Shown here: positions 1 to 64,000 of the stretch, one piece after another | Position numbering within the stretch: position 1 is the stretch's first letter | How the letters are laid out: each line of letters begins with the position of its first letter | Source: Nocardioides anomalus | GTDB taxonomy: Bacteria > Actinomycetota > Actinomycetes > Propionibacteriales > Nocardioidaceae | DNA length: 64,000 nt | Reading direction: 5' to 3' | NCBI RefSeq assembly: GCF_011046535.1 | Contig: NZ_CP049257.1 | Coordinates: 620,001 to 684,000, forward strand | Notes under the pieces: model-generated | Told to the model about the DNA's origin: nothing | What the model saw: only the letters and a program-made list of their open reading frames with translations | The model's database searches: none | Program-made: the position numbers and the translations under genes

Positions 1-119
1 CCTACCCCGCGTGCAAGGTGACCCTGGAGGACCTGGCCGGCGGCCACTACTTCACCGGCGGCTCGGTCGAGTCCACCCGGGTCCGCGACGCGGCGTACAC
101 CGAGATCAAGGTCGGCTGA
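1..119 (+). CDS. C-terminal end of a polyamine-type ABC solute-binding protein (partial)
   Basis: An open frame from the window edge to a TGA at 117-119 encodes the last 38 residues (YPACKVTLEDLAGG...YTEIKVG). The fragment is too short to classify alone. It lies 1 nt upstream of PotB- and PotC-like permeases and a PotA-like ATPase, where the periplasmic/lipoprotein binding component is expected. Its closing motif resembles PotD-type binding proteins. Function is inferred mostly from position. Confidence 0.6.
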   Translation, partial: YPACKVTLEDLAGGHYFTGGSVESTRVRDAAYTEIKVG

Positions 120-120
120 C

Positions 121-978
121 GTGGCCCGGCGACCGGAGCGGCTGTGGGCCGCGCTGCTGCTGCCCGGGACGCTGTGGATGTCGGCGTTCTTCGTGTGCGC
201 GCTCGGCCTGGTCGTCCTGCTGAGCTTCGGGCGCACCGACCAGCTGGGGAACCCCTACTTCAGCACCACGCTCGAGAACCTGCGCGACGTCCTGGACTGG
301 ACCTACCTGCGCGTGGTCCTGCGCTCCCTGGTGTACGCCGCGAGCGCGGCGGTGATCTGCCTGCTCATCGCCTACCCGGTCGCCTACGTCATCGCGCGCC
401 ACGGCGGACGCTGGAAGAACGCGCTGGTCGCGCTGCTCGTGGTGCCCTTCTTCGCCAACTACCTGGTGCGGATGTACGGCTGGCAGACCCTGCTGTCCGA
501 CGACGGCGTGGTCCTCTCCCGACTGCGCGAGGCCGGGCTGGTCGGCTCGTCGTTCCACGTCCTCGACACCCCGGCCGCGGTGATCGGGGGGCTGGTCTAC
601 GGCTACGCGGTGTTCATGGTGCTGCCGGTCTACGCGGCGCTGGAGCGGATGGACGGCTCGCTCATCGAGGCCGGCCGCGACCTCTACGGCTCGCCGCTGC
701 GGACCTTCCTCACCGTCACCGTGCCGGCCACCCGCGCGGGGGCGTACGCCGGGCTCGCGCTCGTCTTCCTGCCGAGCATGGGCGACTTCGTCAGCGCCGG
801 GCTGCTGGGCGGCACCGACGACCTGATGATCGGCAACCTCATCCAGGACAAGTTCTTCGCGGGCCAGAACTGGCCGCTCGGTGCCGCGCTGACCATGGTG
901 CTGATGCTGCTGCTCCTGGTCTGCATGTCGGCCTACGTGCGCCAGACCGCGCGCGAGGCGAAGGCGGCCCGGGCGTGA
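121..978 (+). CDS. potB: Spermidine/putrescine-type ABC transporter permease (PotB-like)
   Basis: 285-residue inner-membrane permease with about six hydrophobic segments. The EAA-loop region of binding-protein-dependent permeases is visible at about residues 180-200 (EAGRDLYGSPLRTFLTVTVP). The GTG start lies 1 nt after the upstream stop, and the 3' end overlaps the next permease by 4 bp (GTGA), so the genes are translationally coupled. It should pair with the PotC-like protein to form the membrane channel of an importer. Substrate (polyamine) is inferred from the family and the neighbouring amine oxidase; other organic cations are possible. Confidence 0.85.
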   Translation: MARRPERLWAALLLPGTLWMSAFFVCALGLVVLLSFGRTDQLGNPYFSTTLENLRDVLDWTYLRVVLRSLVYAASAAVICLLIAYPVAYVIARHGGRWKNALVALLVVPFFANYLVRMYGWQTLLSDDGVVLSRLREAGLVGSSFHVLDTPAAVIGGLVYGYAVFMVLPVYAALERMDGSLIEAGRDLYGSPLRTFLTVTVPATRAGAYAGLALVFLPSMGDFVSAGLLGGTDDLMIGNLIQDKFFAGQNWPLGAALTMVLMLLLLVCMSAYVRQTAREAKAARA

Positions 979-1787
979 GCGCGGCCCGGCGGCCCAAGGC
1001 GGCCATCGCCGTCACGATGCTGTTCTTCCTGTTCCTCTACGCGCCGATCGCCGCGGTCGTGGTCTTCTCCTTCAACACCAGGAAGTCGCTCGCCGTCTTC
1101 GACGGCTGGTCGCTGCGGTGGTACCGCGCGTTCCTCGACGACTCCGACCTGGTCCACTCCCTCGGCACCAGCCTCGAGGTCGCGGCGGTGGCCATGGTCG
1201 GCTCGGTGCTGGTCGGCACCGCACTGGCCTTCGGGCTGGTCCGGGTGCGCAGCCGGCTCGGCTCGGCCGCCGGGATCGTGATGCTGGTGCCGCTGGTGAC
1301 ACCGGAGATCGTGACCGGCGCGTCGTCGCTGATGCTGTTCAAGGGCGTCGGGCTCGAGCCCGGGCTGACCACGCTGATCCTGGCCGAGACGACGTTCTCG
1401 ATCTCCTACGTGACGGTCATCCTGCGCTCGCGGGTGGCCGAGCTGAACCCGGAGGTCGAGGAGGCCGCCATGGACCTCGGCGCCACCCGGGTCCAGGCGC
1501 TGCGTCTGGTCACGCTGCCGCTGCTGTGGCCCGCCGTGCTCTCCTCGGCGATCCTCATCTTCACCATCGTCTTCGATGACTTCGTGCTGGCCTACTTCAC
1601 CACCGGCGTGAGCCCGCAGCCGCTGTCGGTGCGCATCTACAGCGCGATCCGGTTCGGCGTGCAGCCCTCCATCAACGCGGTCGGCACCCTGCTGCTGCTC
1701 GGCTCGATCGTGCTCATCGTCCTGGCGCTGTTCCTGCCCCGCCTGCTCGGCCGCCGCGGCTCCGGGCTCGACCTCCTCGGAAGCTGA
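975..1787 (+). CDS. potC: Spermidine/putrescine-type ABC transporter permease (PotC-like)
   Basis: 270 residues from the GTG at 975, which overlaps the potB stop by 4 bp and decides the start. About six membrane segments are visible, with an EAA loop near residues 160-185 (EEAAMDLGATRVQALRLVTLPLLWP) that contacts the ATPase. Ends 8 nt before the PotA-like gene. It is the second half of the permease heterodimer. Confidence 0.87.
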   Translation: MSAARRPKAAIAVTMLFFLFLYAPIAAVVVFSFNTRKSLAVFDGWSLRWYRAFLDDSDLVHSLGTSLEVAAVAMVGSVLVGTALAFGLVRVRSRLGSAAGIVMLVPLVTPEIVTGASSLMLFKGVGLEPGLTTLILAETTFSISYVTVILRSRVAELNPEVEEAAMDLGATRVQALRLVTLPLLWPAVLSSAILIFTIVFDDFVLAYFTTGVSPQPLSVRIYSAIRFGVQPSINAVGTLLLLGSIVLIVLALFLPRLLGRRGSGLDLLGS

Positions 1788-1795
1788 GGGACCCC

Positions 1796-2896
1796 ATGAC
1801 CGTCGTCTCCGACCCGCCCGTCGCGACCCGCACCGACGCCGCTGTGGAGCTGCGCGGTGTGGCCAAGTCCTACGGCGGCGCCAACGTCGTGCACGACCTC
1901 GACCTGGCTGTCGAGCCCGGGGCGTTCTTCTCGCTGCTCGGCCCCTCGGGCTGCGGCAAGACCACCACGCTGCGCATGGTCGGCGGCTTCGTCGACCCCA
2001 CGCGCGGCGCCGTGCTGCTGCACGGCCAGGACGTCACCGAGCAGCCGCCGCACCGGCGCGACGTCAACACCGTCTTCCAGAGCTACGCGCTCTTCGACCA
2101 CCTCTCGATCTGGGACAACGTGGCCTTCGGGCTGCGCCGGCGCCGGGTGCCGCGCGCCGAGGTCCGCCGCCGGGTCGGCGAGGTGCTCGAGCTGGTCCAG
2201 CTGACCGGCCGGGACAAGGACAAGCCGCGCTCGCTCTCCGGCGGCCAGCGGCAGCGGGTCGCCCTGGCCCGCGCCCTGGTCAACCGCCCCTCGGTGCTGC
2301 TGCTCGACGAGCCGCTGGCCGCGCTCGACCTCAAGCTGCGCCGGACCATGCAGGTGGAGCTGAAGAAGATCCAGCGCGAGGTCGGCATCACCTTCGTCTT
2401 CGTCACCCACGACCAGGACGAGGCGCTGACGATGTCCGACGCGGTCGCGGTGATGTGCGAGGGCCAGGTGCACCAGGTGGGCACGCCCGAGGACGTCTAC
2501 GAGCGCCCGGCCACGGCGTTCGTGGCCGGCTTCATCGGCACCGCCAACCAGATGACCGGTGCCTACCGCGACGGGGTGTTGATGCTGCCGGGCGCGGTAG
2601 CGCTGCGTACCGGTCCGCTGGCCGGCGTGGCCGACGGCTCGCAGGTCACCGTGGCCGTGCGCCCGGAGAAGATCTGGCTCTCCGAGCTGACGCCCGACAT
2701 GGTGCAGACCGACGGGCTGGTCAAGGCCACGGTCTACGGCGGCGCGACCACGACGTACCTCCTGGAGGTGGCCGACGGCGTCGAGCTCGCCGTGCTGGAG
2801 CAGAACACCGACCGCTCGCGCACCGAGGAGCGCTGGCACGACGGCGAGCGCGTGCGCCTGGGCTGGCGGCCCGAGCACTGCCTGGTGCTGCCCTGA
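1796..2896 (+). CDS. potA: Polyamine-type ABC transporter ATP-binding protein (PotA-like)
   Basis: 366 residues. Walker A is GPSGCGKTT near residue 52, the signature is LSGGQRQRVALARAL near 150, Walker B is LLLDEPLAALD near 170, and the switch histidine lies in FVTHDQDEA. The C-terminal third (about 250-366) is a TOBE-like regulatory domain typical of PotA/FbpC/CysA importers. The stop overlaps the start of the amine oxidase by 1 nt, tying uptake to catabolism. The exact substrate cannot be read from the ATPase. Confidence 0.88.
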   Translation: MTVVSDPPVATRTDAAVELRGVAKSYGGANVVHDLDLAVEPGAFFSLLGPSGCGKTTTLRMVGGFVDPTRGAVLLHGQDVTEQPPHRRDVNTVFQSYALFDHLSIWDNVAFGLRRRRVPRAEVRRRVGEVLELVQLTGRDKDKPRSLSGGQRQRVALARALVNRPSVLLLDEPLAALDLKLRRTMQVELKKIQREVGITFVFVTHDQDEALTMSDAVAVMCEGQVHQVGTPEDVYERPATAFVAGFIGTANQMTGAYRDGVLMLPGAVALRTGPLAGVADGSQVTVAVRPEKIWLSELTPDMVQTDGLVKATVYGGATTTYLLEVADGVELAVLEQNTDRSRTEERWHDGERVRLGWRPEHCLVLP

Positions 2897-4212
2897 TGGC
2901 CTACGACGTCCTGGTCCTCGGCGCCGGGCTCGCGGGGCTCTGCGCCGCACGCGACCTCGCCGCCGGCGGCGCCGACGTGGTCGTCCTCGAGGCCCGCTCG
3001 CGCGTCGGGGGGCGTGTGGAGCAGGTGAGGCTCGAGGACGGCCGGCTCGTCCAGCTCGGCGGCGAGGTGGTGGGCAACGCGCACACCGCCTACCAGGCCC
3101 TCGTCGCCGAGCTGGGCCTCACCCTCGTGCCGTCGTACGTCGCGGAGCCGGGCGAGCTCACCTACGCGCTGCACGACGGGCTGCACGTCGGCGACTCGCC
3201 CGCGTTCTTCGAGCCCGCGGACCACGCGTCGCAGGCGGCCGTGGAGGCCGCCTTCACCGCGCTGTGCGACACGGTCGACCCCGCCGACCCGTGGTCGCAC
3301 CCGTCGGCCGCCGTCCTCGACCGCGCCTCGGTGGGCGACTGGCTGCGCTTGGTCGGCGCCACGCCCGCCGTTCGCCGGGCCATCGAGGCCGCGCAGCTCG
3401 GGCTCAGCGCCGGCTCGTCAGAGCGGACCTCGATGCTCTCGCTGCTGCGCAAGTGCGCGGTGACCACGACCCGAGGGCTCTACGACTACGACGAGTGGGA
3501 GAACCTCCGCGTGGCCGAGGGCTCGGCCACCGTCGCGCTGCGGCTCGCCGCGGAGCTCGGAGACCGGGTGCGCCTCGGCGTGCCGGTGCGCGGGGTCAAG
3601 GTCGCGGCCGCCGGCTGCGCCGTCACCCTCGACTCCGGCGAGGTCGTGCACGCCGCCGCCGTGGTCAGCGCCCTGCCCGTGGGGCCGTTGCGCGACGTCG
3701 CCGTCGAGGGCGTCTCCGACGCGCGCCTGGAGTCGCTGCACCGCCAGCGACACGCGCTGGCCGCGAAGTTCGTGGCGGCGTACGACCGGCCGTTCTGGCG
3801 CGACCGCGGCCAGAACGGCCTGACCGAGTCCGAGGGCGTCCTCGGCTCCTCCTGGCCGCAGACCGACGACGGCGTCCTGTCCTGCCTCGTCCCGCCCGAG
3901 CGCATCGCGGCGTACCTCTCCACCGACCCGCGCTTCCGCCGCGAGGAGGCGCTGACCGAGCTCGCCTCGTGGTTCGGCCCCCCGGCCCTCGAGCCGGTGG
4001 CCACCTTCGAGCGGCTCTGGGGCACCGACCCCTGGACCCAGGGCTACGTCACCCAGTGGCAGCCCGGCGACGTGCTGCGCGTCGGCCCGCTCCACGGGAC
4101 GCACGAGCCACCGTTCTACGTGTGTGGGTCTGACCAGTGGGTAGCGGGCTACATGGAGGGCGCGGTCCGGACCGGACGCGGCGCGGCGTCCGAGGCGCTG
4201 GCCCGCGGCTGA
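2896..4212 (+). CDS. Flavin-containing amine oxidase
   Basis: 438 residues with an N-terminal dinucleotide-binding motif (VLVLGAGLAGLCAARDLA, about residues 4-22) followed by EARSRVGGR, the hallmark of the monoamine/polyamine oxidase family. The C-terminus has the FAD-contacting WVAGYMEGAVRTGRGAA segment. It would oxidatively deaminate an amine to aldehyde, ammonia and hydrogen peroxide. Its ATG overlaps the potA stop by 1 nt, so it is the last gene of the importer operon. Putrescine or a related polyamine is the likely substrate, by context only. Confidence 0.85.
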   Translation: MAYDVLVLGAGLAGLCAARDLAAGGADVVVLEARSRVGGRVEQVRLEDGRLVQLGGEVVGNAHTAYQALVAELGLTLVPSYVAEPGELTYALHDGLHVGDSPAFFEPADHASQAAVEAAFTALCDTVDPADPWSHPSAAVLDRASVGDWLRLVGATPAVRRAIEAAQLGLSAGSSERTSMLSLLRKCAVTTTRGLYDYDEWENLRVAEGSATVALRLAAELGDRVRLGVPVRGVKVAAAGCAVTLDSGEVVHAAAVVSALPVGPLRDVAVEGVSDARLESLHRQRHALAAKFVAAYDRPFWRDRGQNGLTESEGVLGSSWPQTDDGVLSCLVPPERIAAYLSTDPRFRREEALTELASWFGPPALEPVATFERLWGTDPWTQGYVTQWQPGDVLRVGPLHGTHEPPFYVCGSDQWVAGYMEGAVRTGRGAASEALARG

Positions 4213-4254
4213 ACCTCGTTGACGGCCACCCGGGCCGCCCCTACGGTCTGGTCC

Positions 4255-4752
4255 GTGCGCCGACCCCTGCTGACCCTGGCCGCCGCTGCCGCGGCGCTCG
4301 TGTCCCTCACCGCCGCCCCGGCGCACGCCGAGTCGGGCCACAAGGACACGACCGTCGGCGACGCCCCGGCGGCCATCGACATCACGGCGATCGACGCGAC
4401 CAACGCGGTCCGTCGCGTGAAGATCAAGGTCACCGTCCCCGGGCTGACGACGGCCGGGACGTTCACCTTCGGCTACGAGGGCCGGACCTACGACGGCATG
4501 GCCATCGACGTGCGGCACCGGGGCAGCGGCGCGAGCGCCAAGGCCTTCCGGTGCGGCGAGGAGTCCTGCGCCAAGGTGGCGTGCCGCGGCCTCCAGGCAC
4601 GCTGGGACGTCGCCGGGCACGTCGTCTCGGTCTCGGTCCCGCAGCGCTGCTACCCCGGCCCCGTGCCGGAGACCTGGTCCATCAACGCCCACGCCGACCT
4701 GGGCAAGGAGTACGACAGCGACGGCACGCGCCTCAGGCTCCGGCGGGGCTGA
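4255..4752 (+). CDS. Small secreted protein of unknown function
   Basis: 165 residues from the GTG at 4255. The signal peptide is clear: RR, then an alanine-rich hydrophobic stretch, then an APAHA cleavage region near residue 24. The mature part is predicted beta-rich with four cysteines (two in RCGEESCAKVACRG) that could form disulfides. I chose this start because a TACGGT -10 element lies 7 nt upstream (4242-4247), the leaderless pattern common here. A TTG at 4219 would add a poor N-terminus. Not recognised as a named family. Confidence 0.7.
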   Translation: MRRPLLTLAAAAAALVSLTAAPAHAESGHKDTTVGDAPAAIDITAIDATNAVRRVKIKVTVPGLTTAGTFTFGYEGRTYDGMAIDVRHRGSGASAKAFRCGEESCAKVACRGLQARWDVAGHVVSVSVPQRCYPGPVPETWSINAHADLGKEYDSDGTRLRLRRG

Positions 4753-4753
4753 C

Positions 4754-5257
4754 GTGGAGGTCCGGGCGGCGGCGACGGCGGCCGACCTGGACGAGGTGCG
4801 CCGGCTGTGGCGGGCCTTCCTGGTCTGGCAGGACGAGCGGCACGCCGAGCACCTGGACCAGCTGCACGCCTACTTCGACCCGGACGCCTGGGAGGCCGAG
4901 CTGGCCGGGCTCCCGGGGCGCTACGCCGAGGCCGAGGGCGGGGCGCTCCTGCTGGCCCGCGCCGACGACGGCGCGGCGGTGGGCGCGGTGGCGCTGCGGC
5001 GCTCCGCTCAGGGAGTCGCCGAGATGAAGCGGATGTACGTCGAGCGCCGCGGCGTGGGGGCCGGGCGCGCGCTGGGCGAGGCGGTGGTGGCCGAGGCCCG
5101 GCGGCTGGGCTACGCGAGGCTGGTGCTGGACACCGGGCCGCTGCAGGCCGAGGCGATCGGGCTCTACCGCAGCCTGGGCTTCGAGGAGGTCCCGGCGTAC
5201 TGGGACGCCCCGGAGGGGCTGCGGCAGTGGCTGCTCTTCTTCAGCCGCGAGCTCTGA
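4754..5257 (+). CDS. GNAT-family N-acetyltransferase
   Basis: 167 residues with the GNAT fold. The acetyl-CoA binding region is EMKRMYVERRGVGAGRALGEAVVAEARRLGYARLVLDTG (about 96-135), and the usual LYRSLGFEEVPAY motif sits near the end. It starts 1 nt after the preceding stop and its 3' end overlaps the convergent APP1-domain gene by 17 bp. Substrate cannot be predicted. Confidence 0.85.
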   Translation: MEVRAAATAADLDEVRRLWRAFLVWQDERHAEHLDQLHAYFDPDAWEAELAGLPGRYAEAEGGALLLARADDGAAVGAVALRRSAQGVAEMKRMYVERRGVGAGRALGEAVVAEARRLGYARLVLDTGPLQAEAIGLYRSLGFEEVPAYWDAPEGLRQWLLFFSREL

Positions 5258-6257
5258 GCAGCCCGATCGACTCGGCGTGGCGGCGCACGGCGTCGCTGTC
5301 GGCGGCGAGCACGAACGGCACGTCGTGGTCGAGGGCGTCGGTGACCGCCTCGACGCGCCCGTCGCCGGGGTCGAGGCGCACCTCGCGGATGTAGACCGCG
5401 AGGATCCGGTCGGGGAACTCGCGGACCACGTCGGCGTACACCTGCGGGTCGCGCTCGCCGGAGTCGCCGATGAGCACGAACGGCAGGTCGGGGTGGGTGG
5501 TCAGCGCCTCGCGGATCCGCCCGTGCTTGGGCTCGCGCCCGCCGCCGGCGCCGAGCAGGTCGCGCAGCAGGACGGGCCCGAGCGGGAAGCCGCGGTGCTC
5601 GAGGAAGGCGACCAGGAACGCGTGCAGGTTCCACGGGCTCGAGCTGACGTAGAAGAACGGGTTCGTGTCGTCGTCGGCGAGGTCGCGGTAGAGCGCGGCC
5701 GCGCCGGGGAACGGCGTGCGGGTGAGCGCGGAGCCGGTGAGGGTCTGCCGCAGCATCAGCCCGGCGCGCTGCACGCCGGTCTGCAGGACCGTGTCGTCGA
5801 TGTCGGACACCACGCCGAACCGCGCGCCCGGCGCCGGGACCCGCACGCGCACGGGTGCTGGCGGAGCCGACTCGAGCCCGCGGTAGGCCGCGGCGAGGGT
5901 CACGGTGCCGTCGGTCCAGGGCGCGGTCAGGTCGACAGCGGCGAGCCGCGCCACGAAGTAGCCCTCCGCGTCCGAGACCACCTCGGCGCTCGCGCCGCCC
6001 ACCTCCACCCGCAGCGGTACGCCGGGGAGCTCGTCGGTCAGGAACCCCCGCAGCGTGCGCCGCAGCGCCGCCCCGACGCCCTCGCCCTCGACCGCCTCGC
6101 TGAGCGGCGGGTCGTCCAGGACCCGGCCGCGGACCACGACGCGTGCCGGGCCACCGTGGCCGAGGTAGGCCTCGATCCGGAAGTCCGTGGGCACGCCGCC
6201 ACGCCCCCGACGGGCCGCCTCCCAGGCGTGCTCGAGCGCGACGGCGAAGCGGCTCAC
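5241..6257 (-). CDS. APP1/DUF2183-family phosphatase (phosphatidate phosphatase-like)
   Basis: 338 residues. An N-terminal beta-rich region (about 20-140) precedes the HAD-like catalytic motif DIDDTVLQTG near residue 150. Further motifs PFFYVSSSPWN and FVLIGDSGERDPQVYADV match the APP1 family (yeast App1p is a phosphatidate phosphatase). Cytosolic; no signal peptide. It is the downstream gene of a minus-strand group that includes a broken DUF4186 gene. Confidence 0.85.
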   Translation of the reverse strand: MSRFAVALEHAWEAARRGRGGVPTDFRIEAYLGHGGPARVVVRGRVLDDPPLSEAVEGEGVGAALRRTLRGFLTDELPGVPLRVEVGGASAEVVSDAEGYFVARLAAVDLTAPWTDGTVTLAAAYRGLESAPPAPVRVRVPAPGARFGVVSDIDDTVLQTGVQRAGLMLRQTLTGSALTRTPFPGAAALYRDLADDDTNPFFYVSSSPWNLHAFLVAFLEHRGFPLGPVLLRDLLGAGGGREPKHGRIREALTTHPDLPFVLIGDSGERDPQVYADVVREFPDRILAVYIREVRLDPGDGRVEAVTDALDHDVPFVLAADSDAVRRHAESIGLLRARG

Positions 6258-6273
6258 CCGGCCACGCTAGCCG

Positions 6274-6555
6274 TCACGGACGCGACAGCTCACGCCCGAT
6301 CCAGCGCCCGACCACGTCGACGACGTACGTCCGCGCCTCCCGGGTGAGCGCCCGTCCCGTGTCGATGCCGTGCCACCTCAGCAGGCAGCTGCGGCGCGAG
6401 CCGGTCGGCGATCAGCACGGCCGCGTGGCGCGCATCGTGGCGACGCCGCGGAGCTCGGCGGTGGCGCGCCCACGACCCCGCAGGTGGAACCGCGCGCGGA
6501 ACGGGTGCTCAGCGATCCGGTCGAGCCGCTCGTCCAGCCCGCCGTCGGAGGTCAC
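6274..6555 (-). pseudogene. DUF4186 family gene remnant (frameshift plus internal deletion)
   Basis: From GTG 6555 the frame reads ...RIAEHPFRARFHLRGRG...GVATMRA, matching the start of DUF4186 proteins, then hits a stop. A missing C near 6432 restores HAAVLIADRLAP. The conserved middle (the HPVFIAQHATATCC region of the family) is absent. The sequence resumes in another frame as RSCLLRWHGIDTGRALTREARTYVVDVVGRWIGREL, ending at 6274. Frameshift plus loss of about 25 residues argue for real decay. The start overlaps the upstream small membrane gene by 4 bp. Confidence 0.75.
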
Positions 6556-6701
6556 GTGTGGTAGCGGAGCCAGGTGAGCAGGGCGATGATCGCCACGATC
6601 ACCACGACCATCGCGACGACGCCGAGGATCGCCGGTCCGTGCGGCCGGCGCTCGCCGTACATCGGCTTGTCCACGCTGCGCTCGAGAGGGTCGTCGGCCA
6701 T
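6552..6701 (-). CDS. Small single-pass membrane protein
   Basis: 49 residues: a charged N-terminal half (MADDPLERSVDKPMYGERRP) and one C-terminal transmembrane segment (AILGVVAMVVVIVAIIALLTWL). Its stop overlaps the DUF4186 remnant's GTG by 4 bp, so the two were an operon. It lies just downstream of a membrane glycosyltransferase-like gene. Unknown function. Confidence 0.6.
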   Translation of the reverse strand: MADDPLERSVDKPMYGERRPHGPAILGVVAMVVVIVAIIALLTWLRYHT

Positions 6702-6735
6702 GCGGACCGGTGCCCACCCACCCGGGCGGCACACG

Positions 6736-8265
6736 TCAGCACTCGAGCCGCAGGGCCGGGCGCACCACGTCCGCGCGCACCCAGACCAGCGGTCCGCACG
6801 GCGGCGTGGCCAGCCGGTAGTGCTGCAGCAGCACCTCCCGCAGCCGGTGGTCGGCGTCGATGTGCCAGGAGCTGAGCGGCAGCACGCCGACCACCCACGT
6901 CGGTGCGTCCGGGCCGGCCAACACCGCGCGGAGTCCGGCCAGGTCGGGGTCGAGGGTGCGGATGGGCAGCGACCACAGGTGCGGGTAGGGCGAGCGCAGC
7001 CCGGACGCCTCCACGAGCTCCGCGCTGCCGTACAGGCTGACCACGGTGTCGTCGCGCCCGGCCGCGTCGGCGATGGCCACGCCGACCTGCCACGGGCCGG
7101 TCGGCGTCGGGTCGACGAGCCGGTCGCGCGCGAACCCGGCGTACGCCGGCAGCGCGGCCACCACGCAGAGCGCCGCGACGGCGCGAGCCAGGGACCGCCA
7201 CGGCGGGGCGGCCGACGCCACCAGCCCCGCCAGCAGGGCCACGTCCGGGACGAGCGGCACCAGGTAGGCGTGCCAGAAGCTGCCGCTGACCACCACGCCG
7301 GCCAGGTCCACGCCGGTGGTGACCAGCAGGGCGAGCGACAGCGCGGGCCACCGCGACCACCAGCGGCGGGCACCGGCGACGGCCAGCACGAGCAGCGGTG
7401 CCATCCCGCAGGTCACGAACAGCCTGGCCAGGTCGTGGGCCCGCTCGACCGGTGCCCGCGAGTCGCTGGCCGCGAGGACCGCGGAGGCGTCGGCGCGGAA
7501 GCCGACGACCTGGTACCACCCGGCCGCCACCGTGGCCGGGCTGACCGCGATCCAGGCCAGGACGGCGAGCACCGGAAGGGCCGCGCCGAGCGCCCAGCGA
7601 CCCGCCACGGCGAGGACCCGCGCCGGCGCGACCCGGGCGCCGAGGAAGGACGCGACCAGCAGCACCGCGCCGAGCACCAGCCCGCCCACCAGGCTCTGCT
7701 TGCACCCCGCCGCGGTGGTCGCGCAGACGCCGGCCAGCAGCGCCGCCCGCGCCGACCCGGTGTCCAGCGCCCGGACCAGCAGCAGCCAGGACACCGCGAC
7801 CAGCGGCGTGCCCAGCACCTCGCCCTTGGCCGTCCAGCCCGACAGGTCCGGGTCCGAGAGCAGCGCCACCGCCACGACCGTCGCGACCCGGGCCGGGTCG
7901 CGACCGGCGACCCGCGCCGCGAGCCGGTGCACCGCGACCACCAGGCCGGCGGAGAGGACCAGGGCGAGCAGCCGCGGGCCGAGCACCGGGAGCAGGTCGG
8001 GCACCAGCGCGTCGCTCCAGCGGTACGCCGCGAGGAGGACCGGCGGGCGGTCGACCCAGTAGGGCCCGTACAGGCTGTCCGCGCTTGGCGACCAGGACCG
8101 CGCCACGAGCAGGAACCCGGCCTCGTCCGAGCCCGGCGTCGCCAGCAGCCCGGGCAGGCGCAGCAGCGTGGCGACGACCACGGCGCCGACCAGGAACCGG
8201 TCCGGGCGGACCCGGGCGGGCGCGAGCGGACCGGCGGACGAGGGGAGCGCGGGGGCGGGGGTCAC
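6736..8265 (-). CDS. Multi-pass membrane protein, GT39/PMT-like glycosyltransferase
   Basis: 509 residues with about ten to twelve hydrophobic segments. The first loop contains a TPGSDEAGFLL acidic motif as in GT-C fold (ArnT/PMT, GT39) glycosyltransferases, followed by YGPYWVDRPPVLLAAY, the familiar YxDxPPL-like signature. It would transfer a sugar from a polyprenyl-phosphate donor to an extracytoplasmic acceptor. The acceptor is unknown. Confidence 0.7.
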   Translation of the reverse strand: MTPAPALPSSAGPLAPARVRPDRFLVGAVVVATLLRLPGLLATPGSDEAGFLLVARSWSPSADSLYGPYWVDRPPVLLAAYRWSDALVPDLLPVLGPRLLALVLSAGLVVAVHRLAARVAGRDPARVATVVAVALLSDPDLSGWTAKGEVLGTPLVAVSWLLLVRALDTGSARAALLAGVCATTAAGCKQSLVGGLVLGAVLLVASFLGARVAPARVLAVAGRWALGAALPVLAVLAWIAVSPATVAAGWYQVVGFRADASAVLAASDSRAPVERAHDLARLFVTCGMAPLLVLAVAGARRWWSRWPALSLALLVTTGVDLAGVVVSGSFWHAYLVPLVPDVALLAGLVASAAPPWRSLARAVAALCVVAALPAYAGFARDRLVDPTPTGPWQVGVAIADAAGRDDTVVSLYGSAELVEASGLRSPYPHLWSLPIRTLDPDLAGLRAVLAGPDAPTWVVGVLPLSSWHIDADHRLREVLLQHYRLATPPCGPLVWVRADVVRPALRLEC

Positions 8266-8345
8266 GTGAGCCGTGATGCCGCCGGGAGGACGGGGGTTCG
8301 CGCCGAGGCCGGATCGTTACCGGGCCGCGGAGACCGGGTGGACCG

Positions 8346-8642
8346 TCAGTCGCGGACGCCCGCATCGACCGCGACGATCGCGTGTGCGGCGGCCCGGCGC
8401 GCGGACACCGCGTCGGGGTCGGTCAGCAGGACGGCGGCCTCGTCGGGGAGCACGGTCCCGGCCACGACCGGCGTCACGCGGGTCCCGACCCGGCGCAGGA
8501 CGACGTACTCACCCACCGCCTCGAGCCGGCAGGTGGTGCCGCTGTCCGGGCTGAGCCACTCGGCGGCGTCGCCGGTGGCGCGGACCACGACCAGGTGCGG
8601 CGCGAGCGACCAGGCCCGCTGGTCGGTGGTCCCCACGTCCAC
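8346..8642 (-). CDS. Hypothetical protein
   Basis: 98 residues from the GTG at 8642, chosen because GGGAGG sits 7 nt upstream. An ATG at 8711 in the same frame would add a low-complexity N-terminus. The sequence (DVGTTDQRAWSLAPHLVVVRATGDAAEWL...) is predicted alpha/beta with no recognised motif. It is divergent from an ArsR-family gene across an AT-richer interval (8643-8786) containing TGAA-N6-TTCA at about 8699-8712, a possible shared operator. Confidence 0.5.
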   Translation of the reverse strand: MDVGTTDQRAWSLAPHLVVVRATGDAAEWLSPDSGTTCRLEAVGEYVVLRRVGTRVTPVVAGTVLPDEAAVLLTDPDAVSARRAAAHAIVAVDAGVRD

Positions 8643-8786
8643 GTTCGAGCCTCCCGTCCCCGTCAGGGGCCGTCCCCGTGGTGACACCAGGGTAATTGAA
8701 GAAGTTTTCATGTGACAAACTGCCGTCCCTCGGGGCTGCGCGGGGGGCGCGGAGCCCGACGTCCGACCCGAGGGGCTTGCACCGAC

Positions 8787-9122
8787 ATGGCCGTACCGCT
8801 CTACCAGGCCAAGGCCGAGCTGTTCCGCACGCTCGGCCACCCGGCCCGGATCCGCATCCTCGAGCTGCTCTGCGAGGGACCGCACGCCGTGCACGAGCTG
8901 CGCGATCACGTGGAGATCGAGCCCAGCAACCTGTCCCAGCAGCTCAGCGTGCTCCGCAAGGCGCAGATGGTGGTGTCCACCCGGCGCGACGGCGAGGTCG
9001 TCTACTCGATCTCGGTGCCCGAGGTCCGCGACCTGCTGCTGGCCGGGCGCCGGATCCTGGCCCAGCTCGCACCCGAGGTCGACCTGGAGTGGGCGGCGGG
9101 CTCGACGGCGAGCCGGCCCTGA
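8787..9122 (+). CDS. ArsR/SmtB-family transcriptional regulator
   Basis: 111 residues with a winged helix: KAELFRTLGHPARIRILELLCEGPHAVHELRDHVEIEPSNLSQQLSVLRKAQMV (about 7-62). No CxC metal-sensing pair is present, so a metal ligand is not evident. The start is the ATG at 8787; an upstream in-frame extension is rejected because the domain begins at once after this ATG. The 3' end overlaps the HIT gene by 33 bp. Confidence 0.85.
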   Translation: MAVPLYQAKAELFRTLGHPARIRILELLCEGPHAVHELRDHVEIEPSNLSQQLSVLRKAQMVVSTRRDGEVVYSISVPEVRDLLLAGRRILAQLAPEVDLEWAAGSTASRP

Positions 9123-9541
9123 ACACCGACCCCGCCTGCGTCTTCTGCCGCATCGTCGCCGGCGAGCTCCCCGCGGAGATCGTGCTCGACGAGCCCGACC
9201 TCGTGGCCTTCCTCGACCAGCGCCCGGTCTTCAAGGGCCACGTGCTCCTGGTGCCGCGCGAGCACGTCGTCACCCTGCCCGACCTCCCGGCCGGCCTGCG
9301 CGACGGCTTCCTCGAGGCCGCCCAGCGGCTGGCCACCGCGGTCGTCGACGGCCTCGGCGCACAGGGATCGTTCGTGGCCATGAACAACACCGTCAGCCAG
9401 TCCGTCCCGCACCTGCACCTGCACGTCGTGCCGCGCACCAAGGGCGACGGGCTGCGCGGCTTCTTCTGGCCGCGCACCCCGTACGCCGACGACACCGAGC
9501 GCGCGGCGTACGGCGACCGGCTGCGGGTCGCCCTGGGCTGA
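9089..9541 (+). CDS. HIT-family hydrolase
   Basis: 150 residues. The N-terminal CVFCRIVAGELPAEIVLDEPDLVAFLD and the catalytic histidine triad in VPHLHLHVVPR (about 113-123) define a HIT nucleotidyl hydrolase/transferase, acting on adenosine-nucleotide conjugates in the cytosol. The GTG at 9089 lies inside the ArsR gene; no ATG follows before the conserved start. A zinc-type CxxC is present (CVFC). Confidence 0.88.
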   Translation: MGGGLDGEPALNTDPACVFCRIVAGELPAEIVLDEPDLVAFLDQRPVFKGHVLLVPREHVVTLPDLPAGLRDGFLEAAQRLATAVVDGLGAQGSFVAMNNTVSQSVPHLHLHVVPRTKGDGLRGFFWPRTPYADDTERAAYGDRLRVALG

Positions 9542-9584
9542 GCCCCGGGTTCCAGGCCGGTCCGGCCACGGGTAGGCGGGCCGC

Positions 9585-9898
9585 ATGACCAAGGTGGTGG
9601 CCGACGACCTGCGCCGCGACGCCGACCGGTGGCAGCAGGCGGCGGTGTCGGTGCCGGCGCTGTTCGAGGACGACCTGGCCATCGAGGACCGGTGCTTCAG
9701 TGCCGCCGGGGTGCGGGCCGGGTTGCCGGAGGCCTACCGCAGCGTCGTGGAGACGCTGCGCCGGCTGGTGCCGCAGGCCTCGGCCGAGGGCGGGGACATG
9801 GCGGCCTCGCTGAGCGCCCAGCCAACGTCCACGACGCGGTCGACGCGCTCCAGGGCATGCGCTACTCCGAGCTCACGGGCCGGGTCGGTCGCCGGTGA
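9585..9898 (+). pseudogene. Small helical (WXG100-like) protein, frameshifted
   Basis: The ATG at 9585 opens MTKVVADDLRRDADRWQQAAVSVPALFEDD..., a helical protein of about 104 residues. Around 9817-9830 the frame must shift (one base missing) to continue as ANVHDAVDALQGMRYSELTGRVGRR, ending at 9898. That end overlaps the next gene's GTG by 4 bp, which supports the reconstructed frame. Length and amphipathic helices resemble ESX/WXG100 substrates but no WXG motif is seen. The break may be a sequencing error. Confidence 0.55.
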
Positions 9899-10596
9899 GC
9901 GACCCGGTGTGGACCAACGACCAGGTCAACGACGTCCGGCGCAAGGTCCACGAGCAGGCCGACGAGGCCGATCGCGCCGTGGAGGCGCTGGACCGCCGGT
10001 GCGGCGGCGTGCTCGGCGGCTGGGTGGTGCCCGTGCACGGCGTGACCCGGCAGCTCCGTGCAGCGGCGGACGCGGTGTTCGAGGGCCTCGGGGAGTCGCG
10101 CGTCCTGCGCGACGAGGCGCGCCAGCTGCGCCGCGGCAGCGACGAGGTGAGCGCGGCCGAGCGCCTGGTCGACCCGGAGGAGCTGCCGACGCGCCGGACC
10201 TGGCTCGAGGGCGACGAGAACTACCGGATCAGCGCCGGCCGCCAGGTCGACGGCTTCACCGAGGTGGCCACCGCCTCGCTGAACCTCGCCATCGCGCTGG
10301 AGTGGACCGCGACGATGGTCGACGGCGCCACGGTGGCGGCCGGTGAGTACCTCCTCTCCGTCTTCGACGTGCTCAAGGAGGGCGCGATGGCCCTGCTCGC
10401 CGTCGAGGAGCTGCCCGCGGCGCTCCTCGCGCTCAGCCAGGTCTTCGCCCGCTGGCTCGACATGCTGGAGGCCGCGGAGCAGGAGGACTTCTGGTACCGC
10501 GGTGTCACCGGCGCGATCGACGGCTACGCCGCGGAGCAGGGCCGGCTCGCGGGTGCCTTCCCCGACGTGCGCTGGCCGCAGGCCACGGCCCGTTGA
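9895..10596 (+). CDS. Hypothetical helical protein paired with the upstream small protein
   Basis: 233 residues, almost all predicted helix. There are charged N-terminal coils (NDQVNDVRRKVHEQADEADRAVEALDRR) and a hydrophobic helical patch near 130-185 (LLSVFDVLKEGAMALLAVEELPAALLALSQVFARWLDML). The GTG overlaps the upstream gene by 4 bp. The layout (short helical protein plus longer partner) recalls ESX-like substrate pairs, but no ESX machinery is in the window. Function unknown. Confidence 0.55.
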   Translation: MSDPVWTNDQVNDVRRKVHEQADEADRAVEALDRRCGGVLGGWVVPVHGVTRQLRAAADAVFEGLGESRVLRDEARQLRRGSDEVSAAERLVDPEELPTRRTWLEGDENYRISAGRQVDGFTEVATASLNLAIALEWTATMVDGATVAAGEYLLSVFDVLKEGAMALLAVEELPAALLALSQVFARWLDMLEAAEQEDFWYRGVTGAIDGYAAEQGRLAGAFPDVRWPQATAR

Positions 10597-10632
10597 CGGC
10601 CCGCTCCTCAGGGCGTCCTAGAGTGCAGGGCC

Positions 10633-11400
10633 ATGGGTCGCTACGACGGTCGAGTTGTCGTCATCACCGGTGCCGCACAGGGCATCGGCTTCGGGTGCGC
10701 CACCCGCTTCGCTGAGGAGGGGGCGTCGGTCGCGGTCGTGGACCTCGACGAGTCCGCCGCCGCCGCGGCGGCCGAGCGCCTCCCGCTCCAGGGCGAGGCC
10801 AAGGCCATCGGCGTGGGCGCCGACGTCAGCAACACCGAGGCGGCCGAGGCCGCGGTGACCCGGGTCGTCGAGGAGCTCGGCGGCATCCACGTGCTGGTCA
10901 ACAACGCCGGCATCACCCGCGACAACCTGCTGTTCAAGATGACCGACGAGGACTGGGACCTGGTCATGGGCGTGCACCTGCGCGGTGCGTTCCTCATGAC
11001 CCGCGCGGCCCAGCGGCACTTCGTCGAGCAGCGCTACGGCAAGGTCCTCAACCTCTCCAGCGTGAGCGCGCTCGGCAACCGCGGGCAGGCCAACTACTCC
11101 GCGGCCAAGATGGGTGTCCAGGGCTTCACCCGCACGCTCGGCATCGAGCTCGGCCCCTACGGCATCAACGCCAACGCGATCGCGCCGGGCTTCATCGCCA
11201 CCGAGATGACCGACGCCACCGCGCGCCGGCTCAAGATGGACGTCGACGAGTTCCGCAAGCTCAACGCGGAGGCCAACCCGGTCAAGCGCGTGGGCGAGCC
11301 GGCCGACATCGCGGCCGCGGCGGCGTTCCTGTGCAGCGACGAGGCGTCCTACATCACCGGCCAGACCCTGTACGTCGACGGCGGGGCCAAGCTCGGCTGA
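10633..11400 (+). CDS. fabG: 3-oxoacyl-ACP reductase FabG-like SDR oxidoreductase
   Basis: 255 residues, classical short-chain dehydrogenase. The NAD(P)-binding motif is TGAAQGIG near residue 12, NNAG near 90, catalytic Ser in LSSVSAL (about 142), and Tyr155/Lys159 in NYSAAK. The C-terminus GQTLYVDGGAKLG is standard. The ATG is preceded by TAGAGT (10619-10624) 8 nt upstream, a leaderless promoter. It stands alone rather than in a fab cluster, so the physiological substrate may not be acyl-ACP. Confidence 0.85.
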   Translation: MGRYDGRVVVITGAAQGIGFGCATRFAEEGASVAVVDLDESAAAAAAERLPLQGEAKAIGVGADVSNTEAAEAAVTRVVEELGGIHVLVNNAGITRDNLLFKMTDEDWDLVMGVHLRGAFLMTRAAQRHFVEQRYGKVLNLSSVSALGNRGQANYSAAKMGVQGFTRTLGIELGPYGINANAIAPGFIATEMTDATARRLKMDVDEFRKLNAEANPVKRVGEPADIAAAAAFLCSDEASYITGQTLYVDGGAKLG

Positions 11401-11519
11401 CCAGACCGCCGGTCGCACCGGGGCGGAACTCCGGCGCGCCTCCCGGCGTCGCAGTCAGGTGTGGCGGACCATCGAAGTCCACCAGTTCAGTAGAGAAGCC
11501 CCCGGATCGGAGCAACCGC

Positions 11520-12545
11520 GTGCGTAGTCGGGCCGTGTCCACCCGGACCGCGGTGGCCCTGCTGGCCACCTCCCTCGTGCTCGCCGGCTGTGGCGGCGGC
11601 GGGGGCGGGGACGACGAGAGCGACGGCCCCGAGGCGCAGAACGTCGCGGCCGGCGCAGAGCTGGCCTCCACCTGGCCGCTGACCGGCCTGCCCGTCGAGG
11701 GCTCGGCGGAGGCCGCCCAGAAGCACCCCGTGATGGTGCTCAAGATGGACAACACCTACGCCAGTGCGCCGCAGCAGGGGCTCGGCGAGGCCGACATGGT
11801 GGTCGAGGAGCTGGTCGAGGGCGGGATGACCCGCCTGGCGGCGTTCTACTACTCCCAGATCCCGGGGAACGTCGGGCCGGTCCGCTCGATGCGGGCCAGC
11901 GACATCGGCATCGTCTCTCCGGTGCACGCCGACGTGGTCACCTCCGGTGCCGCCCAGGTGACGCTCAACCGGATCGGCGACGCCGGCATCGACTACTTCA
12001 CCGAGGGCGACAAGGGCTTCTACCGCGACTCGAGCCGCTCCGCGCCGTACAACCTGTTCACCGACATGAGCCAGACCGTCACCCTGGCCAAGCAGGACGA
12101 CGCCGAGCGCCCGGACGACTACCTGCCCTGGGGCGAGGAGAAGGACTTCGCGCAGGGCCAGCCCGCGCGGACCATCGCGGCGTCGTTCTCGGGCGGCCAC
12201 ACCACGAACTGGACCTTCCGGGCCGGCACCTACGTCAACGAGAACACCTACGCCGCGCAGGGCGACGAGTTCCCTGCCACGACGGTGCTGGTGCTGCGGG
12301 TCAAGGTCGACGACGCCGGCTACACCGACCCCGCCGGCAACCCCGTGCCGGAGACCAAGTTCACCGGCCAGGGCCAGGCCATGATCTTCCACGACGGGCG
12401 GCTGGTGCGCGGTCAGTGGTCGAAGGCCTCGCTCGGCGCCCCGCTCAAGCTCTCGACCGCGGCCGGCGAGCTGACCGTGCCGGCGGGCCACACCTGGATC
12501 GAGCTGGTGCCGCAGACCGGCGGCTCGGTCCGCTTCACCAAGTAG
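11520..12545 (+). CDS. DUF3048 (YerB-like) lipoprotein
   Basis: 341 residues with a lipobox signal peptide (TRTAVALLATSLVLAGCGGGG, Cys near 22), so exported and lipid-anchored. The body carries DUF3048 features: PVMVLKMDN, QGLGEADMVVEELVEGGMTRLAAFY, GPVRSMRASDI. The GTG at 11520 gives the lipoprotein signal. Function of the family is not established. Confidence 0.82.
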   Translation: MRSRAVSTRTAVALLATSLVLAGCGGGGGGDDESDGPEAQNVAAGAELASTWPLTGLPVEGSAEAAQKHPVMVLKMDNTYASAPQQGLGEADMVVEELVEGGMTRLAAFYYSQIPGNVGPVRSMRASDIGIVSPVHADVVTSGAAQVTLNRIGDAGIDYFTEGDKGFYRDSSRSAPYNLFTDMSQTVTLAKQDDAERPDDYLPWGEEKDFAQGQPARTIAASFSGGHTTNWTFRAGTYVNENTYAAQGDEFPATTVLVLRVKVDDAGYTDPAGNPVPETKFTGQGQAMIFHDGRLVRGQWSKASLGAPLKLSTAAGELTVPAGHTWIELVPQTGGSVRFTK

Positions 12546-12552
12546 CCGCTGC

Positions 12553-13236
12553 TCAGTCCAGCCCGACCCACTCGGGCTGGGTGCCCGCGTCGGCCAGCGC
12601 GCGGAAGCCGGCGATGATGAAGCCGATCGCGGCCTCGACCCGCTCCGCGGACTCCTCGGGGTCCTCGGCGGTGGCCACGGACTCCCCGGCCGAGGACATC
12701 GCGCCGAAGAAGATCCGCGCGAAGGTCTGGAGCATGGGCTCGTCGAGCTCCCACGCCCCGGCGCCCAGGACGGAGCGGACGATGTCGAGCACGGTCGCGA
12801 ACGTCGAGCGCTCCTCCTGCTCGCGGAACCGCTCGTAGCCCAGCACCGCCGGGCCGTCCTGGATGACGATGCGGCGGTAGCGCTCCTCGCGCACCACGGC
12901 CAGGAACGCCCGCAGCCCGGCCCGGGCCTTCTCCCACGGGTCCCGCTGGCCCTTGAGCTCTCGGTTGATGAAGCGCGAGGAGTCCTGCTCGACCCGCTCG
13001 AAGACCGCCTCGAAGAGGGCCTGCTTGCCGCTGAAGTGGTGGTAGAGCGCGCCCTTGGTCACCTGCGCACCCGCCACGATCTGGTCGAGCGAGGTGTTGG
13101 CGTAGCCGTGCTCGGTGAACAGCCCCTCCGCCATGTCGACCAGCGCGCGCTTGGTCGAGGCGGAGTACTGCTGGCGCCGGCTGGCTCCGGGCACGGAGGG
13201 CACCTTGGGCACCAGGCGGGTCACCGACTTGGGCAT
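12553..13236 (-). CDS. TetR-family transcriptional regulator
   Basis: 227 residues. The TetR HTH is clear: ALVDMAEGLFTEHGYANTSLDQIVAGAQVTKGALYHHFSGKQALF (about 32-76). The ATG at 13236 is preceded on its strand by TACACT 6 nt upstream, a leaderless promoter, so the longer in-frame extension was rejected. An ACCG-N5-CGGT dyad (about 13251-13263) near that promoter could be an autoregulatory site. Ligand unknown. Confidence 0.85.
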   Translation of the reverse strand: MPKSVTRLVPKVPSVPGASRRQQYSASTKRALVDMAEGLFTEHGYANTSLDQIVAGAQVTKGALYHHFSGKQALFEAVFERVEQDSSRFINRELKGQRDPWEKARAGLRAFLAVVREERYRRIVIQDGPAVLGYERFREQEERSTFATVLDIVRSVLGAGAWELDEPMLQTFARIFFGAMSSAGESVATAEDPEESAERVEAAIGFIIAGFRALADAGTQPEWVGLD

Positions 13237-13317
13237 CCCGAGAGTGTAGGAACCGACCGCCGGTATGGCGAGGATCACCGTGCGCAGCATCACTGCCGGA
13301 CGCCTGGCATACCGCGG

Positions 13318-13352
13318 GTACGTCGACGTACTCTGGGTACGTACTCAGAGTA
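13318..13352. promoter_or_regulatory. Nested palindromes upstream of 13405
   Basis: GTACGTCGACGTAC (13318-13331) is a perfect 14-bp palindrome. It runs into a 24-bp near-perfect dyad at 13329-13352 with arms TACTCTG and CAGAGTA around a GTACGTAC core. This is a likely operator for the gene at 13405 or for the divergent TetR gene. Confidence 0.6.
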
Positions 13353-13404
13353 TGTGAGTGCCGGGACCGCTGCCGCGGACCTGCCCAGCAGAGAGGAACG
13401 CCCC

Positions 13405-13929
13405 ATGACCTGGACGTCCTTCCACCGCCGTGGAGACGTGCTGCGCGCCGTCATCGCCGCGGCCGACGCGCGCCGCGACGGCGTGCTCCCCACCGACATC
13501 GACGGCGTCGGCGCCGTCTTCGCCGACGAGCGCGAGGTCCTCGGCGCCCTGCAGCTGAAGTGGCACACCCGGCTCGCCGGCCGGATCGAGCGCGAGCAGC
13601 TGCACCAGCCGGTCGACCTGCCCGGTGCCGTCGTGCGCGCCTGGCAGCTGACCGCGGCCGAGCTGCCCGGTGTGCGGGCCGTGCTCGACGCCCGCCGCGC
13701 CGATCCCGGCGACCAGGCGACCGCCGCGATGATGCGCACGTCCGCCGCCAAGGAGCACGTGCTCCTGGCCGTGATGGCCGGGCTGGCCAGCGCCTCCGAC
13801 GACCGGGCCGCCGCCGTCGGCGCCCGGCTCGAGGAGGACGCCCGGCGCACACTGCCGGCCGCCGCGCCCACCGGGACCGGCGAGCGTGCGTCGCTGCTCG
13901 AGCGGCTGCGGGCGGCGCTCGTCGCCTGA
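13405..13929 (+). CDS. Hypothetical actinobacterial protein
   Basis: 174 residues starting MTWTSFHRRGDVLRAVIAAADARRDGVLP, predicted mostly helical, with no signal peptide or catalytic motif I recognise. The ATG has a good ribosome binding site (AGAGAGGAAC, about 13390-13399) and strong palindromes upstream at 13318-13352, suggesting tight transcriptional control. Function unknown. Confidence 0.6.
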   Translation: MTWTSFHRRGDVLRAVIAAADARRDGVLPTDIDGVGAVFADEREVLGALQLKWHTRLAGRIEREQLHQPVDLPGAVVRAWQLTAAELPGVRAVLDARRADPGDQATAAMMRTSAAKEHVLLAVMAGLASASDDRAAAVGARLEEDARRTLPAAAPTGTGERASLLERLRAALVA

Positions 13930-14053
13930 CCCCCCAGGCCCTCCGGGCCCCCAGACTCGGCGACCCCGGGCCGCGCACCCTCCCTCCCCGCGCGCCCCGG
14001 GGTCGTCGGCGTTCCGGCCTCCTCGTCGCGCGGTCATGGGTGATGATGGCGGT

Positions 14054-14620
14054 ATGGACCCGTCGGCCGAGGTGCGTGCCGGGATGCTCCTCGTGGCCAC
14101 GCCCCAGCTGCTCGACCCCAACTTCGTCGACACCGTCGTGCTCATGCTCGACGTCGACCAGAACGGCGCCCTCGGCGTCGTGCTCAACCGGCCCTCGGTC
14201 GTCCCCGTCGCCGACGTGCTCGAGCCGTGGGGCGACATCGCCTCCGACCCCGAGGTGCTCTTCCACGGCGGCCCCGTCAGCCGCGAGGGCGCGCTCGGCG
14301 TGGCCCTGCTGCGCGACGGCGACGACGTCCCCGTCGGCTTCCGCGAGGTCGACGGCCCACTCGGCCTGGTCGACCTGGACACCCCGGTCGAGCTGGTCAC
14401 CGGCTCGCTGGCCGGCATGCGGATCTTCGCCGGGTACGCCGGCTGGGACGCCGAGCAGCTGGCCGGCGAGATCGACGAGGGCAGCTGGTACGTCGTCCCC
14501 GGTCGGGCCGTCGACGCCTTCCGCAGCGACACCGGCGAGCTGTGGCGTGACGTGCTCCGCCGCCAGCCCGGCGAGCTGGCCTGGCACTCGACCCGGCCGG
14601 CCGACCCCGAGCTCAACTGA
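14054..14620 (+). CDS. YqgE/AlgH family protein
   Basis: 188 residues, the usual AlgH size. Family signatures are AGMLLVATPQLLDPNFVDTVVLML, NGALGVVLNRP, FHGGPVSREGALGVAL, and FAGYAGWDAEQLAGEI with ...GSWYVV. Cytosolic, role unclear in the family. An in-frame ATG at 14036 is possible, but the 14054 start places the conserved N-terminus normally. Confidence 0.87.
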   Translation: MDPSAEVRAGMLLVATPQLLDPNFVDTVVLMLDVDQNGALGVVLNRPSVVPVADVLEPWGDIASDPEVLFHGGPVSREGALGVALLRDGDDVPVGFREVDGPLGLVDLDTPVELVTGSLAGMRIFAGYAGWDAEQLAGEIDEGSWYVVPGRAVDAFRSDTGELWRDVLRRQPGELAWHSTRPADPELN

Positions 14621-14670
14621 GCGCCCTGTCGACTGCGGGCACACCCGCCGCGCGGCGTAGAGTCCGGAGC

Positions 14671-14955
14671 GTGAGCACCATCGGCTTCGGGACGGGCACG
14701 GCGGTCGAGGAGGACGTCCGGCACGAGGAGCGGACGGTCCCGACCGACGAGGGTGACCACGAGCGGTTCAGCCACTACGTGGACAAGGACAAGCTCACCG
14801 AGGCGATGGTGATGGGCACGCCGGTCGTGGCCCTGTGCGGCAAGGTCTGGGTGCCGAGCCGGGCGCCCGAGAAGTTCCCGGTCTGCCCGGAGTGCAAGGA
14901 AGTCTGGGACTCGCTGCACGGCGACGGCGACGGCGACTCGGGCTCCACCGAGTGA
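14671..14955 (+). CDS. DUF3039 protein with a CxxC pair
   Basis: 94 residues. The DUF3039 core is ERFSHYVDKDKLTEAMVMGTPVVALCGKVWVPSRAPEKFPVCPECKEVW. The cysteines (C plus CPEC) suggest a small metal-binding fold. The GTG has TAGAGT (14658-14663) 7 nt upstream, leaderless. The 3' end overlaps the helicase GTG by 4 bp, a fixed pairing that suggests a shared role with the helicase. Confidence 0.85.
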   Translation: MSTIGFGTGTAVEEDVRHEERTVPTDEGDHERFSHYVDKDKLTEAMVMGTPVVALCGKVWVPSRAPEKFPVCPECKEVWDSLHGDGDGDSGSTE

Positions 14956-16730
14956 CGGGCGGCGACGACGCCGCGCACCTGGCTCCCGGACTCGGTCCGG
15001 CCTGGCCCGAGCGTGCGGCCTGGGGCACGGCCACGCCGCTGCGGGCCTGGCAGTCGGCGGCGATGACGCAGTACTTCGACGCGATGCCCCGCGACTTCCT
15101 CGCGGTCGCCACGCCCGGCGCCGGCAAGACCACGTTCGCCCTCTCGGTGGCCGCGGAGCTGCTGGGGCGCCGGCAGGTTGACCGGATCACGATCGTGGCG
15201 CCGACCGAGCACCTCAAGCTGCAGTGGGCCGAGGCCGCGGCCACCGCCGGGATCCCCATCGACCCGGCGTACGCCGCGGGCAAGGGCAAGACGTCCCAGG
15301 ACTACCTCGGCATCGCGGTGACCTACGCCGGCGTGGGCGTGAACCCGCTCGCGCTGCGCATCAGGACCGAGCGGTTCCGGACGCTGGTCATCCTCGACGA
15401 GATCCACCACGCCGGCGACGCGCTGTCGTGGGGCGAGGGCGTGCGCGAGGCCTTCGAGCCGGCCCACCGGCGCCTCGCGCTGACCGGCACGCCGTTCCGC
15501 TCCGACATCAACCCGATCCCGTTCGTGACCTACGCGCCCGGCCCGGACGGCGTACCGCGCTCGGTGGCCGACTACACCTACGGCTACGCCGAGGCGCTGG
15601 CCGACCGGGTGGTCCGCCCGGTGATGTTCATGGCCTACTCCGGCGAGCTCCAGTGGCGCACCCGCGCCGGCGACGAGGTCGCGGCCCGGCTCGGCGAGCC
15701 GCTGACCAAGGACCTGACCGCCCAGGCGCTGCGCACGGCGCTCGACCCCGAGGGCTCGTGGATCCCGTCGGTGCTCAGCGCCGCCGACATGCGGCTCTCC
15801 GAGGTGCGCCGCCACGTGCCCGACGCCGGCGCGATGGTGATCGCCTCCGACCAGGACGCCGCCCGCGCGTACGCCAGGACCCTGAAGTCGCTCACCGGCG
15901 AGACCCCCGCGCTGGTGCTGTCGGACGAGAAGGGCGCCTCGAAGAAGATCTCCGAGTTCGCCGCCGGCGACTCGCGCTGGATGGTCGCGGTCCGGATGGT
16001 CTCCGAGGGCGTGGACGTGCCCCGGCTCGCGGTCGGCGTCTACGCCACCACCGTCTCCACGCCGCTGTTCTTCGCCCAGGCCGTCGGCCGCTTCGTGCGC
16101 GCCCGCGCCCGCGGCGAGAGCGCCTCGGTGTTCCTGCCGTCGGTGCCCTCGCTGCTGCAGTACGCCGCCGAGCTCGAGGTCGCCCGCGACCACGTGCTCC
16201 AGCGCAAGGTGTCCGACGAGGGCGACCTCTTCGCCGCCGAGGACGACCTGCTCGCCCGTGCCCAGGCCGGCGAGGCCGCCTCGGCCGAGCTCGAGGCCGT
16301 GCCCTTCGAGGCCCTCGGCTCGCAGGCGCACTTCGACCGCGTGCTCTTCGACGGCGCCGAGTTCGGACACGAGGGCGAGGTGCACGTCGGCTCTGAGGAG
16401 GAGATGGACTTCCTCGGCATCCCCGGCCTGCTCGAGCCCGACCAGATGCGCGAGCTGCTGGCCCAGCGCCAGAGCGACCGCCGCGCCAAGAGGCCCGCCC
16501 GCCCCGACCCCGAGCCCCGCGAGGTCGCCACCCACGAGCAGCTCGCGCTGCTGCGCCGCGAGCTCAACGGACTGGTCGCCGCCTGGCACCACCGGACCGG
16601 TCAGGCCCACGGCATCACCCACGCCGCGCTGCGCAAGGAGTGCGGCGGCCCCGCGGCCGCGGTCGCCACGGCCGACGTGCTCCGCAAGCGCATCGACCGG
16701 CTCCGGGAGTGGGCCAGCCGCGCCAGCTGA
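14952..16730 (+). CDS. DEAD/DEAH-box superfamily 2 helicase
   Basis: 592 residues. Motif I is ATPGAGKTTFAL (about residue 53), motif II is DEIHH (about 150), motif III-like is LTGTPFRSD, and the C-terminal RecA lobe contains VRMVSEGVDVPRL and AQAVGRFVRAR. It acts on nucleic acid in the cytosol; the substrate is unknown. The start is fixed by the GTGA overlap with DUF3039. Confidence 0.87.
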   Translation: MTGGDDAAHLAPGLGPAWPERAAWGTATPLRAWQSAAMTQYFDAMPRDFLAVATPGAGKTTFALSVAAELLGRRQVDRITIVAPTEHLKLQWAEAAATAGIPIDPAYAAGKGKTSQDYLGIAVTYAGVGVNPLALRIRTERFRTLVILDEIHHAGDALSWGEGVREAFEPAHRRLALTGTPFRSDINPIPFVTYAPGPDGVPRSVADYTYGYAEALADRVVRPVMFMAYSGELQWRTRAGDEVAARLGEPLTKDLTAQALRTALDPEGSWIPSVLSAADMRLSEVRRHVPDAGAMVIASDQDAARAYARTLKSLTGETPALVLSDEKGASKKISEFAAGDSRWMVAVRMVSEGVDVPRLAVGVYATTVSTPLFFAQAVGRFVRARARGESASVFLPSVPSLLQYAAELEVARDHVLQRKVSDEGDLFAAEDDLLARAQAGEAASAELEAVPFEALGSQAHFDRVLFDGAEFGHEGEVHVGSEEEMDFLGIPGLLEPDQMRELLAQRQSDRRAKRPARPDPEPREVATHEQLALLRRELNGLVAAWHHRTGQAHGITHAALRKECGGPAAAVATADVLRKRIDRLREWASRAS

Positions 16731-16737
16731 CGCCGGC

Positions 16738-17277
16738 TCAGCCTGCGGCGTCGAGCCCCTCGAGGGCAGCCAGGCAGGCCTCGGCGTTGTCCTCGTCCAA
16801 CTCGGGAGCGGTCAGCCGGAGGATCATCCGTGCGGCCTCACCGAGCGCGGCGAACTGCTCCGGGGTGAGGTGATCGACGACGAGCCGGCGGGCCTCGCGG
16901 ACGTGCCCGGGGGCCGACGCCTCCAGCTTGCGCCGTCCGGCCGGCGTGAGGTGGGCCGCCGTGCGCACACCCGCCTCCGCGCAGGCGCGGCGTTCGACCC
17001 ATCCGGCGTCCTCGAGCCGCGAGACGGCGTGGGAGAGCCGGGAGCGGGAGCCGCGGGAGAGGATCGCCAGCTCGCTCATCGGCAGCGCCTGGTGCTCGGC
17101 CTCGGACAGGGCGGCCAGCACGTGGTACTCGAACGAGTTCAGCCCCGCGTCCTGCTTGAGCTCGGCGTCCAGCGCCGGCGGCAGCGTCATGACCAGACCC
17201 ATGAGGGCGCGCCAGTCCCGCAGCTGCGCCGCGTCCAGCCAGGGGACGTCGTCGGGCGCGGGGGTGCGGTCGGTCAC
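16738..17277 (-). CDS. MarR-family transcriptional regulator
   Basis: 179 residues with a MarR winged helix (LNSFEYHVLAALSEAEHQALPMSELAILSRGSRSRLSHAVSRLEDAGWVERRAC). The GTG at 17277 faces a divergent azoreductase-type gene across an interval with two TTGAACATTCAA sites. It is therefore likely a self- and target-regulating repressor that responds to electrophiles or quinones, as MarR proteins next to azoreductases often do (inference). Confidence 0.87.
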   Translation of the reverse strand: MTDRTPAPDDVPWLDAAQLRDWRALMGLVMTLPPALDAELKQDAGLNSFEYHVLAALSEAEHQALPMSELAILSRGSRSRLSHAVSRLEDAGWVERRACAEAGVRTAAHLTPAGRRKLEASAPGHVREARRLVVDHLTPEQFAALGEAARMILRLTAPELDEDNAEACLAALEGLDAAG

Positions 17278-17294
17278 GCCACCAGCGTAGCGAC

Positions 17295-17339
17295 TTGAAC
17301 ATTCAACTCGGAGGTCGTATGGTCGTGTTGAACATTCAA
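17295..17339 (+). promoter_or_regulatory. Two TTGAACATTCAA operators around a sigma-A-like promoter
   Basis: Identical 12-bp copies (TTGAA-CA-TTCAA dyads) occur at 17295-17306 and 17328-17339, 33 bp apart. The first supplies a -35 (TTGAAC, 17295-17300). After a 17-bp spacer comes TATGGT (17318-17323) as -10. The second copy sits just downstream of the -10. Occupancy would block transcription of the gene at 17360. Confidence 0.8.
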
Positions 17340-17359
17340 CTCGCCTCCAGGAGAACCCG

Positions 17360-17991
17360 ATGACCCTGCTCCGCATCGACGCCACCATCCAGGGGCCGGC
17401 CTCGGCCAGCGCCGCCCTGGCCGACCTGGTGCTCGACGAGTTCCGCGCCGTGCGCCCCGATGTGCCCGTGGTCAACCGCCACCTCGGCGTCGACCCCCTG
17501 CCCGCCGACGCGTGGGCCAACGCCGTGCACGCCGGCTTCGTCGCCGAGGACGAGCGCACCCCCGCCCAGCGCGAGGGCCTTGCCTTGGCCGCCGAGCTCG
17601 CCGCCGAGCTCCAGGCCGCCGACGTCGTCGTCCTGGCGCTGCCGCTCTACAACTTCGGTGTCTCCCAGCACGCCAAGGCCTGGTTCGACCTGGTCCTCGC
17701 CGGCGCCCCCCACGGCACCCGCCTGCTCGAGGGCAAGCCGGTCGTGCTCATCACCACCCGCGGCGGCGCGTACGGCGCCGGCACCCCCGCGAGGGCTGGG
17801 ACCACAGCACCGACTACCTGCGCCGGATCCTCGTGGACATCTGGGGAGCGGACCTGACCGTCATCGAGCGCGAGTTCACCCTCGTCGGCGTGAACCCCGC
17901 CCTGGACGAGTTCGCCGAGCTCGCCGCGATGATGAAGAAGGAGGCCGAGGAGGCCGCCGCGAGCGCCGGGAAGGACCTGGCCACGCGCTGA
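17360..17991 (+). pseudogene. FMN-dependent NADH-azoreductase (AzoR-like), frameshifted
   Basis: The ATG at 17360 starts a flavodoxin-fold azoreductase (LLRIDATIQGPASASAALADLVLDEF; LPLYNFGVSQHAKAWFDLVLA; LITTRGGAYGAGTP). At the CCCCC tract 17784-17788 one C is missing. Adding it continues the protein as REGWDHSTDYLRRILVDIWGADLTVIEREF...ATR to 17991 (about 210 residues). The break coincides with a homopolymer, so it may be a sequencing error and the gene functional. It is controlled by the MarR operators upstream. Confidence 0.75.
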
Positions 17992-18091
17992 TCCGGCCCG
18001 GCGTTCGGGTTGGGTGGCTCTCGCGGTCCTGGGGCGGAGCGGCACCAGGCCCGGCCTCCTCCGGGTGGCCGGGCGCTGGTCGGATGGAGCC

Positions 18092-18547
18092 ATGCCGCTC
18101 CCCGCCGCTCCGGCCCAGGACCCCAGCTCCCCGTTCGCCTCGATGCGTGGCCACCACGCCGCGATCCGCTACCCCGACTTCGCCGCCGCCCGTGACTTCT
18201 GGGTCGACACGTTGGGGTGGCGGGTCCTGCAGACCTGGCCGTACGGCGACCTGACCCTCGCCTACGTGCTGCCACCCGCGCAGGACGACTTCCACCTCGA
18301 GATCCTGGCCGGGCCGGGGGCCGCCCCTCAGGCGGTGTACGACGACGTCGACGCCAGCCTCGCCGTCAACGGACTGAACCACGTCTGCCTCCGGGTCGAC
18401 GACGTCGACGCGACGCTGGCCGAGCTGCGGCGCCGGGGCGTGGACGTGGTCGACGAGCCGTTCGAGATCGAGGACATCAGCGCCCGGCTCGCCTTCTTCC
18501 GCGACCCGTGGGGGAACATGTTCGAGCTCTCCCAGCCCCTCGCCTGA
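18092..18547 (+). CDS. VOC-superfamily (glyoxalase/bleomycin-resistance fold) protein
   Basis: 151 residues. Two betaalphabetabetabeta modules are visible: HHAAIRYPDFAAARDFWVDTLGWRVLQTW and LNHVCLRVDDVDATLAELRRRGVDVV, ending FFRDPWGNMFELSQ. Metal-ligand candidates are His (HHAAIRY), His (NHVCLRV) and Glu (FELSQ). Start ATG 18092; ATG 18143 is an alternative. Substrate unknown. A broken MmyB-type regulator follows. Confidence 0.75.
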   Translation: MPLPAAPAQDPSSPFASMRGHHAAIRYPDFAAARDFWVDTLGWRVLQTWPYGDLTLAYVLPPAQDDFHLEILAGPGAAPQAVYDDVDASLAVNGLNHVCLRVDDVDATLAELRRRGVDVVDEPFEIEDISARLAFFRDPWGNMFELSQPLA

Positions 18548-19388
18548 GCCGCTGAGACGCTCGCTGCGCGACCGGGGCCCGTGCCATGCTCGGGACGTGC
18601 CGGGCACCACCGACGTCGGGAGCTTCCTGCGCTCGCGTCGCGCCGGGCTGGTCCCCTCCGACGTCGGCCTGCCGGCCGCCGAGGGGCGTCGGGTCCAGGG
18701 GCTGCGACGCGAGGAGGTGGCCGCCCTCGCCGGGCTGAGCGTCGACTACTACGTCAAGCTCGAGCAGGGTCGCGCCGGCAACGTCTCCGAGCAGGTGCTC
18801 GACGCGCTCGGGGACGCGCTGCGGCTCGACCCGCTCGAGCGCCGACACCTGCGTGCGCTGCTGCGGGCCGGCGCGCCCGCCGAGCCTGATCCGGTGCGGG
18901 TTCGGCCCGCGCTGCTGACGATGCTCGACGCGCTCGGGCCGGTGCCCGGCCTCGTCCACGGGCCGACGATGGAGGTGCTCGGCACCAACCGCGCGGCCCG
19001 GCTGCTGTTCGACGACTTCGCGGCCCTGCCGACCGCTGAGCGCAACCTGGCGCGGTGGCTCTTCCTCGCCCGGCGCGCCCGCGAGGTCTACGTCGAGTGG
19101 GACGTCGTCGACGCGCAGATGGTGGCGATCCTGCGCGACACCCTGCCGGCCGACGGCCCCGCTGGTGGCCGGCCTCCGTGCGGAGTCCGCGGAGTTCGCA
19201 CGGATGTGGGAGAGCTACCGCCTCGACCAGCACACGCACGGCGCCAAGCGCTTCGCGCACCCGGCCGTCGGCGAGCTCCGACTGAACTTCGAGTCCCTCG
19301 TGCTGCCCGGGGACCCGGGCCAGGTCCTGTGGCTCTACACCGCCGACCCCGGCTCGGCGTCGCAGGAGCGGCTGCACCGGCTGGTCGG

Positions 19389-21151
<1,763 letters not shown>

Positions 21152-21173
21152 GCGACTGGGTAGCCTGCGCAAC

Positions 21174-21899
21174 GTGACGACGCAGCCCGGCTGGCACCCC
21201 GACCCGGTCCCGGCCCAGCCGGGGCAGCCGCCCCAACTGCGCTACTGGGACGGCGCGCGCTGGACCGAGCACGTCGCCCCGGCACAGGCCCCGGCGGCGG
21301 GCGCCTACTACGGCGCCCAGCCGGCGTACGGCGGTGCCGGCGGGGGCAAGGCGACGACCACCCCGGACGGCGTCCCCCTCGCGGGGTGGTGGCAGCGGGT
21401 GGGCGCCTACCTCATCGACGGGCTGCTGCTGGGGGTGATCAGCGCGGTGCTGTACATCCCGTTCTACGGCCGCGTGGTCGACGCCTACCGCGACTACTTC
21501 GACGACCTCGAGCGCGCCGCGGACTCCGGCGGCCCGCAGCCCTCGCCGTTCCAGCTGCAGAGCGACCTGGCCGGCACCCTGGCCCTGATGGGGCTGATCG
21601 GCCTGGTCGTCGGTTTCGTGTGGACCGTCGGCTGGCTGCGCTGGAAGCAGGCCACGCCCGGCAAGCTCGCGCTCGGGCTCCGGGTCCGGCTGCGAGACCA
21701 GCCCGGGCCGCTGCCGTGGCGCGCGATCCTGCTGCGCTGGCTCACCCAGGCCGGTGTCGCCGCGCTGTCGTTCGTGCCGCTCGTGGGCTCGGTCATCGGG
21801 CTCTACACGCTGCTCGACGTGCTCTGGCCGCTGTGGGACGACCAGCGCCAGGCCCTGCACGACAAGGCCGCGCGGACCAACGTGGTGCGGGTCCGCTGA
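21174..21899 (+). CDS. RDD-family membrane protein with DUF2510 N-terminus
   Basis: 241 residues. The N-terminal PGWHPDPVPAQPGQPPQLRYWDGARWTEHV is the DUF2510 motif common in actinobacteria. A glycine/alanine linker follows, then an RDD domain with about four membrane segments (GWWQRVGAYLIDGLLLGVISAVL..., WKQATPGKLALGLRV). The GTG start has TAGCCT (21161-21166) 7 nt upstream (leaderless). Function unknown. Confidence 0.85.
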   Translation: MTTQPGWHPDPVPAQPGQPPQLRYWDGARWTEHVAPAQAPAAGAYYGAQPAYGGAGGGKATTTPDGVPLAGWWQRVGAYLIDGLLLGVISAVLYIPFYGRVVDAYRDYFDDLERAADSGGPQPSPFQLQSDLAGTLALMGLIGLVVGFVWTVGWLRWKQATPGKLALGLRVRLRDQPGPLPWRAILLRWLTQAGVAALSFVPLVGSVIGLYTLLDVLWPLWDDQRQALHDKAARTNVVRVR

Positions 21900-21917
21900 T
21901 CCGCACCACGCCGGTCG

Positions 21918-22577
21918 TCACTCGCTGACCGACAGCTCCAGCTTCGAGCCGTACGGCAGCGCCTGCACCAGCCGCAGCCGCGCCAGGGCCGGGTGCTCCT
22001 CGAGCAGCTTGGCCCCGTTGGCCAGCGACCGCAGCGCGGCCGTCTCGGCGCGGGCTGCCTCGAGCTGGGCCAGGCCGCGGGTCCGCGACGTGACCAGCTC
22101 GGCGTACGCCGCGCGCAGCTCCGGCGGCAGGACGACGTCCTTGACCACCACGTCGACGACCTCGACGCCGACCGGGGCGCCCGCGGCTCGGGCGGCCTCG
22201 AGCAGCGCCGCGCCGGCCAGCCGACGGGCGTCGCGGACCAGCCGCTCCACCTCGACGGCGACCAGGGCGTCGCGCAGGGCGACCTGGACCGCCAGGTAGA
22301 CGACGGCCGCCGGGTCCAGCACGCGCTCGACGAACGCCCGCGGGTCGACGACCCGCCAGCGCACGGCCGCGGTCACGCGGACCGCGACGCCGTCGGCGGT
22401 GAGGACCTCCTGCGGCGCGGTGGTGACCAGGCGGTCGAGCACCTCGACCCGGCGGTACGTCGCGCGGCGTACCGCCTGGTGCCGGCCGGGGCCGAGCACG
22501 CGGGTGCACACGCCGTCGACGTACTCGAGGGCGCGCTCGTGGGGGAACACGGTGAAGGGGGTGGTGAACAGGGACAT
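21918..22577 (-). CDS. SPFH/Band-7 domain protein
   Basis: 219 residues from ATG 22577, with AAGGAGG placed well upstream. A short N-terminus leads into an SPFH domain (VTTAPQEVLTADGVAVRVTAAVRWRVVDPRAFV...LRDALVAVEVERLV...GVEVVDVVVKDVVLPPELRAAYAELV). A coiled region follows (LAQLEAARAETAALRSLANGAKLL). It lacks an obvious membrane anchor and is shorter than typical stomatin/flotillin proteins. Role unknown; convergent with the RDD gene. Confidence 0.8.
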   Translation of the reverse strand: MSLFTTPFTVFPHERALEYVDGVCTRVLGPGRHQAVRRATYRRVEVLDRLVTTAPQEVLTADGVAVRVTAAVRWRVVDPRAFVERVLDPAAVVYLAVQVALRDALVAVEVERLVRDARRLAGAALLEAARAAGAPVGVEVVDVVVKDVVLPPELRAAYAELVTSRTRGLAQLEAARAETAALRSLANGAKLLEEHPALARLRLVQALPYGSKLELSVSE

Positions 22578-22878
22578 GGTCGGCCTCCTTCCAGGGGGCA
22601 CTCGGGTGGTGGTGGAGCTGAGCGGGCCGGGGCACGTCGGGTCGCGGGGCACCGGCCCTCGTGCTGACGGGTCGGTCCGCAAGGCGGCCCGGCGCTCACG
22701 CCCCTGGCCGGCCCGCTCGTGGGTGGTGGGAGTCGAACCCGTCGCCTCGGGAGGCACCAGTCCGGTGAGGTACGACGCGCAGGACCGGCCCAGGGACTCC
22801 CCGGCCGGCTGCTGATCTCACCGGCCAATGAGGCTAGGGGAGCGCGACCCGGGCCGCGAGCGATTTACGATCCGCCTC
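22578..22878. other. Non-coding interval between the SPFH gene and DUF1697
   Basis: 301 bp without a credible gene. It holds the SPFH ribosome binding site at its left end and TACGAT (22866-22871), the -10 for the gene at 22879, at its right end. A GGTTCGACTCC stretch on the minus strand near 22730-22742 resembles a tRNA T-loop but no cloverleaf forms. GCCTC-GG-GAGGC at about 22744-22755 is a small hairpin. Confidence 0.5.
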
Positions 22879-23403
22879 GTGGCGACCCGCATCGGCTTCC
22901 TGCGCGCGATCAACCTCGGCGCGAAGCGGAAGTTCCCCAAGGCCTCGATCATCGCGGCGGTCGAGGCGGCCGGGTTCACCGACGTCGAGACCTACATCAA
23001 CACCGGCAACGTCCGCTTCGACACCACGCTGCGCTCGCGGGCGAAGATCGAGGCCGCGCTGGAGGAGGCCTTCGCGGCCGAGGCCGGCTTCGCGGTGCCG
23101 ACTGTGGTGTTCACGCCGAGGGAGCTCAAGGCGATCGCCGAGGAGGCCGCGTCGTTCGGGCACAGCGGGCGCCACTACGTCTCGCTGCTCAAGCAGACGC
23201 CGACGGCCGCCGCCGTGCGCGAGGTCGAGGAGGCCGGGAGCGCCGAGGAGGTGGCCAAGGTCGGCGGGCGGGCCGTGCACCTGCTCCTCGGCGCGAACTA
23301 CCACGAGGCCAGGCTCACCAACGCGGCCGTCGAGAAGCACCTCGGCGTGGCCACCAACCGCAACCTGACCGTGATCAGGGAGCTCGCCGACCGCTGGTGC
23401 TGA
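22879..23403 (+). CDS. DUF1697 family protein
   Basis: 174 residues, the normal DUF1697 size: GFLRAINLGAKRKFPKASIIAAVEAAGFTDVETYINTGNVRFDT at the N-terminus and TNAAVEKHLGVATNRNLTVIRELA at the end. The GTG at 22879 is preceded by TACGAT 7 nt upstream, so I rejected the longer in-frame start at 22828. Function of the family is unknown. Confidence 0.85.
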   Translation: MATRIGFLRAINLGAKRKFPKASIIAAVEAAGFTDVETYINTGNVRFDTTLRSRAKIEAALEEAFAAEAGFAVPTVVFTPRELKAIAEEAASFGHSGRHYVSLLKQTPTAAAVREVEEAGSAEEVAKVGGRAVHLLLGANYHEARLTNAAVEKHLGVATNRNLTVIRELADRWC

Positions 23404-23478
23404 ACGTCGGCGGAACCTGATAGGAAAAGGGCGTCGCCCGACCGGACGACGACCCCCTCACCTCTCGGGAGCCTCGTC

Positions 23479-25398
23479 ATGCCCGCACACCCCCACGACC
23501 ACGTGCCGCTCAGCGAGCACGAGCCGCACCCCGACGTCGAGGCCTACGCCGGCCTGCCCGGCCGGCGCGGCGTCCTCACCGGCGCGGCGGCGCTGGCCGC
23601 AGCCGGTCTCGCGGCCCCGGCGTTCGCCGACGACGAGGACGACCTCGACCTGGATCGGCGCGGCAAGCGCCCCCACAAGGTCCGGGTGACCGTCCTGGGC
23701 AGCACCGACTCCCACGGCAACGTCTTCAACTGGGACTACTTCAAGAACAAGGAGTACGACGACACCGCGCACAACGACATCGGGCTGGCCAAGGTCGCCA
23801 CCCTGGTCAAGGCGATGCGCAAGAAGTACCGCAAGCGCGGCCCGGTCCTCCTCCTCGACGCCGGCGACACCATCCAGGGCACCCCGCTGGCCTACTACTA
23901 CGCGCGCGTCGCGCCGATCACCGCCGGTGGCACCCACCCGATGGCCGCGGCGATGAACCAGATGAAGTACGACGCCGCCGCGCTCGGCAACCACGAGTTC
24001 AACTACGGCATGGACACGCTGCGCGCCTACCAGGGCCAGCTCGACTTCCCGCTGCTCGGCGCCAACGCGGTCGACCCCTCGACCAAGCTGCCGGTCTTCC
24101 CGCCCTACACCATCAAGAAGTACAAGCTCGGTGGCGGCCGCAAGCTCAAGGTCGGCATCCTCGGCCTGGTCACCCCGGGCGTCGCGATCTGGGACAAGGC
24201 CAACGTCCAGGGCAAGGTCGAGTTCCCCGGCCTGGTCGAGCAGGCCGCGAAGTACGTCCCCGAGCTGAAGAAGAAGGGCTGCGACCTGGTCATCGTCTCG
24301 GCCCACTCCGGGGCCGACACGTCCTCGTCGTACGGCGACGCGCTGCCCTACCCCGAGAACGCCGCGTCGCTGGTCGCCGAGCAGGTGCCCGACATCGACG
24401 CGATCCTGGTGGGCCACGCCCACAAGGAGATCCCCGAGCGGTTCGTCACCAACGCCAAGACCGGCAAGAAGGTGCTGCTCTGCGAGCCCTACTACTGGGG
24501 CATGCGGCTCGCGGTCATGAACCTCACCGTGGAGTGGAAGGCCCGCAAGAAGGAGTGGAAGCTGGTCCGCTCGGCCAGCCACCTGCTCAACTCCAACACC
24601 GCCAAGGAGAACCTCAAGGTCGCCGCGGTGGTCCGGGCCCAGCACGACAAGGTCGTCACCTACGTCAACGCCCCGATCGGCACCTCCACCAAGCTGCTCT
24701 CCGCCGAGCGCTCCGTGGTCGAGGACGTGCCGATCATCGACTTCGTCCAGTACGTCCAGGCCGGGGCGGTGAAGGCCGCGCTCACCGGTGCGGACGCCAC
24801 CCTGCCGGTGCTCTCGGAGGCCGCGCCGTTCAGCCGGACCGCGTCGTTCCCGCAGGGTCAGGTGAGCGTCCGCGACGTCGCCGGGCTCTACATCTACGAC
24901 AACACCCTGCTCGGGGTGAAGGTCACCGGCAAGGACGTCAAGGACTACCTCGAGTTCTCGGCCGCGTACTTCAAGAAGCAGACGACCGCCGGTCCCTACA
25001 CGATCGCCCAGCTCACCAACGCCACCACGGCGTCGGCGCCCAACGGCATCCCCGACTACAACTTCGACGCGATCCGTGGTCTCGACAAGCACCTGACCTA
25101 CAAGATCGACGTGGGCAAGGACGTCGGCAGCCGCATCCTCGACCTGTCCTACGACGGGGCGCCGGTCGACCCGGCCGCGCAGTTCGTCCTGGCGGTCAAC
25201 AACTACCGCCAGTCCGGCGGCGGCGGCTTCCCGGCGGTGAAGACCGCGCCGGTGGTCTACAACGCCCAGGTGGAGATCCGCCAGCTGCTCATCGACTGGG
25301 TGACCACCAACAAGGTCATCGACGTGGACACGCCGCCCACCCAGTTCACCGCGGACTGGAAGCTGGTCTACAACGGGGCGGACGTGACCATCAGCTGA
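23479..25398 (+). CDS. Tat-exported 5'-nucleotidase / UDP-sugar hydrolase family
   Basis: 639 residues. A twin-arginine signal (GRRGVLTGAAALAAAGLAAPAFA, about 28-52) sends it out folded. The metallophosphatase domain has STDSHGN, LDAGDTIQGTPL, ALGNHEFNYG and GHAHKEI. The C-terminal 5'-nucleotidase domain shows NNYRQSGGGGFP. It would dephosphorylate nucleotides outside the membrane for phosphate and nucleoside scavenging. The 3' end overlaps the convergent MFS gene by 8 bp. Confidence 0.9.
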   Translation: MPAHPHDHVPLSEHEPHPDVEAYAGLPGRRGVLTGAAALAAAGLAAPAFADDEDDLDLDRRGKRPHKVRVTVLGSTDSHGNVFNWDYFKNKEYDDTAHNDIGLAKVATLVKAMRKKYRKRGPVLLLDAGDTIQGTPLAYYYARVAPITAGGTHPMAAAMNQMKYDAAALGNHEFNYGMDTLRAYQGQLDFPLLGANAVDPSTKLPVFPPYTIKKYKLGGGRKLKVGILGLVTPGVAIWDKANVQGKVEFPGLVEQAAKYVPELKKKGCDLVIVSAHSGADTSSSYGDALPYPENAASLVAEQVPDIDAILVGHAHKEIPERFVTNAKTGKKVLLCEPYYWGMRLAVMNLTVEWKARKKEWKLVRSASHLLNSNTAKENLKVAAVVRAQHDKVVTYVNAPIGTSTKLLSAERSVVEDVPIIDFVQYVQAGAVKAALTGADATLPVLSEAAPFSRTASFPQGQVSVRDVAGLYIYDNTLLGVKVTGKDVKDYLEFSAAYFKKQTTAGPYTIAQLTNATTASAPNGIPDYNFDAIRGLDKHLTYKIDVGKDVGSRILDLSYDGAPVDPAAQFVLAVNNYRQSGGGGFPAVKTAPVVYNAQVEIRQLLIDWVTTNKVIDVDTPPTQFTADWKLVYNGADVTIS

Positions 25399-26623
25399 CC
25401 TCGGCCGGGACACGCTGGAGGTCGCGCACCGCGCGCGACCCCAGCGTGGCCAGGCTGATGGCCACGAAGAGCAGCGCGCAGACCAGGATCGTGTGCTGCA
25501 CCCCGAACACCACGCCGAGCGGTCCGACCAGCAGCTGGCCGACCGGGACGGCGACCATCGAGCCGAGCATGTCGTAGGAGATGGCCCGCGAGAGCATGTC
25601 CTCGGGCACGTGCTCCTGCAGGGCCAGGTTCCAGCCGAGACTGAACAGCTCGATGCCGGCACCGCCCACCACGGCCGCGACCAGGACCAGGGCCAGGTGC
25701 GGGTGGATCCCGAGCGCCAGCATCGGGGCGCCGAAGCCGGTGCACCCGACCATGCCCCACAGCAGGGGCCGCTCGAGGCGCACCCGCAGCATCACCACGG
25801 TGGTGACGAGCAGCCCCACGGCTCCGGCCGACAGGGTCAGACCCCAGCCCACCTCGCCGATGGACGTGGCCTTGGCCAGCACCGGTCCCAGGGTCTCGAA
25901 CCCCCCGACGTAGAACGCGTTGAGCGCGGAGAACGCGAGCACCACCACCCACAGCCACGTCGTCCGGCGGAAGTAGCCCCAGCCCTCGCGCAGATCGACC
26001 AGGACCGAGCTCTGCTCGTCCCGCGGGGCCGGCGGCGGCAGCCGCACCAGGAGCAGGACCGCCGCGGACAGCAGGTAGGTCACGCCGTCGATGGCCACCG
26101 CCCACCCGGCGCCGATGGTCACGACCAGCACGCCGCCCAGGGCCGGGCCGCCGACGTTCAGCACCCCGCGCTGCATGGAGATGAGCACGTTGGCCGGCTG
26201 CAGCTGCTCGCGCGGCACGAGCTGCGGCAGCACGCCGGCGAGCGCGGGGAGGCTGGCCGCGCTGACCACGCCGTTGACCGCGGTGAGCGCGACCAGCTGC
26301 CACAGCTCGGCGGTGCCGGTGAGGACCAGGAAGCCGATGGCGAGCTGGGTGAGCCCGGACAGGACGTTGCAGGTCTGGATGACCAGGGTGCGCCCGAACC
26401 GGTCCGCGATCACGCCACCGACCAGCAGGAACAGCACCATCGGGATGCTGTGGGCGGCCAGGACGACGCCCAGGGCGGACGCGGAGCTGCTGACCTCCAG
26501 CACCGCGAAGACCAGGGCGATGCTGCCCATGGTGCCGCCGACGCCGTTGACGAGGCGGGAGACGAAGTACCAGCGGAAGTTGCGCTCGCGCAGCGTGGCG
26601 AGGGCGGCGCCGCGTCCGGTCAC
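25391..26623 (-). CDS. MFS efflux transporter
   Basis: 410 residues, about 12 membrane segments. It resembles the MFS_3/enterobactin-exporter type (NFRWYFVSRLVNGVGGTMGSIALVFAVLE; GGVIADRFGRTLVIQTCN). The start at GTG 26623 overlaps the stop of the upstream ArsR-type gene by 4 bp, so the transporter is co-transcribed with its probable regulator. Substrate unknown, likely a small toxic compound or siderophore. Confidence 0.85.
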   Translation of the reverse strand: MTGRGAALATLRERNFRWYFVSRLVNGVGGTMGSIALVFAVLEVSSSASALGVVLAAHSIPMVLFLLVGGVIADRFGRTLVIQTCNVLSGLTQLAIGFLVLTGTAELWQLVALTAVNGVVSAASLPALAGVLPQLVPREQLQPANVLISMQRGVLNVGGPALGGVLVVTIGAGWAVAIDGVTYLLSAAVLLLVRLPPPAPRDEQSSVLVDLREGWGYFRRTTWLWVVVLAFSALNAFYVGGFETLGPVLAKATSIGEVGWGLTLSAGAVGLLVTTVVMLRVRLERPLLWGMVGCTGFGAPMLALGIHPHLALVLVAAVVGGAGIELFSLGWNLALQEHVPEDMLSRAISYDMLGSMVAVPVGQLLVGPLGVVFGVQHTILVCALLFVAISLATLGSRAVRDLQRVPAEVS

Positions 26624-27141
26624 TGCTCGCCCCCGGTCATCCGGAACGCGACGACGCTGAGGCTGATGTGGGTGGTGCCCTCGGTGCCGGGCGGCCGGTT
26701 GGCGTCGTGCAGCAGCCGCGAGGCCTCGCGCACCAGCGCGGCGGCGCGCTCCCACGCCTCGGGGGCGACCCAGCCCTCCAGGTCGGCCATCAGCGACTGC
26801 CGGTCCGGCGCCCGGTCCACGAGCCGGCGCTCGACCTCCTGGGCGACGGCGCGGGCGTACTGGACCCGGTCCTCGGTGGTCGCGCTGACGCCGGTGTCGG
26901 CGCCCTCGGCCTCATGGGGGTAGCGGTAGAGCTTGGCCGTCCCACCCCGGATCCGCTGCTCGCCGGCCACGACGACCTCGCCGTGCTCGGCCAGCTGGCG
27001 CAGGTGGTAGGACGCGTTGGCGTGGCTGATGCCCAGCTCGCGGGCCAGGTCGGCCGCGCTCATCGCCGTGCCGGTCAGGACCGAGAGCATCCGCAGCCGG
27101 ACCGGGTGCGCCACGACGCGCAGGCTGCTGGTCCCGGCCAC
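26620..27141 (-). CDS. ArsR-like helix-turn-helix regulator
   Basis: 173 residues. The winged-helix domain is SLRVVAHPVRLRMLSVLTGTAMSAADLARELGISHANASYHLRQLAEHGEVVV (about 6-58). A longer helical C-terminus (100-165) may be the dimer/ligand region. The GTG start has GGAGG 7 nt upstream. An 18-bp perfect palindrome overlaps that ribosome binding region. It should regulate the coupled MFS gene. Confidence 0.85.
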   Translation of the reverse strand: MAGTSSLRVVAHPVRLRMLSVLTGTAMSAADLARELGISHANASYHLRQLAEHGEVVVAGEQRIRGGTAKLYRYPHEAEGADTGVSATTEDRVQYARAVAQEVERRLVDRAPDRQSLMADLEGWVAPEAWERAAALVREASRLLHDANRPPGTEGTTHISLSVVAFRMTGGEQ

Positions 27142-27151
27142 CGCGCCACCT

Positions 27152-27169
27152 CCCCAAGAGTTCTTGGGG
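27152..27169. promoter_or_regulatory. 18-bp perfect palindrome, ArsR-type operator candidate
   Basis: CCCCAAGA-GT-TCTTGGGG lies between the ArsR-type start (27141) and the stop of the enoyl-CoA hydratase (27177), overlapping the regulator's ribosome binding site. A TAGGCT -10 candidate sits just upstream. No T-tract follows on either strand, so an operator fits better than a terminator. Confidence 0.65.
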
Positions 27170-27176
27170 GGTGAGC

Positions 27177-27956
27177 CTAGCGGTTCTTGAAGTCCGGGCG
27201 GCGACGCTCGCCGAAGGCGCGCATGCCCTCGGCGGCGTCCTCGGTGCGCAGCAGGACGGTCTGACCGGTGCGCTCGCGCTCCAGGGCGGCCTCGAGCTGG
27301 TGCAGGGTGGCGGCGTTGACGGCCTTCTTGGTGGCGGCTTGGGCCAGGGGCGCGCCGCGGACGAGGCGGCCGACCACGCCGGCGACGACCTCGTCGAAGT
27401 CGGCGCCGGCGACGTGGCTGACCAGGCCCGCGTCGTACGCCTCGCGCCCGGTGAGGGGCTCGCCGAGCAGGGCCATCCGCATGGCGCGGGCGCGGCCGGT
27501 GGCGGCGGCGACGGTGGCCGAGGAGCCGCCGTCGGGCATCAGCCCGATCCGCGCGAAGGCCAGCAGGAGCTGGGCGTCCTCGTGGGCCACGACCAGGTCG
27601 GCGGCCAGCGCGGCGGAGGCGCCGACGCCGGCGGCGACGCCGCGCACGGCCGCGACGACCGGCGTGGCGCAGGAGGTCACCGCGCGGATGATCCGGTTGG
27701 CCGCGTCGAGCGCGCGGACGTCGAAGCGCTCGACCGCGTCCTCCCCGGAGATGTCCGCGCCGGCGCTGAAGGACCCGCCGGCGCCGGTGAGCACGACGCA
27801 GCGGACGGCGTCGTCGGACGAGGCGAGCTCGAGCTGCTCGGCCAGGGCCAGGCTCAGCTCGTCGCTGAGCGCGTTGAGGACCTCGGGGCGGTCGAAGGTG
27901 AGCCAGAGCGCGCCGTCGTCGCGCCGCTCGACGCGCAGGTGGTCAGTCTCCGGCAA
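27177..27956 (-). CDS. Enoyl-CoA hydratase/isomerase family protein
   Basis: 259 residues, crotonase fold: LTFDRPEVLNALSDEL, GGSFSAGADISGED (oxyanion hole), VAAVRGVAAGVGASAALAADLVVA, and LMPDGGSS in the active-site loop. It acts on acyl-CoA thioesters; substrate range is unknown. The TTG start at 27956 is the only good one and overlaps the pncA 3' end by 14 bp. Confidence 0.86.
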   Translation of the reverse strand: MPETDHLRVERRDDGALWLTFDRPEVLNALSDELSLALAEQLELASSDDAVRCVVLTGAGGSFSAGADISGEDAVERFDVRALDAANRIIRAVTSCATPVVAAVRGVAAGVGASAALAADLVVAHEDAQLLLAFARIGLMPDGGSSATVAAATGRARAMRMALLGEPLTGREAYDAGLVSHVAGADFDEVVAGVVGRLVRGAPLAQAATKKAVNAATLHQLEAALERERTGQTVLLRTEDAAEGMRAFGERRRPDFKNR

Positions 27957-28500
27957 GGGTCACGCCCGCCTCGCTCAGCTGGGCCAGCGCGGCCTCGGTG
28001 GTCTCCGGCGCGACGCCCGCGCAGAGGTCGAGCAGCACCGCGGTCTCGAACCCCTCGCGGGCCGCGTCCAGCGCGGTGGCGCGCACGCAGTGGTCGGTGG
28101 CGATCCCGCAGACGTCGACGCGGGTGACGTCGCGCTCGCGCAGCCACTGGGCGAGCGGCGTGCCGTCGTGCGCGCCCTCGAAGCCGCTGTACGCCGCCTG
28201 GTGCTCGCCTTTGAGGAAGATCGCGTGGAACGGCTGCGGGTCGAGGTTGGGGTGGAAGGCCTCGCCGTCGGTGCCGACCCGGCAGTGCACCGGCCAGGAG
28301 TCCTTGAAGTCCGGGTCCTTCGACCAGTGGTCGCCCGGGTCGACGTGGTGGTCCTTGGTCGCCACCACGTGGTCGTACGCCGACCCGGCCCGCAGCAGGG
28401 TGGCGATGTCGGCGGCCACCTGCGCGCCGCCGGTCACCGGCAGCGAGCCGCCCTCGCAGAAGTCGTTCTGGACGTCGACGACGATCAGTGCGCTCTTCAC
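27943..28500 (-). CDS. pncA: Nicotinamidase
   Basis: 185 residues, isochorismatase-like fold. The Asp of VVDVQNDF, the metal-site D/H residues in DHHVDPGDHW and the nucleophile Cys in VCGIATDHCVRAT are all present. It hydrolyses nicotinamide to nicotinate for NAD salvage. pncB, for the next step, lies two genes upstream. The GTG at 28500 has TAGAGT 7 nt upstream on its strand (leaderless). Confidence 0.92.
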   Translation of the reverse strand: MKSALIVVDVQNDFCEGGSLPVTGGAQVAADIATLLRAGSAYDHVVATKDHHVDPGDHWSKDPDFKDSWPVHCRVGTDGEAFHPNLDPQPFHAIFLKGEHQAAYSGFEGAHDGTPLAQWLRERDVTRVDVCGIATDHCVRATALDAAREGFETAVLLDLCAGVAPETTEAALAQLSEAGVTLAGD

Positions 28501-28517
28501 GCTGCCGACTCTAGGGC

Positions 28518-29288
28518 TCAGCGCAGGGGCAGCCAGGCGATGACGTCCTGGACCACCGCGTCCCACAGAGCCCACTCGTGCCCGCCGGGTCGGAGGTCGG
28601 CGGTGACGTCGACGCCCCGGGCCTCGGCCGCGGCCAGGAACCTCCGGTTCGCGCGGAGCAACCAGTCCTCGGTGCCGCAGGACACGTGCAGCGGCGGCAC
28701 GGACGGGGCGGCCTCGAGGAGCGCGAACAGGTCGTTCTCGGGGGTGATCTCGTGGTCCCAGACCCGGCCGACGAGCTCGTCGCGGTCCGGCTGGCCGGCG
28801 ATGAAGGCCACGTCGAGGGCCCCGGAGAGGCTCGCGGCGGCCGCGTAGCGGTCGGGGTGGGTGAGGGCGAGCTTGAGCGCGCCGTACCCACCCATGGACA
28901 GGCCGGCCACGAACGTGTCCTCGGGCGCCTGGGAGACGCGGAAGAACTCGCCCACGACGCGCGGCAGCTCCTCGGAGACCCAGTCCCAGTAGCGGTGACC
29001 GTGCGCCTCGTTGGCGTAGAAGCTGCGGTCCGCGGCGGGCATGACCACGGCCAGGCCGCGCTGGGTGGCGTAGCGCTCGATCGAGGTGTAGCGGGTCCAC
29101 GCGGTGTGGTCGTCGGACAGGCCGTGGAGCAGGTAGAGCACGGGCGGCGGGCCGGCGTTCTCGACCTCCTCGACGGCCTCGAGCGCCTCGACGCCGATCT
29201 GCTCCTCGGTGGACTGGGGGAGGACCACCGTGATGGTGGTGCCCCGGGCCAGGGAGTCGGAGAAGAGGTCGCAGGTCAGGACGGCCAT
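28518..29288 (-). CDS. Alpha/beta-hydrolase esterase (esterase D/EstA-like)
   Basis: 256 residues. The nucleophile elbow is [14 protein letters not shown] (Ser near 125). [19 protein letters not shown] supplies the oxyanion region. The catalytic His lies in [10 protein letters not shown] near the C-terminus. The family includes S-formylglutathione hydrolase and mycolyltransferase-like esterases. No signal peptide, so cytosolic. It overlaps pncB by 1 nt and sits between the two NAD-salvage genes. Confidence 0.82.
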
Positions 29289-30574
29289 CAGACCCCCTCG
29301 AACACCGTCGGGATGGCGGGGTCGCCCTTGCTCATCGAGCGCACCTCCAGCGGGAGCTCGGCCCGGGCGTCGAGGTGGCGCTGCCGGGCGGCGTCGAGCG
29401 TCTCGCGGCCGACGACCCGCCCGTCCCTGACCAGGGGCACCAGCAGCTCGCGGTCGTCGCCGTCGTTGCGGCCCGGCGTGCCGATGCCGACCACCTCGGC
29501 CTCGGCCACGCCGTCGGGGTCGCGGCGGCGCAGGGCGTACTTGCGGCCGCCGACCGAGATCTTGTCCACGCTCTTCTTCGCCACCGACTGCAGCTCACCG
29601 TCGGCGTCCTCGCGGGCGACCAGCTTGTAGACGAAGCCCGAGGTCGGGTGCCCACTGCCGGTGACCAGCTGGGTGCCGACGCCGTACCCGTCGACCGGCG
29701 CGCTGGCCAGCGCGGCGATGGCGTACTCGTCGAGGTCGCTGGTCACCACGATCCGGGTCCGGGTCGCCCCGAGGTCGTCGAGCTGCTGGCGGACCTGGTG
29801 GGCCAGCACGCCGAGGTCGCCGGAGTCGATGCGCACCGCGCCGAGCTCCGGTCCGGCCACCTCGACGCCCAGGCGGACCGCCTCGGCCACGTCGTAGGTG
29901 TCGACCAGCAGCGTCGTGCCCCGCCCGAGCGAGCTGACCTGCGCGCGGAACGCCTCCTCCTCGCTGTCGTGCAGCAGCGTGAAGGAGTGCGCGCTGGTGC
30001 CGGCCGTGGGCACGCCGTAGCGCTGGCGGGCCGCGAGGTTGGAGGTGTTGGCGAACCCGGCGACGTACGCCGCCCGCGCGGCCGCCACCGCCGCCTCCTC
30101 GTGCGTGCGCCGCGAGCCCATCTCGATGCAGGGCCGGTCGCCGGCCATGAGCGTCATCCGCGAGGCCGCCGACGCGATGGCCGAGTCGTGGTTGTAGATC
30201 GACAGCAGCACCGTCTCCAGCACCACCGCCTCGGCGAAGCTGGCCTCCACGATCAGCAGCGGCGAGTGCGCGAAGTAGGCGTCGCCCTCGGCGTAGCCCC
30301 AGATGTCGCCGGTGAACTCGTAGTCGGCCAGCCACGCCACCGTCGCGTCGTCGACCACGCCCTCCAGTGCCGCCAGGGCCTCGTCGTCGAAGCGGAACTC
30401 CTCGACCGCGTCCAGCGCCCGCCCCACACCCGCCACCACGCCGTAGCGCCGGCCCTCGGGCAGCCGCCGCCCGAACAGCTCGAAGACCGACCGGCGCCCC
30501 GCCGTACCTCCCGCCAGGGCCGCCTGCAGCATCGTCAGCTCGTAGTGGTCGGTCAGGAGGGCTGTGGGCACCAC
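29288..30574 (-). CDS. pncB: Nicotinate phosphoribosyltransferase
   Basis: 428 residues. The N-terminal [15 protein letters not shown], the phosphoribosyl region [30 protein letters not shown], and VRIDSGDLG with VTSDLDEY mark the family. It makes nicotinate mononucleotide from nicotinate and PRPP. TAGGGT (minus strand, 30581-30586) lies 6 nt before the GTG. It is divergent from clpS, the same order as M. tuberculosis Rv1330c/Rv1331. Confidence 0.93.
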
Positions 30575-30661
30575 GGACCCACCCTAGGACGCTGCGGCCG
30601 ACGTCAGGCGGCGCCAGCGGACGTCGGCCGCAGCGCCCTGGGCGTGTGCCACGATGGACGT

Positions 30662-30958
30662 GTGTCCGCTGCTTCTCCCGTCGAGGTCGAACCGGACCTG
30701 AGTCCCGACGAGATCACGGTCCTGGCCACGCCGTGGGTCACGATCGTCTGGAACGACCCGGTGAACCTGATGTCGTACGTCACCTACGTGTTCCAGAAGT
30801 ACTTCGGCTATGACGAAAAGAAGGCCGAGAAGCTGATGATGGAGGTCCACGAGGACGGCAAGTCCGTGGTCAGCTCCGGCAGCCGCGAGGAGATGGAGCG
30901 CGACGTGCAGGCCATGCACGAGTACGGCCTGTGGGCGACCCTGGACAAGCAGAGTTGA
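30662..30958 (+). CDS. clpS: ATP-dependent Clp protease adaptor ClpS
   Basis: 98 residues. The ClpS core is [48 protein letters not shown]. The NDPVN and KLM-x-VH motifs form the N-degron pocket and ClpC contact. It delivers N-end-rule substrates to ClpCP. The GTG at 30662 follows CACGAT (30650-30655). Its TGA overlaps the DUF2017 ATG by 1 nt. Confidence 0.93.
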
Positions 30959-31542
30959 TGGCCGGCTTCACCCGGCACCGCAGGAGCAAGCGCGTCATCG
31001 CCACCTTCACCGGCTTCGAGGCCGACCTGCTCCGCTCGCTCGCCGCTCAGCTCGTCGAGCTGCTGCGCAACGAGGCCGCTGTCCCACGCGACGACGCCGA
31101 CCCGTTCGAGGCCCTCATGGACTTCTCCGGGCCCACCACCGAGCCCGACGACCCCGTCCTCGCCCGGCTGTTCCCCACGGCGTACCAGCACGACGAGGAG
31201 GCCGCCGCCGAGTTCCGCCGCTTCACCGAGGGCTCGCTGCGCGACGGCAAGGCCAACGCCGCCATCACCATCATCGACACCCTCGAGGAGGCCGGGCTCC
31301 CGCCCGAGCTCTCCGAGGAGGGACTCATGATCGACGTCGAGCTCGACGAGCCCACCGCCGAGACCTGGATGCGCTCGTTCACCGATCTGCGCCTGGCCCT
31401 GGCCACCCGCCTCGAGGTCGAGGAGGGCGACGAGGAGTACTGGTACTCCCTCCCCGACGACGACCCCCGCGCCCAGGCACACGACATCTACGACTGGGTG
31501 GGGCTCCTCCAGGAGAGCTTGATCCACGCACTCGCCAGCTAG
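30958..31542 (+). CDS. DUF2017 family protein
   Basis: 194 residues matching the Rv1332-type protein that follows clpS in actinobacteria: FTRHRRSKRVIATFTGFEADLLRSLAAQLVELL, then DPVLARLFPTAY and EFRRFTEGSLRDGKANAAITIIDTLEE. Mostly helical and cytosolic. Function unestablished; fixed linkage to clpS suggests a role with protein turnover. Confidence 0.86.
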   Translation: MAGFTRHRRSKRVIATFTGFEADLLRSLAAQLVELLRNEAAVPRDDADPFEALMDFSGPTTEPDDPVLARLFPTAYQHDEEAAAEFRRFTEGSLRDGKANAAITIIDTLEEAGLPPELSEEGLMIDVELDEPTAETWMRSFTDLRLALATRLEVEEGDEEYWYSLPDDDPRAQAHDIYDWVGLLQESLIHALAS

Positions 31543-31548
31543 TCCGTT

Positions 31549-32028
31549 CTAGCGGCCGGCGCGGATCTCCTTGCGGCGCTCGGGCCGCACGTGGGAGGGC
31601 TCGGCGAGGGTGCCGCCGACCAGCGCCTCGAGCCCGCGGACGAACGCCGCGCGGTCCGTGGCGGAGAGCGTGCCCAGCACCTCCTCGGTCACCCGCTCCA
31701 CGATGACCCGCCCGCGCTCGTAGGCGTCCGCGCCGGCGTCGGTCACGTCGACCAGCCGCGCGCGGCGGTCGGTGGGGGAGGGCGTGCGCTGGGCCAGGCC
31801 GCGGTCGGTGAGGCGGTCGAGGGTGACGACCATCGTGGTCTTGTCGAGGCCGGCGAGGGTGGCGATCTCGGCCTGGGTGCGGGGCTGCTCGGCGGCCTTC
31901 CAGAGCACGCAGTACTCGCGCACGCTCAGCTCGACCTCGGCCAGGGCGTCGGCCAGCCGGGCGGCGAAGGCGTACGACACCTGGTTGAGCAGGAAGGACA
32001 GGTCCACGGGTCCAGGGTACGTCCGCAT
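31549..32028 (-). CDS. MarR-family transcriptional regulator
   Basis: 159 residues. The MarR core is LSVREYCVLWKAAEQPRTQAEIATLAGLDKTTMVVTLDRLTDRGLAQRTPSPTDRRARLVDVTDAG, with the DRRAR wing. The ATG at 32028 is only 40 bp from a divergent MFS gene. The gap carries two TCTGTTACGG repeats. It probably represses the exporter and itself. Confidence 0.88.
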   Translation of the reverse strand: MRTYPGPVDLSFLLNQVSYAFAARLADALAEVELSVREYCVLWKAAEQPRTQAEIATLAGLDKTTMVVTLDRLTDRGLAQRTPSPTDRRARLVDVTDAGADAYERGRVIVERVTEEVLGTLSATDRAAFVRGLEALVGGTLAEPSHVRPERRKEIRAGR

Positions 32029-32035
32029 CAGATGG

Positions 32036-32061
32036 TCTGTTACGGAACGATCTGTTACGGT
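32036..32061. promoter_or_regulatory. Direct-repeat MarR operator and MFS promoter
   Basis: TCTGTTACGG occurs at 32036-32045 and 32051-32060, a 15-bp period. The second copy contains TACGGT (32056-32061), a -10 placed 6 nt before the MFS ATG at 32068. Regulator binding would mask the promoter. Confidence 0.65.
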
Positions 32062-32067
32062 CGCATC

Positions 32068-33270
32068 ATGGAGACGAGGAAGGGTGCGGCGCTGGTCGTG
32101 CTGCTGGCCACGCAGCTGATGGTGATCCTGGACGGGACGGTGGTGAACGTCGCGCTGCCGGCGGTGCGGGACGACCTGGGGTTCGGGGCGGCGGGGTTGT
32201 CGTGGGTGGTCAACGGCTTCTTCGTGGCCTTCGCGGTGCTGCTGCTGCCGGCGGGCCGGCTGGGCGACGTGGTGGGTGCACGGCGGGTGTTCCTGGCGGG
32301 CCTGGCGGTCTTCACGGTGGCGTCGGCGCTGTGCGGGGTGGCCACGAGCCCGGCGTTCCTGGTGGGGGCGCGGGTGGTGCAGGGCGCCGGGGGAGCGCTG
32401 ACGACGGCGGTGGTGCTGGGCATGGTCGCCCGGCTGTACGACGACGAGGCGGGTCGGGCGCGGGGGTTCGCGCTGGCGGCGTTCGTGGGCTCGGCGGGGG
32501 CGTCGATCGGGACGGTGGCGGGCGGGGTGCTGGTGGACACGGCGACCTGGCGGTGGGTGTTCGGGGTCAACGTGCCGATCGGGGTGGTGGTGCTGGCGGC
32601 GGCCCTGGTCGTCGTACCCCGGGACGAGCCGACGGGCGCGAGCGGCGGCCGGGTGCGGGCGCTGCTGACGGACACGCGGTTCCTGCTGCCCAACGCGGTG
32701 CTGTTCACGATGACCGTGGCGGGCTTCTCCTTCCAGTTCCTCACCGCGCTCTACCTGCAGGACACCCTGGGCCTGGACGCGCTGCACACGGGCCTGGCCT
32801 ACCTGCCGGTGACGCTGGCCATCGCGGTGGCGAGCCTGGGGCTGAGCGGCCGGCTGGCGAGCAGGTACGGCGCCGAGCGGGTCCTCGTGGGCGGGCTGCT
32901 GCTGTTCGTGGCGGGGATGGTGAGCATGGCGGAGCTGCCCGACCAGGGGTCGTACGCCGTGCACGTGGCGCCGGGGTTCGTGGTCATGGGCGCGGGCTTC
33001 GGGCTGGCCATGCCGCAGGTGACGACGCTGGCCATGCGGGCGGCGCCGGCCGCGCACGCGGGGGTGGCGTCGGGCTTCGTGAACACCACGCAACAGGCCG
33101 GCGGCGCGGTCGGCCTGGCGGTGGTGGCGACGGTCGCGGCCGCCGAGGGCCGCGCGACGGGCTTCCTGCTGGCCGCGGGGGCCCTCGCGGCGGGCGCCCT
33201 GGTGGCGTCCTACCTGGCGGGAGCGGCGCGGGGACGGTGTGCCTCGACCCCTACGCTGGAGGGGTGCTGA
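32068..33270 (+). CDS. MFS drug exporter, DHA2/EmrB-QacA type (short)
   Basis: 400 residues. N-terminal QLMVILDGTVVNVALPAVRDDLGFGAAGLSWVVNGFFVAFAVLLLPAGRLGDVVGARRVF is the DHA2 drug:proton antiporter signature. About 12 membrane segments can be counted, fewer than the usual 14. It is divergent from a MarR gene that likely controls it. Its end overlaps mec by 7 bp. The pair interrupts the otherwise conserved DUF2017-to-mec neighbourhood. Confidence 0.87.
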   Translation: METRKGAALVVLLATQLMVILDGTVVNVALPAVRDDLGFGAAGLSWVVNGFFVAFAVLLLPAGRLGDVVGARRVFLAGLAVFTVASALCGVATSPAFLVGARVVQGAGGALTTAVVLGMVARLYDDEAGRARGFALAAFVGSAGASIGTVAGGVLVDTATWRWVFGVNVPIGVVVLAAALVVVPRDEPTGASGGRVRALLTDTRFLLPNAVLFTMTVAGFSFQFLTALYLQDTLGLDALHTGLAYLPVTLAIAVASLGLSGRLASRYGAERVLVGGLLLFVAGMVSMAELPDQGSYAVHVAPGFVVMGAGFGLAMPQVTTLAMRAAPAAHAGVASGFVNTTQQAGGAVGLAVVATVAAAEGRATGFLLAAGALAAGALVASYLAGAARGRCASTPTLEGC

Positions 33271-33706
33271 CACTGGACCGGGCGACGTACGACGCCATCG
33301 TCGCGCACGCCAAGCGGGACCACCCGGTGGAGGCGTGCGGGGTGGTCGCGGGTCCGGCGGGCAGTGACCGGGCCGAGCGGCTGGTCGAGATGGTCAACGC
33401 CGCGGGCAGCCCGACGTTCTACGAGTTCGACTCCACCGACCTGCTCCAGCTCTACCGGCAGATGGACGCCGCCGACGAGGAGCCGGTCGTCGTCTACCAC
33501 TCCCACACCGCCACCGAGGCCTACCCGAGCCGCACCGACATCGGGCTCGCGATGGAGCCCGGCGCGCACTACGTGTTGGTGAGCACACGCGAGCACGGGA
33601 ACAACGACGGCCCGGTGGAGTTCAGGTCCTACAAGATCGTCGACGGCGAGGTCACCGAGGAAGAGGTGGCCGTCGTCGAGCACCTACCCACGAGGAGCAC
33701 CACCTG

Positions 33707-33707
<1 letters not shown>
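33264..33707 (+). CDS. mec: CysO-cysteine peptidase Mec (JAMM/MPN metalloprotease)
   Basis: 147 residues. The JAMM zinc site is visible: Glu in HPVEACG near 18, and HSH...SRTD (HSHTATEAYPSRTDIGLAM). In M. tuberculosis (Rv1334) it releases cysteine from the C-terminus of CysO. The GTG at 33264 has TACGCT 6 nt upstream. It overlaps cysO by 1 nt, giving the cluster mec-cysO-NYN-cysM. Confidence 0.9.
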
Positions 33708-36546
<2,839 letters not shown>

Positions 36547-36550
<4 letters not shown>

Positions 36551-37545
36551 CCACCCGGGAGTCGAACGTGCGCGAGATCGTCGTCTTCAGCGGCTCCGGC
36601 CACCGTCCGTTCGCCGCCAAGGTGTGCGAGTCGCTCGGCGTGGAGCTCAGCTCGGTCGAGATCACCCGCTTCAGCAACGACTGCCTCCAGGCCCAGCTGC
36701 AGGCGAACTGCCGCCAGCGCGACGTCTACATCGTCCAGCCGCTCGCCCCGCCCACCCAGGAGCACCTCATGGAGCTGCTCCTCATGCTCGACGCCGCCCG
36801 CGGCGCCTCGGCGGCCCAGATCACCGCCGTCATCCCGTACTACGCCTACGCCCGCTCCGACAAGAAGGACGCCAGCCGCCTGTCCATCGGCGGCCGGCTC
36901 GTCGCGGACATGCTGGTGACCGCCGGAGCGCAGCGGGTGCTGACCATGGAGCTCCACGCCCCGCAGGTCCACGGCTTCTTCTCCATCCCCGTCGACCACC
37001 TCACCGCCCTCGGCATCCTGGCCGAGCACTTCCTCGGTCAGGACCTCTCGAACGCCGTCGTGGTCAGCCCCGACTTCGGCAACGCCAAGACCGCGACCCA
37101 GTTCTCCCGCCTCCTCGGCATCCCCGTCGCCGCCGGCAGCAAGAAGCGCCTCGCCGACGACCGCGTCGTCATCGACGCCATCGTGGGCGATGTCGAGGGC
37201 AAGCGGGCGATCATCCTCGACGACGAGATCGCCACCGGCGGCTCGATCCTCGAGCTCCTGGACCGGCTGGCCGAGCAGGGGTGCGCCTCCGCCAGCGTGG
37301 CGTGCACCCACGGGCTCTTCGTGGGCAAGGCCGTCGAGCGCCTGCGCGGTCACCCGATGATCACCGAGGTCGTCACCACCGACACGGTCCCGGCGCCGAC
37401 CGGGTGGCCGGAGCTGGAGGTGCGGTCCGTCGCGGACCTCTTCGCCGCCGCGATCGAGCGGATCCACCACGGGGAGTCGATCAGCGACCTCTTCGACGGG
37501 GTGGACCCGGCTCTCGGGCCGCCCCAGCCGCGACTGTTCGACTAG
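36547..37545 (+). CDS. prs: Ribose-phosphate pyrophosphokinase family protein
   Basis: 332 residues. It starts GTG 36547 (4-bp overlap with DUF3152; TACAGT upstream). Motifs: RFSNDCLQAQLQANCRQRDVYIVQPL, IPYYAYARSDKKDASRLSIGGRLVADML, and the PRPP loop IILDDEIATGGSILELL. It would make PRPP from ribose-5-phosphate. It sits far from glmU/rplY, where the housekeeping prs is usually found, so it may be a second copy. Confidence 0.87.
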
Positions 37546-37592
37546 GTCTTCTGGTCTGGGTGCTTCGTCTCGTGGTGCGGGCTCTCGGGTCC

Positions 37593-37776
37593 GGCCGCCT
37601 GTGGACTGACCCGGCCTCCGCCGGACCGCAGCCCCCTCACCGAACGCAACCGACGCCGTGTTGCACGCGACTGCTCCCAGCCCCATTACGTCCGGCATGC
37701 GTGCCCCACGCCGCGGGTCTAGCGTTCGGCGAGGGGGCTCCGGTCCGGCGGGGGCCGGGTCAGCCCACAGGCGGCC
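37593..37776. repeat. Long imperfect inverted repeat, 55-bp arms
   Basis: The left arm 37593-37647 and right arm 37722-37776 are reverse complements over 55 bp with four mismatches. They start GGCCGCCTGTGG and end CCGAACGC. The 74-bp centre has no open frame. An RNA from either strand would fold into a very stable hairpin. Confidence 0.85.
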
Positions 37777-37940
37777 TGGTCTGGCGGCGGCACCCTCGCC
37801 TTCGCCTTCACTTGGGTGGGTGGGAGTGAGGTCGAGGTCATTCGCACATGGGGACCGCAGCGTGGTCGCCGAAGGCGGCCGCGCTTTCGTGGGGCGGGGC
37901 GCAGCCTCGCCCTCAGCGCGCCCCTACCAGCCAGACCGGG

Positions 37941-38018
37941 TCCCGCTGTCAAGGACGGACCTCTCGCCGAAGGCCGCCGTCCGCCACGAAGTGGCGCGTA
38001 GCGTCCTTGACAGCGGGA
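37941..38018. repeat. Inverted repeat, 17-bp perfect arms
   Basis: TCCCGCTGTCAAGGACG (37941-37957) is the exact reverse complement of 38002-38018. The 44-bp centre contains a further CGCCAC/GTGGCG hairpin with a GAA loop, so the structure is a compound stem-loop. Confidence 0.85.
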
Positions 38019-38108
38019 GTCGGGGTGGTAAGCGCGCGGCCGCTACGTAATTGGTCCCAGTACGGTCAAGAACCGGCGACGGGCGAGCGAGAAGCCAGGA
38101 CCGTGAGC

Positions 38109-38816
38109 TCAGGACGGCAACGCAGAAGGCGTGGTCCGCACCAGGTCACCGGGGGCCACCCGGCCGTCGGCGGGAGCGATGAGGTCGGTGATGATCGCTC
38201 GCGCGCTGTCCAGCGTCCGGCGTACGTAGTCGCGCACAGCCGCGTCGTCCTCGAGCTCGAGCGCGTACAGCGCTGCGGTCAGGCCCTGGACCACCGAGTC
38301 GTTGATCTCGAGTGCCGCCTGGCGGCGGGTCTCGGCCTCGTGGGCGTCGGCGGCGTGGCGTTCGCGCGCCTGCTCCGCACGGATCCGGTCGGTGATGTCG
38401 ACGCAGGTGCCGCGGAAGCGGAGCGGCGTGCCGGAGTCGTCGGTGAGGACCTGGCCGTTGGTGGAGAGGTAGCGGACCTCGCCGTCGGGGCGGACGATGC
38501 GCTCGACCATCTCGTAGGGCTCGCCGGTGGCGTAGGCGCGCTGGTGGGTGGCCTGGACCGTCTCGCGGTCGTCGGGGTGGACCATCGAGAGGAAGCGCTC
38601 GTAGGTGCCGTCGAAGGACTGCGGCTCGTGGCCGAAGATGCGGTAGAGCTGGTCGGACCACCGGTTGGTGTCGGTGGCGATCTCCCAGTCGTAGTCGCCG
38701 ATGTTGGCCAGCCGCTGGGCGTTGTCGACGCGCGCCTGCAGGTCGCGCAGGGCCTCCTCCGCGACCGTCTTGTCCCGCAGCGCCTGGTCCAGGCGATCCT
38801 GCTGCTCGTCCGCCAC
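38109..38816 (-). CDS. PAS-domain signalling protein without a kinase domain
   Basis: 235 residues from GTG 38816 (CACAGT 6 nt upstream). It has an N-terminal coiled coil ([38 protein letters not shown]), a PAS fold ([22 protein letters not shown]...[13 protein letters not shown]...[19 protein letters not shown]...[12 protein letters not shown]) and a helix pair ([36 protein letters not shown]) like a HisKA_3 dimerisation region. No ATPase domain follows. It may act as a scaffold or sensor for a separate partner. Confidence 0.8.
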
Positions 38817-38947
38817 GCGCCCACTGTGCTCGCTCGGGAGGCGGTTGTCCCCGAGACGGACGAACCCTGGGGTGGGCGTCACACCGGGGCCGCACGTGGG
38901 CGAGGACACGGTGCGCCGGGCGCCCGGGCCACCTAGGCTTGGCGGTC

Positions 38948-39754
38948 GTGCCCGCCGTTGACGCCCCCATCGGGATCTTCGACTCCGGGTTCGGGGGGCT
39001 GACGGTGGCGCGGTCGGTGATCGACCAGCTGCCGCACGAGTCGGTGCACTACCTCGGCGACACCGCCCGGCAGCCGTACGGGCCCAAGCCGATCGCGGAG
39101 GTCCGCGAGTACGCCCTGGAGTGCCTGGACCACCTCTACGCCCAGGGCGTCAAGGCGCTGGTCATCGCCTGCAACAGCGCGAGCGCGGCGATGCTGCGCG
39201 ACGCGCGGGAGCGCTACGACGTCCCGGTGGTCGAGGTCATCCTGCCCGCCACGCGCCGGGCGGTGGCGGCCACGCGGACCGGGAAGATCGGCGTGATCTG
39301 CACGCGGGCCACCCAGGAGTCGATGGCCTACGAGGACGCGTTCGCCGCGGCGCCGCACGTGGAGCTGACCACCCGGGCGTGCCCGCGGTTCGTGGACTTC
39401 GTCGAGTCGGGCATCACCGGCGGCGACGAGCTGCTGGCCGCCGCGCACGACTACCTCGACCCGCTCTCGGCCGCCGGCGTGGACACGCTGATCCTCGGGT
39501 GCACGCACTACCCGCTGCTGACCGGCGTCATCTCCTACGTCATGGGGGACGGCGTCACGCTGGTCAGCAGCGCCGAGGAGTGCGCCAAGGACGTCTACAA
39601 GATGCTCACCGCGACCGGGCTGATGCGCGGGTCCGGCGAGGCGACGTACACCTTCGCGACCACCGGCCTGCCCGAGGAGTTCGAGACCATCGGGCGCCGG
39701 TTCCTCGGCGCCGAGCTGATGGCGGCCACGCAGTTCGCGGGCGGGCTCGCGTGA
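38948..39754 (+). CDS. murI: Glutamate racemase
   Basis: 268 residues. Catalytic Cys75 (ACNSAS) and Cys185 (GCTHYPLL) with [13 protein letters not shown] at the N-terminus are diagnostic. It supplies D-glutamate for peptidoglycan. The GTG at 38948 has TAGGCT (38934-38939) 8 nt upstream. It overlaps the next gene by 4 bp, as Rv1338-Rv1339 in M. tuberculosis. Confidence 0.94.
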
Positions 39755-40512
39755 GGCTCACGACCGTCGGCTGCAGCGGCTCCTACCCGGGGCCGGACTC
39801 GCCCGCGTCCTGCTACCTGCTCGAGCACGACGACGGCGGGCGCACCTGGCGGGTCCTGGTGGACCTCGGCAGCGGGGCGCTCGGCGCGCTGCACCGGTAC
39901 GCCGACCCGCTGGCCGTCGACGCCGTGCTGCTCAGCCACCTGCACGCCGACCACTGCCTGGACCTGTGCGGCTACTACGTGATGCGCAAGTACCACCCCG
40001 AGGGCGCCCAGCCGCGGCTGCCCGTCTACGGCCCGAGCGGTACGGCGGGGCGCATGGCCCGCGCGTACGACCTCCCCGAGGACCCGGGCATGACGCTGGA
40101 GTTCGACTTCCGGACCTGGACGCCGGGGGAGCCGGCCCGGATCGGGCCGTTCACCGTGCAGGCGGTCCGCGTCGACCACCCCGTCGAGGCCTACGGGCTC
40201 CGGGTGTCCGCCGGCGGCCGGCTGCTCGCCTACACCGGCGACACCGCCCCCTGCCCGCAGCTCGAGGACGTGGCCAGGGGCGCGCACCTGCTGCTGGCCG
40301 AGGCGTCCTTCCACGAGGGCGCGGCCAACCCGCCGGGCATCCACCTCACCGGCGCCGACTGCGGCCGCCTGGCCCGCGACTCGGGCGTGCAGTCGCTGGT
40401 GCTCACCCACGTGCCGCCCTGGTACGAGCCCCGGGACATGCTCACCGAGGCCCAGCAGGTCTGGGACGGCCCCGCCGACCTGGCCCGCGCCGGCGCGGTC
40501 TTCGAGGTCTGA
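39751..40512 (+). CDS. Metallo-beta-lactamase-fold hydrolase (Rv1339-like)
   Basis: 253 residues. Zinc ligands are in [11 protein letters not shown] (HxHxDH), [15 protein letters not shown] and LTHVPP. Position directly after murI matches Rv1339, reported as a cAMP phosphodiesterase in mycobacteria. Function here is inferred from that. The GTG start overlaps the murI stop. Confidence 0.88.
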
Positions 40513-40514
40513 GC

Positions 40515-41168
40515 TCAGACCAGGCCCGCGTCGTGGACGCAGATGGCGATCTGGACGCGGTTGGTGACGCGCAGCTTGTCGAAGAGCCGCGAGACGTGGG
40601 CCTTGACCGTGGGCACCGAGAGGTGGAGCTCGCGGGCGATCTCGGCGTTGGTGAGCCCGCGACCGACGGCGAGGGCGACGTCCTGCTCGCGGTCGGTGAG
40701 GACGGCGAGGCGGGCGCGCGCGGCGTCGGCGCGGTCGTCGCCGGCGTCGGTGCGCAGGCGCTCGATGAGCGTGCGGGTCACCGAGGGGGAGAGCATCGGG
40801 TCGCCGTCGGCGACCGCGCGGACGGCCTCGAGGATCTGGGGCGGCGGGGTGTCCTTGAGCAGGAAGCCGTCGGCGCCGGCGCCGAGGGCGCCGACGACGT
40901 GCTCGTCGGCGTCGAAGGTGGTCAGCACGATGACGTGGGGCGGGTCCGGGCGCGTGTGCAGCGCCCTGGTGGCCTCGAGGCCGTCCATGCGCGGCATCCG
41001 GATGTCCATGAGCACGACGGACGGGCGGAGCTCGTCGACCTTGCGGAGCGCGTCGAGGCCGTCCACGGCCTCGCCGACCACCTCGACGTCGGGCTGGCCG
41101 CCGAGCATGAGCACGAGCGCGGAGCGCACGAGCGGGTCGTCGTCGACCACGAGCAGGCGGGTGCTCAT
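40515..41168 (-). CDS. NarL/FixJ-family response regulator
   Basis: 217 residues. The receiver domain has VVDDDPLVRSALV and phospho-acceptor Asp in VVLMDIRMPRMDGL. The LuxR-type HTH is LTDREQDVALAVGRGLTNAEIARELHLSVPTVKAHVSRLFDKLRVTNRVQIA. ATG 41168 overlaps the kinase stop by 4 bp. The two-component pair is divergent from an ABC exporter it probably controls. Confidence 0.92.
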   Translation of the reverse strand: MSTRLLVVDDDPLVRSALVLMLGGQPDVEVVGEAVDGLDALRKVDELRPSVVLMDIRMPRMDGLEATRALHTRPDPPHVIVLTTFDADEHVVGALGAGADGFLLKDTPPPQILEAVRAVADGDPMLSPSVTRTLIERLRTDAGDDRADAARARLAVLTDREQDVALAVGRGLTNAEIARELHLSVPTVKAHVSRLFDKLRVTNRVQIAICVHDAGLV

Positions 41169-42326
41169 GCCGCCCACGGGATCCACCCGTGCAGCACGAA
41201 GCTGGTGCCGTCGCGGCGGGCCTCGAGCCGGCCGCCGCGCAGCTCGGCGCGCTCGGACAGACCGACCAGGCCGAGGCCGGCGCCGGGGGTCTGGCTGCCG
41301 AAGCCGAGCGGGTTGCGCAGCACCACGTCGAGGCCGTCCTCGGGCGAGCCGGTCAGCTCCACGCTGAGCAGGGTGCCGGGGGCGTGCTTGCGGGCGTTGG
41401 TGATGCCCTCCTGGACGATGCGGTAGAGCGTGCGGCCGGCGGCCAGCGGCACGTCGTCGGCCGTGGCGACGTCGTCGTGCAGCTGGACGTTGAGCCCGGA
41501 CTCGCGGGCCTCCTCGACGAGGCGACCCAGGTCGGCGTACGTCGGCTGCGGGGCGAGCGTGAGCTCCCCGTCGCCGTCGCGCAGCACGCCGAGGACGCCG
41601 CGCAGGTCGGTGAGCGCCTCGTGGGCCTTCTCGCGGATGACGGTCGCGCTCTCGCGCACCTGCTCGGGGGTGAGGTCCTCGCGGAAGGCCAGGGCGCCGG
41701 CGTGCATGGAGACCTGGGAGATCCGGTGGGCCAGCACGTCGTGCATCTCGCGGGCGATCCGGGCGCGCTCGTTGGCGCGGGCCTGGGCCACGCGCAGCTC
41801 CTGTTCGGCCTCGGCGCTCTCGGCGCGGTGCCGCAGCGTCCAGATGAGCTCGCGGCGCGAGCCGATGTAGAGCCCCCCAGCCGAGCACGGCCGCGGTGGC
41901 GATGATCGTGACGGAGAGGTTGAGCCACCACGGGTCGTTGGTCGTGCCGGGCTGGGAGGTGGCGAAGAACATCGCCCCGGCGAAGGACACCGAGCCCGCC
42001 AGCGCCATCTCCCGCCAGCGGCGCCGGGTGGCGATCGAGGCCAGCGCGAGCACGGCCGGGCCGCTGGAGAGGCCGGAGACCGCGGCGAACAGGTTGGTCA
42101 GGACCGCGACGGCGAGCGGCCAGCGGCGGCGGAAGAACACGAGCACGAAGCTGGCCACGCCGAGCGTGACGTCGAGCATCCACAGCCACTCGGCCTGGTC
42201 GTCGACGATCGGCAGCCAGCCGATCGCGCTGAAGCCGAGCATGAGCAGGACCCGCCACGTGGTGCCCCACGCGGTCACCCGCGGCTGGTAGGCCGCCGGG
42301 GCCGGGCGCCCGCACTCCTCCTGCAC
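41165..42326 (-). pseudogene. Sensor histidine kinase (NarL-partner type), frameshifted
   Basis: The N-terminal half from GTG 42326 has about five membrane segments. Near 41873-41878 a run of six C (six G on the coding strand) is one too long. Dropping one G continues LGWGLYIGSRRELIWTLRHRAESAEAEQELRVAQARANERARIAREMHDVLAHRISQV..., with phospho-acceptor His in REMHDVLAH and an ATPase tail to 41165. The intact protein would be about 386 residues. This could be a sequencing error at a homopolymer. Confidence 0.78.
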
Positions 42327-42422
42327 GACCTCAGGCTAGGCGGACCGTGGTCCGCCGCGCAGGCTGCGCTGGTCGCCCGCCGACCCCTACTTTGGTCTGG
42401 CTCGAAGGGTGACGAACAGACG

Positions 42423-42461
42423 ATGCGCGCAGCGTGGGTGTTCGGCAGGCTGGAGCCATGA
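42423..42461 (+). CDS. Possible 12-residue leader peptide before the ABC operon
   Basis: ATG 42423 opens MRAAWVFGRLEP and its TGA overlaps the ATG of the ABC ATPase (ATGA at 42458-42461). The overlap would couple translation of the transporter to that of the peptide. No independent homology is possible at this length. Confidence 0.35.
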   Translation: MRAAWVFGRLEP

Positions 42462-43402
42462 TCACCGTCGAAGGACTCACCCGGAAGTACGGCGCCTTCA
42501 CCGCCGTCGACGACGTCAGCTTCGTCTGCCAGCCCGGTCGGGTCACCGGCTTCCTGGGCCCGAACGGCGCCGGCAAGACGACCACCATGCGTGTCATGGT
42601 CGGGCTCACCCCGCCCACCGCGGGCCGCGTCACCATCGGGGGCCACCTCTACAAGGACATCCCCAACCCCGGTCGCCACGTCGGCGTGCTCCTCGACGCC
42701 TCGGCGCAGCACGCCGGGCGCACCGGTCGCGAGATCCTCACCATCGGCGCGCAGACCATGGGTCTCCCGGCCTCGCGCGTGGACGAGATGCTCGCGCTGG
42801 TCTCGCTCGACGCGACCGAGTCCAAGCGCCGGCTGCGCAACTACTCCCTCGGCATGAAGCAGCGCCTCGGCATCGCCCACGCCCTGCTCGGCGACCCGTC
42901 GGTGCTGATCCTCGACGAGCCGGCCAACGGCCTGGACCCGGCCGGCATCCGGTGGATGCGCGGGCTGCTCAAGTCCTACGCCGACCGCGGGGGCACGGTG
43001 CTCCTGTCCAGCCACCTGCTCCACGAGGTCGAGCAGATCGCCGACGAGATGATCCTCATCGGGCGCGGCAAGATCGTGGCCAGCGGCACCAAGGACGAGC
43101 TCCTCGCCGGCTCGGAGCACACGACCTCCCTGGTCACCGCGCTCGACAACGAGCTGCTGGCCAAGGCGCTGCGCGAGAAGGGCGTCACGGTGACGCCCGC
43201 CGGCTCCGGCCTGCGGGTGGAGACCGCGCCGGTCGAGGTCGGCCGGCTCTCGGTCGAACAGGGCATCGTCCTGACCGACCTGCGTGCCGCCGACGGCGGG
43301 CTGGAGGAGCTGTTCCTCTCGCTCACCGAGGACACCCAGCGCGAGGCCATCGCGCCCGCCGCGGCCGCCCCGGCCGCCCCCACGCAAGGAGCCCAGGCAT
43401 GA
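42458..43402 (+). CDS. ABC exporter ATP-binding protein
   Basis: 314 residues, BcrA/NatA type. Walker A is LGPNGAGKTTTMRVM, the signature is YSLGMKQRLGIAHAL, Walker B is LILDEPANGLDPAG, and the switch is SSHLLHEVEQIADEM. Usually cytosolic, driving export of a peptide or lipid-linked drug. First real gene of an operon with two permeases; opposite a two-component system. Confidence 0.9.
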   Translation: MITVEGLTRKYGAFTAVDDVSFVCQPGRVTGFLGPNGAGKTTTMRVMVGLTPPTAGRVTIGGHLYKDIPNPGRHVGVLLDASAQHAGRTGREILTIGAQTMGLPASRVDEMLALVSLDATESKRRLRNYSLGMKQRLGIAHALLGDPSVLILDEPANGLDPAGIRWMRGLLKSYADRGGTVLLSSHLLHEVEQIADEMILIGRGKIVASGTKDELLAGSEHTTSLVTALDNELLAKALREKGVTVTPAGSGLRVETAPVEVGRLSVEQGIVLTDLRAADGGLEELFLSLTEDTQREAIAPAAAAPAAPTQGAQA

Positions 43403-44199
43403 GCACCGCCACCGCGAACCCGAGCATCGACACCACCAACACGCCCGGCGTACCCCTGCTGCGGCTGGCCCAGGTCGAGGCCCGCAAGGCGCTCGACACC
43501 CGTGCCGGCCGCTGGCTGATCATCTCGATCCTGGCCCTGATCGTGGTGGTCGAGGTGATCTACAGCTTCGCCGCGTCCGACGACCTGAAGAACCTCGACG
43601 ACTACCTGCAGATCCCGGGGGCGATCTTCGGCTTCTTCCTGCCGATCATCGTGATCATGCTGGTGACCAGCGAGGCCAGCCAGCGCAACGGGCTGGTCAC
43701 CTTCACCCTCGAGCCGCGGCGCTCGCGGGTGGTGCTGGCCAAGTTCATCGCCGGCGTCGCCCTGGGCATCGGCGTGATGGTCCTCGGCTTCGTCCTCGCC
43801 CTGCTCGGCACCGTGCTGGGCATGGTCACCGGGGCCAGCCCGGAGTGGTCGGTGACCGGCGACATGCTGTTCAGCGCGCTGTTCCTGGCCAACCTGATCG
43901 GCATCTTCACCGGCTTCGCGATCGCCATGCTGATCATGAACACCCCGGGCGCGATCGTCGGCTACTTCGCCTACTCGCTCATCCTGCCCACCGCCGTCGG
44001 CATCCTGAGCGCGCTCAGCTCGACGTTCGACGACATCGCGCCGTGGATCGAGTTCAACACCGCCCAGACGCCGCTCATCTCCGGCGACTACGCACCGACC
44101 GGCGAGCAGTGGGCGCAGATCCTCACCGCCGGCATCATCTGGCTGGTCGTCCCGCTGGCCCTGGGGATCTGGCGGCTGCTGCGCATCGAGTTCAAGTAG
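43399..44199 (+). CDS. ABC exporter permease subunit (copy 1)
   Basis: 266 residues with six membrane segments. Cytosolic start: RLAQVEARKALDTRAGRWLI. A motif shared with the next gene is MLVTSEASQRNGLVTFTLEPRRSRVVLAK. It overlaps the ATPase by 4 bp. The close likeness to the downstream protein indicates tandem duplication; the two may form a heterodimer. Confidence 0.85.
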   Translation: MSTATANPSIDTTNTPGVPLLRLAQVEARKALDTRAGRWLIISILALIVVVEVIYSFAASDDLKNLDDYLQIPGAIFGFFLPIIVIMLVTSEASQRNGLVTFTLEPRRSRVVLAKFIAGVALGIGVMVLGFVLALLGTVLGMVTGASPEWSVTGDMLFSALFLANLIGIFTGFAIAMLIMNTPGAIVGYFAYSLILPTAVGILSALSSTFDDIAPWIEFNTAQTPLISGDYAPTGEQWAQILTAGIIWLVVPLALGIWRLLRIEFK

Positions 44200-44213
44200 T
44201 CCTCGGTGCGCAC

Positions 44214-45002
44214 GTGAGCACCACGCTCGACCTGTCCGCGACCAGCCGGGTGCCGTTCACCCGGCTGGTCGCGGTCGAGCTCCGCAAGGCCCGCGACACC
44301 CGCGCCGGGTTCTGGCTGCTGGCGGGCATCCTCGCGATCGTCGTGGTGGTGCTCGGCATCCTCGTCGGGCTCACCCTGGGCTACACCGACCCCGTCGCGC
44401 TCGGCGACTACGTGGCGGTGGCGGCGTACCTGATGTCGTTCCTGCTGCCGTTCCTCGCGATCATGCTGGTGACCAGCGAGTGGAGCCAGCGCTCGGCGCT
44501 GGTCACCTTCAGCCTGGAGCCGCGGCGCTCGCGGGTGGTGCTGGCCAAGCTGGGCGCCGCGCTGCTGCTGACGGTCGCCAACCTCATCGCGGCGCTGGTC
44601 GTCGGGCTGGTCTGCACCCTCGTGTGCGAGCTGGCGCAGCCCGACCTCACCTCGTGGCGGCTCGGGGCCGGTGACGTCGCGGGCTTCCTGGTCACCCAGT
44701 CCCTGGCCATGGTCGGCGGCTTCGCCATCGCCACCCTGCTGCTTAACACCCCGGCCTCGATCGTGCTCTTCGTCGTCTACCGGTTCGTCCTGCCCGGCGT
44801 CTTCGCCGCGCTGTCGGCGCTCAGCGACTGGTTCGGCTCCCTCGCGCCGTGGCTGGACTTCCAGGCCGCGCAGGGCGACATCTACGAGTGGGAGCTGTCC
44901 GGCGCCGAGGCGTGGGGCCATCTGCTGACCTCCGGCGCGCTGTGGCTGGCGCTGCCGCTGGCCGTCGGGCTCTGGCGGGTGCTGCGCGCCGAGGTGAAGT
45001 AG
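44214..45002 (+). CDS. ABC exporter permease subunit (copy 2)
   Basis: 262 residues, six membrane segments, with the same LVAVELRKARDTRAGFWLL and MLVTSEWSQRSALVTFSLEPRRSRVVLAK blocks as its neighbour. GTG 44214 was chosen because the homologous N-terminus begins just after it. Last gene of the exporter operon. Confidence 0.85.
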   Translation: MSTTLDLSATSRVPFTRLVAVELRKARDTRAGFWLLAGILAIVVVVLGILVGLTLGYTDPVALGDYVAVAAYLMSFLLPFLAIMLVTSEWSQRSALVTFSLEPRRSRVVLAKLGAALLLTVANLIAALVVGLVCTLVCELAQPDLTSWRLGAGDVAGFLVTQSLAMVGGFAIATLLLNTPASIVLFVVYRFVLPGVFAALSALSDWFGSLAPWLDFQAAQGDIYEWELSGAEAWGHLLTSGALWLALPLAVGLWRVLRAEVK

Positions 45003-45075
45003 CTCTTCACCCGACCGTCCCCGACACGACACCTCACCGTGGGGTGGTGGTGGTCGGGTCGGCCACGCTCGCAGC

Positions 45076-45837
45076 GTGTACCTGAGGCTCGCCGCCCTCG
45101 GTGACTCGGCCACCGTCGGGCTCGGCGACCCCGTGGCCGGCGGGTGGCGGGGCTGGTCCCGGCTGCTGGCCGCGGCGCTGGGCACGGCGTACGACGTGTC
45201 GTACTGCAACGTCGCGGTCGCCGGGGCCACCGCCGCGCTGGTCCGCGAGGCGCAGCTGGCCGAGGCGGTCGCGCACCGGCCCGACCTCGCCTCCCTCCTC
45301 ATCGGCGTGAACGACACGCTGCGCGCCGGCTGGGACCCGGCGCGGTTCCGCGACGACGTGCTCACCTGTGCCGAGGCGCTGCACGACGCCGGCGCGACCC
45401 TGCTCACCGCGCGCTTCCACGACCACGCGCTGGTCTTCGGGGTGCCGGCGGTGCTGGCCCGTCCGCTGCGGGCCCGGCTGGCCCAGGTCAACGCGGCGCA
45501 CGACGAGGTCCACGCGAGGTACGGCGGGCACCGGGTCGACCTGGGCGCCTGGCCCTCGGTGCACGACCGGGCGTTCTGGGCGGTGGACCGGCTGCACCCC
45601 TCCGAGCTCGGTCACCGGGCGCTGGCCCGGGCCTACGCCGACCTGCTGTGCGCCGCCGGGCTGGACTTCGAGCCGCCCGCGCTCGGGCCGGGCGGCGGTC
45701 AGCCGCTGACGTGGCGCGCGGAGGTCACCTGGCTGCTGCGCGAGGGCGCGCCGTGGGTCGGGCGGCGGGCGCGGGACTGGGGCCCGCTGCTCACCCCCCG
45801 ACCGCGGCTGCCCCGTCGAGGGCTCGCACCCCGCTGA
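45076..45837 (+). CDS. SGNH/GDSL-type hydrolase
   Basis: 253 residues, SGNH fold: LAALGDSATVGLGDP (GDS block, catalytic Ser), LLIGVNDTL (block III) and VDRLHPSELGHRALA (DxxH catalytic Asp/His). No signal peptide. It is likely an esterase or lipase-type hydrolase with unknown substrate. The 3' end overlaps the convergent gene by 47 bp. Confidence 0.88.
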   Translation: MYLRLAALGDSATVGLGDPVAGGWRGWSRLLAAALGTAYDVSYCNVAVAGATAALVREAQLAEAVAHRPDLASLLIGVNDTLRAGWDPARFRDDVLTCAEALHDAGATLLTARFHDHALVFGVPAVLARPLRARLAQVNAAHDEVHARYGGHRVDLGAWPSVHDRAFWAVDRLHPSELGHRALARAYADLLCAAGLDFEPPALGPGGGQPLTWRAEVTWLLREGAPWVGRRARDWGPLLTPRPRLPRRGLAPR

Positions 45838-46507
45838 GGAACGCGAGCGCGTCGTCGGTGGTCCACGCGCGGACCGGGAACTGCAGCGCCAGCACCCCCG
45901 CGGGATCGCCCTCGCGCGACCGGGTCGAGACCCGGGCGTAGCCCCCGCCGGTGTCCGCGGCGACCCAGAACGTGCGGCCGTCCACGACCTGCCGGTGGCC
46001 GGCCGGCCGGTGGGTGTCGAACATCAGCACGATCTTGCCCTCGAAGTCCTCGGGCACGCTCCGGTCGCCGACGGGGGCGATGGTCACCGACGACGGGCTG
46101 TTGCCCTGCAGCTCGAAGCCGGCGGGGGCGGGCGGGAGCGCGAAGAACCTCGGTGCCGCGGACCCGGTCACCGGGGCCGACGGGTCGACCGTGGGTGAGG
46201 TGGGCGGCGGGGTGGTGGGCGGTGGCGCGGTGGGCGGCGCGGTGGGCGGCGTCGAGGTGGCGGTGCTCGGGCTCGGGACCGTCGTCGGGTCGTCGGCCAC
46301 CCCGACCGGGGTGTCGCCGCCGCCGCCGCCGCGGGTCAGGGCCACGCCGAAGGCGCCGGCCGCCGCCACGCCGGCGAGGCCGACCGCCCCGCGGCGGCGC
46401 CGGGTGCGCGCGAGGGCCCGGTGGCCCCGGGTGAGGTCGGGGTGCGCGTCGACGGTGGCACGGGCCGGGCCGGCGGCGCGGTCGAGGAGGGTGTTGAGGT
46501 CGTTCAT
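45791..46507 (-). CDS. Membrane-anchored protein co-encoded with a sigma factor (anti-sigma-like position)
   Basis: 238 residues: a charged N-terminus (DLNTLLDRAAGPARATVDAHPDLTRGHRALARTRRRR), one membrane segment (GAVGLAGVAAAGAFGVAL, about 40-60), a proline/threonine-rich linker of short PT repeats (75-110), and a C-terminal extracytoplasmic domain. ATG 46507 overlaps the sigma-factor stop by 4 bp. The position suggests a regulator of that factor, but no ZAS or other anti-sigma motif is seen. Confidence 0.6.
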   Translation of the reverse strand: MNDLNTLLDRAAGPARATVDAHPDLTRGHRALARTRRRRGAVGLAGVAAAGAFGVALTRGGGGGDTPVGVADDPTTVPSPSTATSTPPTAPPTAPPPTTPPPTSPTVDPSAPVTGSAAPRFFALPPAPAGFELQGNSPSSVTIAPVGDRSVPEDFEGKIVLMFDTHRPAGHRQVVDGRTFWVAADTGGGYARVSTRSREGDPAGVLALQFPVRAWTTDDALAFLSGVRALDGAAAVGG

Positions 46508-47017
46508 GCGTTCTCCTGCACGGTGAGGGCCGGCCCGAGGGCGGCGCGGAGGTGGTCGAGGGCCTTGCTGTTCTGGGACTTCACGGTCCCGGTGGACACC
46601 GACAGGACGCGGGCCGTCTCGGCCACGTCGAGGTCCAGGAAGTGGCGCAGCACGACGACCGCCCGCTGGCGCGGCGCGAGCCCGGCCAGGGCGGCGAGCA
46701 CGGTGTGGGCCAGGTCGGTGTCGGCATCGTGGACGGCGCGCTCGCTCGGCTGGTCGGTGGTCTGCTCGCGGCGCCGGTGCGCCCGGCGCTGCTCGTCCAC
46801 GAACGCGTGGGTGAGGCTGGTCCGGGCGTACCCGACGGGGTTGCCCGCCCGGCGTACGCGGGGCCAGTGCACGTAGAGCTTGGTCAGGGTGGTCTGCACG
46901 AGGTCCTCGGCGTACGCCGCGTCCCCCCGCGGTGAGCAGCCGGGCCGTGCGCAGCAGCGCGGTGCGCTGGGCGGTCACGAACTCGACGAACTCGGTGTCC
47001 CTCTGGTCTGGCTTCAT
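46504..47017 (-). pseudogene. SigE-type ECF RNA polymerase sigma factor, frameshifted
   Basis: ATG 47017 (AAGGAG 4 nt upstream) starts MKPDQRDTEFVEFVTAQRTALLRTARLLTAG. The CCCCCC tract at 46923-46928 (GGGGGG on the coding strand) has one base too many. Removing it gives DAAYAEDLVQTTLTKLYVHWPRV and the sigma-4 region LAPRQRAVVVLRHFLDLDVAETARVLSVSTGTVKSQNSKALDHLRAAL. The intact protein would be about 171 residues, a SigE-type ECF size. Possibly a sequencing error. Confidence 0.78.
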
Positions 47018-47085
47018 CACGCTCCTTCCACCCAGCCTGACGGGTGCGAGCGGCGCGCGGGTTGCCTGTCGGTAGCGTCGGCGCC

Positions 47086-47805
47086 ATGACGCGTGCAGAC
47101 GGACGGGCCGACGACGAGCTGCGACCGGTGAAGATCACCCGGAACTGGCTGGACCACGCGGCGGGCTCGGTGCTGGTGGAGTTCGGCCGGACCCGTGTGC
47201 TGTGCGCCGCCTCGGCCGCCGAGGGCGTGCCGCGCTGGCGCAAGGGCTCGGGCCTGGGCTGGGTGACCGCGGAGTACGCCATGCTCCCCGCCTCGACCAA
47301 CACCCGCTCCGACCGCGAGTCGGTCAAGGGCCGCATCGGCGGGCGCACCCACGAGATCAGCCGCCTCATCGGCCGCTCGCTGCGCGCGGTCATCGACTAC
47401 CAGGCGCTCGGCGAGAACACCATCCAGCTCGACTGCGACGTGCTCCAGGCCGACGGCGGCACCCGCACGGCCTCCATCACCGGCGCGTACGTCGCGCTGG
47501 CCGACGCCGTCGCCCACCTGCGCTCGCAGGGCGCGCTGCGCGGCGAGCCGCTCACCGGCTCGGTCGCCGCGGTCTCGGTCGGCATCATCGACGGCGTGCC
47601 GCGCCTCGACCTGCCCTACGAGGAGGACGTGCGCGCCGAGACCGACATGAACATCGTCATGACCGGCACCGGCTCCTTCGTCGAGGTCCAGGGCACCGCC
47701 GAGGGCGCCGCGTTCTCGCGCTCCGAGCTCGACGCGCTGCTCGCCCTGGGCGAGAAGGGCTGCGCCGACCTGACCCGGCTCCAGCAGGAGGCCCTCGCCT
47801 CGTGA
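47086..47805 (+). CDS. rph: Ribonuclease PH
   Basis: 239 residues: [68 protein letters not shown] and [20 protein letters not shown] are diagnostic. It trims tRNA 3' ends phosphorolytically. ATG 47086 has TAGCGT 7 nt upstream. It overlaps rdgB by 4 bp, as in M. tuberculosis Rv1340-Rv1341. Confidence 0.95.
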
Positions 47806-48404
47806 CCCGCGTCTTCCTGGCCTCCCACAACGCCAAGAAGCTGGCCGAGCTCTCCCGCATCCTGGCCCCGCACCTGCCGTCGGTCCAGGTGCTGGGGCTG
47901 GCCGACGTGCCGGCGTACGACGAGCCCGTGGAGGACCAGCCGAGCTTCGAGGGCAACGCGCTGCTCAAGGCCCGGGCGGGGTTCGCGCACACCGGGCTGC
48001 CCACGCTCGCCGACGACTCCGGCCTCTGCGTCGACGCGCTCAACGGCATGCCCGGGATCCTCTCCGCGCGCTGGTCCGGCCCGCCCAAGTCCGACGAGCA
48101 CAACAACGAGCTGCTGCTCGCCCAGCTGGCCGACGTGCCGGACGAGCGGCGGGGCGCGCACTTCACCTGCGTGATCGCCTTCGTGCACGCCGGCGGCGAG
48201 CTGACCGTCGAGGGCACCATGCCCGGGCGCGTCATCCGCGAGGTGCGGGGGAGCGGTGGGTTCGGCTACGACGTGCTCTTCGAGGCCTCCGACCGCCCCG
48301 GCGTCACCACCGCCGAGCTGTCGGTGGAGGACAAGGACGCGATCAGCCACCGCGGTCACGCGCTGCGCGAGATCGCGCCGCAGGTCGCCGCGCTGCTCGG
48401 CTAG
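47802..48404 (+). CDS. rdgB: Non-canonical purine NTP pyrophosphatase (RdgB/HAM1)
   Basis: 200 residues. [12 protein letters not shown] (substrate loop), [27 protein letters not shown] and GFGYDVLF with [14 protein letters not shown] are the standard motifs. It hydrolyses dITP/XTP to protect DNA. The GTG overlaps the rph stop. Confidence 0.95.
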
Positions 48405-48435
48405 CGACGGCTGTCGGGCTCCACTGCACCCTCGG

Positions 48436-48517
48436 TGCCGGAGGCGGGACTTGAACCCGCACGCCCTGGGGCACGGCATCCTAAGTGCCGCGTGTCTGCC
48501 TGTTCCACCACTCCGGC
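48436..48517 (-). tRNA. tRNA-Leu (anticodon TAG)
   Basis: 82 nt. The acceptor 5' GCCGGAG pairs with CTCCGGC plus discriminator A. The anticodon stem-loop is CGGCA-CTTAGGA-TGCCG (anticodon TAG). A long variable arm typical of class II tRNA and the T-arm GCGGG-TTCAAGT-CCCGC are intact. The 3' CCA is not encoded (CCG follows). The HNH remnant ends immediately before its 5' end. Confidence 0.93.
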
Positions 48518-49035
48518 TCACGTGCTTCCACGGTCAGCACCGAGGCTGCCGGGGAGCACGTGAGCGTACTTGTTGCGACTGCGGCCGGCGAAGTTCGCCG
48601 TCTGGGAGTGACAGTTCGGGCACAGGTAGCGCAGGTTGTCGGACCCGTTGTTGTGGAAGTCGCCGTCGATGTGGTCGACGTCGAGCTGAAGCGGCGCCCC
48701 GAGCCAGGTCCCGTCGTTGCCGCACCGGTCACAGCGCCATGCCCGCCGATCTCTGTCAGCGCGCGCGCCGCAACAGGTGCGGTTTGGTGCGCGACGAGTC
48801 CAGGGCCGTCCGCACGAGCAGCTGCTCCGGGCGCAGGCGGGCGAGGTGGGCGCCGTTGCGGTGCCGGACGAAGTGCGACGTGTCGATCCCGAAGTGGCGG
48901 ATCATCCGGCTGACGTGGGCGTGGGTGCCGCCGGCCTGGTCGAGACCGAGGTGCCGCAAGACGCCCGTCACCGACGACGACTGGCGCAACCGCGTCCTCC
49001 AGCAGCTCGCGGGTGTACGTGCGCCGGGTAGCCAT
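48518..49035 (-). pseudogene. HNH endonuclease-like gene with multiple frameshifts
   Basis: From ATG 49035 (TACGGT 6 nt upstream) the frame reads MATRRTYTRELLEDAVA. It shifts near 48975 to QSSSVTGVLRHLGLDQAGGTHAHVSRMIRHFGIDTSHFVRHRNGAHL..., then shifts again between about 48765 and 48728 to WRCDRCGN...LQLDVDHIDGDFHNNGSDNLRYLCPNCHSQTANFAGRS, an intact HNH motif (DVDHIDGD, NLRYLCPNCH). It stops at 48518, touching the tRNA-Leu gene. Several independent breaks suggest true decay. Confidence 0.75.
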
Positions 49036-49064
49036 GACGCGACCGTAGGCGCGCCCGCCGACAC

Positions 49065-49664
49065 CTAGACGATGGCGACGCCGCCGGGCTCGCGGCCGGT
49101 GACCAGGCGCAGCAGGAGCGGGCCCTCGCCGCGGAGGACGGCGACGTCGGCGGCGATGCGGACGGTGGTGCGCAGCGCGGCGGCGGGCGGGGTCCAGGGC
49201 AGTGGCACGGCGTGGGCGATGTCGAGGCCGTGGACGACGAGCTCGAAGGTGCGGGTGGGAAGGTACTCGCGCAGCCTCATGCCGCCGGCGTAGGTCGTGA
49301 CGACCTGGTCGAGGTCGGCGCGGGCCAGGTCGGCGGTGACGGAGTCGAGGAGCAGGCGGACGGCGCCGGCGGGGTCGTCGCCGAGCATCTGGCCGGCCTC
49401 GACGCCGCGGCGGGTGACGGCGGGGTCCTGGGAGGCGGCGCCGAGGCCGGCGACGTACTCCGCGGCGGAGCCGACGACGACCGAGGGGGCGGGCCGGCGC
49501 AGGTAGTCCGAGACCGTGACCAGGGAGCGGGCGGTGTGGCCGACGAGGGCGCGCAGGTCCCACTCGCCGAGGCCCGGGCCCTCGAGCGAGGGCGGGAGCT
49601 GAGCGACCAGGTCGGCGAAGGCGTGGGCGGCCTCGAGGTAGGTGGCCCGGGGCTTACGCGGCAA
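49065..49664 (-). CDS. Mycothiol-dependent maleylpyruvate isomerase-type (MDMPI N-terminal) protein
   Basis: 199 residues, DinB-like helical bundle: AAHAFADLVAQLPPSLEGPGLGEWDLRALVGHTARSLVTVSDYLRRPA and FELVVHGLDIAHAVPLPW. His residues in VGHTARS and VVHGLDIAHA would bind zinc, as in MDMPI-fold thiol enzymes. TTG start 49664 overlaps the bcp 3' end by 11 bp. Substrate unknown. Confidence 0.8.
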   Translation of the reverse strand: MPRKPRATYLEAAHAFADLVAQLPPSLEGPGLGEWDLRALVGHTARSLVTVSDYLRRPAPSVVVGSAAEYVAGLGAASQDPAVTRRGVEAGQMLGDDPAGAVRLLLDSVTADLARADLDQVVTTYAGGMRLREYLPTRTFELVVHGLDIAHAVPLPWTPPAAALRTTVRIAADVAVLRGEGPLLLRLVTGREPGGVAIV

Positions 49665-50127
49665 GCCCGAGGTCCTTGCGGAGCTTGGCCACGTGGCCGG
49701 TGGCCTTGACGTTGTACTGCGCGAGCTCGACCTTGCCGTCCTCGTCGACCACGAACGTCGAGCGGATGACCCCCTCGACCTCCTTGCCGTAGAGCTTCTT
49801 GAGCCCGAAGGCGCCGTAGGCCTTCATCACGGAGCGGTCGGCGTCCGAGAGGAGCGTGATGGTGAGCGAGTCGCGCTCGCGGAACTTCGCGAGCTTCTCC
49901 GGCTTGTCCGGGGAGATGCCGAGCACGGTGTAGCCGGCGGCCTGCAGCGAGTCGAGGGAGTCGGTGAAGTCGCAGGCCTGCTTGGTGCAGCCGGGGGTCA
50001 TCGCCGCGGGGTAGAAGTAGACGATCACCTTGCCGCCGCGCAGGTCGGCCAGGGACACCGTGGAGCCGTCGTCGGCGGGCAGCGTGAACTCCGGTGCGGG
50101 GTCGCCGGGGGAGAGTCGGTCGGTCAC
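49654..50127 (-). CDS. bcp: Thioredoxin-dependent peroxiredoxin, Bcp/PrxQ type
   Basis: 157 residues. LSPGDPAPEFTLPADDGSTVSLADLRGGKVIVYFYPAAMTPGCTKQACDFTD contains the peroxidatic Cys (TPGCTKQ) and, five residues on, the resolving Cys of the PrxQ type. It reduces hydroperoxides in the cytosol. GTG 50127 start. It shares an intergenic region with the divergent cobalt/nickel transporter. Confidence 0.92.
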   Translation of the reverse strand: MTDRLSPGDPAPEFTLPADDGSTVSLADLRGGKVIVYFYPAAMTPGCTKQACDFTDSLDSLQAAGYTVLGISPDKPEKLAKFRERDSLTITLLSDADRSVMKAYGAFGLKKLYGKEVEGVIRSTFVVDEDGKVELAQYNVKATGHVAKLRKDLGLAA

Positions 50128-50159
50128 GTCGCGATCCTGCCACGGCCCGGCGACGACCC

Positions 50160-50191
50160 GTTGTTGCGAGTAGTTCGCAACAACATATATT
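50160..50191 (+). promoter_or_regulatory. Nur/Fur-type operator and promoter of the cbiMNQO operon
   Basis: A perfect dyad GTTGTTGCGA-N5-TCGCAACAAC occupies 50160-50184. Its core TTGC-GA-N5-TC-GCAA fits the published Streptomyces Nur box (tTGCaa-N5-ttGCAA). TTGCGA (50164-50169) can be a -35, with TATATT (50186-50191) as -10 after 16 bp; the -10 ends 6 nt before the GTG at 50198. A metal-loaded repressor here would shut transport. Confidence 0.75.
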
Positions 50192-50197
50192 GAGCAC

Positions 50198-50902
50198 GTG
50201 CACGTACCCGACGGGTTCCTCGACGCCCCGACCTCCGTGGCGACCGGTGCGGTGGCCGTGGTCGCCGTCGGTGTCGCGCTCAAGGGCGCGCGCCGCGAGC
50301 TGGACGACCGCACGGCCCCGCTGGCCGGGCTGGTGGCGGCGTTCGTCTTCGCCGTGCAGATGCTGAACTTCCCGGTCGCCTCCGGCACCAGCGGCCACCT
50401 GATGGGCGGGGCGCTGGCCGCCGTCCTCGTCGGTCCCTACACCGGCCTGTTGTGCACGGCGACCGTGTTCATCGTGCAGTGCCTGCTCTTCGCCGACGGC
50501 GGCATCACCGCGCTCGGCACCAACATCGACCTCATGGGCCTGACCACGGTCCTCGTCGGGTGGGCGGTCTTCCGCGCCCTCCAGTCGGTGCTGCCCAAGC
50601 GGCTGTCGATGGTGGCCCCGGCGGCCGGCATCGGCGCACTGGTCAGCGTGCCGGTGGCCTCCTTCCTGTTCGTCGCGCTGTACGCCGTCGGTGGCACCGC
50701 CGACATCCCGCTCGACAACCTGGCCGCCGCGATGGTGGGCGTGCACGTGCTCATCGGGATCGGCGAGGGCGTCATCACCGGCCTGGCGGTGGGCAGCATC
50801 GTCGCGGTCCGCCCCGACCTCGTGCACGGCGCGCGCCGGGTCCTGGAGCAGCGCGAGCTGGTCGTGCGGACCCAGCAGCCGAGCAGTGGAGCAGCGGCGT
50901 GA
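50198..50902 (+). CDS. cbiM: Cobalt/nickel ECF transporter substrate-binding subunit CbiM/NikM
   Basis: 234 residues. The N-terminus MHVPDGFLD carries the metal-binding His2 and the HVPDGFL motif that defines CbiM/NikM. About six to seven membrane segments follow. It captures Co2+ or Ni2+. GTG start with leaderless promoter; it overlaps cbiN by 4 bp. The Nur-like box favours nickel but does not prove it. Confidence 0.9.
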   Translation: MHVPDGFLDAPTSVATGAVAVVAVGVALKGARRELDDRTAPLAGLVAAFVFAVQMLNFPVASGTSGHLMGGALAAVLVGPYTGLLCTATVFIVQCLLFADGGITALGTNIDLMGLTTVLVGWAVFRALQSVLPKRLSMVAPAAGIGALVSVPVASFLFVALYAVGGTADIPLDNLAAAMVGVHVLIGIGEGVITGLAVGSIVAVRPDLVHGARRVLEQRELVVRTQQPSSGAAA

Positions 50903-51192
50903 GGCGCCCCAGCACCCGGGTCGTCCTGCTCGGCCTGCTCGTGGCCGCCCTGGTCTGCGCCGGGATCGTGAGCCGCTTCGCCAGCAGCGACCCCGACGGG
51001 CTGACCAGGGTGTCGCAGGACAAGGGGTTCGCCGACACCGAGGTGACCCACCACAGCGGCCTGTTCGACTACGGCAGCCTCAGCGGCATCGTCGGGGTCC
51101 TGGTCGTCCTGGCCATCGCCGGTGCCCTGACCTACGCGCTGCGTCGCCGCGGGCGCGACCGCGCCGACGACCAGCACGACAGCCGGGTCTGA
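50899..51192 (+). CDS. CbiN/NikN-like PDGLE-domain subunit
   Basis: 97 residues with two membrane segments flanking the motif SSDPDGLTRVSQDKGFADTE, the PDGLE-type loop of cobalt/nickel ECF systems. It interacts with CbiM to load metal. GTG overlaps the cbiM stop. Confidence 0.85.
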   Translation: MRRPSTRVVLLGLLVAALVCAGIVSRFASSDPDGLTRVSQDKGFADTEVTHHSGLFDYGSLSGIVGVLVVLAIAGALTYALRRRGRDRADDQHDSRV

Positions 51193-51193
51193 G

Positions 51194-51862
51194 GTGGGCG
51201 GCCCGCACGGGCACACCCTGCACTTCCACGCCCACTCGCCGGTCCACCGCGCGCCCGCGCACCTCAAGGTCCTGGCCCTGCTGGGCTTCGTGCTCGTCGT
51301 GGTGGCCACGCCGCGCGGCTGGTGGCCGGCGTACGCCGCCTACCTGGTCGTCGTCCTCGGCGTGATCGCGCTCAGCCGGGTGCCGGCGACGTACCTGCTC
51401 AAGCGGATGGTCGTCGAGGTCCCGTTCGTGTTCTTCGCGGTGCTGCTGCCCTTCGTGGCCCACGGCCCGCGCACCGACGTCCTGGGCCTCAGCCTGAGCG
51501 AGTCCGGGCTGGAGAGCGCCGGCGCGCTGCTGGCCAAGGGCACCCTCGGCGTGCTGGCCAGCCTCACCCTGGCCGCGACCACCGAGCCGCAGGAGCTGCT
51601 GGTCGGCCTGGAGCGGCTGCGGGTGCCCGACCTGCTCGTGCAGATCATGGGCTTCATGGTGCGCTACCTCGAGGTGGTGACCACCGAGCTGCAGCGGATG
51701 AAGGTGGCCCGCGAGTCGCGCGGCTTCACCGCCCGCAATCCGCGGCACTGGCCGGTGCTGGCCCGCTCGGCCGGTGCGCTGTTCATCCGCTCCTACGAGC
51801 GGGGCGAGCGGGTGCACCTGGCCATGCTCAGCCGCGGTTACACGGGCAGGATGCCCCGGTGA
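51194..51862 (+). CDS. cbiQ: ECF transporter T-component CbiQ/NikQ
   Basis: 222 residues. A His-rich N-terminus (GGPHGHTLHFHAHSPVHR) could bind metal and is unusual. About five membrane segments follow. The coupling motifs ARESRGF and MLSRGYTG (Ala-Arg-Gly types) contact the ATPase. GTG start 1 nt after cbiN. Confidence 0.88.
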   Translation: MGGPHGHTLHFHAHSPVHRAPAHLKVLALLGFVLVVVATPRGWWPAYAAYLVVVLGVIALSRVPATYLLKRMVVEVPFVFFAVLLPFVAHGPRTDVLGLSLSESGLESAGALLAKGTLGVLASLTLAATTEPQELLVGLERLRVPDLLVQIMGFMVRYLEVVTTELQRMKVARESRGFTARNPRHWPVLARSAGALFIRSYERGERVHLAMLSRGYTGRMPR

Positions 51863-51869
51863 TGACCCG

Positions 51870-52625
51870 GTGACACCCGTCCTCGACGTCGAGGGGCTGG
51901 CCTTCGCCTACCCCGACGGCCACCAGGCGCTCTTCGGCGTCGACCTGCACGTCCACCGGGGCGAGCGGGTCGCGCTGCTCGGCCCCAACGGGGCCGGCAA
52001 GACGACGCTCGTGCTGCACCTCAACGGCATCCTGGTCGCCGGCGCGGGCACGGTCGCGGTCAGCGGGCTGCCGGTGACCAAGGCGAACATCCCCGAGATC
52101 CGGCGCCGGGTCGGCATCGTCTTCCAGGACCCTGACGACCAGCTCTTCATGGGCACGGTGCGCCAGGACGTCGCGTTCGGCCCGGCCAACCTCGGGCTGC
52201 GCGGGTCCGAGCTGGACGCCCGAGTCCAGCACGCGCTGGAGCAGGTCGGCATGGAGGAGTACGCCGACCGCCCGCCCCACCACCTCTCCTTCGGCCAGCG
52301 CCGCCGGGTGGCCGTGGCGACCGTGCTGGCCATGGAGCCGGAGATCCTGGTCCTCGACGAGCCGAGCTCGAACCTCGACCCGGCCTCGCGCCGCGAGCTG
52401 GCCGACATCCTGCGCTCGCTGGACGTCACGGTGCTGATGGTCACCCACGACCTGCCCTACGCCCTCGAGCTCTGCCCGCGCGCGGTGGTGCTGAGCGACG
52501 GCACCGTGGTGGCCGACGGCGCGACGTACGACGTGCTGACCGACGACGCGCTGATGCGGGCGCACCGGCTGGAGCTGCCGTTCGGCTTCGACCCCCGCAC
52601 GGTCGGGCGCCCGGTCACCGGTTGA
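51870..52625 (+). CDS. cbiO: ECF transporter ATPase CbiO/NikO
   Basis: 251 residues. Walker A is GPNGAGKTTLVLHLNG, Q-loop FQDPDDQLF, signature LSFGQRRRVAVATVLA, Walker B LVLDEPSSNLDP, and H-switch VTHDLPYALELC. Start GTG 51870, 7 nt after cbiQ. It completes the cbiMNQO operon. Confidence 0.92.
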   Translation: MTPVLDVEGLAFAYPDGHQALFGVDLHVHRGERVALLGPNGAGKTTLVLHLNGILVAGAGTVAVSGLPVTKANIPEIRRRVGIVFQDPDDQLFMGTVRQDVAFGPANLGLRGSELDARVQHALEQVGMEEYADRPPHHLSFGQRRRVAVATVLAMEPEILVLDEPSSNLDPASRRELADILRSLDVTVLMVTHDLPYALELCPRAVVLSDGTVVADGATYDVLTDDALMRAHRLELPFGFDPRTVGRPVTG

Positions 52626-52637
52626 TAGCCTCCGCTC

Positions 52638-52901
52638 GTGGCCAAGGGCAAGCAGGAGGAAGGTCCCTCCCAGCTCGAGCGCGAGATGGAGGAGACGCGC
52701 GAGCGGCTGGCGAGCACCATCGACCAGCTCGTCTACCGCGCCAACCCCAAGACGATCGTCGGTCGCGAGGTCGCCTCGCTGAAGGCGTACTTCGTCGACC
52801 CGGCCACCGGTCAGCCCCGCAGCGAGAACATCCTCAAGGTCGCCGGCGTGCTCGTCGGCACCGTCGCGCTGTTCGTGGTGATCCGGAAGGTCTCGTCCTG
52901 A
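52638..52901 (+). CDS. DUF3618 family protein
   Basis: 87 residues: a charged coil (SQLEREMEETRERLASTIDQLVYRANPKTIV) and a C-terminal membrane segment (ILKVAGVLVGTVALFVVIRK). DUF3618 proteins are small and envelope-associated. GTG with TAGCCT (52626-52631) 6 nt upstream. It probably forms an operon with the co-chaperonin-like gene. Confidence 0.82.
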   Translation: MAKGKQEEGPSQLEREMEETRERLASTIDQLVYRANPKTIVGREVASLKAYFVDPATGQPRSENILKVAGVLVGTVALFVVIRKVSS

Positions 52902-52921
52902 CCGACAAGACCCCGATCCGG

Positions 52922-53227
52922 ATGCTGCACGACCGCGTCCTGGTCGAGGTGGACTCCGACGGGGGCGAGCGGCGCTCCTCCGGCGGCATCGTCATCCCGG
53001 CCACCGCGGCCATGGGCGCGCGCCGCCTGGCCTGGTCGCGCGTGGTCGCGGTCGGCCCGAACGCCCGGTCCGTCGAGGCCGGCGACCGGGTCCTGTTCGA
53101 CCCGGCCGACAAGTCGGAGGTCGAGGTGCACGGCGAGACCTACGTCGTCATGCGCGAGCGCGACGTGCACGCCGTGGCCGCCGACCGTCTCGAGGACGGC
53201 GGCCGACCGACCGGGCTCTACCTCTAG
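52922..53227 (+). CDS. GroES-like co-chaperonin-fold protein
   Basis: About 101 residues from ATG 52922: LHDRVLVEVDSDGGERRSSGGIVIPATAAMGARRLAWSRVVAVGPNARSVEAGDRVLFDP matches the GroES beta-barrel with mobile loop. It differs from the housekeeping GroES and is unlinked to groEL. A CTG at 52898 overlaps the DUF3618 stop (CTGA) and would add TDKTPIR, a better GroES-like start. It overlaps the convergent flavoprotein by 4 bp. Confidence 0.75.
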   Translation: MLHDRVLVEVDSDGGERRSSGGIVIPATAAMGARRLAWSRVVAVGPNARSVEAGDRVLFDPADKSEVEVHGETYVVMRERDVHAVAADRLEDGGRPTGLYL

Positions 53228-54636
53228 CCCACCCGCTTCAGGCCACAGACGGCCGGACCCTCGAGGACCGGGCCGTCCGCGTCGAAGCGCGAGCCGTGCA
53301 GCGGGCAGTCCCAGCTGCGCTCGGCCTCGTTGAAGCGCACGATCCCGCCCAGGTGGGTGCACACCCGCGAGACGCCGTCCTGGGTCACCGACCCGGTGGC
53401 CAGCGCGCCGATCCAGCCGCGGGTCAGCTCCAGGCCGACCTCGCCGTTGGCCAGCGCGGCGGTGGCCAGGCCCGTGGTCTCGTGCGGGCTCCAGGTCCGG
53501 AAGGCCTCCGACCACTCGAGGTGGCCGCCCAGGATCCGGCTGCTCAGCACCAGCGAGGCGGCGACCGCGTTGGTCATGCCCCACTTCGCGTAGCCGCCCG
53601 CCACCAGGATCTCGTCGCGGCCGGGCAGGACCGGCCCGGCGAAGGGCAGCTCGTGGTGCGGCGCGTAGTCCTGCGCGGACCAGGCGTGGGTCTCGACGGC
53701 CTCGGGCCAGAGCTCCGCGGTCCAGCGACGCAGCTCCTCGACGCGCCGGGCGGTGTCGACCTCCGCGCCCACCTTGTGCCCGTTGCCGCCGACGAGCAGC
53801 AGCGAGCCGTCGCCGTCCGGCACGTCGCGCAGCGAGCGCGAGGGGGTGTCGACGGAGAGGTACATCGCGTCCACCAGGGCCGTCGGCGTGCGGAAGGCCA
53901 GGCTGTAGGAGCGCAGCGGCTTCATCCGGGCGAAGAACCCGCCGCGGTCCAGGATCGGCATGTTGGTGGCCACGACCACGGTGTCCGCGCGGACCTCGCC
54001 GGCCTCGGTGGACACCGTGACCGGGGCGGAGCCGCGGACCTTGGTCACCCGCGCGCCCTCGACCAGGCGTACGCCGTGCGCGGCCGCCTCCAGCGACAGC
54101 GCGTCGAGCAGCTCCATCGGGTCGACCTGGAGCTGGTCGGGCAGCCGCACGCCGCCGCGGGTGCGGAAGGGGAGCGGGAAGTCGTCCTGCCACGACGCGG
54201 GCAGCCCGGCGCCGGTGGCGACGTCGAGCTCCCGGCGCAGCTGGCCCTCGCCCGAGGCGGTGTAGGCGTAGCTGACCGCGTCGCGGTGCTGGGCGGCGAC
54301 GTCGTGGTCGCCGCAGAACCGCTCGAGCCAGGCCAGCCCCTCGCGCTGGGCGGTGACGTAGTCCTGGACCACCGACGAGGTGTGCTTGCGGGCGATGGTC
54401 GACAGCCGCGTGCCCTGCAGACAGCTGATCTTGGCGGTGGTGCGGCCGGTCGTGGCGTGGCCGACGGTGCCCGCCTCGAGCACGACGACCGAGCGGCCGG
54501 CGCGGCCGAGCAGCAGCGCGGTGGTCAGCCCGGTCAGCCCGGCGCCGATCACCGCGACGTCGTAGTCGCCGGACACCTCGGGGACGGGTGGCTCGGAGCG
54601 GGGGTGCCGGTCCTGCCAGAGCGAGGTCAGGGTCAT
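53224..54636 (-). CDS. FAD-dependent oxidoreductase with C-terminal Rieske domain
   Basis: 470 residues. DAO-type FAD domain: DVAVIGAGLTGLTTALLLGRAGRSVVVLEAG and GHATTGRTTAKIS. The C-terminal Rieske [2Fe-2S] site is CTHLGGIVRFNEAERSWDCPLHGSRF. The fusion recalls IrlC/gammaglutamylputrescine oxidase-like Rieske proteins; substrate unknown. ATG 54636 lies 2 bp from the YihY-type gene's end. Confidence 0.85.
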   Translation of the reverse strand: MTLTSLWQDRHPRSEPPVPEVSGDYDVAVIGAGLTGLTTALLLGRAGRSVVVLEAGTVGHATTGRTTAKISCLQGTRLSTIARKHTSSVVQDYVTAQREGLAWLERFCGDHDVAAQHRDAVSYAYTASGEGQLRRELDVATGAGLPASWQDDFPLPFRTRGGVRLPDQLQVDPMELLDALSLEAAAHGVRLVEGARVTKVRGSAPVTVSTEAGEVRADTVVVATNMPILDRGGFFARMKPLRSYSLAFRTPTALVDAMYLSVDTPSRSLRDVPDGDGSLLLVGGNGHKVGAEVDTARRVEELRRWTAELWPEAVETHAWSAQDYAPHHELPFAGPVLPGRDEILVAGGYAKWGMTNAVAASLVLSSRILGGHLEWSEAFRTWSPHETTGLATAALANGEVGLELTRGWIGALATGSVTQDGVSRVCTHLGGIVRFNEAERSWDCPLHGSRFDADGPVLEGPAVCGLKRVG

Positions 54637-54637
54637 C

Positions 54638-55693
54638 TCAGTCCTTCCGGTGGCTCTGGGCGCGGTGGCGCAGCTCGCGGCCCTTGGCCTCGTCCTCGCG
54701 CTCCTTGGCCTCGGCCTTCTCGATGTTGCGGTCGTCGCGCGGGGGCAGCTGGATCTCGACCTCGGCCTCGATGCCGGAGGCGAGCTCACGGCCACGCTCG
54801 AGCTCGGCGTCCAGCTCGGCGCCGAAGAGCAGCGCGAGGTTGGTGATCCACAGCCACAGGAGGAAGACGACGACCCCGGCCAGGGCGCCGTAGGTCTTGT
54901 CGTAGGAGGAGAAGTTCGCGACGTAGAAGCCGAACGCCGCCGAGGCGACCGCCCAGACCACGAGGGCCAGGACCGCACCCACGCTGACCCAGCGGAACCT
55001 CGGCTGCCGCACGTTGGGCGTGAAGTAGTAGAGCAGCGCGACGATCCCCACGACGACGAGCGCGATGAGCGGCCACTTGACGATCGAGAAGACCAGCTGG
55101 GCCGTGTGGCCGAGGCCCAGCGCGTCGCCGACCGCACCGGTGACCGGCCCGCTCACGACGAGCCCGGCCAGCGCCACCGCCACCAGGACGACGAGCACCG
55201 CGGTGAGCAGCAGCATCGCCGGGCGCAGCTTCCAGACCGGGCGGCCCTCGCCGATCTCGTAGATGCGGTTCATCGCGCGACCGAACGCGCCGACGTACCC
55301 GCTGGCCGACCAGAGCGCACCGAGCAGGCCGATCACCAGGCCGAGACCGACCGCCTGCGAGGCCGACAGGTCCTTCAGGGTGGGACCGATGCTGTCCACG
55401 ACCCCGCCCGCGCCGACCTGGCGCAGGATGTCGAGGACCTGGTCGACGGCCTCGGTGCCCTGACCGACCAGGCCGAGCAGCGAGGTCAGCGCGATGGCGG
55501 CGGGGAAGAGCGCCAGCACGGCGTAGTAGGTGAGCGCGGCGGCCAGGTCGGTGCACTGGTCGGAGGAGAACTCCCGCGCGGTCTTGCGGAGCACGTAGCC
55601 CCAGGAGTGCTGGTCGAGGTCGGTCGGGTCGTCGACCTTCCCGGGTGCCTCCGGGGCCGGCCGGTCGTCGGTCGTGCTGTCGGTGGAAGGCAT
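54638..55693 (-). CDS. YihY/BrkB family inner-membrane protein
   Basis: 351 residues from ATG 55693, about six membrane segments: DLAAALTYYAVLALFPAAIALTSLLGL and GALWSASGYVGAFGRAMNRIYEI...RPVWKLRPAMLLLT. The C-terminus is long and charged. The start codon abuts a 14-bp-arm hairpin; a GTG at 55714 lies inside it. The family is no longer considered RNase BN; its role is unclear. Confidence 0.87.
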   Translation of the reverse strand: MPSTDSTTDDRPAPEAPGKVDDPTDLDQHSWGYVLRKTAREFSSDQCTDLAAALTYYAVLALFPAAIALTSLLGLVGQGTEAVDQVLDILRQVGAGGVVDSIGPTLKDLSASQAVGLGLVIGLLGALWSASGYVGAFGRAMNRIYEIGEGRPVWKLRPAMLLLTAVLVVLVAVALAGLVVSGPVTGAVGDALGLGHTAQLVFSIVKWPLIALVVVGIVALLYYFTPNVRQPRFRWVSVGAVLALVVWAVASAAFGFYVANFSSYDKTYGALAGVVVFLLWLWITNLALLFGAELDAELERGRELASGIEAEVEIQLPPRDDRNIEKAEAKEREDEAKGRELRHRAQSHRKD

Positions 55694-55723
55694 GCTCAGC
55701 GGTGCCCTCGGCACCGCTGAGCA
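55693..55723 (-). terminator. Perfect 14-bp-arm hairpin between catalase and YihY genes
   Basis: TGCTCAGCGGTGCC (55693-55706), loop of three, and its exact complement (55710-55723). It lies 20 bp beyond the catalase stop. No U-tract follows, and the last paired base is the A of the YihY-family ATG, so it could terminate, attenuate or mask translation. Confidence 0.55.
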
Positions 55724-55742
55724 ACCCTCACCCCCTGGGGTG

Positions 55743-58022
55743 TCAGGCCCGCGCGGGGAACCGCTCCCAGACCCGGTGGTGCGCCATCAGCGCCTGCACG
55801 TCGGCGAGCACGCCGGCCGCGTCGTCACCGCTCACCACGCCGGCCACGCCGTCCAGGCCGAGGGCGGTCAGCGCGGCGGTGCCGTCGCCCCACGCGCCGA
55901 TGACCTTGGCGTGGCGGTAGCACTCCTCCAGCAGCAGCGTGACCCGCGGGTCGAGGGCCGCGGTGTCCGCGCCGGCCTTCGCGTCGCGGGCCGGGAGCGC
56001 GTCGGGCGCCGGCGGCGCCGCACCGGCCACGAGCACCGCGTCGAGCTCGATGGAGCGGACCGTGGCAAAGGTCCGCTGCACCGTGGTGCCCTCGACCTGG
56101 CCGCCGTGGGGCGCGATGACGAGGGGCACGACGCCGGCCGCGAGCAGCGTGCGGCGGGTGGCCTCGACCCCCTCGAGGTCACCGGACGGGTCGACGACGA
56201 TCCCGACCATCCGGCCGTCCGGCGGCCACTCGCCGGGCAGCTGCGAGAGCGCCGGGGAGAGCTCGACGTCGGGCACCTCGACGCTCGCCGCGGGCGCCGG
56301 CAGGCCGAGCCCGGTGGCCACCTGCGCGCACAGGTCGGCGTCGATGTTGGCCAGGCACTGGAGCTGGCGCTCCTTGACCGCCTGCTCGTAGCACTTGCCG
56401 AGCTCGAAGGTGTAGGCCAGCACGATGTGCTCCTGCTCGACCGGGGTCATGCTCCGGTAGAACTGCCGCGTCTGGCTGTAGTGGTCGTCGTACGACGCCG
56501 GGTTGGCCCGCACCTTGCTGGCCGCCGGCACCTGCACCGGCACGTCGACGAACGCGCCCTCGTCCATGCCCGCGAAGAACGGGCAGCCACCGTCCAGGGT
56601 GTTGGGCTTGTACGGCGCGACGCCGCCGTGGACCGCGCTCTGGTGGTAGCCGTCGCGGTGCATGTCGTTGACCGGCGCGTGCGGGCGGTTGATGGGGATC
56701 TGGTTGAAGTTCGGCCCGGCCAGCCGGGTGAGCTGGGTGTCGAGGTAGGAGAAGTTGCGGGCCATCAGCAGCGGGTCGTCGGTGCCGTCGATGCCGGGCA
56801 CGAGGTGCCCGGTGTGGAAGGCGACCTGCTCGGTCTCGGCGAAGTAGTTCGTCGGGTTGCCGGTCAGCGTCATGGTGCCGATCAGCTGGACCGGCGCGAG
56901 CTCCTCGGGGACCAGCTTGGTCGGGTCGAGCAGGTCGATGCCCTCGAACGTCTGGTCGGGGGTGTCCGCGAAGGTCTGGATCCCCAGGTCCCACACCGGG
57001 TAGGCGCCGGACTCGATGGCGTCGTGCAGGTCGCGGCGGTGGAAGTCCGGGTCGACGCCCGCGGCCAGCTGCGCCTCCTCCCAGGTCAGGGAGTGCACGC
57101 CGAGGCGCGGCTTCCAGTGGAACTTGCACAGCGTCGTGCCGCCCTCGGCGTCGACGAGGCGGAAGGTGTGGACGCCGAAGCCCTCCATCATCCGGTAGCT
57201 GCGCGGGAGGCCGCGGTCGGACATGTTCCACATCGCGTGGTGCTGGCCCTCGGTGTGCAGCGAGACGAAGTCCCAGAACGTGTCGTGCGCACTCTGCGCC
57301 TGCGGGATCTCGCGGTCCGGGTGCGGCTTGCCGGCGTGGATGACGTCGGGGAACTTGATGCCGTCCTGGATGAAGAAGACCGGGATGTTGTTGCCGACCA
57401 GGTCCCAGTTGCCCTCGGAGGAGTAGAACTTCACCGCGAAGCCGCGGGTGTCGCGCACGGTGTCGGCCGAGCCGCGCGAGCCGAGCACGGTGGAGAAGCG
57501 CACGAAGACCGGGGTCTCGACGTCCTTGCCGAAGACCGCGGCGCGCGAGACCGAGGTGGCCGCGCCGTTGGCCACGAAGACGCCGTGCGCACCGGCGCCG
57601 CGGGCGTGCACCACGCGCTCGGGGATCCGCTCGTGGTCGAAGTGCATGATCTTCTCGCGCAGGTGGTGGTCGGCCAGGACCGTCGGCCCCCGCGCGCCCA
57701 CCTTGAGCGAGTGGTCGGTGTCGTGCAGGCGCACGCCGGTGGCCGTGGTGAGGTAGGCGCCCTGCTGCGCGCTCGCCGTCGGCGGGTCCGCGCTCGGGGC
57801 GCCGGTGGGCGAGAGCGGCGTCGGCTGCTCCTGGTCGGGCTTCGGCGGCGGTGTCTCGCGCGGCTCGGTCGGCTCCTCGAGCGACGGCGGCTCGCTGCCC
57901 GGAGCGCCGGGGATGGGCGGCTCGGTCAGGCTCGCGGCCTTGCTGGCCGCGGTCTCGGCCACCTCCTCGACCTTCTCGCCGACCGCCTTCGCGGTGTCCT
58001 TGAGCTTCTCCTTGGGGTCCAT
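55743..58022 (-). CDS. katE: Large-subunit monofunctional catalase (KatE/HPII clade)
   Basis: 759 residues. Catalytic His139 in ERIPERVVHARGAGAHGVF, then FVRFSTVLGSRGSADTVRDTRGFAVKFY; haem-ligand Tyr in ARNFSYLDTQ. The C-terminal flavodoxin-like domain (about 600-759; MVGIVVDPSGDLEGVEATRRTLLAAGVVPLVIAP) defines clade 2. An unusual N-terminal 85 residues are lysine/alanine helix plus proline-rich linker. It removes hydrogen peroxide. GGAGG ribosome binding site upstream. Confidence 0.95.
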   Translation of the reverse strand: MDPKEKLKDTAKAVGEKVEEVAETAASKAASLTEPPIPGAPGSEPPSLEEPTEPRETPPPKPDQEQPTPLSPTGAPSADPPTASAQQGAYLTTATGVRLHDTDHSLKVGARGPTVLADHHLREKIMHFDHERIPERVVHARGAGAHGVFVANGAATSVSRAAVFGKDVETPVFVRFSTVLGSRGSADTVRDTRGFAVKFYSSEGNWDLVGNNIPVFFIQDGIKFPDVIHAGKPHPDREIPQAQSAHDTFWDFVSLHTEGQHHAMWNMSDRGLPRSYRMMEGFGVHTFRLVDAEGGTTLCKFHWKPRLGVHSLTWEEAQLAAGVDPDFHRRDLHDAIESGAYPVWDLGIQTFADTPDQTFEGIDLLDPTKLVPEELAPVQLIGTMTLTGNPTNYFAETEQVAFHTGHLVPGIDGTDDPLLMARNFSYLDTQLTRLAGPNFNQIPINRPHAPVNDMHRDGYHQSAVHGGVAPYKPNTLDGGCPFFAGMDEGAFVDVPVQVPAASKVRANPASYDDHYSQTRQFYRSMTPVEQEHIVLAYTFELGKCYEQAVKERQLQCLANIDADLCAQVATGLGLPAPAASVEVPDVELSPALSQLPGEWPPDGRMVGIVVDPSGDLEGVEATRRTLLAAGVVPLVIAPHGGQVEGTTVQRTFATVRSIELDAVLVAGAAPPAPDALPARDAKAGADTAALDPRVTLLLEECYRHAKVIGAWGDGTAALTALGLDGVAGVVSGDDAAGVLADVQALMAHHRVWERFPARA

Positions 58023-58078
58023 GCGGTTCCTCCCGGTCGCGGCTGTCGCGGACAGGTGCCCCGCACGGCTGGGCCGGT

Positions 58079-58092
58079 CCCCACCTGTGGGG
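58079..58092. promoter_or_regulatory. CCCCAC-CT-GTGGGG palindrome in the catalase promoter region
   Basis: A 14-bp dyad lies in the 123-bp divergent gap between the catalase start (58022) and the DUF4383 ATG (58146). It is a candidate operator for either gene. No clear -10 is linked to it. Confidence 0.4.
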
Positions 58093-58145
58093 GTGAATGC
58101 GAGGACCGGGAAGCGTTGGTGCGACCGCCGCGGTTACCCGGCGCC

Positions 58146-58655
58146 ATGAGCAACCAGCACGGCGTGAACGACGGCAGCATCCAGGTCAACACCGGCGGGA
58201 CGCCGTACGACGTGGGCGCGGCGGGCTTCCTGCGCACGGTGACGGGCGCCTACGGCCTCGTGTTCCTCATCGTCGGGATCCTCGGGTTCGTCCCCGGCGT
58301 CACGACCCACTACGGCGACCTCACCTTCGCCGGACACACGAGCGGAGCCGAGCTGGCCGGCGTGTTCCAGGTCTCGGTGCTGCACAACCTCATCCACCTG
58401 GCCTACGGCGTCGTGGGGCTCACCCTCGCCGCTCGGCCGCGGCCCGCCGCGCTCTACCTGCTCCTCGGCGGCGTGGTGTACGCCGTGGTCTGGCTCTACG
58501 GGGTGCTGGTCGGGGACGACAGCCAGGCCAACGTCGTGCCGCTCAACTCCGCCGACGACTGGCTGCACCTGGTGCTGGCCGTCTCGATGGTCGCGCTCGG
58601 GGTCCTCGGCCTGCGCCGGCTCCGGCACCGTGGGCGCGGGCCCTCGCTGGCCTGA
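58146..58655 (+). CDS. DUF4383 membrane protein
   Basis: 169 residues, four membrane segments: LRTVTGAYGLVFLIVGILGFVPGVTTHY, VSVLHNLIHLAYGVVGLTLA, PAALYLLLGGVVYAVVWLYGVL, and DDWLHLVLAVSMVALGVLGL. The HNLIHL and DDWLH motifs are typical of DUF4383. Function unknown. It is divergent from catalase. Confidence 0.85.
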   Translation: MSNQHGVNDGSIQVNTGGTPYDVGAAGFLRTVTGAYGLVFLIVGILGFVPGVTTHYGDLTFAGHTSGAELAGVFQVSVLHNLIHLAYGVVGLTLAARPRPAALYLLLGGVVYAVVWLYGVLVGDDSQANVVPLNSADDWLHLVLAVSMVALGVLGLRRLRHRGRGPSLA

Positions 58656-58658
58656 GGC

Positions 58659-59081
58659 TCAGCGCAGCAGGCCGTAGGCGCGGCTCGGCCGCAGCCGGAC
58701 GAGGACGCGCTCCTCGCGGACCTGGGCGGCGCGGTAGTCGTCCCAGTCGGGGTGCTCGCCGGAGAGCTCGCGGTAGTAGTCGACCAGCTCCTCGACCACA
58801 GCGTCGTGCGGGTCGCGGGCCACGTCGGACAGCGTGGCCTCGCCCTCGAGGACGACGTAGCTCCAGAAGTCCTCGCCGTTGAGGTGCAGCGCGGCCCACG
58901 GGGTGCGCTGGAGGTTCTTGTACTTCGCGCGGCTGGTGGTGATGGAGACCTGGACGTCGCCGTCGTCGGTCACGCGGTGCAGCACGTTGGACAGCTGGGG
59001 GCGGCCGTCGGAGGACCGGATGGTCACCAGGACCGACTGGTGGTTGCGGCGGGCGGCGGCCAGGGCCTGCTCGAGCTCCAT
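58659..59081 (-). CDS. PPOX-class F420-/flavin-dependent oxidoreductase
   Basis: 140 residues, split-barrel flavin fold: ARRNHQSVLVTIRSSDGRPQLSNVLHRVTDDGDVQVSITTSRAKYKNLQRTPWAALHLNGEDFWSYVVLEGEATL. It is typical of actinobacterial TIGR03618-like proteins that bind F420. Substrate unknown. Confidence 0.85.
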   Translation of the reverse strand: MELEQALAAARRNHQSVLVTIRSSDGRPQLSNVLHRVTDDGDVQVSITTSRAKYKNLQRTPWAALHLNGEDFWSYVVLEGEATLSDVARDPHDAVVEELVDYYRELSGEHPDWDDYRAAQVREERVLVRLRPSRAYGLLR

Positions 59082-59119
59082 GCCGGTGCAGCGCGGCCGC
59101 GGCCCGGGTTGTTCCGCCG

Positions 59120-59773
59120 TCAGTCGGTGGGGCGTCCGAGCGGCGCGGCGGTGACGACCACCGAGCGCTGGTAGGCCGCGCCGTCCCAGCCCCCGGCCGA
59201 GATCATGACGAGCCGGCCGGCGCCGCCGTCCTGCTTGAACAGCGTCAGCCCGACCCGGTCCATGGTGGTCGGGTCGAAGGTGCGCACGGTGCTGACCTGG
59301 TAGCGCATGGTGCCCCGCTCGGTGAGCAGGTCCACGGTGTCGCCCTCGGCCATCTCGCCCAGCTGGGTGAGCCCGCCGTGGCCGCCCGCGACGTGGCCGA
59401 TGAGGATCGTCTGGCCCTGGGCGGCGCCCGCGCGGGCGCTGCCGTCCCACCAGCTGACGAGCGGGGCGTCGTCGGGCGGCGCCGCGAGCGCGGCGCGGGG
59501 CTCGACGGTGGACTTCACCAGCGGGGAGACCAGCCGGACACCGGACGGCCCGCCGGCAGCGACCCGGACGGGGTCGGCCGGGGTCATCCGGGTGTACGTC
59601 GGCGCGGCGGCGCCGTCGCCGCCCGGTCCGAGCGCGTCCCACCACGCCGAGGGCACGCTCAGGCCCAGCGCGACGAGCACACCGAGCACGCTCAGCACGG
59701 CGGCGACCCGGCCGAACCCGGAGGCGAACCGGTCGAAGGGTCGCTCCGCGGCGGGGGAGAGGGTGCCGGCCAT
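59120..59773 (-). CDS. Class F/E sortase-fold protein lacking the catalytic cysteine
   Basis: 217 residues with an N-terminal membrane anchor (VAAVLSVLGVLVALGLSV, about 23-40) and a sortase barrel. His127 in ILIGHVAGG and Arg203 near YQRSVVV are present. The cysteine normally in the ITCGG-type motif is alanine (LVMISAGG, A193). It is therefore likely unable to transpeptidate and may bind sorting substrates or be decaying. The frame is clean through the site. Confidence 0.8.
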   Translation of the reverse strand: MAGTLSPAAERPFDRFASGFGRVAAVLSVLGVLVALGLSVPSAWWDALGPGGDGAAAPTYTRMTPADPVRVAAGGPSGVRLVSPLVKSTVEPRAALAAPPDDAPLVSWWDGSARAGAAQGQTILIGHVAGGHGGLTQLGEMAEGDTVDLLTERGTMRYQVSTVRTFDPTTMDRVGLTLFKQDGGAGRLVMISAGGWDGAAYQRSVVVTAAPLGRPTD

Positions 59774-59803
59774 GCCAGGTCAACGCGGCACGCCCGGTCG
59801 CGG

Positions 59804-61909
59804 TTACGCCCGGGCCATCTCCGCCCACGGCTGGGCGGGCACGTCGAGCTCGGCCATCCGGAGCTCGTAGGCCCGGTGGTGGTGGCGCGCCTCGCCGTAG
59901 CGCCCGAGCCGGCACAGCAGACCCACCAGCTCGGCGTACGCCGCCTCGTCGTAGGGGTCGGCGGCGACCAGCCGGGAGTACCACGTCAGGGCGTCCGCGG
60001 GCCGCTCGCCCGCGGCGACAGCGGAGGCCAGGGTGCGCAGCACGTCGCGGCCGAGCGCCTCGCTCTCCTCCCGCTCGCCGTCGGCCCAGCCGGCCTCGCC
60101 CTCCAGCCAGCCCTCGCCGAGCTCGCCGGTGTGCATGGCGGCGGCGGCCTCGAGCATGCGCACGGCGCGCGGCGAGCCCGCGCGGGCGGCGGCCAGCGCG
60201 GCGCGCGCGGCGCCGGCGAAGCCGACCAGGTCGACGTCGACGTGGCGCAGGTCCAGGCGGACGGTGTCGCGGTCGGCGACCACGTGGTGGTCGGCAGGGA
60301 AGGCGCGGCCCGGGTCCAGGACGGCGCGGACGTGGGACAGCGCGACCGAGAGCCGGTTGCCGACGCCCTCGGCGTCCGGCCAGACCAGCGCGCCGAGCCG
60401 CTCCCGGCTCACCCCGCGGTCGCCGCGCACGGCGAGGACGGTCAGGACCTCGCGGGCCTTGCGCGACGGCCAGGCCGAGGCCGGGACCGGCGTGCCACCG
60501 ACGTCGACCCCGAACGCGCCGAGCACGTGCACCCGCACCTGGGGCTCGTCCGGCCGGTGGCGTACGGCGTGCAGCGGGCCCGCGATGCGCCACACGTCGT
60601 CGTGCACACCGAGCGAGTGCAGCTCCTCGCGCACCAGCCCCTCGGTGAGGCGGTCGCGGGCGCGCTGGGCGGTGACCAGCTCGTTGGTGAGCAGCCGCAG
60701 GGGGTGGGCCAGCTCGCGCCACAGCCCGGCCGCCTCGCGCAGCCGCGCGTCGGCGTCGGCGGCTCCGGGCCCGGCCAGGGCCGCGAGCTCGAGGGCGTCG
60801 GCCAGCCGGGGCAGGTCGCGGTGCCGCGCGGCCAGGTCGAGGCCGAGGTCGGCCTGGCGGCGGGCGCCCTCGGCGTCGCCGACCGCGAGCCGCACCCACC
60901 CGGCCGTCACCACGGGGACGGCGTGACCGACCGGGCTCGGGATCCCCAGGGCCTCCTCGACCAGGGCGGTCGCGCGGGTCGGGTCGGTGCTGGCCAGGGC
61001 CGCGGCTTCGGAGACCAGCGCGGCGGCCCGGGTCTGCATGTCGCCCTCGGCGGCCGCGAGCTCCCCGGCCTGGCGGTAGGCCAGCACCGCCTGGGTCGCG
61101 TTGCCGCGGGCGGTCTGCACGTCGCCGCGCAGCTGCCAGGACGCGCACACGCTGGGCGCCTCGAGCTGGGTCCACAGGTCGCGCGCGGCGTCACACTCGA
61201 CCAGCGCCTCGTCGATGCGGCCCAGGCCGAGCAGGGCCTCGGACCGGTTGTGGCGCAGCACGGCCAGCCCGGACAGGTGGCCGGTCCGGGCGTTGACCTC
61301 GAGTCCCTGCTGGAGGTGCTGCAGCGCCTCGTCGTTGCGCCCCTCCTCCAGCGAGCGCGAGCCCAGGTTGTTGCGCACCCGCTCGAGGGTCAGCAGGTCG
61401 CCGGCCCGCTCGGCCAGCACCAGCGCGCGCTCGTAGCAGGCCAGGTTGGCGTCGCGGTCACCGGAGCTCGCGGCCAGGAACGCGTTCACCACGCACGCCG
61501 ACGCCTCCGCGCCGGGGTCGTCGGCCACCCGCGCGTGCTTGGTCGCCTCCTCGGCCAGCTCGCGGCAGCGCTCCTCGTCGCCGCGCGACCAGGCCACCGC
61601 GGCCGCCACCGACGCCAGCCTGGCCCGGTCGGAGTCCGAGGCGCCCGAGCCGTCGGCGTACGACGTGACGGTGCGCGCGTCGGTGAGGTGGCCGAGGTGG
61701 TGCAGCGCGTAGCCGCACCGCCACGCGAAGCCGGGCGGGTAGGTCCCGTCGTCGTGGCGCACGTGCTCGGCCAGGCTGAGCCAGTCGCGGCCCAGGAGGA
61801 CCGCCGTCGCGGTGGTGCCGTCCTCGACCACGGCCGCCGCGGCGCGCTCCGGGGGCAGGGCTGTCAGCGAGGCCAGGTGGGCGGCCGATCGCCCCGCCAG
61901 GGTCGCCAT
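59804..61909 (-). CDS. TPR-rich regulator with C-terminal winged helix and BTAD domain
   Basis: 701 residues from ATG 61909 (TACCAT 7 nt upstream). The first about 440 residues are TPR-like helical repeats (LACYERALVLAERAGDLLTLERVRNNLG, DEALQHLQQGLEVNARTGHLSGLAVLRHNRSEALLGLGRIDEAL). An OmpR-like DNA-binding region (VRVHVLGAFGVDVGG...SRKAREVLTVLAVRGDRGVSRERLGALVWPD, about 465-540) and a BTAD module follow. Order is the reverse of usual SARP regulators. Target unknown. Confidence 0.85.
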   Translation of the reverse strand: MATLAGRSAAHLASLTALPPERAAAAVVEDGTTATAVLLGRDWLSLAEHVRHDDGTYPPGFAWRCGYALHHLGHLTDARTVTSYADGSGASDSDRARLASVAAAVAWSRGDEERCRELAEEATKHARVADDPGAEASACVVNAFLAASSGDRDANLACYERALVLAERAGDLLTLERVRNNLGSRSLEEGRNDEALQHLQQGLEVNARTGHLSGLAVLRHNRSEALLGLGRIDEALVECDAARDLWTQLEAPSVCASWQLRGDVQTARGNATQAVLAYRQAGELAAAEGDMQTRAAALVSEAAALASTDPTRATALVEEALGIPSPVGHAVPVVTAGWVRLAVGDAEGARRQADLGLDLAARHRDLPRLADALELAALAGPGAADADARLREAAGLWRELAHPLRLLTNELVTAQRARDRLTEGLVREELHSLGVHDDVWRIAGPLHAVRHRPDEPQVRVHVLGAFGVDVGGTPVPASAWPSRKAREVLTVLAVRGDRGVSRERLGALVWPDAEGVGNRLSVALSHVRAVLDPGRAFPADHHVVADRDTVRLDLRHVDVDLVGFAGAARAALAAARAGSPRAVRMLEAAAAMHTGELGEGWLEGEAGWADGEREESEALGRDVLRTLASAVAAGERPADALTWYSRLVAADPYDEAAYAELVGLLCRLGRYGEARHHHRAYELRMAELDVPAQPWAEMARA

Positions 61910-61990
61910 GGTGGCGATGGTAAGTCGCGGAGCGCCGGCCGCGGGCCGCCTCGCCAGCACCCGGAAGCCTGCGAGCCCCTCTCACGGCCC

Positions 61991-62010
61991 TGCCTAGGTG
62001 TTGCCTAGGT
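61991..62010. repeat. Tandem TGCCTAGGT repeat upstream of modA
   Basis: TGCCTAGGT at 61991-61999 and 62002-62010, an 11-bp period so both face the same helix side. Each contains the CCTAGG palindrome. It lies 21-40 bp before the modA GTG, where an activator or repressor site could sit. Confidence 0.45.
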
Positions 62011-62030
62011 CGATGTGGTTCGATGCGGCG

Positions 62031-62825
62031 GTGACCTTCCGGCGTACGGGCGCGGCCCTGGCGGCCGCCACCCTCCTGTTGTCCCTGGCCGCGTGCGGCG
62101 ACGACTCCGACTCGGGCTCCGACTCGGGCTCCGGCGCGGGCGCCGGCTCCGACACCACGCTCACGGTGTACGCCGCCGCCTCGCTCACCCAGACCTTCCA
62201 GGCCATCGGCCAGGAGTTCGAGGCCGCGCACGACGGGGTGAGCGTCGAGTTCAGCTTCGGCGGCTCCTCCGACCTGGTCGCCCAGCTCCAGCAGGGCGCG
62301 CCCGCCGACGTCTTCGCCTCCGCCGACCAGGCCAACATGGACAAGCTGACCGCCGACGACCTCCAGGCCGACGACCCGCAGCCGTTCGCCACCAACACCC
62401 TCGAGATCGCCACGCCTCCGGACAACCCGGCGGGCATCAGCTCCTTCGCCGACCTGGCCGGCGACGGCGTCAAGGTCGTGGTCTGCGCCCCCGAGGTGCC
62501 GTGCGGGGCGGCGACGGTCAAGGCCGAGGAGGCGACCGGTGTGACGCTCAGCCCGGTGAGCGAGGAGCAGTCGGTCACCGACGTGCTCGGCAAGGTCACC
62601 TCGGGCGAGGCCGACGCCGGGCTGGTCTACGTCACCGACGTCGAGGCGGCGGGGGACGACGTGACCGGCGTACCGTTCCCGGAGTCCGCAGACATCGTCA
62701 ACACCTACCCGATCGTCGCGCTGAAGGACTCCGACCACGCCGACCTGGCCCAGGCCTTCGTGGACCTGGTCCTGAGCGACCAGGGCCAGGGCATCCTCGA
62801 GGAGGCCGGCTTCGCCCAGCCGTGA
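62031..62825 (+). CDS. modA: Molybdate ABC transporter substrate-binding lipoprotein
   Basis: 264 residues from GTG 62031. The lipobox signal [16 protein letters not shown] fits this start; an upstream GTG at 61998 would spoil it. [46 protein letters not shown] and [15 protein letters not shown] are ModA motifs. It binds molybdate or tungstate outside the membrane. It overlaps modB by 4 bp. Confidence 0.93.
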
Positions 62826-63612
62826 CGCGACGCAGGCCCGGGTCGGCCTGCCCCGGTGGGTCCTCGTCCCGGCCCTGGTCGGGGCGGTGTTCGTGCTGCT
62901 CCCGCTCGTGGCCATCGTGGCCCGGGTCGACTGGGCGCACTTCGGCTCGCTCATCACCTCCGAGTCGTCGCGTGCGGCGTTCTGGCTGAGCCTCAAGACG
63001 TCCGCGGCGAGCACGGCGCTGTGCGTCGTGTTCGGCGTGCCGATGGCGCTGGTCCTGGCCCGCTCGGACCTGCCCGGGCTGGGTGCGCTGCGCTCGCTGG
63101 TGCTGCTGCCCCTCGTGCTGCCACCGGTCGTGGGCGGACTGGCGCTGCTCTACACCTTCGGGCGGCGCGGGCTGCTGGGCTCGGAGCTCGACGCGCTGGG
63201 CCTCCAGATCGCCTTCACCACGGTGGCGGTGGTGCTGGCCCAGACCTTCGTGGCGCTGCCGTTCCTCGTGGTGTCCCTGGAGGGCTCGCTGCGCACGGCG
63301 GGGCAGCGCTACGAGGTCGTGGCCGCCTCGCTCGGGGCCGGTCCGACCACGGTCTTCCGGCGGATCACGCTGCCGCTGGTGCTGCCCGGGCTGCTGTCCG
63401 GCGCGGTGCTGTCCTTCGCGCGGTCGCTGGGGGAGTTCGGGGCGACCATCACCTTCGCGGGCTCGCTCCAGGGGCGCACCCGCACGCTGCCGCTCGAGAT
63501 CTACCTCCAGCGCGAGACCGACCCCGACGCCGCGGTCGCGCTGGCCCTGGTGCTCGTCGTGGTCGCCGTGCTCGTCATCGGGCTCGCGCGGCAGACGCGG
63601 AGCGCGCTGTGA
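62822..63612 (+). CDS. modB: Molybdate ABC transporter permease (N-terminus frameshifted)
   Basis: The GTG at 62822 overlaps the modA stop by 4 bp, but the CCC at 62837-62839 lacks a C, so MTRRRP runs out of frame. Adding it gives [32 protein letters not shown], the expected first segment. The rest is open from 62887 in the correct frame: five or six membrane segments and the EAA loop [31 protein letters not shown] possible sequencing error. Confidence 0.85.
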
Positions 63613-64000
63613 GCCTGTCGCTGTCCTTCGCGGTGCCCTCGCGCGGGGTCGAGGTCGCGCTCACGGTCGAGGCCGGCACGACGCTGGCGCTGCTCGGGCC
63701 CAACGGCTCGGGCAAGTCCACCGCGCTCGGGGTCGCCGCCGGGCTGGTGCGGCCGGCGGCCGGCACCGTGACGCTCGACGGACGGGTGCTGACCGACGTG
63801 GCGGCCGGCGTGCAGGTGCCGCCGCACGCGCGGCGTACCGCCCTGCTGGGACAGGAGCCGCTGCTCTTCCCGCACCTCTCGGCGCTGGAGAACGTCGCCT
63901 TCGGGCCGCGGTCCACCGGCGCCTCGCGCGCCGACGCGCGGGCCTCGGCCCAGGAGTGGCTGGCGCTGGTCGGGGTCGGCGACCTCGGGGCGCGGCGCCC
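63609..64000 (+). CDS. modC: Molybdate ABC transporter ATPase (partial, cut by window end)
   Basis: The GTG at 63609 overlaps the modB stop by 4 bp. About 130 residues are visible: [20 protein letters not shown], Walker [20 protein letters not shown], and the Q-loop region [21 protein letters not shown]. The signature and Walker B lie beyond the window. It powers the modABC importer. Confidence 0.9.

Follow-up and report, generated by a model that had tools for sequence, protein, structure and literature searches.

The inverted repeat at positions 37593-37776 of the window, the 64,000-nt stretch of Nocardioides anomalus DNA analysed here, is best explained as H1, the left end of a non-autonomous hairpin-ended transposable element whose other end, H3, belongs to a genus-wide family in which the gene-bearing members have a DUF222-HNH gene (estimated probability roughly 0.55). 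The dimensions given in a preliminary description were accurate: two 55-bp arms (37593-37647 and 37722-37776) with four mismatches, such that 51 of 55 positions pair, are separated by 74 nt. A weaker inward extension of the arms reaches 82 nt at 79% and brings the spacer down to 20 nt. The inverted-repeat score was 43, compared to 17 for the runner-up in the window and 13-16 for the top repeat of each of 10 sequences simulated from the window with a first-order Markov model. Folding on either strand fell 13-14 SD below dinucleotide shuffles, and none of 200 shuffles equalled the real sequence. Two weaker inverted repeats with a score of 17 were also present in the window at 44236-44274 (perfect 17-bp arms around a loop of 5 nt) and 30586-30639 (20-bp arms).

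The inverted repeat itself is real, but the actual unit is larger than the one first reported: it is a member of a repeat family with 33 copies and contains a second hairpin at 37931-38028. This element copy (37546-38108, plus strand), as delimited by genome matches and the alignment of copies, is about 560 bp long and non-coding. It occupies exactly the interval from the stop of the ribose-phosphate pyrophosphokinase gene prs (plus strand, 37545) to that of a convergent PAS-domain gene (minus strand, 38109), and no gene is found inside, in agreement with the earlier report of a gene-free gap. The left outer end is defined to within about 10 bp and the right one to within tens of bp. The TAG stop of the upstream gene (37543-37545, plus strand) touches the left end, followed on the plus strand by a G/T-rich left filler that varies among copies (37546-37555) and a conserved left leader starting with CTGGG (37556-37592). 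H1 is the left module. A short GC-rich hairpin, GCGTGGTCGCCGAAGGCGGCCGCGC, is located at 37860-37884 (plus strand). The right end is formed by H3 (37931-38028, plus strand), a composite hairpin in which GTCAAGGAC / GTCCTTGAC (outer stem, 37931-37957 / 38002-38028) enclose mini-hairpins with GNA triloops; in this copy the cloverleaf interior (37958-38001) contains GAA and GTA triloops on the plus strand. Beyond H3 are the GCGCGCGGCCGC block (38032-38043, plus strand), which is likewise present at the ends of elements in genome G113, and a right tail (38044-38108, plus strand) consisting of ACGYRATTG and a variable T-poor stretch that continues to the stop of the convergent gene.

When 37546-38108 was used as the query against its own genome (5.12 Mb, one contig), partial or full matches were found at 33 dispersed places, as grouped by us, all of which were retrieved with their flanks and aligned. 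The order of parts is G/T filler, CTGGG leader, H1, optional H2, GC-rich mini-hairpins, H3, GCGCGCGGCCGC and T-poor tail. The H2 palindrome CTTGTAACG...CGTTACAAG precedes the GCGTGGTCGCCGAAGGCGGCCGCGC hairpin in 21 of 33 copies and is missing from the copy in the window. H3 is present in 26 of 33 copies; two copies have the tail with H3 missing, and in one H2 and H3 are both absent. The two most similar copies share 96.6% identity across the core (median 82%), and recent movement is therefore not visible. Within a copy, H1 and H3 had a common nearest neighbour in only 1 of 26 cases, and the correlation between H1 and H3 pairwise identities was -0.06, indicating reassortment of modules that lie 150 bp from each other, for which gene conversion is the simplest explanation. 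Both the genome search for a second copy and the covariation analysis (below) that had been suggested in the preliminary description were positive. Chance or local duplication, the outcome it had offered in case both failed, is ruled out by the 33 copies and the simulations, and its proposal of a MITE-like or intergenic repeat family is supported by the copy number and by relatives in which inverted hairpin ends enclose a gene.

H1 forms a 184-nt stem-loop with a conserved apex; CAACCGACGCCGTGTTGCACGCG (37647-37669), in the apical part (37648-37721), is the most conserved stretch of the repeat family. Across 33 distinct copies, standard pairs on the minus strand accounted for 95.6% of 2302 cells, and both sides had changed in 17 of 70 pairs. 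Neither value was reached in any of 500 shuffles, and pairing fell to 33-43% when the partner was slid. The number of further pair types was unexceptional (38 of 500 shuffles as high). RNAalifold of the plus strand gave 57 pairs with double changes in 11, and entire blocks of the mid-stem were swapped jointly in both arms. The minus strand was the better fold in 32 of 33 copies, and plus-strand A-C mismatches, which are G-T on the minus strand, exceeded plus-strand G-T by 148 to 34 cells, a bias that is concentrated in few columns of non-independent cells. In the copy at 1738771, the mid-arms of H1 are of two non-matching types and pairs are lost as a result, which is a sign of recombination within H1. 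From these data we conclude that H1 is a selected structure, as the preliminary description had surmised when it took the four mismatches to suggest constraint.

A highly stable fold, covariation and minus-strand pairing that tolerates G-U would also be expected if each copy were a gene for a structured non-coding RNA, with H1 as the folded RNA. A DNA hairpin predicts the covariation equally well, and an RNA family would not lead one to expect 33 copies with optional modules or the mismatched mid-arms at 1738771. In addition, neither a sigma-70-like promoter nor a T-tailed terminator was found in 37400-38300, and the sole Rfam match at the gathering threshold in the whole window was a tRNA (48436-48517), with none for the element. 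We therefore consider this explanation very unlikely, and the uncharacterised structured RNA put forward initially is unsupported.

Fifteen copies lie between convergent genes, 7 are co-directional with their neighbours, 6 run against co-directional neighbours and 5 are in divergent settings; of the 78 pairs of neighbouring genes in the window, 13 are convergent. For the 22 copies with a gene ending toward the left end, the stop was within 10 bp of the start of the match in 18. TAG was the stop facing the left end in 18 of 22 cases, compared to 64 of 312 genes in a genome sample (Fisher 7e-9; 20 stretches, with 11 genes cut at stretch ends omitted), and the stop facing the right end in 9 of 21 (p 0.026). 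The H1-to-H3 direction matched that of the replication fork in 29 of 33 copies (p 1.1e-5), with dnaA at 4597431 and the terminus near 2.04-2.2 Mb; the share of genes on each strand puts the terminus between 2.0 and 2.25 Mb, and moving it to 2.4 Mb gave 28 of 33. GC skew in 20 sampled stretches did not locate the terminus. Because orientation follows the fork, the strand carrying the GNA loops of H3 is the lagging-strand template. Five of the 6 copies that run against both neighbouring genes were still fork-aligned, and transcription is a weaker candidate than replication for the cause of orientation. No target-site duplication was apparent, as the longest common word in a copy's own flanks was 6.19 nt versus 5.83 nt for swapped flanks (27 copies with fuzzy ends).

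These placements could instead reflect a structure selected by the host, such as a bidirectional terminator, insulator or chromosome-organising site that spread by gene conversion without transposition. The excess of convergent settings, left ends that begin at stop codons and free recombination of modules all fit such a site, and both fork alignment and the conserved H1 apex could be functional. However, 18 of 33 copies are in non-convergent settings, most copies opposed to both neighbours are fork-aligned all the same, no T-tailed terminator was found in the region, and the better H1 fold is on the strand opposite to that of the upstream gene in 32 of 33 copies. Also against a host site are the lack of H1 matches elsewhere in the genus and the nuclease gene that H3 ends flank in other genomes, and we judge it unlikely.

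The two ends have different distributions outside this genome. Searches for H1 in 57 further related genomes and in the 214 other genomes of the genus (two candidates scored per genome in the latter) were negative. The 23-nt H1 apex had no exact match in genome or viral contig collections, from which records of this genome may be omitted, and no match with up to 4 mismatches was found in 126 retrieved relative loci. A plasmid or phage origin was rejected on these results and on a distant-mode search of plasmid and phage collections, which gave no match. As H1 has no match outside the genome, the left and right ends of the element are not an inverted pair. DNA similar to the H3 side was found in 8 of the 214 other genus genomes (E<=1e-5; two candidates scored per genome), with the match in G226 being a 36-bp stretch adjoining H3. 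Among the matches listed, the H3 core pattern occurred in 19 of 215 genus genomes, including this one, with a maximum of 30 in G113; the reversed control pattern had no match among the genomes listed. The H3 cores of retrieved loci comprised 75 copies, 51 of them distinct and 24 from this genome. GNA loops were present in 106 of 144 triloop hairpins in the 51 distinct cores, and on one strand only in all 51.

Gene-bearing relatives with H3-type ends were found in sister species and none in this genome. In G061, G125 and G175, H3 cores occur in inverted pairs 1.8-3.1 kb apart with one frame between them, and inverted ends of about 160 bp containing H3 lie on either side of a DUF222-HNH nuclease gene. 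The inverted ends of L158, L159, L160 and L161 are 158-164 bp, with DUF222 frames between. The frame between H3 ends encoded DUF222 in 7 of 9 loci, most with HNH; the HNH match of the L171 frame was below threshold, and the L174 frame had no domain match, although across 2521 bp this locus shares 96% identity with L160. Between L158 and L171, the TIR and the gene diverged in parallel, to approximately 72% DNA identity. Gene-less forms were also present: G146 contains three copies of 0.56-0.61 kb that have both ends in common with DUF222 elements and start 2-3 bp past a stop codon, and in one of them, L169, the inverted ends are 160 bp at 81%. G113 contains inverted H3 pairs about 320 bp apart. 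Gene-bearing elements in G125 had no fork bias (12 of 26 aligned), compared to 4 of 5 for the G146 derivative, and thus fork orientation is not a family-wide rule. In searches of an open-access library, we found no paper describing elements of this kind in Nocardioides.

No gene other than DUF222-HNH was found within these ends, and its product is the likely nuclease in sister species; we infer that it is the mobiliser of the element. DUF222 itself had no match in this genome, which is one of only 4 without it among 215 genus genomes (10 candidates scored per genome). Since 211 genomes have DUF222, its co-presence with H3 proves little. Moreover, no inverted-repeat ends were found at 20 other DUF222 loci from six genomes, so the gene also spreads without ends and could be a passenger. 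At those loci (L178-L197), an ordinary DUF222-HNH gene and about 300 bp upstream of it together form a dispersed repeat of about 1.4-1.6 kb. A predicted structural model suggests that the DUF222-HNH protein combines a ParB/Noc-like DNA-binding fold with HNH, the ParB-like match, one of the matches listed, being within the tool's range for common helical-domain arrangements. Foldseek alone gave no match for the model at E<=0.001. An initial model built from 20 close sequences (pLDDT 51) was uninformative.

If DUF222-HNH were a passenger, the palindromes might be moved by an unseen single-strand transposase of the IS200/IS605, RAYT or other HUH type. Fork alignment and lack of target duplication fit single-strand insertion, and RAYT genes are flanked by two inverted REPs, according to PMC2817692. 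However, PF01797 (Y1 transposase), the one HUH family covered by our search, was found in 0 of 19 H3-carrying genomes, including this one, while a control was positive in 5 of 14. RAYT/IS200 is ruled out as the mobiliser as far as PF01797 detects it, and a single-strand transposase in general appears quite unlikely.

If DUF222-HNH is the mobiliser, the 3' strand of each end would form a cloverleaf or long hairpin for the nuclease to recognise, a reading that fits the polarity of H3 and the better folding of H1, at the left end, on the minus strand. The protein would bind the folded ends and nick the DNA. Movement may proceed through single-stranded DNA, which in this lineage would be the lagging-strand template; single-strand insertion fits the placement at stop codons and the fork and the lack of target duplication. 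The gene was presumably lost later from this genome, in which case the copies are now fixed and homogenised by gene conversion. A broader proposal, that a ParB-like-HTH plus HNH protein represents a new class of transposable element that moves DNA via large single-stranded GNA cloverleaf ends, recognised much as parvovirus or Streptomyces telomere hairpins are, and inserts beside stops at the fork, and that this genome holds orphaned, self-homogenising miniatures, is doubtful at present.

Several known systems resemble parts of this arrangement. As with REP/REPIN palindromes and RAYT, there are many extragenic palindromes and gene-less inverted doublets, and a nuclease gene lies between inverted palindromes (L158, L159, L160 and L161) and is absent from the genome studied here. 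Unlike REP/RAYT, an HNH nuclease replaces the Y1 transposase, and the hairpin ends are about 160 nt compared to the REP size of 21-65 nt given in PMC6006769. Orientation fixed by replication (29 of 33 copies) recalls IS200/IS605-type elements, for which fork-coupled single-strand insertion is described as the accepted model; it has been proposed for REPINs (PMC3116915, PMC6006769). The copies resemble classical MITEs in being short, gene-less and dispersed, and the G146 form arose from a gene-bearing element through internal loss. They differ from MITEs in that left H1 and right H3 are dissimilar here, the ends being inverted in G146 L169 and G113, and in having neither target duplication nor an autonomous copy in the genome; candidate autonomous relatives, with H3-type ends, are in sister species. 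REP/RAYT palindromes also have a GTAG/GTGG guide tetranucleotide at the hairpin foot; the left flanks of the copies here are rich in TAG. The protein family of the gene inside H3-flanked elements is identical to that of the REP13E12/DUF222-HNH repeats, described as repetitive in Mycobacterium (PMC10589994), and 26 of 33 copies here share the H3-type end of DUF222-HNH elements; however, inverted ends are absent from the 20 ordinary DUF222 loci, and there is no DUF222 gene here. Streptomyces telomeres and parvovirus hairpins, with packed palindromes and mini-hairpins whose GCA loops, on the 3' strand, are closed by sheared G:A (PMC4513846), are alike in shape only, through GNA loops that here occupy a single strand at each end, whereas the sites here are internal to the chromosome rather than at replicon ends.

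DUF222-HNH is among the commonest unexplained actinobacterial genes, and REP13E12 appears under the same label in PMC10589994. The kinship of H3 to elements with a DUF222-HNH gene suggests a possible and testable job for this enzyme family. Should the protein prove to mobilise hairpin-ended DNA, the family would have a function, with an HNH enzyme in the role of a Y1 transposase. The 33 copies, most of them fork-aligned and with modules about 150 bp apart that reassort freely, offer a natural setting in which to study gene conversion and insertion coupled to replication.

Three further features were observed in related loci. The gene-less element of N. luteus (L168, L169 and L170) contains the operator-like palindromes GTGAACGAATTTTCGTTCAC and GTGAAAGAAAATTCTCTTTCAC, and different internal palindromes are present in other species. 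In the right flank of DUF222 elements, GGTCTCGACA and CTCGACCAGCGG occur in short tandem-like repeats (L161:4160-4330, L158:4230-4400 and L172:3760-3940). Lastly, an IS110-type transposase frame is located within the DUF222 element L160 of G125 (3727-4905), downstream of the DUF222 frame.
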